NCBI GenBank assembly: GCA_025456205.1
Contig: JALOLA010000041.1
Location: 1-39,202, forward strand
DNA from: Acidobacteriota bacterium
GTDB lineage: Bacteria; Acidobacteriota; Aminicenantia; UBA2199
Length of the DNA stretch: 39,202 nucleotides
Direction: 5' to 3'
Made by a program: the position numbers and the translations under genes. Below are positions 1 through 39,202 of the stretch, one piece after another. The notes beneath the pieces are model-generated. The model ran no database searches. It saw only the letters and a program-made list of their open reading frames with translations, and was not told where the DNA came from. The stretch's first letter is position 1. The number at the start of each line of letters is the position of its first letter.

Positions 1-507
1 GTAGCCCTTGTGGCGCTGAGCACGTTCGCCTTCGCTGAATTCAAGATCGCCATCATCAATCCCCAGGCCGTATTGCAGGCTTCGGTGAAAGGCAAGGAAG
101 CCATCGGGCGGCTGCAGGCGCTGCAGCTGGCCAAGCAGAAGAGATACGAAGCCATGCAGAAAGAGATCGACGCCCTGGAAAAAGAGGCCCTCTCCCCGGC
201 CCTGAACGCAGAGGCCCGCGACCGGAAGACCCAGGACCTGGCCAACAAGCGGATCGAGATCAAGCGCTTCGCCGAGGACGCCCAGAAGGAGACCATGGCC
301 GCCCAGCAGAAGGAGTTCGAGAAGATCCAGAACGACCTGATGCCCATCATTGAGAAGATCGCCAAGGAGAACGGCTACGCCATGGTCCTCGACCTGAACA
401 CGGCCGGCGTGACCTTCTTCGAACCCGGCATCGACATCTCCGAGAAGGTGGTCAAGGCCTACGACGCCCAGTCCGCCGCCGCACCGGCCCCTGCCGCCAA
501 GAAATGA
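1..507 (+). CDS. OmpH/Skp-family periplasmic chaperone (5' partial)
   Basis: The reading frame is open to the window edge. The first visible residues are the hydrophobic end of a signal peptide (ending ..STFAFAEFK), so the true start lies upstream and the GTG at position 10 is probably an internal valine. The mature part is short and rich in Lys, Glu and Gln, with a long predicted coiled coil (about residues 25-115) and a compact beta segment around it, as in Skp/OmpH, which carries unfolded outer-membrane proteins through the periplasm. The Ala/Pro/Lys tail is typical. The stop codon overlaps the fabZ start, and the ompH-fabZ-lpxA order matches the conserved bacterial envelope-assembly cluster. 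Family assignment is strong; only the N-terminus is missing. Confidence 0.85.
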   Translation, partial: VALVALSTFAFAEFKIAIINPQAVLQASVKGKEAIGRLQALQLAKQKRYEAMQKEIDALEKEALSPALNAEARDRKTQDLANKRIEIKRFAEDAQKETMAAQQKEFEKIQNDLMPIIEKIAKENGYAMVLDLNTAGVTFFEPGIDISEKVVKAYDAQSAAAPAPAAKK

Positions 508-938
508 ACTGTCCCCTGACCATCGAGGACATCAAGAAAATCCTGCCCCACCGCTATCCCTTCCTGCTGGTGGACCGGGTGACCGCCTGCGACGGGTCGA
601 AGACCATCCAGGGCTACAAGAACGTCACCGGCAACGAGGACTTCTTCCAGGGGCACTTCCCCGGCAACCCGGTCATGCCGGGGGTGCTGGTCATCGAGGC
701 CCTGGCCCAGCTGGGCGCGGCGCTGCTGATGCAGCGCTTCGTCGGGCAGCGCGTCTACGCCTATTTCGCCGGCATCGAGAAGGCCCGCTTCAAGAAGACG
801 GTGGTCCCGGGCGACCGCCTGGACCTCGATGTGCTGGTGGTCCGCGATCGCGGCAAGTTCGCCGTCATCGAGGGCAAGGCCTCGGTCGACGGCCAGCTGG
901 CCTGCGAGGCGACGCTGATGTGCATGGTGGGCCAGTGA
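504..938 (+). CDS. fabZ: 3-hydroxyacyl-ACP dehydratase FabZ
   Basis: A 144-residue protein of normal FabZ length. It dehydrates 3-hydroxyacyl-ACP in type II fatty acid synthesis and competes with LpxA for hydroxyacyl-ACP, which is why the two genes travel together. The N-terminal [14 protein letters not shown] block is diagnostic. The hot-dog-fold catalytic pair is visible as His51 in [11 protein letters not shown] and Glu65 in IEALAQ. The ATG overlaps the ompH stop by four bases (ATGA), implying translational coupling. The 3' end overlaps the lpxA GTG start. Cytoplasmic; nothing appears truncated. Confidence 0.97.
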
Positions 939-1741
939 ACACGCCGCTGATCCATCCCACCGCCGTCATCAGCCCCAAGGCCGAGCTCGGCAAGGGGGTG
1001 CAGGTCGACGCCTATTCCGTCATCGGGCCCGGCGTGCGCGTCGGCGCCCGCACGGTGATCAAGCATCATGCTACCATCGACCGCAACACCGACATCGGCG
1101 AGGACTGCATCGTTTTCCCGTTCTCCTCGCTGGGCACCGACCCCCAGGACATCACCTTCAAGGGCGAGGAGACCTTCGTGCACATCGGCGACCGCAACAT
1201 CATCCGCGAGTTCACCACCATCAACCGCGGCACGCCGAAGGGTGGAGGGCACACGCGCCTCGGCGACGACAACTATCTCATGGCCTATGCCCACGTCGCC
1301 CATGACTGCCAGCTCGGCAGCCATGTCATCCTGAGCAACGGAGCCACGCTGGCCGGCCACGTTGAGATCGGCGACTTCGTGGTGCTCAGCGCCTTCTGCG
1401 CCGTGCACCAGTTCGTGCGCATCGGCCGCAACGCTTACATCGGCGGCTACAGCATCGTCTGCCAGGACATCCTGCCTTTCGCCAAGGTGGCCCAGAGCCG
1501 CGAGTCGTTCAGCCTTTACGGGCCCAACGCCATCGGCATGATGCGCAACGGCCTCAGCCGTGATTTCATCGAGAACGTCAAGGACATCTACCGCATCATC
1601 TACCATTCCGACCTGAACACCACCCAGGCCGTCCACAAGATCGGCGAGCAGCACGCCGGCAGCGAGGAGGCCCGGGTGATCACCGACTTCATCAGCAAAA
1701 CCAAGCGAGGCATCCTGAAGAACTTCCGCTCCGATGAATGA
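935..1741 (+). CDS. lpxA: UDP-N-acetylglucosamine acyltransferase LpxA
   Basis: Catalyses the first step of lipid A synthesis, moving a 3-hydroxyacyl chain from ACP to UDP-GlcNAc (or a 3-amino analogue in some lineages). The protein is a run of left-handed beta-helix hexapeptide repeats, with the catalytic histidine in AHVAHDC (His123 counted from the chosen start) and the family block VHQF followed by YIGGYS. I chose the GTG at 935, which overlaps the fabZ stop (GTGA) and gives [12 protein letters not shown], 268 aa. A GTG at 920 in the same frame would only add five residues inside fabZ. The two glycines in IGGYS sit where E. coli LpxA has Gly172-Gly173, the chain-length ruler, which hints at a longer acyl chain (inference). 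Confidence 0.95.
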   Translation: MNTPLIHPTAVISPKAELGKGVQVDAYSVIGPGVRVGARTVIKHHATIDRNTDIGEDCIVFPFSSLGTDPQDITFKGEETFVHIGDRNIIREFTTINRGTPKGGGHTRLGDDNYLMAYAHVAHDCQLGSHVILSNGATLAGHVEIGDFVVLSAFCAVHQFVRIGRNAYIGGYSIVCQDILPFAKVAQSRESFSLYGPNAIGMMRNGLSRDFIENVKDIYRIIYHSDLNTTQAVHKIGEQHAGSEEARVITDFISKTKRGILKNFRSDE

Positions 1742-2543
1742 AACGATCGGGATCATCGCCGGCGAGCCGCCACTGCCGCTGCTGAGCCTGCGCGAAGCGC
1801 GCCGCCGGGGCTGGCGCACCGTCGTTGCCGCCGTCAAGGGCGCGGCGACCCCCGAGCTGGCCGGCGAGGCCGACGAGTGGCAGGAATTCCCGCTCGGCCG
1901 CCTGGGCAGCCTCATCCGCTTTTTCAAGCGCCGTGGCGTGGACCGGGCGCTGATGCTCGGCCGGGTGCGGCACGCGGCCGTTTTTTCAGCCTGGACCGCC
2001 GACGCCAAGTTCCTGCGCTTCCTGGCCGGGGTCAAGGACCGCACCACCACCTCGCTGCTGGCCGCGCTGGCCGACTTTTTCGCGGCCGAGGGCATCGAGA
2101 TCATCGATTCCTCGTTCTTCCTCAAGGACCGCCTGGTGGCGGCGAAGAACTACACCCCCCGGTTGCGGCTGACGAAGGCCCTGGCCGCGGACGTTGAGTT
2201 CGCCTGGGAGAAGGCCTGGGGCATCGCCGCCCTGGATATCGGCCAGACCGTGTGCGTCAAGGAACGGGCGGTGGTCGCCGTCGAAGCCATGGAGGGCACC
2301 GACAGCGCCATCGAGAGGGCGGCTGCGATCGCCGGCGCCGGGCTGGTCGTGGCCAAGGTCAGCCGGCCGGGCCAGGACATGCGCTTCGACCTGCCGGTGG
2401 TCGGTTCGCGGACCCTGGACGTGCTGGCCGCTGGCCGCGCCGCCGCGTTCGTGCTGGAGGCGGGCAAGACGCTGATGCTCGACCCCGAGGCGCTGGTCGC
2501 CCGGGCGCTGGGCAGCAAGATCATCGTAATGGGGAAAACATGA
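1734..2543 (+). CDS. lpxI: UDP-2,3-diacylglucosamine pyrophosphatase LpxI
   Basis: A 269-residue protein with the LpxI (DUF1009) signatures: N-terminal GIIAGEPPLPLL, central EAMEGTDSAIERAA and C-terminal KVSRPGQDMRFDLPVVG. LpxI hydrolyses UDP-2,3-diacylglucosamine to lipid X and UMP in organisms that lack LpxH. Its position directly after lpxA is the usual one in several deltaproteobacterial and related genomes. The start ATG overlaps the lpxA stop by eight bases, and its own stop overlaps the next gene by ATGA, so all of these are probably one coupled transcript. Full length, with no odd residues in the motifs I can recall. Confidence 0.93.
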   Translation: MNETIGIIAGEPPLPLLSLREARRRGWRTVVAAVKGAATPELAGEADEWQEFPLGRLGSLIRFFKRRGVDRALMLGRVRHAAVFSAWTADAKFLRFLAGVKDRTTTSLLAALADFFAAEGIEIIDSSFFLKDRLVAAKNYTPRLRLTKALAADVEFAWEKAWGIAALDIGQTVCVKERAVVAVEAMEGTDSAIERAAAIAGAGLVVAKVSRPGQDMRFDLPVVGSRTLDVLAAGRAAAFVLEAGKTLMLDPEALVARALGSKIIVMGKT

Positions 2544-3457
2544 GAATCGCAGTGATCGGGACCGGGGCCATGGGCAGCAACCATTTGCGCGTGCTCCGGC
2601 AGTTGCCGGAATTCCAGCTGACCTGTGCCGTCGACACCAGCGTCGAGAACCTGGAAAAGAACTGCCGCGGCTACGATGTCGCCAAGCTGGCCGACTACCG
2701 CCAGGCCCTCGACCGGGTCGACGCCGTCATGGTCGCGGCGCCCACCCTGGAGCATTTCGCCATCTGTCGCTTCTTCCTGGAGAACGGCAAGCACGTCATG
2801 GTCGAGAAGCCCATCAGCCGCACGCTGGCCGAGGCCGACGAGCTGATTGCCCTGGCCGCCGCCAAGAAACGGGTGCTGGCCGTGGGCCACCTGGAGCGCT
2901 TCAACCCGGCGGTGCAGTACGCCGGCGCCCTGGTGCAAAAGCCCCTGTTCATCGAAGTGCAGCGCCTGGGCTCCTTCTCGCCGCGCTCGCTGGACATCGA
3001 CGTCATCCTGGACCTGATGATCCACGACCTGGACATCATCCTGCAGTGGGACCGCTCCGGCGTGCGCGAAGTACGGGCCAGCGGCGTGCCCATCATCTCC
3101 CGGCGCATTGACATCGCCAACGTGCGCCTGGAGTTCAACTCCGGCCTGGTGGCCAACCTGACCGCCAGCCGCGTCTCCCAGGAAAAAACGCGCAAGCTGC
3201 GCATCTTCCAGAAGAGCCTCTACCTGTCGGTGGACTACAAGGCCAGGAGCGTCAAGATGTTCCAGCTGCGCGACGGCAGGATCCTCGAGGAATTCCCCGC
3301 CATCGAGGACGTCGAGCCGCTGGCCAACCTCTGGCGCAATTTCGCGCGCACGGTCGCCGGCGAAGGCGATTTCATCGTCAGCGGCGGGGACGGCCGGGCG
3401 GCGCTGCAGCTGGCCCTGGACATCTCCACCGCGCTGCAAGCGTCCAGGGATGCTTGA
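2540..3457 (+). CDS. Gfo/Idh/MocA-family oxidoreductase of the lpx cluster
   Basis: A 305-residue NAD(P)-dependent oxidoreductase. The frame is open upstream to 2252, but the ATG at 2540 overlaps the lpxI stop (ATGA) and gives the Rossmann start MRIAVIGTGAMGSNHLRVL, so I chose it. MVEKPIS carries the family lysine (EKP motif), and VGHLERFNPAV is the block typical of the members that sit in lipid A clusters. The C-terminal half is the alpha/beta dimerisation and substrate domain. The gene may act on a UDP-sugar: GnnA, the UDP-GlcNAc 3-dehydrogenase of GlcN3N-type lipid A, belongs to this family, but the partner aminotransferase GnnB is not in this window. Family certain, substrate uncertain. 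Confidence 0.85.
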   Translation: MRIAVIGTGAMGSNHLRVLRQLPEFQLTCAVDTSVENLEKNCRGYDVAKLADYRQALDRVDAVMVAAPTLEHFAICRFFLENGKHVMVEKPISRTLAEADELIALAAAKKRVLAVGHLERFNPAVQYAGALVQKPLFIEVQRLGSFSPRSLDIDVILDLMIHDLDIILQWDRSGVREVRASGVPIISRRIDIANVRLEFNSGLVANLTASRVSQEKTRKLRIFQKSLYLSVDYKARSVKMFQLRDGRILEEFPAIEDVEPLANLWRNFARTVAGEGDFIVSGGDGRAALQLALDISTALQASRDA

Positions 3458-4529
3458 AAGTTTTGTCCGCCAACAGATCGAGAAGAAGACCTTCCCCGGC
3501 GTATCCCTCCTGGCCGCCGCCGGCGATCGGGTCGTTTACGAGCGCTGCTTCGGCCGGCGCGCCACCTGGCCCGTCCCCGAGCCACTTGACAGCGACACGC
3601 TGTTCGACCTGGCTTCCCTGACCAAGCCCCTGGTCACGGCGTTCCTGGCCGCCTACTTCATCGAAAAAAAACAATGGCGCCTGGAGGACGAGGCGCGCCG
3701 TTTCCTGCCGCAGTTGGCAATGCCGGCCACCCTGGGGCAGCTCCTGAGCCACAGCGCCGGCTTCCCGCCCTGGCACCCGTTCTACCTCTACCGCCCCCAG
3801 GACGACCTGGCCCAGGTCGCGACGCTGGGCGGCATGGCGGACCCCGGGTCGCGGGTGCTCTACTCCGACATCGGCTATATCCTGCTGAAGCACCTGCTGG
3901 AAAAGATCTCCGGTGCCGGCTTCCAGGAGCTTGCCGCCCGGGTGATCTTCGAACCGCTGCGGCTGCGCAATACCTTCCTGCGCGTGCCTCCCGAAATGCA
4001 AGGGCGCTGCGCCCCGACCGAGGTCGGCAACCGCCATGAAAAAGGGATGTGCCGTCTGGGGCATGCCGCGGCGGCGGCGCGCTTCACCTGGCGCAGCGGC
4101 CTGATCCGCGGCGAGGTCCACGACGCCAATTCGTTCTACGCCGGGGGCAGCGCCGGCAACGCCGGCCTTTTCGCCAACGCCCGCGACGTCTTCCGCCTGG
4201 GCCGTGAGTTCTTCCCCGCGGCCGCCACTCTGTTGCGCCCCGAGACGGTGGCGCTCTTCTGGAAGGACCTCACTCCCGGCGGCGCCGGCGGCCGCAGCCC
4301 CGGCTTCCGCCTGAACTCCGGGGCGCGAACCTCCGGGGGGCGGGCCCTGGCCCCGTCGGCCATCGGCCACAGCGGCTTCACCGGCACTTCGCTCTGGCTC
4401 GAGGCGCAGGGGGAACGCCAGTGGATCGTGCTCAGCAACCGCATCCACCCGCGTGTGAAGAAAGAGGGGCTCGACGCCGTGCGCCGGCGCCTGCACCTGC
4501 TGCTCAAGCGCGAGCTGCAACTTCCCTGA
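3450..4529 (+). CDS. Serine hydrolase, class C beta-lactamase/PBP4*-like
   Basis: A 359-residue protein of the beta-lactamase-related family (PF00144 type). The nucleophile motif SxxK is Ser56-Leu-Thr-Lys59 in FDLASLTKPLVT. The second motif is Tyr138-Ser-Asp in VLYSDIGYILL, where many members have Y-x-N. The third (KTG-like) is His307-Ser-Gly in IGHSGFTGTSLW. LSHSAGFPPW is another family block. There is no signal peptide, so it is probably cytoplasmic, which is unusual for a true beta-lactamase or DD-peptidase. The start overlaps the upstream oxidoreductase by eight bases, so it is co-transcribed with the lpx genes. The substrate could be a peptide, muropeptide or ester. Confidence 0.85.
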   Translation: MLESFVRQQIEKKTFPGVSLLAAAGDRVVYERCFGRRATWPVPEPLDSDTLFDLASLTKPLVTAFLAAYFIEKKQWRLEDEARRFLPQLAMPATLGQLLSHSAGFPPWHPFYLYRPQDDLAQVATLGGMADPGSRVLYSDIGYILLKHLLEKISGAGFQELAARVIFEPLRLRNTFLRVPPEMQGRCAPTEVGNRHEKGMCRLGHAAAAARFTWRSGLIRGEVHDANSFYAGGSAGNAGLFANARDVFRLGREFFPAAATLLRPETVALFWKDLTPGGAGGRSPGFRLNSGARTSGGRALAPSAIGHSGFTGTSLWLEAQGERQWIVLSNRIHPRVKKEGLDAVRRRLHLLLKRELQLP

Positions 4530-4591
4530 CGGTCCCGGGCCGCTTTTCCCCGGAGCTTGTCGCCTGCAGGATCGGATCCAGGAATGGCGTT

Positions 4592-5086
4592 TCAGCGCTT
4601 GGGCCGGGCCCGGCGCATGATCTCCTGGAAGCGCCGGCTGTAGCGCAGGTTGGGCGGTACCAGGAACAGCTCGGCCAGCCCCTGGCGCAGGAGGATCTCG
4701 TTCAGCATGCGGCCGTCGGCCAGGTAGACGTAGCCCAGCAAACGGGAATAGCGGTCGCGCTTCTGCACGTCGAACTCGATCCAGACCTGGCTGCCGTACA
4801 GCAGCAGCCTCTTGACGAACTCGCTGGCCTGCAGGCCGCGGTGGATGACCTCGTCCGGGGTGGACGATGTCTTGAGGGCTTCCTCATATGCCCGGTCGTT
4901 CAGGGCGGTCTGCGGGGCCTCGGGGCCGATGAGCTTGATCTCCTCCCATTTGCCGCGGTAAAGGATGGTCAGGGTGTCGGCGCTGATGACGCGCACGACG
5001 CGGGCGGGCTCACGCTGGATGACCTCAACCGCCAGGCAGGCTGAACCCAGCAGCAAGGCCAGCGATGCCCAGGCAAAGAGCTTCAT
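4592..5086 (-). CDS. Exported SNase-fold (thermonuclease-like) protein with substituted catalytic residues
   Basis: A 164-residue protein with an N-terminal signal sequence (about residues 1-19, ending ..GSACLA) and a staphylococcal-nuclease OB fold. Asp37-Thr38 matches the Asp21-Thr22 metal site, and DRYSR (Arg115) matches catalytic Arg87. Aligned to the SNase block RLLLVDTPET, however, this protein reads KLIGPEAPQT. Arg35 is thus replaced by Lys51, Asp40 by Glu56, Thr41 by Ala57 and the general base Glu43 by Gln59. Nuclease activity is therefore doubtful; it may bind nucleic acid or another ligand. It runs opposite to the preceding operon. A TATAAT hexamer lies only seven bases before the ATG, so the mRNA may be leaderless. 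Confidence 0.8.
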   Translation of the reverse strand: MKLFAWASLALLLGSACLAVEVIQREPARVVRVISADTLTILYRGKWEEIKLIGPEAPQTALNDRAYEEALKTSSTPDEVIHRGLQASEFVKRLLLYGSQVWIEFDVQKRDRYSRLLGYVYLADGRMLNEILLRQGLAELFLVPPNLRYSRRFQEIMRRARPKR

Positions 5087-5093
5087 GTTGAAT

Positions 5094-5099
5094 ATTATA
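5094..5099 (-). promoter_or_regulatory. Candidate -10 box (TATAAT) of the SNase-like gene
   Basis: On the minus strand a perfect TATAAT ends seven bases before the ATG at 5086. The expected transcription start then falls at or next to the start codon, and no Shine-Dalgarno is visible. The -35 position falls inside the 6-base repeat at 5111-5134 and is not a good match. One hexamer alone is weak evidence. Confidence 0.4.
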
Positions 5100-5110
5100 G
5101 TACATAAGAA

Positions 5111-5134
5111 GTGGCAGTGACAGTGCCAGTGACC
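5111..5134. repeat. Short tandem hexamer tract (GTGNCM x4)
   Basis: Four back-to-back 6-base units of the form GTGNCA/C lie in the intergenic space between the SNase-like gene and dprA. The tract reads Val-Thr/Pro repeats if translated but belongs to no gene. It differs in period (6) from the 7-base tracts elsewhere in the window. Confidence 0.6.
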
Positions 5135-5157
5135 GCAGGAAAATTAACGAACGGAAA

Positions 5158-5172
5158 ATTCGCTGAGCGAAT
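5158..5172. repeat. Perfect 7+1+7 inverted repeat in the dprA/SNase intergenic space
   Basis: ATTCGCT-G-AGCGAAT is a perfect palindrome with a one-base centre. No T-run follows on either strand, so it is not an intrinsic terminator. It could be a protein-binding site for the SNase-like gene about 70 bases away, or part of a decayed repeat. The rest of 5173-5295 shows nothing I recognise. Confidence 0.45.
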
Positions 5173-5295
5173 CATCCGAGTTCGCAGTCAATGCAATTGC
5201 CCCATCCACTCAGCCATTCATGAACAGATGGGCGTTCTTCAAGAAATGGCCATTGGGCCGATCGCACCGGGGACTTGGGATATCCGTCCTTTGGG

Positions 5296-6243
5296 TCAGA
5301 ACAATTTTAGCTGCCCCGGTCTCTTTTTGCGGGCAGCCTGGATCGCTGCCAGGATGGGGGCGGCTCCTGCGCAAGGATCCCACGGCAGGCAGCCCCTGGC
5401 GAGCAGGTCGCGATTGCCCAGGGGGGGCGCGGAATAAAAAGACGGGTCCACCGCGAACACGGGGAGGCCGAGCGCCAGGGCCGACAGGCCGGCGGCGAAC
5501 GTGCCGCTCATGCGGCCGGAGGCATCGCGCTCGGCGCCGGCGACGACCACGACCAGCGCGTCGGCAAGGGCGGCGACCAGCTTGTTGCGCGCCATGGCTT
5601 GGTAGGCGGCCCACCTGTCTCCCCAGGCGAATTGCGAGACCACGAGGGTATTTTCGTCGGTCACGACCTCCTTGAACTCCGGCCTGACCTGGAAGCGGCC
5701 CAGGCCTTCGGCCAGGACGGCGATGGTCGTGCCGCCGGAGCGCAGGGCGCCCAGGTGCGCCGCCGCGTCGACGCCGGAAGCGTAGCCTGATGTGATGGTG
5801 ATGCCGGCACCGGCGAGCTGAGCGGCCAGTCGCTCGGCCGCGGCCAGCGCCGCCTGATCGGCGTCGCGCCGACCGACGATGGCGACCCCGGGGCGCTCGA
5901 GGAGCGCCGCGTTGCCGGCGGCGTACAGGAACGCGGGCAGCGGCAGCCTGTCGCTGCGGGCCTTGACGCGCGCGGGGAAGCTCGGGTGCAGGGGATGAAG
6001 GAAAGTCGCTTCCCGTTCCCGTGCAGCGGCATCCTCCTGATACGGCTGGAGGTCCGGGTCGGGCAGGACGATCCCTGCCCCGCGCCGGCCCAGGGCTTCC
6101 TGCGCCTTGTCGGGGTTCTTGAGCAGCCAGGAAGCGGTCCGTCCCTGGATGGAGAGGTAGCCGGCGATCGACCACAGGGCCTTGGGCCCCAGGCCCTTGA
6201 TGCCGGCCAGCGCCTGCCAGGCCCTGCCTTCCAGCGTGTTCAT
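5296..6243 (-). CDS. DprA/Smf-family Rossmann protein (coupled to a PRTase)
   Basis: A 315-residue DprA-like protein. A helix-hairpin-helix-like start (about residues 10-30, ..GIKGLGPKALWSI) is followed by the Rossmann core: VAIVGRRDAD at 120-129, TSGYASGVDAAAHLGALRSG at 151-170, TIAVLAEGL, then ARNKLVAALADALVVV. Canonical DprA, which loads RecA on incoming ssDNA, has VGSR, LARGIDxxAH and FPxRNRIIAGLS; this protein differs at each and has no C-terminal winged helix. The start codon overlaps the stop of the upstream phosphoribosyltransferase gene (ATGA), so the pair is translationally coupled. The role could be natural transformation, or a nucleotide-sensing function as proposed for divergent DprA-PRTase pairs. 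Confidence 0.85.
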   Translation of the reverse strand: MNTLEGRAWQALAGIKGLGPKALWSIAGYLSIQGRTASWLLKNPDKAQEALGRRGAGIVLPDPDLQPYQEDAAAREREATFLHPLHPSFPARVKARSDRLPLPAFLYAAGNAALLERPGVAIVGRRDADQAALAAAERLAAQLAGAGITITSGYASGVDAAAHLGALRSGGTTIAVLAEGLGRFQVRPEFKEVVTDENTLVVSQFAWGDRWAAYQAMARNKLVAALADALVVVVAGAERDASGRMSGTFAAGLSALALGLPVFAVDPSFYSAPPLGNRDLLARGCLPWDPCAGAAPILAAIQAARKKRPGQLKLF

Positions 6244-6833
6244 CGGTTCGACCTCGTGCTGGTCGCCGTGACCACGGAGACCATGGCGACCTGGCCCTGG
6301 AAAAGCAGGGCGGCCGTCACCGCTTTCAGCGTCTCGCCGGAGCGATAGAGATCGTCGAAGAGCAGGACGTGCCGGCCGGCGAAGCGCTGGTCCAGGACCG
6401 AGAAGGCGTCATCCAGTTCCTTGCGGCGCCGGCGCTTGTCGCTGATCCCCTTCAGCGGCAGGGTCGGCCTGGCCTTCAACAGGAATTCGTCGGAGGACGG
6501 CAGGCCCAGGATCTCGCCGATGCGGGAAGCGACCGCTTCCACGGGCTGGAACGAACGCCGCCACTCCGACGGCGGCACGGCCAGGATGGCCTTGATGTCC
6601 CAGAGCTCGGACCGGCCGCGAATGAATTCGGCGATCGTCCGGGCGATGGGCTCGACCTGCGCAAGGTCGTTGCGATACTTCAACCTGTAGATCGCTTCGC
6701 CGATCTCGGTCCGCTCCGTGTCGAAGGTGGGGCGGATGAAGCCGTCCGGCTCGCCGGTGCTGCGCACCGTGTGCTGGTCCAGCGCCCAGCCATGCGTCCA
6801 GTTTCCCAGGATCGGCTTGATGTTTATTTCCAT
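6240..6833 (-). CDS. Phosphoribosyltransferase (ComF-like PRTase)
   Basis: A 197-residue protein. The frame is open to 7070, but the upstream part runs through intergenic repeat and promoter sequence, so I start at the ATG at 6833 (MEINIKPILGNWTHGW). A type I PRTase core is clear: AILAVPPSEWRRSFQPVEAV, then LLFDDLYRSGETLKAV, the PRPP-binding loop with its two acidic residues. The N-terminal half (GWALDQHT.., ERTEIGEAIYRLKY) belongs to the conserved family rather than to a zinc ribbon as in ComF. The stop overlaps dprA by ATGA. A good sigma70-type promoter lies just upstream, and no clear Shine-Dalgarno is seen. Substrate unknown. Confidence 0.8.
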   Translation of the reverse strand: MEINIKPILGNWTHGWALDQHTVRSTGEPDGFIRPTFDTERTEIGEAIYRLKYRNDLAQVEPIARTIAEFIRGRSELWDIKAILAVPPSEWRRSFQPVEAVASRIGEILGLPSSDEFLLKARPTLPLKGISDKRRRRKELDDAFSVLDQRFAGRHVLLFDDLYRSGETLKAVTAALLFQGQVAMVSVVTATSTRSNR

Positions 6834-6853
6834 TTTTTGCGGGATGCAACGAC

Positions 6854-6882
6854 ATGATAATCGAATGGCGGGAAAGTGACAA
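6854..6882 (-). promoter_or_regulatory. Sigma70-type promoter for the PRTase-dprA operon
   Basis: On the minus strand, TTGTCA (6877-6882) and TATCAT (6854-6859) are separated by 17 bases. The transcript would start near 6847 and carry only about 14 untranslated bases before the ATG at 6833. Confidence 0.6.
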
Positions 6883-6904
6883 GATGGAACTGAAGATAGG
6901 GTCC

Positions 6905-6925
6905 GAAGTTCGACGTTCGAGGTTG
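6905..6925. repeat. Heptamer tract, GARGTTC family (3 units)
   Basis: Three consecutive 7-base units (GAAGTTC, GACGTTC, GAGGTTG) lie in the intergenic region upstream of the PRTase. This is the same family as 7463-7504 and 24883-24896. Confidence 0.7.
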
Positions 6926-7124
6926 TAATAAAAGGCAATTCTACGAGATCGATTGGATAATTACTTCTCATGAAATAAAGATAAAAGTACGAATGCAAAA
7001 AACGCAAACAGCGGATCCCGGGAGCAGCCGCGAAGCGTTGGCACGAACGGCGATCGATATATGCTTTCATCGCTCCTGAATATCATGTAAAATGCAGGCT
7101 GCCGGGAATTCTGAAAGACGGCAG

Positions 7125-7132
7125 AAAGGAGG
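7125..7132 (+). promoter_or_regulatory. Strong Shine-Dalgarno deciding the start at 7140
   Basis: AAAGGAGG lies seven bases before the ATG at 7140. It shows that this ATG, not the ATG at 7092 in the same frame, begins the membrane protein. Confidence 0.8.
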
Positions 7133-7139
7133 AAATGCC

Positions 7140-7448
7140 ATGAAAACCTTGAAGAGGGTCGATATCATGTCGTTCGCCAAGTTCCAGACGGTCCTGATGG
7201 CCATGATCGGCCTGCTGGTCGGGGTCATGGTCGCCTTTTTCGGTTTCATTTTCCAGGCCTTCGCCGGCCGCTTTATCGAGGAAGGCGCACCTGACCTCGG
7301 CATGTTCGGCATGGGGCTGGGATTGGCGGCGCTGATCATCCTGCCGCTGATCTATGCCGTCATGGGATTCATTACCGGAGTGATCGGCGGGGCGCTGTTC
7401 AACCTGGTCAGCAGGATCTCGGGGGGCATCAAGGTCGAATTGGAGTGA
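7140..7448 (+). CDS. Small two-TM membrane protein (DUF3566-like)
   Basis: A 102-residue protein started at 7140 by a strong Shine-Dalgarno. MKTLKRVDIMSFAKFQTVLM is followed by a first hydrophobic helix (about residues 20-40), a short polar loop, and a second long Gly-rich hydrophobic stretch (about 58-90). It ends in SRISGGIKVELE. This pattern (KRVxxxSxAK start, two helices, GGIxxEL end) is one I associate with DUF3566-like membrane proteins of unknown function. It stands alone between intergenic repeats. Inner membrane; role unknown. Confidence 0.75.
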   Translation: MKTLKRVDIMSFAKFQTVLMAMIGLLVGVMVAFFGFIFQAFAGRFIEEGAPDLGMFGMGLGLAALIILPLIYAVMGFITGVIGGALFNLVSRISGGIKVELE

Positions 7449-7462
7449 CCTGCTGTACTGAC

Positions 7463-7504
7463 GAGGTTCGACGTTCGCGGTTCGAAGTTCGAGGTGCGAT
7501 GTTA
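7463..7504. repeat. Heptamer tract, GARGTTC family (6 units)
   Basis: Six consecutive 7-base units without any insertion or deletion, consensus GARGTTC with one or two changes per unit, sit between the small membrane protein and the MFS gene. Read as protein the tract gives phrases such as LRTANVEPR in every third unit, but it is non-coding. Confidence 0.85.
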
Positions 7505-7539
7505 AAGAAAATAGCGAACCCGTATGTCCTGACGAGCAG

Positions 7540-8934
7540 ATGCCAGGAATGAAAACAGCCGAAATGGAAGACAAGGCGCTGCAGCGGACGGCGCTGCTGG
7601 TCACGACCCTGAGCTCGCTGCTGACGCCGATGATGGCCTCGGCGATCAACGTCGCCCTGCCGGCCATCGGCCGCGAGTTCGCCATGAATGCCGTCACCCT
7701 GGGCTGGGTGGCCTCCGCTTACCTGCTGGCCGCCGCCGTCTTCCTGCTGCCATTCGGCCGCCTGGCCGATATCGTCGGCCGCAAGAAGGTGTTCGCCATG
7801 GGCACGGCGGTCTTCAGCCTGGCGTCGCTGCTGGCCGCCCTGGCGCCGAACGCCGTGTCCTTCCTCTGTTTCCGCGTGCTGCAGGGAACGGGCGGGGCCA
7901 TGATCTTCGGCACCGGGGTGGCCATCCTCACCTCGGTATTCCCGCCGCAGCGGCGCGGCTGGGTGCTGGGCATCAACGTGGGGGCGACCTACACCGGTCT
8001 TTCGCTGGGGCCGTTCGTCGGCGGCTTGCTTACCCAGTACCTGGGCTGGCGCTGGGTGTTCCTGCTGAACGTACCGCTGGGGATGCTGGTGCTGGCCGCC
8101 GTGCGCCTCAGGATGCACCAGGAATGGGCCGACTGCCGCGGCGAGCCCTTTGACTGGCCAGGGTCGCTCGGCTACATGCTGATGCTGACCGCCTTCATGC
8201 TCGGCTTTACCTGGCTGCCCGGCTGGCGCGGGGCGGCGATGCTGCTCAGCGCCGCGGCCGCCTTCCCCCTCTTCATCTGGTGGGAGTCACGCAGCACCAA
8301 TCCCATCTTCCAGGCGCGCCTCGCGCGCGGCAACATGGTCTTCGCCTTCTCCAATTTGGCGGCGCTGGTCAACTACAGCGCCACCTTCGCCATCGGCTTC
8401 CTGCTCAGCCTCTACCTGCAGTTCATCAAGGGCTTCACCCCGCGCGGCGCCGGCCTGGTCCTGGTCGCCCAGCCCGTGGTCATGGCCCTTTTCTCGCCCC
8501 TGGCCGGCCGCCTCTCCGACCGCCTGGAACCCCGGGTGGTGGCCTCGCTGGGCATGGGCCTGTGCGCCGCCGGCCTCCTGGCCTTCAGCTGGCTGGGGCA
8601 GGCGAGCAGCCTGCTGGCCATCACGGCCAACCTGATGCTCGTCGGCCTGGGCTTCGCCCTCTTCTCCTCGCCCAATAGCAACGCCGTCATGGGCGCGGTA
8701 GAGCGCCGGCAATACGGCGTGGCCTCGGCCACCCTGGCCACCATGCGCATGGTCGGCCAGATGATGAGCATGGGCATCGCCACCCTGGTCTTTTCCCTGT
8801 TCATCGGCAAGGCGCGCATCGTGCCGGGCAACTACCCGCTTTTCCTGCGCAGCATGAAGGTGTCGTTCATCGTTTTTTTCGCACTCTGCGTCGGCGGCGT
8901 CTTTTTTTCGCTGGCCCGGGGGCGGGTGCGCTGA
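7540..8934 (+). CDS. MFS transporter, DHA2-like multidrug exporter
   Basis: A 464-residue protein with about 14 hydrophobic segments, the size and layout of the DHA2 (14-TM) drug:H+ antiporters. Motif A is GRLADIVGRKKVF in the loop between TM2 and TM3. The antiporter motif C region is present as LSLGPFVGGLLTQYLGWRWVF. The early segment MMASAINVALPAIGREF resembles the DHA2 TM1 block (usually with D in the first helix). The start is uncertain: ATG codons at 7540, 7549 and 7564 are in frame and none has a clear Shine-Dalgarno. The M90 peptidase gene follows after 12 bases, so they may share a transcript. The substrate cannot be read from the sequence. Confidence 0.88.
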   Translation: MPGMKTAEMEDKALQRTALLVTTLSSLLTPMMASAINVALPAIGREFAMNAVTLGWVASAYLLAAAVFLLPFGRLADIVGRKKVFAMGTAVFSLASLLAALAPNAVSFLCFRVLQGTGGAMIFGTGVAILTSVFPPQRRGWVLGINVGATYTGLSLGPFVGGLLTQYLGWRWVFLLNVPLGMLVLAAVRLRMHQEWADCRGEPFDWPGSLGYMLMLTAFMLGFTWLPGWRGAAMLLSAAAAFPLFIWWESRSTNPIFQARLARGNMVFAFSNLAALVNYSATFAIGFLLSLYLQFIKGFTPRGAGLVLVAQPVVMALFSPLAGRLSDRLEPRVVASLGMGLCAAGLLAFSWLGQASSLLAITANLMLVGLGFALFSSPNSNAVMGAVERRQYGVASATLATMRMVGQMMSMGIATLVFSLFIGKARIVPGNYPLFLRSMKVSFIVFFALCVGGVFFSLARGRVR

Positions 8935-8946
8935 CGCCCTGTCGCC

Positions 8947-9914
8947 ATGCGCATCATCCCGGCCTATGATCTTTTCTTCATCGTTCTCTACGCCCTGCTC
9001 ATCCCCCTGGTCGGCGTAGCGGCCTTCGCCATCAGCGGACGGCTGGAAGCGATTCCCCTGGCGCTCCTGCTGCTCGGCGCCTACCTGGTCCTGGCCCTGC
9101 GCCGCCCCCGGCGCCGCCGGCTCGCGGCCCGCGCCCCGTTCCCCGAGGAATGGCGCGGGTTCCTGCTGGCGCGCCTGCCATTTTTCCGCGGCCTGGACGA
9201 TGCGGAACGCTCGCGTTTCGAGCGCGATGTCCGCCTGTTCCTGGCCGAGACGCGCATCGCCGGCACGGCGGGAGCGCCGGTCTCCTGGCAGACCAAGCTG
9301 CTGGTGGCCGCCGGCGCCGCCGTCATGCTCCACGGCCGCCCCGAATGGGAGCCGCCGATCGCCGACGGCGGCCCGGCAAGGGCAACATCGCCGGCCAGGC
9401 GCCCGCGGGCGGGCCGCTGCTGATCGCCGAAAAGAGCCTCTTCGAGGGCTTCGCGGGCGAGCGCGACGGCTACAATGTGATGCTCCACGAGCTGGCCCAT
9501 TACTTTGACCTGGAGGCGCGCAAGGGCGGCATGAGCCTGTCGCCGGGGGCGGGCGGCACCGTTCCCTGGCCGGAGGCCATCGCCGCGGAATACGAGCGGC
9601 ATGACTTCGCCGCCTCGCTCCTGCCCGCGTATGCCGCCCAGAACGAAGCCGAGTTCTTCGCCGTGGCCAGCGAGGTGTTCTTCGAGAACCCGCGGCCGCT
9701 GCGCCAGGCCCATCCCGGGCTTTATGCCGTGCTGGCGGCGTTCTACCGCCAGGAGCTCCAGGATGTGCCGGATCAGGGCCAGGGGAGGGTTTACAGGCTT
9801 CAAGGAAAAAGAAGCTGGAGAGAGCGAAAAAAAATTCGGGCAGAAAGGGGGAAGGCGAAGATAAAAAGGAATAGGGCCGGAGGGACGGCCGGCGATCGCC
9901 CTGAGACGGAGTAA
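8947..9914 (+). pseudogene. MtfA-like M90 zinc peptidase, broken by frameshift/deletion
   Basis: The first part (8947 to about 9370) gives two N-terminal TM segments, then EEWRGFLLARLPFFRGLDDAE and KLLVAAGAAVMLHGRPEWEPP, typical of MtfA. The frame then shifts, and the second part (about 9375-9914) continues GKGNIAGQ, LLIAEKSLFEGF, MLHELAHYFD (the HExxH zinc site), NEAEFFAVASEVFFENP and LYAVLAAFYRQ. Besides the frame change, the usual segment containing a V-L-V/L-Y-P block between WEP and GN seems to be missing, roughly 15-20 residues from memory of the family. Either the gene is decayed or the assembly lost bases here. The Lys/Arg-rich C-terminal tail is not typical. MtfA in E. coli binds the Mlc repressor. 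Confidence 0.8.
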
Positions 9915-9996
9915 CCCGGCGAGTCGCGGGCACCTCCGGTTTTCTTTCCTCGCCGATTGTGCTATCATCTGCAGCTGTTCACGCAAGGAGGACCCG

Positions 9997-11103
9997 ATGG
10001 CCAAGAAAAAATGGCTGCTGCTGGTGCCGGCCGTTCTCCTGGTCCAGGCGCTGGCGGCGGCGGATTGGAAGAACGAGGTCGCCGTGCGCATGGCCCGCGA
10101 AGCCGACTGTCCCCAGCTGATCGAATCCCTGCAGCAGCAGTTCCCGCAGCTGCCCGAGAAGGAAAAGGCGGCCGTAAGCCTGATCATCGGCTACTGTCAG
10201 TCCCGCTCCGGCAGCCCGCAGGCCGAGCTGTTCTGGATGAACAAGTACCTGGGCGAGTATCGAGCCCTCGCCGTCAACCTGGCCTTCCTGCCGCCCGCCG
10301 TACGCCAGAAGGTCCAGAAATTCCGGCAGTCCTGGCAGAAGGATTTTCCCGTGCTTTGGGAGCTCGCCCTGGCGCCCGAGGACGCCGAAGCCGCTTTCTT
10401 CACTCCCCCCGCCGACCTGAAGCTGCGCCTGCAGTCCTCCCTGCCCTGTGAATACCAGCTCCTGGCCCGCGACGGGGCACCCCTGGCCAAGGGAGTGCTG
10501 GGGGCAGGCATCGAGATGGTGAAAGTGCCGCTGGGCGCCGATTTCCTCAGGACGGCCAGCCATTCGTTCCGCCTGCTGCTGAGCCCGCGCAACGCGCCGG
10601 AAAAAACGGTCGAAAAATATTTCGCCGTCGAGCTCGAGTACGCCGTCCCCGACGACGCCGAATTCGACCCGCAGTCCGGGACACTGAAGCTCAAGGGACG
10701 GGAGCCCCGGCCCGAGCAGGAGACGGAAACGCGGGTCATCTCGCAGAGCCGGCGCTTCGACAAGGCGCTCTTCAAGAAAACGGTGCTGAAGGACCTGCTG
10801 ATCGGCGCCGCTTTTTTTGGGATCAACGCCACCCTGGTCACCTCGACGATCGACAGCCCCGATTCTTCGCTGGTCGCCAAGTCCTCGCTCTTCGGCACGC
10901 GGCGGGTGTTCACGCTGGCCGGGATCGGCTTCAGCCTGTCCGCCCTGAGCAAGCTGCCCAAGGTTTTCAAGCGCGACCGGGTGGTCGAGGAAAAGACGCG
11001 CGAGCTTCCCGAGGCGCGGGCGGCCAACCAGCAGCTGGAGCGGGACCTGGCCCAGGCGCGCAGGCAGGTCCGCGTCAAGCTGGCCGTGAAGGCGATCGAG
11101 TAA
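9997..11103 (+). CDS. Exported protein of unknown function with C-terminal TM helices and coiled coil
   Basis: 368 residues, not recognised. A Sec signal peptide (MAKKKWLLLVPAVLLVQALA, cleavage near ALAAA) is followed by an alpha-helical region (about 25-135) with TPR-like helical character, then a beta-rich part (about 140-235). Two hydrophobic segments follow (about 265-285 and 300-325), and a charged coiled coil (about 330-368) ends the protein. AAGGAGG six bases before the ATG supports the start. The next gene begins 14 bases downstream, so they are likely one operon with 11118-11759. The layout suggests a periplasmic protein anchored in the inner membrane, with the coiled coil on one side. 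Confidence 0.7.
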   Translation: MAKKKWLLLVPAVLLVQALAAADWKNEVAVRMAREADCPQLIESLQQQFPQLPEKEKAAVSLIIGYCQSRSGSPQAELFWMNKYLGEYRALAVNLAFLPPAVRQKVQKFRQSWQKDFPVLWELALAPEDAEAAFFTPPADLKLRLQSSLPCEYQLLARDGAPLAKGVLGAGIEMVKVPLGADFLRTASHSFRLLLSPRNAPEKTVEKYFAVELEYAVPDDAEFDPQSGTLKLKGREPRPEQETETRVISQSRRFDKALFKKTVLKDLLIGAAFFGINATLVTSTIDSPDSSLVAKSSLFGTRRVFTLAGIGFSLSALSKLPKVFKRDRVVEEKTRELPEARAANQQLERDLAQARRQVRVKLAVKAIE

Positions 11104-11117
11104 CGGGGGAGGAAACG

Positions 11118-11759
11118 ATGAGCAAGAAAACGATCTTCCTGTTCCTGGGCCTCGGCCTGGCCGCCTCGCTGTTCGCCGACCTGGGGCTCTCCTTTTCGCT
11201 GCTTTCCAGCCAGAGCCTGACGGTCTTCACCAGCCAGGAGATCTGGAACAAGGAGCCCCAGCCCTCCTTCCGCGACACGCTGCTGGTCCTCTCCTCGTTC
11301 CAGCCCAATCGCCAGGAGTTTCTCGTCTTCGGCAACATCATCTCGGGAAAGGGCGTGCCGATCGAGAACGGATTGTGGGACACCAGAAAGACCACCCTGG
11401 GCATGGGTTTCGGCAAGGTGCTGACCATCCCCTTTTCGCTGCAGAAGCACGCTGTCGCCATGGCGCTCGATTTCACAGCCGGGCCTTTCTTCTACCTTTT
11501 CCTGAGCAACCACTATACCCATGTCGGGGGCCAATACAAGAAGGAGGTCGAAGAATCCAGCATCCTGAATCGGGTGCAGTACGGCCTCTACGCGACGGTG
11601 CGCCTGCGGCTGCAGGAGTTCAAGAAATACCTGCGCTCGGTCGATGCCAGCCTGGGGCTCCATTTTTTCATGCCCTTCAGCAACCACGAGCTCAACGACG
11701 ACCCCAAGGCGCGCTACCACCTTTTCAAGACCTTCCTCTGCGCCGGCGTCTCCTTCTAG
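11118..11759 (+). CDS. Predicted outer-membrane or exported beta-rich protein
   Basis: 213 residues, not recognised. A signal peptide (about 1-20, ..GLGLAASLFA) is followed by alternating beta-strand-like sequence. The protein ends in ..LCAGVSF, and a terminal Phe after a strand is typical of outer-membrane barrels. GGGGAGG six to seven bases before the ATG supports the start. It lies 14 bases after an exported protein of unknown function and 69 bases before an NHL-repeat protein. A small barrel of about eight strands would fit the length, but this is inference. Confidence 0.65.
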   Translation: MSKKTIFLFLGLGLAASLFADLGLSFSLLSSQSLTVFTSQEIWNKEPQPSFRDTLLVLSSFQPNRQEFLVFGNIISGKGVPIENGLWDTRKTTLGMGFGKVLTIPFSLQKHAVAMALDFTAGPFFYLFLSNHYTHVGGQYKKEVEESSILNRVQYGLYATVRLRLQEFKKYLRSVDASLGLHFFMPFSNHELNDDPKARYHLFKTFLCAGVSF

Positions 11760-11828
11760 AAAGGAGCGGCGGCATATTGACGAGAACAGGGCGGTATTCT
11801 ATCATGCTGCCAGAGAGTGGAGGGGAAA

Positions 11829-12944
11829 ATGAAAATGTTCTCGATGGCAAAAAAGGCGGCCGCGCTGCTGACGATCATCTGTTTTTTCGGGGTCATGGAA
11901 CTGGCGGTGCTCGCAGGCCCTGTCCAGGCCGCCGGGCGGGATGCGGCCGTGCAGTCGCCTGCCGGGGATGAAGCGCCGGCGGTTGTCGTCAAGGAGAGCG
12001 CTTCCAGGCGGCCCGGGAAGAAGGAACGCTCCCTGCTCCCCTGGATCGTGGCCGGCGGCGTTGTGCTGGCGGCGGTACTGATCCTGGTGCTGGCAAAAAA
12101 GAAGAACGGCGATTCGATAACGATCGACGAATTCGGCGAGCATGGCTCAGGCGATGGCCAGTTCAACGACCCGAGCGGCATCGCCCTGGATGCTGACGGC
12201 AACGTCTACGTCTCCGATTACAGCAACGAGCGCATCCAGAAATTCACTGCCAACGGGGCTTTTATCAAAAAATGGAGTCTGCCCCAGGGCATGCACCCGA
12301 TGGGCCTCACGGTGCATGGCGACCGCCTTTATGTCTGCGATGTGAAGAACTTTTCCAATATCCACGTGTTCGACCTGGAAGGCAACCACCAGGCCACGTG
12401 GCGCGTCCCCGACTACAACAACCGCCAGGGTGCGGTCGCGGCAGTGGATGTCGACACTGACAGCGCGGGCAACATCTATGTCGTGGACAATATCAATGTG
12501 GACGTTGTTGTTTTCAACAGCAGCGGCAACGTCAAGGGTCACTTCAGCACCGAAGCCACGCGCGATATCCCCCGCTGCCTGGGGATCACAATTTCCGGCG
12601 AGCAGATTTTTTTGACGGACGGCGCATACAACATGGTCAATGCCTTTGACCTAAACGGCAAGTTCATCAGGACCTGGGGGGAGAGCGGGAGCACGCCGGG
12701 AAAGTTCTATGTCCCGACCGGCATCGCCGTCATGAAGGGGAACTCGCTCATCGTCGGCGACATCAACAACTCGCCCACCTTCGCCCGCATCCAGAAGTTC
12801 AATTTCAGCGGCGAATTCCAGGGTGTTATCCAGCCCGGGCAGGGCGGCTTCTATGCCAAGGCGCTGGCTGTCAACGATCAGGCCGGGAAGATCTACATAT
12901 GCTATGGCACGGGCGACAAGATCCTGGTGGTCGACACGTTCTGA
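11829..12944 (+). CDS. NHL-repeat beta-propeller protein with N-terminal membrane anchor
   Basis: 371 residues from the ATG at 11829, chosen because GGAGGGG lies just before it (a GTG at 11817 is also in frame). A first hydrophobic segment (about 8-30) ends in a signal-like VLAGPVQAAG. A Lys/Arg patch and a second helix (about 72-92, LLPWIVAGGVVLAAVLI) then anchor the protein. From about residue 100, NHL units follow: GQFNDPSGIALDADGNVYVS, ERIQKF, GNIYVVDN, GKFYVPTGIAV and so on, probably six blades. NHL propellers mediate protein or ligand binding. The two hydrophobic segments make topology uncertain; the propeller is most likely periplasmic. No catalytic motif is visible. Confidence 0.8.
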   Translation: MKMFSMAKKAAALLTIICFFGVMELAVLAGPVQAAGRDAAVQSPAGDEAPAVVVKESASRRPGKKERSLLPWIVAGGVVLAAVLILVLAKKKNGDSITIDEFGEHGSGDGQFNDPSGIALDADGNVYVSDYSNERIQKFTANGAFIKKWSLPQGMHPMGLTVHGDRLYVCDVKNFSNIHVFDLEGNHQATWRVPDYNNRQGAVAAVDVDTDSAGNIYVVDNINVDVVVFNSSGNVKGHFSTEATRDIPRCLGITISGEQIFLTDGAYNMVNAFDLNGKFIRTWGESGSTPGKFYVPTGIAVMKGNSLIVGDINNSPTFARIQKFNFSGEFQGVIQPGQGGFYAKALAVNDQAGKIYICYGTGDKILVVDTF

Positions 12945-13029
12945 TCGTCCAGTGCCCTTCCCCCGCGATTATGGCCTGCCCATGCGATCAGGGTCCGGCG
13001 GACCGACAACATGGGAACGACGGCAGGGC

Positions 13030-15921
13030 CTAGCCGCCGGGCTCGCCCTGGATGCGGTTGCGCCCCAGGTGCTTGGCGGCATATAGGGCCTGGTCGGCCC
13101 GGGAAATGAACTCGCTGGCCTCGGTGATGGAGGGCGGGACAACGGTGGACACGCCCATGCTGACCGTGACCACCGGCGCGATCGGCGACGAGGGATGGGG
13201 GATGGCCAGCGCCGCGATCGCCGCCCGGATGCTCTCGGCCATGGTCAGCGCCCCATCCTTGTCAGTACCGGGCAGCAGGACGAAGAACTCCTCGCCGCCC
13301 GTGCGCGCCGCCAGGTCGGCCGGCCGCTTGACCCGGGAGCGGATGGCCATGGCCACCTTGCGCAGGCACTCGTCGCCCTGCTGGTGCCCCAGGGAGTCGT
13401 TGTAGCTCTTGAAAAAATCGATGTCCAGCGTCACCACCGACAGCGGCTTTTTTTCGCGGCCGGCCACAGCCCACTCGCGGTTGAAGACTTCGTAGAAGGT
13501 GCGGTGATTGGCCAGGTCGGTCAGGCCGTCGTAGCGCGCCAGGCGCTGCAGCTGCCCGGTACGCTCGTCCACGATGCGCTCCAGCGTGCGCTCGCGCGCC
13601 TTGGCCCGCAGCAGCAGCAGGAGAAAAAAGCCGGTGACCAGCATCAGCGCGCCCAATACCAGCAGCCAGCGGAACAGTGCCGTCTGGGTGAAATAGGGGC
13701 GCAGGGTAAAGGCGAAGGCGGCGCCGGCGCGGTTCCAGACCCCGTCGCCGTTGGCGGCGATGACCCGGAAGGCGTATTTTCCCGGCGGCAGGTTCGTATA
13801 GAAGGCGGAACGGCGGCCAAGAGCCTCGATCCACTCGGTGTCGAAGCCGTCGAGACGGTAGGCGAAGCGCATCTTGTCCACCTGCAGGAAGCTGATGGCC
13901 GTGTAGGCGATCTCGATGTTGCCTTTTCCCGGCGGCGCCACCGCCGGCAGGGCGAGGTCATAGCTCCGGCCGTTGATGAGGGCCTTTTCAATGGCCAGGG
14001 GGGGCTCGATGCGGTTGAGACGCTGGCGGTCGGGGTCGAACATGGTCAGGCCGCGGATGGTCGGGAACCAGATCCGGCCCCGGCGGTCGATGCAGCCGGC
14101 CGGCTGGGCCGGGCCGCTGCTTTCGGTCACCTTGATGCCCTCCGACTTGCCGTAGGCGGCGCAGGGGATGCGCGGCAATCGGCCATCGGCAAAGGCGATC
14201 AGGTCGTCCTTGGCCACGTTGTAGATGCCCTTGTTGCTGTTCATCCACAGCCGGCCGCGCTGGTCCTCGAGGATCTGGAAGGCCTGGTCGCTGTACATGC
14301 CGTCGCGGCTGGCGAAGCGGAAGATCTTCTCGCCGCGGATCCAGAACAGCCCGGCATGGTCGGTCCCCACCCAGATATCTCCCTGGCGATCGGGGTAAAT
14401 GACCCATACGGGCTGGTCGGAGATCTCGGCGCCGCCGAAGGCGCGGAAACGGTCTCCTTCGAGCACGGCCAGCCCGCCGTTGTAAACCCCCGCCCAGATG
14501 CGGCCCTGGTTGTCCTCGCCCAGGGAGTAGATGAAATTACCGGGCAGGCCTTGGGCGGTCGTGTAATTTCTGATTCGGCCTTTTTCAATGCACGCCAGCC
14601 CGCCGCCGTTGGTCCCCACCCAGATGCGGCCGCGGCTGTCGGCGAGCAGGGAACGGATGATGTCGTTGGCGATCCCCGGCACGCGGGTGAACGGCGCCTT
14701 GCCGCCGGGCGGCAGGCGGAAAAGGCCGCCGCCGTAGGTCCCCGCCCACAGCGCGCCGTCCCGGCCCTGGGCGATGGACCAGACATGCTCGCTGCTGAGG
14801 CCCTGCTGCGGGCCGTAGGTCCGCCAGGTCCCGTCCTGGCGTCGCACCAGGCCGCCTCCGACCGTGCCCACCCACAGGCTGCCCTGGCGGTCCTCGAACA
14901 CCGCGCGCACGGGATCGACCGGCAGGCCGTTGCGCGACCCGTAGAGGATGAACTTGTCGTCCTTCAACTGCAGCAGGCCGTCGCGGGTGCCAACCCAAAG
15001 GCTGCCCTCCCGGTCCTCCAGGATGGCGCGCGCCGACATCAATCCGCCCAGGCGCTGGCCCATGACCGCTACCTTGCCGTCCTTGATGCGGTTGAGGTCC
15101 TGGTTGGTGCCGATCCAGACCATTCCCTGGCTGTCCATGAAAATGGCACGGATATCGTTGGAGGAGAGGCGTTCCGCCAGGGGTTCGAAGCGGCCGTCAT
15201 GGTAACGGGTCAGGCTGCCGCCGCTGGTGCCGATCCACAGCGTGCCGCGCCGGTCGAGGTGCAGGGCGCGGATATCATTGTGGGGCAGGCCGTTGACGGT
15301 GGTGAAGCCGCGGATCCTGTCCCCCTGCATGTGGTTCAGCCCCTGACCGGTCCCGATCCACATGCCGCCGGTGCCGTCGTCGGCCAGGGCATTCACGTAG
15401 GCGGAGGCAAGCCCCTGCGCGCCGGCGACCAACCGGAAACGACCGTCTTCCAATCGGTGCAGGCCATGGGTGGTGCCGGCCCAGAGAGTGCCGCGGTGGT
15501 CGAAGTGCAGGCAGAGGATGAAATGGCTCTTCAGCCCGTGGCGCTCATCAAAACGCTCGAAGCGGCCGTTGCCGTAGCGCAGCAGGCCGGATGTGGTCCC
15601 GACCCATAGCCGGCCCTGGGCATCCTCGGCCAGCGCCTTGATGCTGTTGCTCTCCATTTCCGGGGTATTGCTCTTGTCGAATATGGTGAAGGCCTGGCCG
15701 TCGAAGCGCGCCAGCCCCTCATAGGTCCCCAGCCACAGATAGCCGTCGCGCGTCTGCACCAGGGCCATCACCGAGCTCTGCGGCAGGCCGTTCTCGGTGG
15801 TATAGCGCTCGACGGCGTATTCATCGAGCTCCAGCGCAGGGTCCAGGGCTGGCAGGGGGGCCAGGCAGGCGGCCAGCAGCATGAGCGCCAGCGCCAAGCG
15901 TATGAAATGATTCTTCGCCAT
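13030..15921 (-). CDS. Two-component-regulator-propeller / Y_Y_Y / GGDEF diguanylate cyclase
   Basis: A 963-residue membrane sensor. After a signal peptide, I count 14 Reg_prop units of the form (G)xLWxGTxxGL (about residues 55-620), enough for two seven-bladed propellers. A Y_Y_Y domain follows (about 640-740; RFAYRLDGFDTEW, YTNLPPGKYAFRV), then one TM helix (about 745-770), a short coiled linker and a GGDEF domain (about 795-960). The active-site motif is GGEEF, and an RPAD inhibitory I-site lies five residues before it, so it should make cyclic di-GMP with product inhibition. The periplasmic part usually senses a polysaccharide-type or other external cue. It is divergent from the FecR-type gene. 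Confidence 0.93.
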   Translation of the reverse strand: MAKNHFIRLALALMLLAACLAPLPALDPALELDEYAVERYTTENGLPQSSVMALVQTRDGYLWLGTYEGLARFDGQAFTIFDKSNTPEMESNSIKALAEDAQGRLWVGTTSGLLRYGNGRFERFDERHGLKSHFILCLHFDHRGTLWAGTTHGLHRLEDGRFRLVAGAQGLASAYVNALADDGTGGMWIGTGQGLNHMQGDRIRGFTTVNGLPHNDIRALHLDRRGTLWIGTSGGSLTRYHDGRFEPLAERLSSNDIRAIFMDSQGMVWIGTNQDLNRIKDGKVAVMGQRLGGLMSARAILEDREGSLWVGTRDGLLQLKDDKFILYGSRNGLPVDPVRAVFEDRQGSLWVGTVGGGLVRRQDGTWRTYGPQQGLSSEHVWSIAQGRDGALWAGTYGGGLFRLPPGGKAPFTRVPGIANDIIRSLLADSRGRIWVGTNGGGLACIEKGRIRNYTTAQGLPGNFIYSLGEDNQGRIWAGVYNGGLAVLEGDRFRAFGGAEISDQPVWVIYPDRQGDIWVGTDHAGLFWIRGEKIFRFASRDGMYSDQAFQILEDQRGRLWMNSNKGIYNVAKDDLIAFADGRLPRIPCAAYGKSEGIKVTESSGPAQPAGCIDRRGRIWFPTIRGLTMFDPDRQRLNRIEPPLAIEKALINGRSYDLALPAVAPPGKGNIEIAYTAISFLQVDKMRFAYRLDGFDTEWIEALGRRSAFYTNLPPGKYAFRVIAANGDGVWNRAGAAFAFTLRPYFTQTALFRWLLVLGALMLVTGFFLLLLLRAKARERTLERIVDERTGQLQRLARYDGLTDLANHRTFYEVFNREWAVAGREKKPLSVVTLDIDFFKSYNDSLGHQQGDECLRKVAMAIRSRVKRPADLAARTGGEEFFVLLPGTDKDGALTMAESIRAAIAALAIPHPSSPIAPVVTVSMGVSTVVPPSITEASEFISRADQALYAAKHLGRNRIQGEPGG

Positions 15922-15945
15922 TCTCCGCTGTTCCTATTGTATTAA

Positions 15946-15974
15946 TATATATAGCAAACCATATTGATTTGCAA
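15946..15974 (-). promoter_or_regulatory. Promoter of the propeller-GGDEF gene
   Basis: On the minus strand, TTGCAA (15969-15974) and TATATA (15946-15951) have a 17-base spacer. AGGAA at 15931-15935 lies nine bases before the ATG at 15921. The whole 15922-16115 stretch is AT-rich compared with its surroundings and must hold promoters for both divergent genes. Confidence 0.55.
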
Positions 15975-16049
15975 GGCCATGTCCTCTTTTTAGCGGCTGC
16001 ACGGGCTGGGTGTCCTGTTTATGCTACACTAACCATTCGTTCATTTGGC

Positions 16050-16070
16050 ATGCAATATGCAATACAAAAT
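16050..16070. repeat. Possible short heptamer tract (ATGCAAT x2 plus a variant)
   Basis: ATGCAAT occurs twice in a row and is followed by ACAAAAT, in the leader of the FecR-type gene. It is too short to separate from chance, but it has the same 7-base step as the longer tracts. Confidence 0.3.
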
Positions 16071-16115
16071 GCAGGGCTTGGGCAAGACCCGGGTTCCCGG
16101 ACCACAGGAGGCATC

Positions 16116-17747
16116 ATGAGCATGAAAAAGTACCTGACGCTCTCGTTCGTAACAGTCATAACGCTTCTGGCCATGCCGCTGGCCGCGGCGGAAATGGGAA
16201 TATATGGCCATATTTCATTCGTCGACAGCGGGGCCCTGGTCATGCGCGAGGATGGCAGCAAGGACCAGGCAATGGTCAACCTGCCCCTTGCCCCGGGGGA
16301 CACCGTCATCACTTCCGCCGGGGGACGCTGCGAGCTGCAGTTCGACAACGGCACCGTCATCCGCCTGGACAAGGGCTCCCGACTGCGCCTGGCCACGATC
16401 CTGGCCCCCAGCCTGACATCGGACTGGAAGATCACCACCCTGGAGCTGGAGAGAGGGCAATTGTATGCCCTGCCCCAGTCCTACAGCCGCGAGATGTTCC
16501 AGGTCGTCACTCCCAACGCGGCCGCCAACCTCAAGAGCCGCGTACGGGCCACCATCCGCCTGGACAGTGACGGTGGCACATCGTTCTTCTCCGACGGCGG
16601 CAAGTTCCAGCTCCTTTACGGGGCCGATGTCCGTTCCCTGAAAATTGCGACGGTCAGGTCCGATCGCCCCCTGGCCATCACCGCGGCCAGTGTTCCCGCC
16701 GCAGGGGTGGAAGCGCGCGACATCGAGTTCCGGGCCTGGAACGAGTATGTCGACAAGCATTTCAAGGAATTGCATTACGGCATCAGCAAGGTGCCGTCCA
16801 AGCTCAAGTTCGGGAACACTGCCCTGACCTACTGGGCCGAGAAATGGTCGTCCATCTTCGGCGAGTGGATCTACGACGAGCTGTTCGGCTACGTGTGGCG
16901 GCCGGCCGACGACCGCTTCGCTTTTGCCGAGCGGCCATTCTTCCATGCCGATTTCGCGCGTGTCGGCGACGTGCTTTTTCTGGTCCCGCAGCAGTCGTGG
17001 GGCTGGGTGCCGGCGCACATGGGGACCTGGGTGTGGATGAAGCGGGGTTGGACGTGGATCCCGGGCGACTGGTTCCATAGCGGCGTAGTCGACTATATGG
17101 GCCTGTATTCTTTTCCCATCAATTCCCACTACTACTCGTTCCCCACGTTCGACTATTACTGGCATCGTTATTGGCATGCGCAGCCGGGTTGGCCCAAAGG
17201 CTACCTGCATCGACCCGGGATGCCGGGGCTTCCCGGACCGGTGATCGGGCTGCTCAAGAAAGTCGGCAAAGTCCCGGCCAGCCATGAGGGCAGGCGCCTG
17301 GCCGTCGAAAAGGCCGTGACGCCCATCGAAGGCGTGAAGCTGCCCCCCGCGCCGAACCGGCCCCGCATGCAAATGCCGGTTCCCGGCTCCGTTGTCAAGG
17401 CGGGCGCCCTGCCCATTTTGAAGAACGGCGCTCCTGCCGGACCTGATGCCAGCGTCCTGAAGCGCGACTGGAACCCCGACAGCCGCTGGGCGACGCGGCG
17501 CTTCGTGACCATTCATTATGCGGGGAACGCCGTGGTGTGCCCCGAGCTCAAGCTTTCCTCTGACGACCTGCGCGGCGTCGAGCGCGTCATGCTGCGCGAC
17601 TCGGCCCGGTTGCATGGTCCCGGATCCTCCACCACGCGCTCGCAGTCGGACTCGAGCAGCAGTTCCACATCCGCGGACCGGGCAGCCAACGGCTCCCAGG
17701 GTAATTCCGGGGAGCGCGTGAAGACCGACGACGGCAAAGGCAAATAG
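16116..17747 (+). CDS. FecR-domain, DUF6600-like Trp/Tyr-rich exported protein
   Basis: 543 residues from the ATG at 16116, which follows AGGAGG; the frame is open further upstream but the signal peptide MSMKKYLTLSF..MPLAAA fixes the start. Residues about 30-160 are a FecR-type beta domain: LAPGDTVITSAGGRCELQF and NGTVIRLDKGSRLRL, the pattern seen in DUF6600 proteins. Residues about 250-370 are rich in Trp, Tyr and His (WGWVPAHMGTWVWMKRGWTW, YYWHRYWHAQPGW), the DUF6600-type surface region. The C-terminus is a Ser/Thr/Asp/Lys-rich low-complexity tail. It is probably periplasmic or surface-exposed. Despite the FecR domain, no sigma factor is adjacent. A strong terminator follows. Confidence 0.82.
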   Translation: MSMKKYLTLSFVTVITLLAMPLAAAEMGIYGHISFVDSGALVMREDGSKDQAMVNLPLAPGDTVITSAGGRCELQFDNGTVIRLDKGSRLRLATILAPSLTSDWKITTLELERGQLYALPQSYSREMFQVVTPNAAANLKSRVRATIRLDSDGGTSFFSDGGKFQLLYGADVRSLKIATVRSDRPLAITAASVPAAGVEARDIEFRAWNEYVDKHFKELHYGISKVPSKLKFGNTALTYWAEKWSSIFGEWIYDELFGYVWRPADDRFAFAERPFFHADFARVGDVLFLVPQQSWGWVPAHMGTWVWMKRGWTWIPGDWFHSGVVDYMGLYSFPINSHYYSFPTFDYYWHRYWHAQPGWPKGYLHRPGMPGLPGPVIGLLKKVGKVPASHEGRRLAVEKAVTPIEGVKLPPAPNRPRMQMPVPGSVVKAGALPILKNGAPAGPDASVLKRDWNPDSRWATRRFVTIHYAGNAVVCPELKLSSDDLRGVERVMLRDSARLHGPGSSTTRSQSDSSSSSTSADRAANGSQGNSGERVKTDDGKGK

Positions 17748-17788
17748 GTTCCGCTATCCGGGGCATGCCGCCCCGGGACAGGATTACG

Positions 17789-17823
17789 GCCCGGCCGGCC
17801 AAGCGTGGCGGCCGGGCTTTTTT
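17789..17823 (+). terminator. Intrinsic terminator after the FecR-type gene
   Basis: A perfect 9-base-pair stem (GCCCGGCCG at 17789-17797 with CGGCCGGGC at 17809-17817), an 11-base loop and six T. The T-run overlaps the stop codon of the convergent symporter gene. Confidence 0.9.
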
Positions 17824-19288
17824 AATGCCCGGGGGTGGCGGCGGACGGTTTTTTGGGCAGCACGATCGAAGCGATGACCGCCACGGCGCCGGCCACGAAA
17901 AAGGTAAGCAGGCGCGAGGTGATCCTGGCGTTCATGCCGCTGACGCTCCACACCACGGTGAACAGCAGGCCGCTGACGATGGTGGCGATCACCGCCCGGC
18001 CGTGGTAGCGTTTCCAGAAGAGGGTGAGCAGGATGACCACCGAAAAGGTGCCGCCGACCCCGGCCCAGACATAGCCCACCACGGTGAAGATGAGGCGGGT
18101 GGGAATGAGGTAGGCCAGGGCCAGGGCGACGGCGGCCAGCAGCCCGGTGATGAGGCGCGAGCGCCGCAGGCAGGCCAGCGGGTCGTCGTTCCCGGCCCGC
18201 GGGCCCACCAGGTTCTCCGAGAGCTCGGAGGCCGACAGCACCAGCAGCGAGTCGGCGGTGGAAATCATGGCGGCGATGGCGCCGGTGATCAGCAGGGCGG
18301 CGATGGCCGGCGGAAAAAGCGTCAGCAGCACGGAGGGCAGCACATGCTCCTGGTCCTTCAGCCCGCCCGGTCCAAAGATGGCCAGGCCGATCCAGCCGAT
18401 GGCCAGCGCGCCCGTATAGGCGACCAGGGTCCAGGCGATGCCGATGTTCCTGGCCTTCCTGGCCTGGGCGGCGTCCTTGATGGCCATGAAGCGCATGCTC
18501 AGCTGCGGCTGGCCGCCCAGGTAGCCGAAGAACCACGAGAAGCCGGCCATGATCATCACGCCGGCGGCGAATCCTGACGCCGCCCCGGTGAGAGACAGAT
18601 AGTTCGGTCCAGCGGCTTTCAGGGCCGCGGGAATGGAAGCGGCGAACAGGCCCGGGGTCCTGGCGATATACAGGATGCCGAAGATCGGGGTTACGACCAG
18701 GGTGACGATCATCAGCACGGCCTGGACGCAGTCGGTGTAGACCACGCTGCGGAAGCCGCCGTAGATGGTGTAGGGGACGATGATCAGCGCTGTCAGCAGC
18801 ATGCCCCATTTCTCCGTCAGGCCGAAGAGGGTGAACAGGGTCTTGCCGCCGCCGAGGAACTGGGCGCCGACATAGAAGAAAAAGAAAAAAACGATGGCCA
18901 GGCTGGCAACGGCGCGGATCGCTTTTTCCATCTCGCCGTGCTTCCTGGCGATGTACTCGCTGAAGGTGTTCACCTGGTATTTCTCGGCCTCGTCGCGCAG
19001 GCGCCAGGCCAGCCCGGCCCAGGCGGTGATGATGCCGGCGACGCAGCCCAGAGCGGTCCAGACCTCGACGAGGCCGGTGGCATAGGCCATGCCCGGCAGG
19101 CCCAGCAGGGCCCAGGACGATTCGCCGGTGGCCCTCTCCGACAGCGCCGCCGCCCAGCCTGGCAGGTCCCGGCCGGCGATGGCAAAGTCGCAGTTATTCT
19201 TGACCTTGCGCCCCTGGTAGAGCCCCCAAATGATCAGCAGGGCGAAATACCCCACCATGACCAGCAGTATCTGCGCATACCCCGCCAT
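17822..19288 (-). CDS. Sodium:solute symporter (SSS family, PutP-like)
   Basis: A 488-residue inner-membrane protein with about 13 TM segments, the LeuT-fold SSS family. Signatures: SERATGESSWALLGLPGMAY in TM1/TM2, GGFRSVVYTDCVQAVLM (the classic SSS block) and AAMISTADSLLVLSASEL, where the adjacent Ser/Thr line the Na2 site in PutP. The closest well-known relative is the Na+/proline symporter PutP, but substrate cannot be fixed from motifs alone. GGAGGG three to eight bases before the ATG supports the start. It stands alone and converges on the FecR-type gene. Confidence 0.9.
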   Translation of the reverse strand: MAGYAQILLVMVGYFALLIIWGLYQGRKVKNNCDFAIAGRDLPGWAAALSERATGESSWALLGLPGMAYATGLVEVWTALGCVAGIITAWAGLAWRLRDEAEKYQVNTFSEYIARKHGEMEKAIRAVASLAIVFFFFFYVGAQFLGGGKTLFTLFGLTEKWGMLLTALIIVPYTIYGGFRSVVYTDCVQAVLMIVTLVVTPIFGILYIARTPGLFAASIPAALKAAGPNYLSLTGAASGFAAGVMIMAGFSWFFGYLGGQPQLSMRFMAIKDAAQARKARNIGIAWTLVAYTGALAIGWIGLAIFGPGGLKDQEHVLPSVLLTLFPPAIAALLITGAIAAMISTADSLLVLSASELSENLVGPRAGNDDPLACLRRSRLITGLLAAVALALAYLIPTRLIFTVVGYVWAGVGGTFSVVILLTLFWKRYHGRAVIATIVSGLLFTVVWSVSGMNARITSRLLTFFVAGAVAVIASIVLPKKPSAATPGH

Positions 19289-19372
19289 ATTCCCTCCTGG
19301 ATTCCCGGTTGCGAAGCACTATTCTAGAAAATGGCGACAGATTTTTCAATGCCTCACAACTGGTTGTCCCCG

Positions 19373-19654
19373 CTATTTATACAGGCAGAGGTAGGCGCTC
19401 TCTTCGGCCACCTTGAGCTGGAATTTTTTTCGGGCCGGTATGGCGAATTTCTTTCCGGGTCCATAGGCCCTCCAGGTCTTTCGCCCCGGGAGCTTGACCG
19501 TCAGCTTGCCGCTGATCACCTGCATGATCTCCAGCGTCGAGGTGCCGAATTCGTACTCGCCGGGCGCCATGACGCCGATGGTGGCCGGGCCGGCCGGGCT
19601 TTCGAACGCCAGCGACTTGACCTTGCCGTCGAAATACTCGTTGACCTTGAACAT
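19373..19654 (-). CDS. ppnP: Pyrimidine/purine nucleoside phosphorylase PpnP (DUF1255)
   Basis: A 93-residue single-cupin protein, the length of E. coli PpnP/YaiE. The frame extends upstream to 19780, but that part is repeat sequence. AAGGAGG lies nine bases before the ATG at 19654 ([18 protein letters not shown]), so I start there. [33 protein letters not shown] and the C-terminal ESAYLCLY are family blocks. PpnP splits diverse purine and pyrimidine nucleosides with phosphate to give the base and ribose-1-phosphate. Monocistronic, with an extended -10 promoter immediately upstream. Confidence 0.92.
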
Positions 19655-19687
19655 GATGGCGTGCCTCCTTTCCTGGAATTCCCCTGG

Positions 19688-19696
19688 ATTATAACA
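19688..19696 (-). promoter_or_regulatory. Extended -10 promoter (TGTTATAAT) of ppnP
   Basis: On the minus strand a perfect TATAAT (19688-19693) is preceded by TGT, which gives the TGN extended -10. The -35 position would fall in the adjacent heptamer repeat and does not match the consensus, as expected for extended -10 promoters. Confidence 0.6.
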
Positions 19697-19707
19697 CAGC
19701 GAGCTTT

Positions 19708-19802
19708 CGTGATGAGTAATGCGTAATGCGTGATGAGCAAATGCAGGATCAAGAACTATTGCGATTTTTTTTCTCATCACGGATCACTCATCACGCATCA
19801 CG
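19708..19802. repeat. Inverted pair of heptamer tracts (GTRATGM family), large imperfect hairpin
   Basis: Left arm 19708-19737 holds four 7-base units (GTGATGA, GTAATGC types). Right arm 19773-19802 holds four units of the same family on the other strand. The 30-base arms match at 25 of 30 positions as an inverted repeat around a 35-base loop that contains a run of eight T. It lies between ppnP and the sigma factor gene. Confidence 0.85.
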
Positions 19803-19886
19803 ATCATTTTGTTGATTCAGGGAATAATATGTCACCTGGCGCGTTTATAGGGTATGATGCAGGAAGCGGTTCTGGAGATCGAGACG

Positions 19887-20420
19887 ATGATGCCCCCACA
19901 CCTTGTCCTGGCCCGGGAACCCGTCGACCTGCAGGACCTTCTCGCCTGCCGTGACCGGGTGTACTGCCTGTGCCTGGGATTCGCAGGCAACGCGGCGGAT
20001 GCCCGCGACCTGGCCCAGGAAACCTTTGCCAAGGCGCTGAGCCACTATGAGGCCGACCGTCCCGAAAACCCCCAGGCCTGGATCATGCGCATCGCGCGCA
20101 ACACCTGCCTCGACCAGGCGCGGCGCAGGAAGTCACGGGGGCCCCTGCACCCCATCTCGGAGTGGACCGCCGTGGATGGGCGTACCCCGGAGAGCGAAGC
20201 CGGCAGGGAGGAGGAGATCGCCATCGTGCGCCGCGCCATCGCCGCGCTGCCCGGACGCCTGCGCGAAGTGCTGGTCATGCGCGAGTATGGCGAGCTCGCC
20301 TACCAGGAGATCGCGCTGGCGCTGGACCTCAGCGCCGGCACGGTCATGTCGCGCCTGAACCGGGCCCGCCGCGCCGTATTGAAGTTCTACCGCGAGGAAC
20401 ACCATGAAAAAACAAATTGA
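19887..20420 (+). CDS. ECF-type RNA polymerase sigma factor
   Basis: About 177 residues from the ATG at 19887, chosen because GGAG lies nine bases before it; an ATG at 19854 in the same frame would add 11 residues. Region 2 is visible as DARDLAQETFAKALSHYE and AWIMRIARNTCLDQARRR. Region 4 is visible as LPGRLREVLVMREYGELAYQ, ending in a helix-turn-helix (EIALALDLSAGTVMSRLNRA). There is no region 3, as in ECF sigmas. The next gene starts 17 bases before its stop and encodes a one-TM protein, the usual place of a cognate anti-sigma factor. Confidence 0.92.
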   Translation: MMPPHLVLAREPVDLQDLLACRDRVYCLCLGFAGNAADARDLAQETFAKALSHYEADRPENPQAWIMRIARNTCLDQARRRKSRGPLHPISEWTAVDGRTPESEAGREEEIAIVRRAIAALPGRLREVLVMREYGELAYQEIALALDLSAGTVMSRLNRARRAVLKFYREEHHEKTN

Positions 20421-20946
20421 TCCGTGGGCTGAGATCGCCGGGCTGATCGCCCTCGAGAAAAAGGCGGCGCTCGCCGATTTCCGCGCCCGCGAATTCGCCC
20501 CCGGCGTCCTGCCAGCGCGCCGGTCCGTGCCGACTGCGGAACAGCGGCCGGTCCTGCGCCGTACCGTGTTGGCCCTGGCCGCCTCGATCCTCTTCGCCGC
20601 CGGACTGACAGCCCTCTGGCTGCTGAAGGGGAGCTGGGGCAGCATTTCTTCCGAGCCGGTGCTGGCCGGACTGTTGTCTGACACCTATCTTTACCACCGG
20701 TCTGGAAGCGGCGAAGCCGCAGCATCCGCAACGGTTGCGAAAGCTCCCGTCAATCCGCACTTTGCCGCCTGGATCGAGGTAGGCCTCGGGCGCACCGCCT
20801 CCGAGGCGGAAGCCGTGGACCCCCAGGCCCCGGTCGAACGCGGCGACCCGCTGGAAGTGCGGCGCAAGCTGAGCCGGATGATCCGCGAGGACGCGCTGGA
20901 GCGGCTGTTGACGCAATTTCGAGGAATTCATGAAAAGGAGGCATAA
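20404..20946 (+). CDS. Single-TM protein, candidate anti-sigma factor
   Basis: 180 residues. An N-terminal cytoplasmic segment of about 55 residues is followed by one TM helix (about 58-78, VLALAASILFAAGLTALWLL) and a C-terminal extracytoplasmic part of about 100 residues. This topology and the overlap with the sigma gene are typical of anti-sigma factors. However, the N-terminal part lacks the HxxxCxxC zinc motif, and I cannot recognise an anti-sigma domain. The call rests on position and topology. Its C-terminal part (RRKLSRMIREDALERLLTQF) is helical and charged. It overlaps the Shine-Dalgarno of the next gene. Confidence 0.6.
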   Translation: MKKQIDPWAEIAGLIALEKKAALADFRAREFAPGVLPARRSVPTAEQRPVLRRTVLALAASILFAAGLTALWLLKGSWGSISSEPVLAGLLSDTYLYHRSGSGEAAASATVAKAPVNPHFAAWIEVGLGRTASEAEAVDPQAPVERGDPLEVRRKLSRMIREDALERLLTQFRGIHEKEA

Positions 20947-20947
20947 A

Positions 20948-21589
20948 ATGAAAAGGAAAGTATTGGTATCGCTGGTTGCGCTGTTGGGCATCGGCTTGCA
21001 TGCCGGGGAGCCGGCGGTCCCGGAGGCAGGCTTCGCTCCGACCGCCGAGGTCGCCGCTCCTGCAGGTGAGCCGGCCGCGATCAAGGACGGCTACGCCCTG
21101 CTCAACTCCCTTCTGACCCTGTTCGAGAACCTCTTGCTCGAAAAGAAGCCGGCGCCGGGGGAAGAGAAGGTGACCAAGGGCGGATTGGCCCTGGTCGACG
21201 AGAGGCTCTCCCAGCTGGGCATCGACTCCAAAGCGGCCCTGGAAGCCGGCCTGATCGACAAGATCTTCTTCCACCGCTTCCGGCGCCTGCTGATGCACTA
21301 CAAGCTGATCATCACGCCGGTGGTCCGCGGCGATCTGCTCAAGGACCTGTTCGCGCGGGCCTTCGACGATTTTACCTGGAGCGTCACCTATGAGCGCTGG
21401 GCTTGGGAGGACAAGGACGGCATCGCCAAGATGGCGGCGGCCGTGGAGGAGGAGTTCGTGCAGCTGATGATCTATCTGGACACGCGCCAGAAGCGCGACG
21501 AGCTCAAGAAGAAGATCGGCATGCGCATGCTGCCGCCACCGCCGCCCCCGCCGGGGAAAAAGAAATCCGAGGTCAAGAAACCGGAATAG
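20948..21589 (+). CDS. Exported helical protein with Pro-rich, Lys-rich tail, unknown function
   Basis: 213 residues from the ATG at 20948, preceded by AAAAGGAGG; an in-frame ATG at 20930 would contain that Shine-Dalgarno and is rejected. A signal peptide (about 1-18, ending ..GIGLHAG) is followed by an Ala/Pro-rich linker and a helical domain (about 35-190) with many Leu, Phe and charged residues. A run of seven prolines and a Lys-rich end close the protein. It is third in the sigma/anti-sigma operon, so it may be the regulated or signalling envelope component. Not recognised. A clear terminator follows. Confidence 0.65.
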   Translation: MKRKVLVSLVALLGIGLHAGEPAVPEAGFAPTAEVAAPAGEPAAIKDGYALLNSLLTLFENLLLEKKPAPGEEKVTKGGLALVDERLSQLGIDSKAALEAGLIDKIFFHRFRRLLMHYKLIITPVVRGDLLKDLFARAFDDFTWSVTYERWAWEDKDGIAKMAAAVEEEFVQLMIYLDTRQKRDELKKKIGMRMLPPPPPPPGKKKSEVKKPE

Positions 21590-21619
21590 CGACGAAATTC
21601 ATCTTTTTCTTTTAGACTG

Positions 21620-21656
21620 AAACCCGCCCGGCTCCGGCCGCGGCGGGTTTCTTTTT
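21620..21656 (+). terminator. Intrinsic terminator of the sigma-factor operon
   Basis: A 9-base-pair stem (AAACCCGCC at 21620-21628 with GGCGGGTTT at 21642-21650) with a 13-base loop, followed by CTTTTTG. The minus-strand operon ends just beyond it, at 21664, but the other side has no clean T-run. Confidence 0.88.
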
Positions 21657-21663
21657 GCCGGGG

Positions 21664-22677
21664 TCAATACGTGAGGATATGGATGGCGCTGACCGCCTTG
21701 AGGGCGCGGTCGGAAAAGAAATCGGCGGCTGGGAAGATGGCGAAACGCCCGCCGTCGCTCCCCTCACCGCGGTCGAGCAGAAGGAAATCGGCCTGGTCGT
21801 TGCGGTTGAACAGCTCGCTGCAGCTCATGGCGATTCGGTAGCCGTCGACCGAGGCGGCGACCAAGTAGCCCCGACGCAGCGTGGCGGCGTCCACAGTGAC
21901 TGACCCCTTCAGGGCCTCGCTGAGCAGAAAACCGCCGAAGCGCTGGATGCCGTGGAATCCCTTGCCGCGACCGTAGAACACCGAGGGGAAAATGCGGCGT
22001 TCGGCCTTGGCGGGAACGCCCGAAAAAGCGGCTGCGCGGCCGTCGGCAGCGTAGACCCGGAACGTCGGCGCGAAGAGCGGTTTTTGGCCTTTTTTCCCCG
22101 CCGGATGGACCGGCGCCGAGAACACGGTGATGCGGGTCGGGGATTCCAGGATGCGTTCGCTGACCAGGTCGTTGCCGCAGACCAGGCGCATGGCGCCGGG
22201 CAGGGGCCAGTTCTCCTTGGTCTCGCTGGGGATGATCGGCGACACGCGATCGGCGATGAGGATGCGGTGCAGCGCCGTGGGATAAAAAATCTCGCCCCAG
22301 CTCAGGATGACCTTGTCCCCCTGGGCATTCTCCACCGCTACCAGCAGGTCGATGACCGAGCGGAATTCGGCCTCGTTCTTTTTGGCGACAACCATTTCCT
22401 TCAGGATGTCGAAGAGGGAGTAGCCGTCGTAGCGGTAGGAGCCGACGAAGGAGAGGCCGTCCTTCGCCATCCGCGCCTCGCGCACGATGAGCGAGCGCCG
22501 GGGCAGGAGTTCGAGGCTGACGGCGCCGGGCGCGGCCACCTCACCGAGCACCTCGACACTCAGGGTGCCGGCCAGGTTCTTTACCGGCGTGTTGTCGTAG
22601 AAGTCGTTGTTCTCCTGGCCGAATCCGGCCAGGGCGAAGCAGAGGAGCGCGGCGATTAAAAATGTTCTTGTTTTCAT
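21664..22677 (-). CDS. Exported protein with two tandem sulfite-oxidase-fold (molybdopterin-binding-like) domains
   Basis: 337 residues with a signal peptide (about 1-20, ..CFALAGFGQ). Two similar halves can be seen. The first (about 45-195) has YRYDGYSLFDILKEM, LLVAVENAQGDKVILSWGEI and GAMRLVCGND..PTRITVF. The second (about 225-335) has FGGFLLSEALKG, YLVAASVDGYRIAMSCSELF and FAIFPAADFFSDRALKAVSAI. Each follows the G-x-L-x-D-x-L, then DGY, then LV-x-x-D-x-x-R-x-V-x-x-I pattern of PF00174-like (oxidoreductase molybdopterin-binding) domains. I cannot show that the Moco-ligating cysteine is present. The gene starts 27 bases after the TonB-receptor stop and is surely its operon partner; with the Moco-type leader this suggests a periplasmic Mo/W or Moco-related role. 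Confidence 0.72.
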   Translation of the reverse strand: MKTRTFLIAALLCFALAGFGQENNDFYDNTPVKNLAGTLSVEVLGEVAAPGAVSLELLPRRSLIVREARMAKDGLSFVGSYRYDGYSLFDILKEMVVAKKNEAEFRSVIDLLVAVENAQGDKVILSWGEIFYPTALHRILIADRVSPIIPSETKENWPLPGAMRLVCGNDLVSERILESPTRITVFSAPVHPAGKKGQKPLFAPTFRVYAADGRAAAFSGVPAKAERRIFPSVFYGRGKGFHGIQRFGGFLLSEALKGSVTVDAATLRRGYLVAASVDGYRIAMSCSELFNRNDQADFLLLDRGEGSDGGRFAIFPAADFFSDRALKAVSAIHILTY

Positions 22678-22704
22678 TGGCTTATTTCTCCTTGGTTGTT
22701 CTAA

Positions 22705-24609
22705 TTACTTTCTTTCCAGGAAAAAGCGCGTTCCCGCGGTGAAGGAGCGGGCCTTCATCGGCCAGCCGGGCTCGCTCCAGTACTCATTGTTCAGCAGGTT
22801 TTCCGCCTTGACATAGAGGCTGAACTTGCCGAAGCTGCGCTCCAGGGCGGCGTTGACGATGGCATAGGGGTCGACGATGACCACGCCGGCATTGGAGTGG
22901 TAAATGGAGTCGGAGGCATAAATTCCCCAGAATGTCAGGGAAAAGAGATTGGCACGGTAGAAGCGCAGCGAGGCGTTCAACTGGGATGCCGGGATAAGGT
23001 CGAGGCGCTCGCCGTTCTCCTCGTTCTCGGTGTCGAGCCAGGTGTAGCTGGCCGCGACGGAAACGGGGCCGAAGGCCTTGCGCGCCTCCAGCTCGAAGCC
23101 GGTGATGCGCGCGCGGGCGACATTGATGTTCTGCTTGATGAAATCGGCGTTGATGCGGCTCTCGATCATGTCGCGGATGCGGTTCTGGAAAACGGCGCCG
23201 CTGATGAACCAGCCGCGGTCGTAGGTGAAGCCGAACTCGACGTTGGTGCCGATCTCGTCGCGCAGGTCGGGATTGCCGCCGTTCTCCGGCAGGCTGTAGA
23301 GGTTCTTCATCGAGGGAAAGCGCGATTTCTGCGAGAGGGTCAGGTGCAGGTCCACCCAGGCGCTGGGATTGAATTTCACGCCCAGGATGGGATTGAGGGT
23401 GGTCTTGTTCTCGCCGTCCTGCTTGTTCAGGTGGTCGATGCTGGCGCCGGCCATGAGCTCGACCTTGTCGCTGACGCGGAAGCGGTCCTCGAGCCCCAGC
23501 GAGAGCAGCTTGTGCTCGTAATGCTCCCAGGGCGCGCCGAGGGCGGACTGGGTGCTGACGTCGTCGTCGCGGTAGGAGGCGCTGGCGTGCAGCTGGTTCC
23601 TTTCCCCCAGCGGCACCATGCCCAGGACGAAGGCGCCCAGGGCGAAGTTGTCGTAGGTGGATTCCCAGGTCAGGTTGGCGAATTGGCTGTTCTTGTAGGC
23701 GTCCAGCACGTTGTAGTGCTTGACGTAGTAGAGGCGCGCCTTGACATAGCCGCCGTCGAGGACGGGAAAGCTGCCGCCCAGGTTGGCCAGCAGCCGCTGC
23801 CAGTCCCTGAAGCGCCAGTACTGCTGCTTGTAATACGCCGTGGCCGTGGGAATGCCGTATTCGGCCTGGTAGTAGCTGACCTCGGCCATGACCTCGGCGC
23901 CGTTGCCGGGATAGAAATACAGCTTGCCGCCCAGGTTGGTACGCTCGTGGTCGCTGTTCAGGCGCAGCTCGGTGTTGCCGCCGTTCACCCAATTGAAGCC
24001 GTCGGACGCCTCGCGGGACGCCGAGCCGGTGAACAGTACGTTGCGGCCGCGCAGGGCGCCGCTGGCATAGGCGCCATAGGTTTTCCGCGTCCCGTAGTCG
24101 AGGCGCAGGCTGAACTGGTCGCTCACCGGCCGCTTGCTGAGCACGTCGACAATGCCGCCCATGGCGTTGGGGCCGTAAAGGACCGACGATGCGCCCTTGA
24201 CCACCTTGACCGACTCGACCTGGTCGGCGGCGATGGCCTTGACGTCGAAGGAGTTGTAGTAGGGCTCGTAGATGGGAATGCCGTCGTAGAGCAGGGTGAT
24301 GCGATTCGTGCCCAGTCCGCGCAGCTTGACGCCCCATTCGCTCTTGGCGCCGCTGGAGACGTAGGTGCCGGGAACATAGGAAAGGATGTCGGACAGGTCC
24401 CTGGGCTTGAGCGGCTCGATCTTTTCAAGCTTCAGCTCCGAGGTGGCGGCGTAGGGGAGTTCCCGAGGGACCTTGGCCTCGACCGTGACCGATTCGGTGA
24501 TCATGGGCAGGACGACTTCCTTGTCTTTTTTCTCAGGCTTTTCTTCCTCGGCAGGGAGGAAAAAGCCGAGCATGAACAGGCACAGCATCAGAACGAAAAA
24601 CTTTTTCAT
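22705..24609 (-). CDS. TonB-dependent outer-membrane receptor, probable Mo/W or Moco uptake
   Basis: 634 residues, a BtuB-sized receptor rather than a large SusC type. A signal peptide (MKKFFVLMLCLFMLGFFLPA) and a TonB-box-like ESVTVEA (about 40) are followed by a plug domain (about 60-170: RDLSDILSYVPGTYVS, RITLLYDGIPIYE, VKVVKGASSVLYGPNAMGG) and a beta-barrel with alternating aromatic strands to the C-terminus (..FTAGTRFFLERK). GGAGG ten bases before the ATG supports the start. The ATG overlaps the stop of a small leader ORF (ATGA). The leader RNA looks like a Moco riboswitch, and the downstream partner has Moco-fold domains. The substrate (molybdate, tungstate, a chelate or the cofactor) is inference. 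Confidence 0.88.
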   Translation of the reverse strand: MKKFFVLMLCLFMLGFFLPAEEEKPEKKDKEVVLPMITESVTVEAKVPRELPYAATSELKLEKIEPLKPRDLSDILSYVPGTYVSSGAKSEWGVKLRGLGTNRITLLYDGIPIYEPYYNSFDVKAIAADQVESVKVVKGASSVLYGPNAMGGIVDVLSKRPVSDQFSLRLDYGTRKTYGAYASGALRGRNVLFTGSASREASDGFNWVNGGNTELRLNSDHERTNLGGKLYFYPGNGAEVMAEVSYYQAEYGIPTATAYYKQQYWRFRDWQRLLANLGGSFPVLDGGYVKARLYYVKHYNVLDAYKNSQFANLTWESTYDNFALGAFVLGMVPLGERNQLHASASYRDDDVSTQSALGAPWEHYEHKLLSLGLEDRFRVSDKVELMAGASIDHLNKQDGENKTTLNPILGVKFNPSAWVDLHLTLSQKSRFPSMKNLYSLPENGGNPDLRDEIGTNVEFGFTYDRGWFISGAVFQNRIRDMIESRINADFIKQNINVARARITGFELEARKAFGPVSVAASYTWLDTENEENGERLDLIPASQLNASLRFYRANLFSLTFWGIYASDSIYHSNAGVVIVDPYAIVNAALERSFGKFSLYVKAENLLNNEYWSEPGWPMKARSFTAGTRFFLERK

Positions 24610-24686
24610 TTTATTTTGACCTCCATAATTTTGATCGTGGCAATGGAGGCCGATGGGTGTGTAACTGAATAATTGCAGTCTGCCAT
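24606..24686 (-). CDS. 26-residue leader ORF coupled to the TonB receptor
   Basis: AAGGAGG (24692-24698) lies five bases before an ATG at 24686 that opens a 26-codon frame (starts MADCNYSVTHPS, ends IMEVKIK). Its TGA overlaps the receptor ATG at 24609 as ATGA. The Shine-Dalgarno is the 3' end of the riboswitch-like RNA, so ligand binding would first act on this ORF and, through coupling, on the receptor. The peptide is not hydrophobic and resembles nothing I know, so the act of translation may matter more than the product. Its existence rests on the overlap and the Shine-Dalgarno. Confidence 0.65.
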   Translation of the reverse strand: MADCNYSVTHPSASIATIKIMEVKIK

Positions 24687-24689
24687 AAG

Positions 24690-24791
24690 GACCTCCTTCT
24701 CAAAGACGGAAGGCATGGCCGTTTCCCGCCATACCCTTGCGGCCGCTGGGCGTGGTCTTTGGGGACGTTAGCCCGGGCGGCTCGGAGTCAG
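24690..24791 (-). promoter_or_regulatory. Moco (molybdenum/tungsten cofactor) riboswitch-like RNA
   Basis: On the minus strand the leader starts CUCCGAGCC (24779-24787) and continues through AACGUCCCCAAAGACCACGCC to a GAAA-tetraloop hairpin whose 8-pair stem joins 24728-24735 with 24712-24719. It ends UGCCUUCCGUCUUUGA and AAGGAGG. CAAAGAC (24755-24761) pairs perfectly with GUCUUUG (24701-24707), and CUCC of the 5' end can pair with GGAG of the Shine-Dalgarno. This order of conserved blocks is what I remember of the Moco RNA motif found upstream of moa and molybdate genes. The neighbouring Mop and Moco-fold genes agree. I could not run a covariance search. Confidence 0.78.
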
Positions 24792-24797
24792 GGGAGG

Positions 24798-24826
24798 AAT
24801 ATAGCAAAAATAAATTAGGATGTCAA
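24798..24826 (-). promoter_or_regulatory. Consensus sigma70 promoter of the riboswitch-TonB receptor operon
   Basis: On the minus strand, TTGACA (24821-24826), a 17-base spacer and TATATT (24798-24803). The expected transcription start near 24791 places the first conserved block of the riboswitch at the very 5' end of the RNA. This is the best promoter in the window. Confidence 0.85.
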
Positions 24827-24837
24827 CGATATGAAGA

Positions 24838-24872
24838 ACGGTACACGGCAGACGGTGTACGGTAGACGGCAA
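24838..24872. repeat. Heptamer tract, ACGGTAN family (5 units)
   Basis: Five consecutive 7-base units, each beginning ACGG (ACGGTAC, ACGGCAG, ACGGTGT and so on), with no indel. It begins 12 bases upstream of the -35 box of the receptor promoter. Confidence 0.85.
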
Positions 24873-24882
24873 GAAAAAAGGC

Positions 24883-24896
24883 GACGTTCGAAGTTG
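24883..24896. repeat. Heptamer pair, GARGTTC family
   Basis: Two units, GACGTTC and GAAGTTG, of the same family as 6905-6925 and 7463-7504, lie between two other heptamer families. Confidence 0.6.
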
Positions 24897-24904
24897 AAGA
24901 AAAT

Positions 24905-24939
24905 AAGGTAAAAGGCAAAAGCAAAAAGGCAAAAGGGAA
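24905..24939. repeat. Heptamer tract, AAGGCAA family (5 units)
   Basis: Five consecutive 7-base units around AAGGCAA (AAGGTAA, AAGGCAA, AAGCAAA, AAGGCAA, AAGGGAA) with no indel. On the minus strand it would read Leu/Phe/Cys-rich phrases, but no gene start or Shine-Dalgarno is present. Confidence 0.75.
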
Positions 24940-25032
24940 GAAATGGCACTGGGAGGACAATATACGGTTTTAAAGACCCTGGCCGATCGAACGGACGGCA
25001 ACAGAAATAAAAAAGAAATAACTCGGGTTTTT

Positions 25033-25109
25033 GCGTTTACCGTACACCGTAAACCGAGAACTGAATGTTTTCTGCCGTACGCCGTATGCCCTACGCCGTG
25101 CGCCGAGAA
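25033..25109. repeat. Long heptamer tract, NNNACGG family (11 units in register)
   Basis: Read on the minus strand, 77 bases stay in a 7-base register: TTCTCGG followed by four NNNACGG/AGGG units, two diverged units, then TTCTCGG again followed by two NNNACGG units and TAAACGC. The recurring TTCTCGG looks like a leader unit. It is the same family as 24838-24872 in another phase. The tract begins four bases after the mop stop codon. Confidence 0.85.
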
Positions 25110-25112
25110 CTT

Positions 25113-25322
25113 TTAGTCTGTCGCCACCATCACCGATGAGGCCTTGACGATCGCGTAGGCGGCCTTGCCCTTCTTGAGCCCCAGGTGGTCCGCCGATTCC
25201 TTGGAGATCATGGCGACCACCTGCAAGCCGCCGGGGACGTCGATGATGACCTCGGTGTTGACCCTGCCCGGCCGGATTTCGGCCACCTTGCCCTTGAACA
25301 CGTTCCTGGCGCTGATCTTCAT
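25113..25322 (-). CDS. mop: Molbindin (Mop/TOBE-domain molybdate- or tungstate-binding protein)
   Basis: A 69-residue single Mop (TOBE-like) domain, MKISARNVFKGKVAEIRPGR to the end AAYAIVKASSVMVATD, the exact size and pattern of molbindins such as clostridial MopII. These form hexamers that store or buffer molybdate and tungstate oxyanions in the cytoplasm. SARN, NTEV and the C-terminal KASxVMVA block are family hallmarks. GGAGG lies five bases before the ATG. It has its own extended -10 promoter and lies upstream of, and on the same strand as, the riboswitch-TonB receptor operon, separated by about 290 bases of heptamer repeats. This supports the Mo/W assignment of that operon. Confidence 0.92.
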   Translation of the reverse strand: MKISARNVFKGKVAEIRPGRVNTEVIIDVPGGLQVVAMISKESADHLGLKKGKAAYAIVKASSVMVATD

Positions 25323-25335
25323 TGTTGCCTCCCCC

Positions 25336-25350
25336 GGCAGGACGCCTGCC
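25336..25350. promoter_or_regulatory. Perfect hairpin at the 5' end of the mop transcript
   Basis: GGCAGG-acg-CCTGCC is a perfect 6-pair inverted repeat with a three-base loop. It lies between the -10 box and the Shine-Dalgarno of mop, so it would be the first structure in the mRNA. It could be an operator or an RNA-stabilising hairpin. It does not resemble the ModE site I know. Confidence 0.5.
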
Positions 25351-25357
25351 TGGGGCC

Positions 25358-25366
25358 ATTATACCA
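25358..25366 (-). promoter_or_regulatory. Extended -10 promoter (TGGTATAAT) of mop
   Basis: On the minus strand a perfect TATAAT (25358-25363) is preceded by TGG. The -35 region is poor (CGGCAA at a 17-base spacing), fitting an extended -10 promoter. Transcription would start near 25351. Confidence 0.65.
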
Positions 25367-25393
25367 TTTTCGCCGGATGCTTGCCGCGCGCCA

Positions 25394-26356
25394 TCAGCCG
25401 ACCAGGGCCCGGATGACCATGACCCAGAGCGGCAGGGTGACGAAGGAGAGGAGAGTGGAGACGGCGATGATGCCGGAAAGGAGCTGCTCGTCGAGCGGGA
25501 CGTACTCGCTGAAAAAAGTGGCCATGGTGGCCGTGGGCATGACCGCCTGCAGCAGGATCACGCGGCGGCTCATGGCGTCGACGTCGAACAGCAGGCAGAT
25601 CGCGGCCACGGTCGCCAGCCCCAGGGCGAAGCCGCCGACCAGGCGGAAGAAGGAGGCGGCCAGCACCAGGCGCAGCCGGGCGGCCGGCATGAGCAGGACC
25701 AGGTTCTGGCCGATGGCGAAGAGGATCAGGGGAATGGCCAGGGCGGCGAACTGGTTGATGAAGCCGTTCAGCGGCCCCGGCAGCGGCACGCGGGCGATGT
25801 TCAGCGCCAAGGCTACGGCGGCGGTGCCGATGGGCACTCCGGCGTGACGCAGCAGCACCCTGAAGAAGCCCTCGCTTCCCCGCGGGTCGCGTTCGCAGAC
25901 CAGGCAGAAGCGGCGGCGCAGCAGGAAACCGCAGGTCAGGAACACCGGCCAGAAGAACATGGAAAAGAAGACGGCGCGGGTCAGGGCGGCGGGCCCGAAG
26001 AATGCGGCGATCACTCCCCAGCCCAGGAAGGCGTAGTTGCCGGCGAACACCGCGAAGGCGAAGGTCAGCTTCTGGCCGTCGTCGGCCTTCATGAGCGGCG
26101 AGACCAGCAGGGCGGCGGCGGTATACAGGATGGTCAGGACGACGAATCCCGCGATGACGGGCAGCGCCTGGCGCAGGCTCTCGACGTCGGCGCGGTAGAG
26201 GTTCTGGAAGACCAGGAATGGCAGGGCGACGCGCACGACGAACTTGCGCAGGGCGGCGACCTCGCCTTCGCGGAAGACGCGGGCCTTTTTCAGCAGCCAG
26301 CCGAAAACAATGGGCAGCAGGATGGCCAGCATGGTATGCAGCAGATCGTGGTTCAT
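25394..26356 (-). CDS. AEC-family permease (auxin efflux carrier-like)
   Basis: 320 residues with about ten TM helices in two halves of five, the AEC family fold. The N-terminal MLAILLPIVFGWLLKKARVF and LRKFVVRVALPFLVFQNLYR and the second-half ILLQAVMPTATMATFFSEY are typical blocks; bacterial members move malate, malonate or other organic anions. The substrate cannot be read from sequence. It lies 71 bases upstream of mop on the same strand, but mop has its own promoter, so a functional link is not implied. Inner membrane. Confidence 0.88.
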   Translation of the reverse strand: MNHDLLHTMLAILLPIVFGWLLKKARVFREGEVAALRKFVVRVALPFLVFQNLYRADVESLRQALPVIAGFVVLTILYTAAALLVSPLMKADDGQKLTFAFAVFAGNYAFLGWGVIAAFFGPAALTRAVFFSMFFWPVFLTCGFLLRRRFCLVCERDPRGSEGFFRVLLRHAGVPIGTAAVALALNIARVPLPGPLNGFINQFAALAIPLILFAIGQNLVLLMPAARLRLVLAASFFRLVGGFALGLATVAAICLLFDVDAMSRRVILLQAVMPTATMATFFSEYVPLDEQLLSGIIAVSTLLSFVTLPLWVMVIRALVG

Positions 26357-26448
26357 GGACGTGGCGTGCTCATTCGCCGCTGATTATACGCCAGGAGTCG
26401 CGGGCGTGCAATCTCCTGACAGCCCAGGTTTTGGGGACGTGGGCCCGG

Positions 26449-28813
26449 TCAATGCTCCGGCAGGGCTTCGGCCTTCTGCTTGAAGAGGAAGTAGTAGAGA
26501 ATGTCGCAATAGCGGTTCAGTTCCTGCTTTTCCGCCTTGCTGATCGAATAGCGCCAAAAACCGTAGAGCTTGGCCAGGCCGATCAGCTTCTCGCTGTAGA
26601 GTTTCCAGGTGAAGCTCTCGCGGACGCGGCGGATGCCCTGGCGGGACATCTCATCCCACCTGGACGCGTCCCGGGCGCAGCTGGCGATAAATGGCTCGAT
26701 GCCGGCTGCGATGAGCCCCGGGCGGCTGGTGTTGATCAGGATGCCGCTGACGTCGTTCTCGATGATCTCTTGCGGGCCGCCGAAGAGCGGCCCGAACGTC
26801 GGCAGTCCCGAGAGCATGGCCTCCAGGATGGTCAGGCCGAAGGCCTCGAAAAGCGCTGGTTGCACAAAGACGCCGCGGCGGTCGGCCATGATGCGGTAGG
26901 CTTCGCCGGTGTCCAGGCGTTGCAGGCCGGGCAGCCAGCGCACCTGGTCATGCAGGGCATAGCGCTCGATCATGGCGTGGGCCTTTTCGATCTCCTCCCG
27001 CTCCTCGGGGTCGCGGGCGCGGCCGGGATCAACGGTCCCGGCGGAGAAGATCAGGTTGCAGCCGGTGCGCAGGGCCTTGCTCATGCCGAAGGCTTCGATC
27101 AGGCCGGTGATGTTCTTGATGCGGTCGAAGCGGGCCAGGGTGAAAATGGGCGGCTTGTCCGGGTCTCGCAACCGCCCGAACACGTCGTCCGCGGCGTCGC
27201 GAAGCAGGCGCGCTTCGATGGCGCGGGTTTTCGCCGCCGTCCTTTTCTCCCGCTCATGATAAGGGAAGAATATCTGCTCGTCGACCCCCGGCGAGATCAC
27301 GTTGAACTTGGGAGCGAACAGGTTGATGCCGCCCTGGACCTGGAACAGGCCGGGCAGGGTGAAGAACTGGTAGGATTCGTACTGGCCCATGCTCTCTTCC
27401 GTGCCGATGATCTCCTGGTGCGTGCTGGAGATGATGAAGTCGGACTTGTTCATGGCGATCAGGTCGGCGGTGAATTGCAGGGAGAAGTGGTGGTATTCCT
27501 CCAAATTGCGCCAATAGAGGTCGGAGAACAGGTACTTGGTCTTTTCCAGGGCGTGGGCGATGGTGCACTGAATGACGTCGAGGCGGTCCGACATCAGCGA
27601 CGCCACCAGGTTGCCGTCGGAATAGTTGCCGCAGCGCGGCGTCCTCGGCGAAACGCTCCAGGTAGGGCCAGACGTGGAAACGCGACGTCCATTTGTCGAC
27701 GATCCTGCCCTCGCGGTCCTTGAATGGGACGCGCAGGATCCAGCAGTTGTCGGTATGGTGGATCTTCTCCCGCGCCACGTTGCAGCGGGTGTTCTCGGCG
27801 TCGGGAATGTAGCGGGTGATCACGACGATCGCCGGGCGCACCGCCAGCCCGGTGCCCGATATCTCCTGCTGCAGGTGCTTTTCGAGCGCCCGCACCTGGT
27901 CGAGGATATAGATCACCTGGCCGCCGGTATCGGGACGGCCCAGCACGTTCTCCTGGGCGAACCAGCCGTGGGGGGAGATGACGGCGATCTTGGAAATCAG
28001 CGGCATGGGCACCAGCGACAGGAAGCGCTCCAGCAGGTAGTCGGCGGGCTCGTTGATCAGGTCGATGAGGGTTTCCATGGTCGCGGCCATGCGGCCGGCC
28101 CGGTCGCCCCAGCCGGGCTCGAAGCCTTTTTCGCGCATGCGCTTTTCCAGGGTGGCGGCGGGTGCGGCGGGCGGCTTGTCCTTCAGCCAGGCGTGCATGG
28201 CCTGCAGCGCGGGGAAAAAAGCCGCGAAGTCGGGCAGAATCGCTCCGTTCACCAGCAACTGCTGCTCGTTATAGCGGTGCAGCTTGAGGAACTGGAAGAG
28301 CTTGTCGTTCCATTCGCCGGGGTGGTTGAAGATGTTGCTGCACAGGAAACGATTGAGATAGCGGGTGCCGTTGCCGATCGAGCGGGCGTCCTTGATGTTG
28401 GGGCTGAAATCATGGAAAGGCAGGAGGTCGATGCGCAGGTGCCTTTCACCGGGCAGGACGCCCGTCACGTAGTGATCCTTCAGGTCGAGGTACTCGCGCA
28501 CCGTGATCTCCTCCATGGCGGCGCAGTCGACGCGCAGCAGGTAGAAGCGGTAGCGCGCGATGGCGTAGCGGTGCATGATGGCCAGGTACTCGTCGCGGAC
28601 CAGGATCTCCTGGATGCGGGCCAGGAACCTGGCCATGGACGAGTTGCGCCGGAAGGCCGGTGATTTTTTGCGCTCGTCGCAGAAACCGGCGAAAACCAGC
28701 AGAATATCGTTGCGCAGCAGGATCCGACCCGGCTGCGCTCCCAGCTGGGCGATCAGGTCGCGGAATTCGCCCTGCTCGCTTTTTTCGATGATGCTCTGCA
28801 GCGGATCCTTCAC
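26449..28813 (-). pseudogene. Sucrose synthase, broken by frameshift/deletion
   Basis: The N-terminal part starts at a GTG (28813) overlapping the SPS stop (GTGA) and preceded by GGAGGTG. It has the sucrose synthase blocks RYRFYLLRVDCA, AVISPHGWFAQENVLGRPDT and GGQVIYILDQVRALE, ending at WPYLERFAEDA. Near 27625-27640 the frame changes. The rest runs GNYSDGNLVASL, TIAHALEKTKY, FSLQFTADLIAMNKSDFIIS and the GT-B C-terminal domain with FEAFGLTILEAMLSGLPTF. The roughly 15-18 residues normally between FAED and GNYSDG seem to be missing, so it is more than a one-base slip. Total span fits an approximately 800-residue enzyme (sucrose + UDP = UDP-glucose + fructose). Decay or assembly error cannot be told apart here. 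Confidence 0.88.
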
Positions 28814-31002
28814 CTTTCACCTCCGCGGATCTTTTCGGCGAAATGATAATGGGCGATCCCTTCCAGAATGCCCGCCGCGCCCGGCGCTTCGGCGAAATAG
28901 ACGTTCCGCGCCCCCTTGAGGTGCTCCAGCTCGTCGGCATGGTTGCCGACGACGACGGCCAGCGGTTCGCCGCGCAGCATCTCCTCGTCATTGCCGGAAT
29001 CCCCGCAGACGAGGATGTTTTCCAGCGGGATCTCCCACTTGTAGCTGATGAAGCGGATGGCCTTGCCCTTGGAGGCGCGGTAGGGAAGTATGTCCAGGTA
29101 GCGGTCATGGGAATAGATCAGGCTGAAGCGGCAACGATGACGCACCAGCCGCTCGCGCACGCGGGCGAGGCGGTCCTTGCCGGGCTCCATGAAATAGCTG
29201 ATCTTGAACTTGCGCTGGGTTTCGTCCTCCTGGTAGGACAGGAAGGGGAAACTGGAGAGGAGCTGGACGATCTTGGCCCGGTCCCAGCGGTGGGACAAAT
29301 GGGCGTCCCAGCCCGAATCGTAGAGATGCTGCGGGCCGTAATAGATCTCCGAGCCCACCGATGAAATGACGAGATCGGGCGCGGGCACGCCGAATTCCGC
29401 CAGCCGCTCGAGCGCCGAGGCCATCGTTCGCCCCGTGGCCACGGCAAAGCCGCAGCGGTCGCGGTGGGCATCGAGGAAGGCGATCATTTCGTCCAAGCCG
29501 CCGTGGTCCTCGCTGATGAGCGTGTGGTCGATGTCGCTGACCAGGAAATGCTGCAGGGCGGCGAGCCGGCTGCCGGCGGAGAGCTCGCGATTCTGTCCGG
29601 AGAGATGGGATGTCGCCGACACGGCCAGCTCCTTCACCAGCGGCGCGTATGAATTGGCATGGGCCTCCCAGGTGTAGTGCTCGCGCACGTTGATCACGCC
29701 ATTCTTTGAATAGGTGTTCCAGAGCTCGGGCCGGGAGAGGATGGACTTGATGGCCCGGGCAATGGCCGTCGGATCGTGGGGCTCCACCAGGATGCCGCTC
29801 TCGCAGTTGCGCAGGATATCTCTGGGGCCGCCGTCGTTGGTGGCCACGATGGGCAGCCCGCAGGAAGATGCCTCGAGCAGGGTCAGGCCGAAGGGCTCGG
29901 TCAGCGCCACGTTGACGAAAACGCCCTTCTTTTCCGCGGCGATGCGGTAGAGCTCGGGAACTTCGTGCTCGAAGTCGTGGCGCTTGGGGATGGCCATCTT
30001 GCCGTACAGGTCGTACTTGTCCATGAGCAGCAGGATTTCGGTGAGCACGTCGCGCTCGTTCTCCTCCATGTCGTGGATGTCCTTGCGGATGCCGGCGAAG
30101 ATGGCCAGATTGGCCATGACCTGCAGGTCGCGGTCCTGGCCGTAGGCCTCGATCAGCCCGGCGATGTTCTTGCGCTTGTCGGGGCGGCACAGGGTCAGCA
30201 CCAGCGGCTTGTCGGTCTGAGTAAAGAAGCGGTTGAGCTCCTGCAGCACGCCGGCTTGCGCCTGGATCTGTGCCTCGTCCCGGCTGCGTTCGGGGAGCAG
30301 GTCATGATAATAGGGATAGAACTTCGCCACGTCGATGCCGGGAGGGATGATTACATAACGCCCCAGCGCCGCGTTCTCGTACTGGCCGTACTGCACCTCC
30401 TTCTCCTGGTGGGTGCTGGTCACCACCAAGTCGGCGTTCTTCAGGATCTCCTCCTCCCTCTGGATGCGCGTGAAGATCCTGTACTTTTTGCCGACCTCGT
30501 CCTCGCGCATGCCGCCGGCGATGAGTTTCGACAATTTGGAACGGCCCAGGGAATGGCCGGTGAAAACGAAGGGGATGCCGAAGATCTCGGAGATCTGCAT
30601 GGCCACGTAGCCGCCGTCGGCGTAATGGCCGTGAACGACATGGGGGATGACGTTTCCCCGCTTGATGAACTTGATCGCCTTGTCGATGTATTCATCGAGG
30701 TGCGGCCAGAGCAGCTCCTTGCGCATGTACTTCTTGCCACCGCAGGCGATGCGCACGATGCGCAGGCGCTCGTTGACCGTTTCCAGCGGCACGGCGTAAT
30801 CCTCGGATATGGTCTTGTCGGCGATGAGGCGGGTGAAAAGGTCGACGCGGGCCACGCCGGGAGTGCAACTGAGCTGCTCGGCCAGTTCCACGACATACTT
30901 GATCTGGCCCCCGGTATCGGCGTCCCGGCCCATCTCCATGTTCTCCCGGCGCAGCAGCCCGTGGATGCTGAACATCTGGATGTACAATCCACCGTCATTC
31001 AT
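28810..31002 (-). CDS. Sucrose-phosphate synthase with C-terminal HAD phosphatase domain
   Basis: 730 residues. The N-terminal GT-B glycosyltransferase (about 1-465) shows MFSIHGLLRRENMEMGRDAD, TGGQIKYVVELA, HGHYADGGYVAMQ, TGHSLGRSKLSKL and EPFGLTLLEASSCGLPIVAT, typical of SPS, which makes sucrose-6-phosphate from UDP-glucose and fructose-6-phosphate. The C-terminal HAD-IIB domain (about 485-725) has the nucleophile motif VSDIDHTL and the metal motif CGDSGNDEEML. With both sets intact, it may also release the phosphate to give sucrose (inference). Overlaps: eight bases with the upstream kinase and a GTGA with sucrose synthase, so one coupled operon. Confidence 0.94.
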   Translation of the reverse strand: MNDGGLYIQMFSIHGLLRRENMEMGRDADTGGQIKYVVELAEQLSCTPGVARVDLFTRLIADKTISEDYAVPLETVNERLRIVRIACGGKKYMRKELLWPHLDEYIDKAIKFIKRGNVIPHVVHGHYADGGYVAMQISEIFGIPFVFTGHSLGRSKLSKLIAGGMREDEVGKKYRIFTRIQREEEILKNADLVVTSTHQEKEVQYGQYENAALGRYVIIPPGIDVAKFYPYYHDLLPERSRDEAQIQAQAGVLQELNRFFTQTDKPLVLTLCRPDKRKNIAGLIEAYGQDRDLQVMANLAIFAGIRKDIHDMEENERDVLTEILLLMDKYDLYGKMAIPKRHDFEHEVPELYRIAAEKKGVFVNVALTEPFGLTLLEASSCGLPIVATNDGGPRDILRNCESGILVEPHDPTAIARAIKSILSRPELWNTYSKNGVINVREHYTWEAHANSYAPLVKELAVSATSHLSGQNRELSAGSRLAALQHFLVSDIDHTLISEDHGGLDEMIAFLDAHRDRCGFAVATGRTMASALERLAEFGVPAPDLVISSVGSEIYYGPQHLYDSGWDAHLSHRWDRAKIVQLLSSFPFLSYQEDETQRKFKISYFMEPGKDRLARVRERLVRHRCRFSLIYSHDRYLDILPYRASKGKAIRFISYKWEIPLENILVCGDSGNDEEMLRGEPLAVVVGNHADELEHLKGARNVYFAEAPGAAGILEGIAHYHFAEKIRGGER

Positions 31003-31921
31003 TGGTCGTCTCCTCGATCCAGGCTTTCATCTCGTCGTACGGGTCGCGGTCGGCGGGGACGGCTCCGCGGATGGTGCAAATGCGGGCGGAAAAGGCCAGT
31101 GCCGCGGCCAGGATCCGTGGCGTGTCCCAGGAACGGATGAGCCCGAAAGCCAGCATGGCCGAGAATGCGTCGCCGGCGCCGACGGTGTCGGCGATCTCGC
31201 CGACAACGGGCGGCGTGCCGCGCCAGCGCTGCCCGGTGACGATGATCTCGGCCCCGGCCGCGCCGCGGGTGAGGGCGATCAACTCCAGGTGAAAATCTCT
31301 GAAAAGTGCTGTCAGAAATGAATCGTCGTTGCCTCCATGCCCCAGCATGACCTTGAGCGCCGTGAATTCCTCCTCGTTCAGCTTGAGGATGTCCGCCTGC
31401 TCCAGGGAGGCGATCACTGCTTCCCGGCGAGTGCAGCGCGGCCGCAGGTTGATGTCGCAGAGGGTGCGCGAAGCCTTGTTCCGCTTGGCGAGAAAAGCCT
31501 GGATCTCCGCCGTTGCCGGCCGCGTTCTCTGGATCAGGGTGCCGAAATAGATGATCTCCGGAACGCCGGCCAACAGCGCTTCACCGGCGGCGCCGAAGCG
31601 GATGCGATCGAAGGCGGCATCCTCCAGGATGGTGAACGTGGGTGCTCCCCGTGCGTCCAGATCGACCTGGACAACGCCCGTGTGGCGATCCTCGTCGACC
31701 TGGACATCCGCAGGGTCAAAGCCTTCGGCGTGCAGCCGCTGCAGGATCTCGGCTCCCGCTGCGTCCCGGCCAACCCGGGAAATAAAGCGGCAGTTCAGGC
31801 CGAGACGCCTGAGATGCAGCGCGAAATTGAAGGGCGCGCCCCCCAGTCGGCGGTATTCCGGAAAAACATCCCACAGGACCTCGCCGACGGCGAGCATATC
31901 GATTTTCCCCTGCATGTTCAT
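30995..31921 (-). CDS. PfkB-family sugar kinase, probable fructokinase
   Basis: 308 residues with the ribokinase/PfkB fold. The N-terminal VGEVLWDVFPEYRRLGGAPF is the fructokinase form of the GG motif. The C-terminal ATP and catalytic motif is DTVGAGDAFSAML (Asp near residue 254 as base). It is the first gene of the kinase-SPS-sucrose synthase operon, where it would phosphorylate the fructose freed by sucrose synthase. The start is at the ATG at 31921; the second ATG at 31915 is also possible and no strong Shine-Dalgarno is seen. Cytoplasmic. The sucrose context makes fructose the likely substrate. Confidence 0.88.
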   Translation of the reverse strand: MNMQGKIDMLAVGEVLWDVFPEYRRLGGAPFNFALHLRRLGLNCRFISRVGRDAAGAEILQRLHAEGFDPADVQVDEDRHTGVVQVDLDARGAPTFTILEDAAFDRIRFGAAGEALLAGVPEIIYFGTLIQRTRPATAEIQAFLAKRNKASRTLCDINLRPRCTRREAVIASLEQADILKLNEEEFTALKVMLGHGGNDDSFLTALFRDFHLELIALTRGAAGAEIIVTGQRWRGTPPVVGEIADTVGAGDAFSAMLAFGLIRSWDTPRILAAALAFSARICTIRGAVPADRDPYDEMKAWIEETTNE

Positions 31922-32148
31922 AGTTTACCAGTTACAATCCTTAGCGCAACCCCGGAGGGCAAAAAAATCCAAGTAATGATAATCGTGGGTATGGCAGCAG
32001 CAGATCAGAGCCGAATCCGGCGGCAGCAAATGAAATCGATTTACGGCAGACGGTCAGAAAAAGCTATATGGAGACAAAAAATCAAATTATAAGCACCAAG
32101 CCAGCTCTGCTTTTCTTTGGGGGGTCCTGGCCATGCTCTTTCTCAGGA
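31922..32148. other. Intergenic region upstream of the sucrose operon
   Basis: These 227 bases separate the kinase start from the end of the S41 peptidase gene. They hold a two-unit NNNACGG-type heptamer copy (32043-32056). No gene, clear terminator or convincing promoter was found, although TTGCGC and TAAACT lie 16 bases apart on the minus strand just before the kinase ATG. Confidence 0.5.
32043..32056. repeat. Two-unit heptamer copy, ACGGCAG family
   Basis: ACGGCAG followed by ACGGTCA, the same family as 24838-24872 but only two units. It is flanked by unremarkable sequence. Confidence 0.45.
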
Positions 32149-33468
32149 TCATTCGTCGCGGGAACTGGCGTCGGTGCTGCCGTCCTCATAGTGCACCTCG
32201 ATGCCGGTCACCTGTCCATCCCTGCGGACGATCTTCAGGCGGAAATATTCCGCTTCCGCGAAGCGGAACATATCCGCGCGCATGGGGAGCATCTTCATCC
32301 TGGGACCGTCTCCCCTCTGGTAGTACAGGGCGCCGTTCTCGAAAGTGATCTTCCTTAGACCGTAACCGCCGGCATAGGCCTTCAGGACCTCGTCCGCCAC
32401 CGTGACCGGGTTCAGCCTGGCCTGGAACCCCTCCAGCGCCCAGCGGTATGCGGCCTGGATGCGCGGGTCCTTCTCAATGGCCGCCTTCTTCTCCAGGGCC
32501 AGCTCGTGCGCCTTGTCCAGTGCCTGGTCGGCGGGGACCTTGACGTCGGGTTCGACGCCGGTCCCTTCCCAGTTGGTCTGGCTGATGGGATTGACGGCCC
32601 TGGCATAGGGGACGGCGATGGCGAAATGGTCGTTGAGGATCTCCATGCGCACCGGGTGGGCGCCGCCGCCGGTGGTCTCGCCGACGATGGTGGCGCGCTT
32701 CATGTTCTTCAGGTTGTAGGTGAACTCCTCGGCGCCGGAGAACGTGAAGCCGCTCGTCAGGATGTACAGGTCGGTCTCGGCCAGCTTCGTCCCGGGCACG
32801 TAGGGCAGGGTCCAGTACTGTTCGGTCTTTTCGCCGAGACGGTAGTAGAAGGAGTTCAGGTGCCGGGGCTCGCCGCTGAAAAAATAGCTGGAAAGCAGCT
32901 GGATCATCTCCGGGTTGCCGCCGCCGTTGCGGCGCAGGTCGACGATCAGGGCGTCGCAGTTGGCCAGGAAGGCCATGGCGCCGACCGCCACCGGGAACGA
33001 TTCCGGGGCGGCGTCGAAATGATTGAACCTCAAGTAGCCGACGTTGCCTTCCAGGAGCCTGACCTCCTGGAAGCCGTAGTTCTCCATGCGGCTCGCTTTT
33101 TTCTGGAACTCTTCGGCCGCCTTCTTCTTGGCCGGGTCGGGAGTCCTGATCTCGAGGATGCGTTCGGGCGCGAAACGGACCCCCAGGTGCCGGTCACGGC
33201 TGATCGAGCGCAGGTCCTCGGTCAGTTTCGCTGCGAAAGCCTGGGGGTCGTCGATCACGGCGTATTTTCCGGCCTTCAGGTTCTTCCGGATCAGGCCGGC
33301 CATTTTTTTGGCCGTAGCGGGGAAAACATACTGCTTCTGCAATACGGTCACCGCCGCTTCCACCACGGCTTTCTTTTCCTCAGCCCCCAGCTTTTGCGAT
33401 TGGACCTGGGCTGGTTGGGTGAAGCGGAATACCAATAGCAATAGAATTAAAAAATTGAATTTTTTCAT
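32149..33468 (-). CDS. Exported S41-family (tail-specific/IRBP-like) peptidase
   Basis: 439 residues with a signal peptide (MKKFNFLILLLLVFRFTQPAQ). An N-terminal helical IRBP-like domain (about 28-95) is followed by the TSPc catalytic core: GNVGYLRFNHFD, DALIVDLRRNGGGNPEM, ILTSGFTFSGAEEFTYNLKN (nucleophile Ser in TFSGAE, near residue 242), RATIVGETTGGGAHPV and NWEGTGVEPDVKVPADQALD. There is no PDZ domain. A C-terminal beta segment of about 60 residues ends the protein. Such proteins are common in environmental Bacteroidota and Acidobacteriota-type genomes and are exported. Physiological substrate unknown; single gene. Confidence 0.9.
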   Translation of the reverse strand: MKKFNFLILLLLVFRFTQPAQVQSQKLGAEEKKAVVEAAVTVLQKQYVFPATAKKMAGLIRKNLKAGKYAVIDDPQAFAAKLTEDLRSISRDRHLGVRFAPERILEIRTPDPAKKKAAEEFQKKASRMENYGFQEVRLLEGNVGYLRFNHFDAAPESFPVAVGAMAFLANCDALIVDLRRNGGGNPEMIQLLSSYFFSGEPRHLNSFYYRLGEKTEQYWTLPYVPGTKLAETDLYILTSGFTFSGAEEFTYNLKNMKRATIVGETTGGGAHPVRMEILNDHFAIAVPYARAVNPISQTNWEGTGVEPDVKVPADQALDKAHELALEKKAAIEKDPRIQAAYRWALEGFQARLNPVTVADEVLKAYAGGYGLRKITFENGALYYQRGDGPRMKMLPMRADMFRFAEAEYFRLKIVRRDGQVTGIEVHYEDGSTDASSRDE

Positions 33469-33553
33469 TGTGTTCCTCCTGATGGCTGCAATTCTTAAGA
33501 CGTTTTTTTACGGATAAGGTTTCCTCAATCCCGGGGTTCATCCAATTTTTCGA

Positions 33554-34303
33554 TCAGAAAACCCGGCCGCTGCGCAGGGCAATGGCCCAGTCGGGGCGGC
33601 CGTTGCTTTCCGCAACCGTCGCGGCGCTCTCCCAGTCGTAGGCCACAGCGACATGCTCGACCGCGAATCCCGCCTGGGCGCGGGTCACGATGCTGTAGCG
33701 GGCATGGTGCGATCCGGCTTCCATGGCATGGGGAAATGGCAGGTCGTCGCGGTAGGCCGGCAACCCGACGCTGCCCGGGTTGACCAGCAGGCGGCCGTCG
33801 GGCAGGCTCAGCAGCGCCGGCAGGTGGTCGTGGCCGAAAAGCACGGCAGGTTGGGCGGTCCGGGCCAGCTTCAGGGCAATGGCTGCCGGCGACAGCAGCC
33901 GGCACGACGTCGCGATGACTTCGCGCGCCAGATACTCATGGTCGCTTTCCGGGGTGCCGTGGCACAGAAGGAAAATTTCCTGAAAAACGGTGGTCAAGGG
34001 GAGCGCCCGCAGCCAGCGAAGGTGTTCGGGCCGCAGCCGGGCCTGGACAAAAGGCAGCGAAGGCGAATCAGGGTGCCGGCCCGGGTCATCGAGCAGGATG
34101 CGGTCCTCGTTGCCGCGCACGGTCGGCATGTCCAGTTCCAGCAGCATCCCCGCCGTGCCGGTTGGGTCCAACGGCCCGTAGAGGCAATCGCCGAGGTTGA
34201 CCATATCGGTGATGCCGCGGCGGCGGATATCCTCCAGGACGGCTTCCAGGGCCCAGCGGTTGCCGTGGATGTCCGCCAGGACGGCGACGGAAAGATCGCT
34301 CAT
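33554..34303 (-). CDS. Calcineurin-like metallophosphoesterase (YfcE/MJ0936-like)
   Basis: 249 residues. The metal-binding motifs occur in order: LADIHGNRWAL (Asp11, His13), MVNLGDCLYGP, TVRGNEDRIL (the GNH/D motif with Glu-Asp where His is common), FLLCHGTP, and LFGHDHLPAL with LLVNPGSVGLP. This is the YfcE-type phosphodiesterase family. The GNED variant replaces the catalytic GNHE/GNHD histidine, so activity could differ. It lies 12 bases downstream of a GNAT gene and is likely co-transcribed with it. Confidence 0.9.
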   Translation of the reverse strand: MSDLSVAVLADIHGNRWALEAVLEDIRRRGITDMVNLGDCLYGPLDPTGTAGMLLELDMPTVRGNEDRILLDDPGRHPDSPSLPFVQARLRPEHLRWLRALPLTTVFQEIFLLCHGTPESDHEYLAREVIATSCRLLSPAAIALKLARTAQPAVLFGHDHLPALLSLPDGRLLVNPGSVGLPAYRDDLPFPHAMEAGSHHARYSIVTRAQAGFAVEHVAVAYDWESAATVAESNGRPDWAIALRSGRVF

Positions 34304-34315
34304 AATCCGCCCGTT

Positions 34316-35092
34316 TCAGCCCTTGGCGCCGGAGCCGATGGCGTACAGGGCTGGGTGATCGCCGAGGCGCGCAGACGGGCCGCGGACCATGCGCCAGGAG
34401 TGGATGCCCTCCTGCAGGCCGGGCCAGGAGCGGAGCAGGCGCACCGCCTCGGCCGCCAGGGCCGCCCAGGGGCCGACCGCCAGCAGCCCGTCTCCCGGGC
34501 GGGCCATGATCCAGCCCCTGATCTGTCCTTCCCGCTCGGCGACCAGGCACTTCCTGGGAAAGCTCTCCAGGCGGCGGCGCAGGAAAAAAGAGCGGTCGTC
34601 GCCGAAGAACTCCCCGTCCAGGCCGCAGACGCGGTCGAGTTCCTCGGGCCGCAGGGCGCGAATGTGGTCGTACTTTTTCCCCTTGAACTTGCCGCGGAAG
34701 CGCAGCGAGCGGCAGACCTTGCGGAAGCCCATCTTCTCGTAGAAGGAGACGGCATTCAGGTCGCCGTCAAGGAGGATGTTCTCCAGTCCGGCAGCGAGCA
34801 GGTGATCCAGGGCCTTCTGGAAGAGCAGCTGGCCGATGCCCAGAACGCGGAGGTGCTTGCTCACGATCAATTCGCCGATGAAGCCGTGCCGGGAGTAGCG
34901 GGTGGCCACGCAGACCCCGGCTTTCTCTTCACCCGCCTCGGCGATGAAGCAGCCCGAGGCGTCGTGAGCCAGGAAGGCGGCGAAGGAGTCCATGCTCTCG
35001 CTGGCCCAGCCGGCGGCGCGGGTGAGGGCGGTGGCGAAATCGAGGTCCGCCGTTGTCATGCCGCGGATGGATACGGTCGCGGTCGCGCCCAT
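34316..35092 (-). CDS. GNAT-family N-acetyltransferase with C-terminal extension
   Basis: 258 residues. The N-terminal GNAT domain (about 1-135) has the acetyl-CoA loop in SKHLRVLGIGQLLFQKAL (R-x-x-G-x-G form) and the LDGDLNAVSFYEKMGFRKV block. The second half (about 140-258: CLVAEREGQIRGWIMARPGD, GPWAALAAEAVRLL) looks like the second GNAT-like domain of YitH/Eis-style tandem acetyltransferases. Substrate unknown. It lies nine bases after the LUD-protein stop on the same strand. Confidence 0.85.
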   Translation of the reverse strand: MGATATVSIRGMTTADLDFATALTRAAGWASESMDSFAAFLAHDASGCFIAEAGEEKAGVCVATRYSRHGFIGELIVSKHLRVLGIGQLLFQKALDHLLAAGLENILLDGDLNAVSFYEKMGFRKVCRSLRFRGKFKGKKYDHIRALRPEELDRVCGLDGEFFGDDRSFFLRRRLESFPRKCLVAEREGQIRGWIMARPGDGLLAVGPWAALAAEAVRLLRSWPGLQEGIHSWRMVRGPSARLGDHPALYAIGSGAKG

Positions 35093-35101
35093 GATGTCTC
35101 C

Positions 35102-35758
35102 TCAGTACCCCAGCGATTCGCCGACCAGGACCACGCGAATGCGGCCGGGGACCATGCCGCTTTCCGTGACCACGAGCTGGCAGCAGATGCGCTGCGGCGG
35201 GTGACAGTGCGGGTCCTGGCAGAAGCCGGTATGCGAGCATGGCGTGTCGGCGCCGACGCGCAGGCTGTTGGCCGCGGCGGCCGTGTTGCGCGCGCGGGCG
35301 ATGGCCGATTCCAGGTCGGCGGCGACCTTGTTCATGCCGGCGATGACGACGACCCGCTTGGGCCCGAAGACCAGCGCCGCCACGCGGTTGCCGGTGCCGT
35401 CGATGTTCACCAGCCGGCCGTCGGCGCTGACGGCGTTGCTGCTCATGAGAAAGATATCGGCCAGCAGCCCCTGCCGGCGCATCTCGTCGACTTCCGCCCT
35501 GCTGAGCCCCGGCTGGTAGCGGTCGAGCAGGCGGATGTCCATCTTGCGCAGGGCGTCGAGCAGGCCTGACTCCAGGATCGTCTCTGAACCGCCCAGGCCG
35601 ACCAGGGAACCGGCGGGGATGGCGGCGCAGATATCCTTCACCGCCTCGGCGCAGGCAGCGAAATAGTCGCAATCGATCCCCCGTTTCCGGAAGTTTTTGC
35701 TGAGGGTCAGGGCCTGCCGTTGCCAGCAGTCCTTTTTGTGGTCAAGCTTGGCGTTCAT
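35102..35758 (-). CDS. LUD-domain protein (LutC/YkgG-like, DUF162)
   Basis: 218 residues from the ATG at 35758 (MNAKLDHKKDCWQRQ), preceded by GAGGA; the frame is open to 35812 but that part is unlikely to be coding. SLVGLGGSETILESGLLDAL, FLMSSNAVSADGRLVNIDG, GNRVAALVFGPKRVVVIAGM and NKV are LUD-family blocks. The C-terminus has a cysteine cluster (PCSHTGFCQDPHCHPPQRIC) seen in stand-alone LUD proteins and possibly metal-binding. LUD proteins are linked to lactate oxidation in LutABC, but lutA and lutB are absent, so the role here is open. Confidence 0.88.
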   Translation of the reverse strand: MNAKLDHKKDCWQRQALTLSKNFRKRGIDCDYFAACAEAVKDICAAIPAGSLVGLGGSETILESGLLDALRKMDIRLLDRYQPGLSRAEVDEMRRQGLLADIFLMSSNAVSADGRLVNIDGTGNRVAALVFGPKRVVVIAGMNKVAADLESAIARARNTAAAANSLRVGADTPCSHTGFCQDPHCHPPQRICCQLVVTESGMVPGRIRVVLVGESLGY

Positions 35759-35857
35759 CTCGTCCTCGCTTCCAGGTCGGTTTTTGCCATGGAAATTGTA
35801 CCGTAAAATCAACTTGTTTTAAACAGGGACAGGCGACCTGGAACTGCGAGCGCGTTC

Positions 35858-37345
35858 TCAATGCTCATCGCCGCCGATATCATAGGGTGAGGTCCTGACG
35901 GCGCGGTCAATGTCATAGCGTACGATCGTGTTGTCCAGTCCCTTGTCGATGGCCGGGCTGGAGGCCAGAAGCTTTTTCTGCGCGTCCAGGAGCGGATCGG
36001 CATGCAGGGAGCCATCGTCGCCGCTGATATGAGCCTGCCATTGCAGGAGGCCGAGCCCCTCGGCATGGGAAGCAGGCCGCTGATCGAAGAAAAGGCAGGG
36101 GCCGCCGCCGATCCTGTAATAGATATTGTTGCTCATCGACGGCATGCCGCTCAGGGCCGAGAGCCCGCCCAGCGCATCGGCATGGCGGATGCGCACGACA
36201 TGGCCCTCGCCTCCGGCGGCCTGGACGAAGATGTTGTTGCGGATGTCGGGCTCCGCCGTGGGCGGCCTTTTGGCCCCGGGCTCCCAATCCTGGAAGCTGA
36301 TCCCGAAATGCAGGGCGTTCTGTCCCCTGGCGGCGGCATTAAAAACCGTGTTGTTGTAGATCCTCGGCTGCAGGGAGGCGTAGATGCCGATGCCGGCGTA
36401 CCCCGTGTCGAAAATGATGTTGTTGCGCAGGACGCCGTTGATGCTTTCGTAATAGCCCGGGTTGGCCTTGACGTCGAAGAACTCCGGGCTGGTGTCGAAG
36501 CCGACCATGATGCCGCCGCCGCCGCAGGAGTGAATGAGGTTCCGCTGCACCACGCAATCGCTGGCCCCGCCCTTGAAATAGAGGCCGTTGGTGGCGATGT
36601 CGTGGATGCGGCAGTCCTCGACCTGCATGCGGTCGCCGTTGACGTTGTCGATGCCCTCGGCGTTGCCGTTGTCGCGGCGGCCGCTGCGGTAGATCTCGCA
36701 GCGGCGGATGACGATATCGTCGCAGCCGGGGGTGATCTTGACGCAGTCGCGGCCGGTGTCGTGGATGCGGCAATCCTCCAGCAGCATGCGCGAGGCGCCG
36801 GAGCGGTCGGCGGGATCGCCCCAGTCCCATTTGGTCTGGAACATTACGCCGTAATAATAACCGCCGACGATTTCCAGGCGCTGCAGCTTGCCGCCGGAGG
36901 CGTCCACGTCGAACAGGACCGTGACATCGAGATCGGGATTCTGGATGGGGCACTGGATGACGGCCCACTCGCCGGCATGAGAACGGATGGTGATGTTGGG
37001 AAGACGCACCCTTACGGCCTCCCTGTACGTGCCGCCGCGCAGGACGACCGTTTTTCCCGCTTCGGCCCTTTCCAGGGCGAAGCCGATCGTCCGGAAAGGA
37101 GAGCCCGGGGAGCCGTCGCCGCCGGGATCATTGCCCGTCGTCGACACGTACAGGACGTTCGTATCGTCGTAAACGGGATCGGGCGGCAGCGTCTCTTCGT
37201 ACACCTGGGGGTCGTCGGGGATATCGTCGTTGTCAGGCATCTCGCCGGCGCAGCCCGACAGGGCCAGGAAAAGCGTCAGCAGAAAGGCCAGCCTGCCGCT
37301 GCGGCCGAAGGCCCTTCCAAGGTCCGATTTTGTGCTGGATCCCAT
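35858..37345 (-). CDS. Right-handed parallel beta-helix lipoprotein
   Basis: 495 residues from the ATG at 37345 (a GTG at 37390 in frame is an alternative; neither has a good Shine-Dalgarno). The signal ends in the lipobox LALSGC, so it is probably a lipoprotein. An acidic Asp/Pro-rich linker follows, then a DUF1565-like start (VLYVSTTGNDPGGDGSPGSP and FRTIGFALERAEAGKTVVLR) and PbH1-type beta-helix coils (RRCEIYRSGRRDNGNAEGID, NNIIFDTGYAGIGIY and similar). Pectate lyase or polysaccharide-binding activity is possible, but no catalytic set is identified. Cell surface or periplasm. Confidence 0.85.
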   Translation of the reverse strand: MGSSTKSDLGRAFGRSGRLAFLLTLFLALSGCAGEMPDNDDIPDDPQVYEETLPPDPVYDDTNVLYVSTTGNDPGGDGSPGSPFRTIGFALERAEAGKTVVLRGGTYREAVRVRLPNITIRSHAGEWAVIQCPIQNPDLDVTVLFDVDASGGKLQRLEIVGGYYYGVMFQTKWDWGDPADRSGASRMLLEDCRIHDTGRDCVKITPGCDDIVIRRCEIYRSGRRDNGNAEGIDNVNGDRMQVEDCRIHDIATNGLYFKGGASDCVVQRNLIHSCGGGGIMVGFDTSPEFFDVKANPGYYESINGVLRNNIIFDTGYAGIGIYASLQPRIYNNTVFNAAARGQNALHFGISFQDWEPGAKRPPTAEPDIRNNIFVQAAGGEGHVVRIRHADALGGLSALSGMPSMSNNIYYRIGGGPCLFFDQRPASHAEGLGLLQWQAHISGDDGSLHADPLLDAQKKLLASSPAIDKGLDNTIVRYDIDRAVRTSPYDIGGDEH

Positions 37346-37406
37346 ACTGTTAAGTAAAATAGGATTCCAGCGGGAATATCTCAGTTCCACAAGAACGCCG
37401 GTGTAT

Positions 37407-38363
37407 TCATTTGGGCGCCACCAGGCTTTCTTTCCCGGGGGCGAGCGCTTTTTCCCTCAGCGCCTGGAGGAAGCCGGCGTCGATGCGAAAGATGTCGCCG
37501 CTCTCCCCGCCGCCCTCGGTCTTCTGATGGCGGAAGAAGTAGAGCTCCCGGCCGCTTGGCGACAGCAGCGGGAAATCCTCGCCCGCCGGCGTGTTGACCG
37601 CGTCGCCCAGGTTGATTGAAGGCGACCAGTTACCCTTGTCGTCGCGGAAGCTGATGTAGATGTCCCAGCCGCCGCGATGGCCGGGGCCAGCCATCCAGGC
37701 GGTCAGGAGGTATTCCTCCTCGGGGGAGACGAAGGCATGGCCGCCGATCAGCCCCTGCGGCGAGCGCGGATCGAAAAGCTGCTGCGGCTGGCCGGTTTTT
37801 CCCGCGACGAACGGGCAGGTCCACAATCCCCCGGAGGAATAGTACAGGTTGCCGCTCCGGCTTTGGCTGGCCCGCCACTGGTCGCCCGGCCCGTTGATCG
37901 GGGCGGGCAGCGGCCGGGGAGATGACCAGCCGTCGCCCTGGCGCTCGACCATCCAGAGGTTGAAGCCGTCGGCGCCGGGCGGGTCCGCCAGCGGCCGGTT
38001 GGAACTGAAGAACAGGCGCCGACCGTCGGGGCTGAACGTCGGCTCGAGATCGGAGTGAACTCCGGAAAAGGGGGCGGTGACGGAGGGTTGCCAGGCCCCG
38101 TCGCTGCATTCCGCCCTGTGGATCTCCCACTGGCCGGGTCCCTTGCGGACAGCGAAGAACGCCTCGTTCCCATCCGGGTTGAGCGCCAGGCAGAACTCGA
38201 TGCGCCCGGGCAGGCTGATGACGCCAGGGGAAAAAATCTCGGTCTTGGTCTCTGACGATTTCCGGCCCGGGTCGGGGCCGCTGAGTTCAGGAAACTCCCT
38301 TTCCCAGGCCGCAATTGCAAAAACTACCCCCAGCAGGCAGCTTACCAAAAACAGCTTTTTCAT
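37407..38363 (-). CDS. Exported WD40-like/PD40 beta-propeller protein
   Basis: 318 residues from the ATG at 38363 (MKKLFLVSCLLGVVFAIAAW, a signal peptide), eight bases after AAGGAG; the frame is open upstream but not supported. At least four PD40-type units are visible: FCLALNPDGNEAFFAV, EPTFSPDGRRLFFSSNRP, AFVSPEEEYLLTAW and FPLLSPSGRELYFFRHQ. Between them are W-S-xP-x-x-L segments, as in TolB-like propellers. Probably periplasmic and ligand- or protein-binding. The beta-helix lipoprotein gene follows downstream on the same strand with about 60 bases between them. Confidence 0.82.
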   Translation of the reverse strand: MKKLFLVSCLLGVVFAIAAWEREFPELSGPDPGRKSSETKTEIFSPGVISLPGRIEFCLALNPDGNEAFFAVRKGPGQWEIHRAECSDGAWQPSVTAPFSGVHSDLEPTFSPDGRRLFFSSNRPLADPPGADGFNLWMVERQGDGWSSPRPLPAPINGPGDQWRASQSRSGNLYYSSGGLWTCPFVAGKTGQPQQLFDPRSPQGLIGGHAFVSPEEEYLLTAWMAGPGHRGGWDIYISFRDDKGNWSPSINLGDAVNTPAGEDFPLLSPSGRELYFFRHQKTEGGGESGDIFRIDAGFLQALREKALAPGKESLVAPK

Positions 38364-38442
38364 TTCGCTTTCTCCTTTTCCCTTCTGTTCGCCCCCCTCC
38401 ACTTGAAACGATCCTGGGTACAACCGTTCTCACAGAGTGCCG

Positions 38443-39202
38443 CTACTTTTCCTGCAGCTCTTCCAGCATTTTCTTGGCATTGTCGTTCTCGGGATTCAAG
38501 GCCAGGGATTTCTTGCAATTTTCTATGGCAAGTTCCTTGTCGCCGTTTTTCATGCAGGCTTCGCCCAGGCTGTCGTAGGCATTGGCCGATTGCGGAAACA
38601 TCTCGACGTTGAATTGGAAAACTTTCAAGGCCTCAGGAACTTTCCCGGCATTCATCAGGCCATAGCCGAGAAAATTGAACGATCCCTCGTCAAAATAGAA
38701 CCCGCTGCCGCTCTCGCGCAGCTTTCTGAGCCTGGCAATCGTTTCATCCAGCGCGTCCGGGCCGGCATTTTTAAGGAGCTCGGAGGCCAGCTTCTTGTGC
38801 TGCAAAAAGAAGACCCGGACATGGGACTGATGCTGCGGCCGAACCCATTGATCGCCGCGCTCCTGATACACCTTCATGTTCTTGACAAAGGCAAATTCCC
38901 GGTCCAGGGAGAACTTCTCCTGGATCCCGGCGAGGTCCTTGCCGGCGGCTTCCGCGGTTTTGACGCTGTTCCAGAGCCTGCGGATATAATCGAGGTGTTC
39001 ATGGGCGCGTTCCCGGGTCCAGAGCCCGGTCATGTCGCACAAGACTCTTTCCACGGCGTTTTCGCCCTCCAGGATCTCCTCCAGCACCGCGATCCAGCGC
39101 GGCACGTCCAGTTCCGCATATTCGCCGTAGGGATAGGGAGCGAGATGGTGCTCATGCAGGATGAATCCGGGAAAAATCGCCAGCTTCTCCTCGGGAACGA
39201 CC
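38443..39202 (-). CDS. TPR protein with possible metallo-beta-lactamase-fold part (5' partial)
   Basis: The frame is open to the window edge, so the N-terminus is missing; the GTG at 39105 is internal. The visible N-terminal part (PEEKLAIFPGFILHEHHLAP and PRWIAVLEEI, then ERVLCDMTGLWTRERAHEHL) has the spacing of the second half of an MBL-fold hydrolase, but the usual GHG is not there. I hold that call loosely. The C-terminal about 100 residues are TPR repeats (FNFLGYGLMNAGKVPEALKV, NAYDSLGEACMKNGDKELAI). MBL-TPR combinations are common in exported proteins of environmental bacteria. Confidence 0.6.
   Translation of the reverse strand, partial: VVPEEKLAIFPGFILHEHHLAPYPYGEYAELDVPRWIAVLEEILEGENAVERVLCDMTGLWTRERAHEHLDYIRRLWNSVKTAEAAGKDLAGIQEKFSLDREFAFVKNMKVYQERGDQWVRPQHQSHVRVFFLQHKKLASELLKNAGPDALDETIARLRKLRESGSGFYFDEGSFNFLGYGLMNAGKVPEALKVFQFNVEMFPQSANAYDSLGEACMKNGDKELAIENCKKSLALNPENDNAKKMLEELQEK

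Follow-up and report, generated by a model that had tools for sequence, protein, structure and literature searches.

A Moco/Tuco riboswitch precedes genes for a TonB-dependent outer-membrane receptor (TBDR) and an exported partner protein on the minus strand of the analysed window, the whole stretch of 39,202 nucleotides from an Aminicenantia genome. The evidence below establishes the riboswitch, the receptor, the fold of the partner (as a structure prediction) and the conserved gene order, and shows that such loci in other phyla also hold tungstate ABC transporters and genes for Moco synthesis. The locus very probably encodes a repressible outer-membrane module for acquisition of tungsten (or molybdenum) that feeds Tup/WtpABC, in which the partner would act in the periplasm as a receiver or release protein. 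The ligand, the direction of control and the chemistry of the partner are inferred, without experimental data on binding, transport or expression.

The riboswitch and its leader

The window contains a single RF01055 match, which covers the full model (1-135) and clearly exceeds the gathering score of 36 (Table 1). The P3 hairpin positions are gaps in its alignment to the model, so that this copy lacks the P3 stem. Other riboswitches appear to lack P3 as well, although beyond the window copy this was judged by sequence pattern and a few remain unresolved. A P3-lacking subclass of Moco RNAs has been correlated with the tungsten cofactor, and in E. coli specificity is not switched by loss of P3 alone (PMC2408646). 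The form of the riboswitch thus points to tungsten over molybdenum, by correlation only. The same genome holds a second RF01055 riboswitch, located before moeA. A promoter matching at least 9 of 12 consensus positions lies just upstream of 84 of 120 related riboswitches, compared with 13 of 600 control windows.

Table 1. Features of the riboswitch-receptor-partner locus and its surroundings in the window
Feature	Position	Strand	Evidence
Sigma70-type promoter, TTGACA-17-TATATT	24798..24826	-	11/12 match, 0.6 expected in shuffles
Moco/Tuco riboswitch aptamer, RF01055, P3-lacking form	24677..24799	-	covariance match 69.1 bits, E 8.5e-15
P1 5' strand, GACTCC	24784..24789	-	covariance structure line, sequence reading
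Shine-Dalgarno AAGGAGG overlapping P1 3' strand	24692..24698	-	covariance structure line, sequence reading
Short leader ORF, 26 codons, TGA overlapping receptor ATG (ATGA)	24606..24686	-	read from sequence
Hairpin GGCCTCCAT/ATGGAGGTC, would hide the receptor's own Shine-Dalgarno	24618..24651	-	9-bp helix
TonB-dependent outer-membrane receptor (TBDR), 634 aa	22705..24609	-	PF00593 E 1e-36, PF07715 E 1e-21
Exported partner protein, 337 aa, new family	21664..22677	-	no family match; alignments, AlphaFold2 model, cysteine columns
Molbindin, single TOBE/Mop domain, 69 aa	25113..25322	-	PF03459 E 2.2e-18; upstream, same strand

The overlap of the AAGGAGG with the 3' strand of P1 suggests a translational expression platform, inferred from sequence alone. 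In nearly all TBDR-type loci a start codon follows about 5-10 nt past the GGAG of the Shine-Dalgarno sequence at P1. The ATGA overlap between the stop of the leader ORF and the start of the receptor further suggests translational coupling, again inferred from the sequence. Leader ORFs of 17-26 codons occur in eight of nine same-genus receptor loci, and the hairpin over the receptor Shine-Dalgarno sequence in all nine, with helices of 7-13 bp that are each modest against shuffles.

The receptor and its neighbours

Both TBDR domains, the Plug and the TonB-dependent beta-barrel, were found above cut-off. A TonB-box-like ITESVTVEA was spotted by eye only, and relatives conserve ITEEI-V. The nearest sequence relatives are generic Cir/BtuB-type receptors, and TBDR plug matches in the genome number only six. 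The partner gene starts 27 bases after the receptor stop. Of ten related loci that were checked, two likewise have a molbindin gene upstream.

These results bear out what a sequence-only reading of the window had observed. It had proposed a consensus promoter, a Moco RNA leader with a covariance match named as its test, a TBDR followed 27 bases later by an exported protein, and a molbindin gene just upstream, all of which held. It had also suggested looking for the leader-receptor-partner order in relatives, where the order indeed recurs. The three refuting conditions it had named, concerning the covariance match, the leader in relatives and the fold of the partner, were all decided in its favour.

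Riboswitch and partner loci across Aminicenantia

The first gene could be identified for 117 riboswitches of Aminicenantia. It encodes this TBDR in 49 cases, with the partner behind it in 20 of these, and directly the partner in three. The remaining first genes are those of the tungstate transporters Tup (26) and WtpA (19), MoeA (14), MolA-like (4) and ModA (1) binding proteins, and a tungsten oxidoreductase (AOR, 1). No partner was visible in 29 riboswitch-TBDR loci, 21 of which were searched across the full 5.6 kb. Seen from the partner, a same-strand riboswitch lies upstream in 20 of 25 strong Aminicenantia loci and three more are cut by contig ends, while two loci (G029 and G101) are without a riboswitch. 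A 714/728-aa ORF that at first seemed to follow two riboswitches proved on tblastn to be the TBDR gene read in a shadow frame.

The partner is a new family with a predicted sulfite-oxidase fold

Neither the Pfam and NCBIfam family HMMs nor a search of PDB sequences gave any match to the window partner. PF00174 did not match it either, and matched only two of 63 relatives, with a best E of 0.12; profile-profile comparison gave only weak similarity to 31 PF00174 proteins. On the other hand, a confident AlphaFold2 model (pLDDT 91.5) matched five PDB structures at E<0.001 and no others, each a sulfite dehydrogenase or oxidase with a probability of 1.00. The sulfite oxidase/dehydrogenase family (SUOX fold, PF00174) therefore provides the sole significant fold neighbours, and the model predicts a SUOX fold for the partner, albeit with a global TM-score of only 0.3. 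The partner differs from that family in its two half-length repeats, which resemble each other weakly, in its lack of a significant family HMM match and in its lack of a conserved cysteine ligand. In the alignment no conserved cysteine of the mature domain occupies the Mo-ligand position, and VFYGRG stands where a CAGN-type motif would be.

The sequence-only reading had described the partner as a Moco-fold protein with two sulfite-oxidase-fold domains. The structure search supports the fold, in resemblance to the sulfite oxidase family only and without a significant PF00174 match; the two-repeat part is supported weakly, by the half-half resemblance. Because the ligand cysteine is missing, the label should not be read as Moco-binding. 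The partner represents a previously unclassified periplasmic protein family, and its chemistry is inferred.

Linkage to tungstate and molybdate transport in other phyla

In Bacteroidota the partner gene lies within wtpABC operons in the order WtpA-partner-WtpB-WtpC, and partner and TBDR also occur together in operons of the order ModE-WtpA-TBDR-partner-WtpBC-MoeA-MoaA-MoaC. Across 80 genome-scan loci, WtpA was found near the partner in 25, WtpB in 29, MoeA/MoaA/MoaC in 14 and ModE in 13; the identity of WtpA is backed by two NCBIfam equivalog cut-offs, both passed. In an Elusimicrobia genome the partner is accompanied by a TupA-type binding protein and a permease with MoeA/MoaA/MoaC. The partner is thus recurrently linked in operons with curated tungsten/molybdenum transporter components, and these contexts support the uptake of molybdenum or tungsten that had been proposed for the window. 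Given the riboswitch-headed loci of Aminicenantia and the ModE operons of Bacteroidota, two different regulators tie the partner to these metals.

Many Bacteroidota partner loci have no TBDR or Wtp genes nearby. Together with the riboswitch-TBDR loci that lack a partner, they indicate that receptor and partner are not an obligate pair. The riboswitch had been expected to be absent from Bacteroidota, an expectation that failed: it is present in three of 22 non-Aminicenantia genomes searched, there upstream of other transporters. A Bacteroidota lipoprotein encoded beside the TBDR gave a model with pLDDT 91.4 and only generic Ig-like structural matches.

Proposed mechanism and alternatives

In the favoured model, plentiful Tuco/Moco would close P1 of the aptamer and hide the Shine-Dalgarno sequence of the leader ORF, and with this ORF untranslated the coupled receptor start would stay shut in its own hairpin. 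When the cofactor falls, the leader would be translated and receptor and partner produced. The TBDR would carry scarce tungstate or molybdate, or a chelate, over the outer membrane, and the partner may receive the metal oxyanion in the periplasm or free it from a carrier. TupABC, which is encoded elsewhere in the genome and is not riboswitch-linked, would take the oxyanion inward for cofactor assembly by MoeA, itself under riboswitch control. The imported metal would also serve enzymes, among them three aldehyde ferredoxin oxidoreductases (AOR) of the tungsten type encoded in the genome. A bolder version, which we consider somewhat less likely than not, is that anaerobes of several phyla import a tungsten chelate (a "tungstophore" or a scavenged complex) through a dedicated TBDR. 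In the periplasm a cofactor-free pseudo-enzyme, built from two repeats of the sulfite-oxidase fold, would then strip off or receive the oxyanion and hand it to Wtp/TupA.

Three other explanations were weighed, and each appears very unlikely. The receptor could import preformed molybdopterin or Moco/Tuco, with the partner as periplasmic carrier, an alternative also raised by the sequence-only reading. The riboswitch does sense the cofactor itself, B12 and thiamine TBDRs are controlled by riboswitches sensing the same cofactor (PMC5317091), and the partner has the fold of a Moco enzyme. Yet cofactor import is disfavoured because oxyanion ABC transporters (WtpABC) and genes for cofactor synthesis (MoeA, MoaA, MoaC) are found in the partner operons; in addition, the partner lacks the Mo-ligating cysteine, and a riboswitch of the same class controls moeA in this genome.

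The partner could instead be an ordinary sulfite-oxidase-family enzyme that tracks cofactor supply, merely co-transcribed with a receptor for something else. This would fit its structural match to sulfite oxidases and the putative sulfite oxidase genes of Syntrophomonas wolfei that are preceded by P3-lacking Moco RNAs (PMC2408646), but not the absence of a conserved cysteine ligand and of a significant PF00174 match, the many riboswitch-controlled receptors without a partner, or the location of the partner inside wtpABC operons. Finally, the receptor might take up another nutrient needed by Mo/W enzymes (an iron chelate, cobalamin or nickel), with the riboswitch coordinating both. Cir and BtuB are relatives of the receptor, and three of the genomes with a riboswitch-TBDR locus also place a binding protein of PF01497 (chelate) type behind a riboswitch. 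However, MolA of the MolBCA molybdate/tungstate system belongs to PF01497 too, and in Bacteroidota the TBDR gene has WtpA on one side and WtpB/WtpC on the other, alongside a ModE-type regulator.

Relation to known systems

Control of a TBDR for a precursor or cofactor by a repressing cofactor riboswitch is known from BtuB with the cobalamin riboswitch and from the thiamine TBDR with the TPP riboswitch, both of which have been described in Caldithrix (PMC5317091). The locus in the window differs from these in its Moco/Tuco RNA sensor, its tungstate/molybdate transport context and its partner of a new family. With the Moco RNA regulons of Regulski et al. (2008) it shares the RNA, the sensing logic and the P1-Shine-Dalgarno platform of E. 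coli moaA; the targets in that paper belong to molybdate transport, cofactor synthesis and Mo/W enzymes, and neither TonB nor the outer membrane is mentioned in it. WtpABC, TupABC and ModABC likewise supply tungsten and molybdenum, belong to the same regulon and in Bacteroidota share operons with the TBDR and the partner, but act at the inner membrane, unlike the proposed module. They are the only prokaryotic systems in a 2018 survey of Mo/W transport, in which the outer membrane and TonB are unmentioned (PMC6147048). Catechol-siderophore uptake of Mo and V in Azotobacter resembles the proposed module in bringing Mo through the outer membrane as a chelate; it differs in depending on secreted siderophores of an aerobic diazotroph, and is not known to involve a Moco riboswitch or such a partner. 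In the open-access literature searched, no TonB receptor tied to molybdate, tungstate, a Moco riboswitch or ModE was described, in line with the earlier claim that no such system is known, and two regulon papers mentioning ModE or molybdenum report no such receptor.

Tungsten and molybdenum are usually taken to cross the outer membrane through porins, and surveys name inner-membrane transporters only. The locus and its relatives offer a specific candidate, open to experiment, for active uptake of these metals through the outer membrane with its own RNA sensor, and suggest that their scarcity in anaerobic, sulfide-rich settings may justify energised scavenging. The new periplasmic family can be expressed and assayed for tungstate or molybdate binding, and the P3-lacking riboswitches form a natural set for probing the unsettled idea that the P3-less form reads the tungsten cofactor.

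Riboswitch, receptor and partner in the window

The window is an entire 39-kb contig (G000:C35) of a 2.59-Mb MAG that is 87% complete. A covariance search returned a single match to the Moco/Tuco RNA family RF01055 (69.1 bits, E 8.5e-15), immediately preceded by an 11/12 promoter. Promoter-like pairs of at least 9/12 were found at the equivalent position in 84 of 120 related riboswitches versus 13 of 600 control windows. The TonB-dependent receptor (TBDR) contains both plug and barrel domains, and the partner, an exported 337-residue protein, starts 27 bases 3' of it; a 69-residue molbindin is encoded upstream of the whole arrangement. The sequence-only reading had proposed the Moco leader, promoter, receptor, 27-base spacing and upstream molbindin, all of which held.

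Coordinates of features in the window and in related loci
Feature	Coordinates	Strand
RF01055 riboswitch	24799-24677	-
Hairpin over receptor Shine-Dalgarno	24651-24618	
TBDR	22705-24609	-
Partner	21664-22677	-
Sucrose synthase, both frames	26449-28813	-
Sucrose synthase frame 1 (N-terminal domains)	27254-28813	-
Sucrose synthase frame 2 (remainder)	26449-27606	-
Sucrose-phosphate synthase/phosphatase fusion	28810-31002	
Cytochrome-c-assembly-like genes	L063:6468-7993	
TBDR frame continuing into partner	L192:3938-5173	-
Lipoprotein and T9SS-sorted protein, example	L116:3614-5465	
Riboswitch 5' of TauE/SafE-family permease	L280:1501-1634	
Riboswitch 5' of TauE/SafE-family permease	L281:1501-1641	
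Locus with riboswitch 5' of MOT1-type transporter (PF16983)	L282:284-1630	-

Recurrence among Aminicenantia relatives

The riboswitch is present in 83 and the partner in 30 of 119 relatives. The first gene downstream of 120 extracted riboswitch loci, assigned by tblastn against family-identified seeds, was a TBDR in 49, TupA or a Tup-type operon in 26, WtpA in 19, MoeA in 14, a MolA-like binding protein in 4, the partner itself in 3, aldehyde ferredoxin oxidoreductase (AOR) and ModA in 1 each, and unresolved in 3. A PF01497 (MolA/BtuF-type) binding protein stands directly under the riboswitch in loci L248, L250, L233 and L262 (genomes G046, G063, G090 and G094). The riboswitch-TBDR class covers 48 genomes from six families; as these are kin, a naive binomial value is not to be taken for a probability. 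In 20 of its loci the partner follows the receptor, and the leader-receptor-partner order that the sequence-only reading suggested seeking in relatives does recur. Among 25 strong partner loci, 20 have a same-strand upstream riboswitch, three are cut at contig ends matching orphan riboswitch contigs (G013, G018, G039), and two lack it (G029, with an M3 peptidase upstream, and G101).

In locus L063, TBDR and partner are separated by two genes that resemble cytochrome-c-assembly genes, one CcsA-like and one ResB-like, both below the Pfam threshold; a similar ORF was seen by eye before the partner in L069. In L192 (G020) the TBDR frame reads on into C-terminal partner sequence and is either a fusion or a decayed copy.

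Expression platform

A Shine-Dalgarno sequence lies inside the P1 3' strand, followed after approximately 5-10 bases by a start codon in nearly all TBDR-type loci, the same arrangement as in E. coli moaA (PMC2408646). In the window this start opens a leader of 26 codons, which ends in a stop codon overlapping the receptor ATG, and the receptor's own Shine-Dalgarno is covered by a hairpin. A similar helix of 7-13 bp occurs in 9/9 same-genus receptor loci, single cases being modest versus shuffles. The leader of G012 is in frame with the receptor. We infer a model in which translation of leader and receptor would be coupled.

Fold of the partner

The AlphaFold2 model of the partner (pLDDT 91.5) matches sulfite dehydrogenase and sulfite oxidase (probability 1.00, E ~1e-5), with no other structural match below 0.001. 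This supports the sulfite-oxidase fold claimed earlier, as does, weakly, the likeness of the two halves to each other (p 6.5e-4, 117 columns). The global TM-score is only ~0.3, indicating that the two-domain arrangement differs, and such fold neighbours by themselves do not prove cofactor binding. In an alignment of 63 members, the DGYR-like and DFFSDR motifs are invariant and the position of the Mo ligand has no conserved cysteine; this absence speaks against sulfite-oxidase-type catalysis.

Partner loci in other phyla

The nearest partner homologues (76-79% identical) are from Candidatus Aminicenantes, and most of the 80 partner loci obtained in a genome scan belong to Bacteroidota. Nearby are WtpA (25/80), WtpB (29/80), a ModE-type regulator (13/80) and MoeA, MoaA and MoaC together (14/80). 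The most complete arrangement runs ModE, WtpA, lipoprotein, T9SS-sorted protein, TBDR, partner, WtpB, WtpC, MoeA, MoaA, MoaC and a MOSC/MoCF protein, with WtpA scores of 378.7 and 334.6 bits exceeding both curated equivalog cut-offs. The module is therefore under a cofactor riboswitch in one phylum and shares operons with a molybdate-type regulator in another. The Bacteroidota TBDR is accompanied by a lipoprotein family of ~300 residues (24/80), whose model has only generic Ig-like structural neighbours, and by the T9SS-sorted protein (15/80). Several loci place the partner directly between WtpA and WtpB without a recognised TBDR, and an Elusimicrobia locus carries a TupA-type binding protein instead, with MoeA, MoaA and MoaC.

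In a Bacteroidota subset (L104, L111, L120, L127, L128) the partner neighbours a GntP permease and a gene of the MOFRL glycerate-kinase type; neither Wtp nor a recognised TBDR is nearby.

Metal, ligand and novelty

Chance placement of a TBDR behind the riboswitch is not a serious option, because the window's genome, at its size, has only six TBDRs, counted as plug matches. The sequence-only reading had also offered uptake of the finished cofactor; this is very unlikely, as such uptake makes little sense for operons that contain both genes for oxyanion ABC transporters and moeA, moaA and moaC. Tungsten appears the likelier metal by a modest margin, given a P3-lacking window riboswitch (covariance alignment), the Tup/Wtp transporters and the AOR enzymes. 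P3-lacking RNAs have been linked to tungsten-cofactor organisms (PMC2408646). The P3 state of the other riboswitches was judged by a sequence pattern, which did not work for a minority of them; their lacking P3 throughout is therefore a strong impression and not a count. Elsewhere, the window's genome has a single further riboswitch, ~35 bases 5' of moeA, a TupA-TupB-TupC operon, three AOR genes and two PF00384 genes.

The only prokaryotic systems named in a 2018 survey of Mo/W transport are ModABC, WtpABC and TupABC, and the survey mentions neither TonB nor the outer membrane (PMC6147048). No TonB receptor for Mo/W that is controlled by a Moco riboswitch or by ModE was found described in the open-access literature searched, to which any claim of novelty is limited. 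The riboswitch-TBDR logic has precedent, since cobalamin and thiamine TBDRs under riboswitch control are known (PMC5317091); within that literature, the substrate class and the partner are new.

Additional observations

Two Bacteroidota genomes carry a Moco riboswitch ahead of a TauE/SafE-family permease; in L281 a MobB-like ORF, recognised by eye and without a Pfam match, comes next. These cases suggest that permeases of this family may be linked to Mo/W. Another Bacteroidota riboswitch (L282) precedes a MOT1-type molybdate transporter, as reported in Caldithrix abyssi (PMC5317091). Within the window, sucrose synthase appears to be split over two overlapping frames, through a frameshift or an assembly error, and adjoins the sucrose-phosphate synthase/phosphatase fusion.
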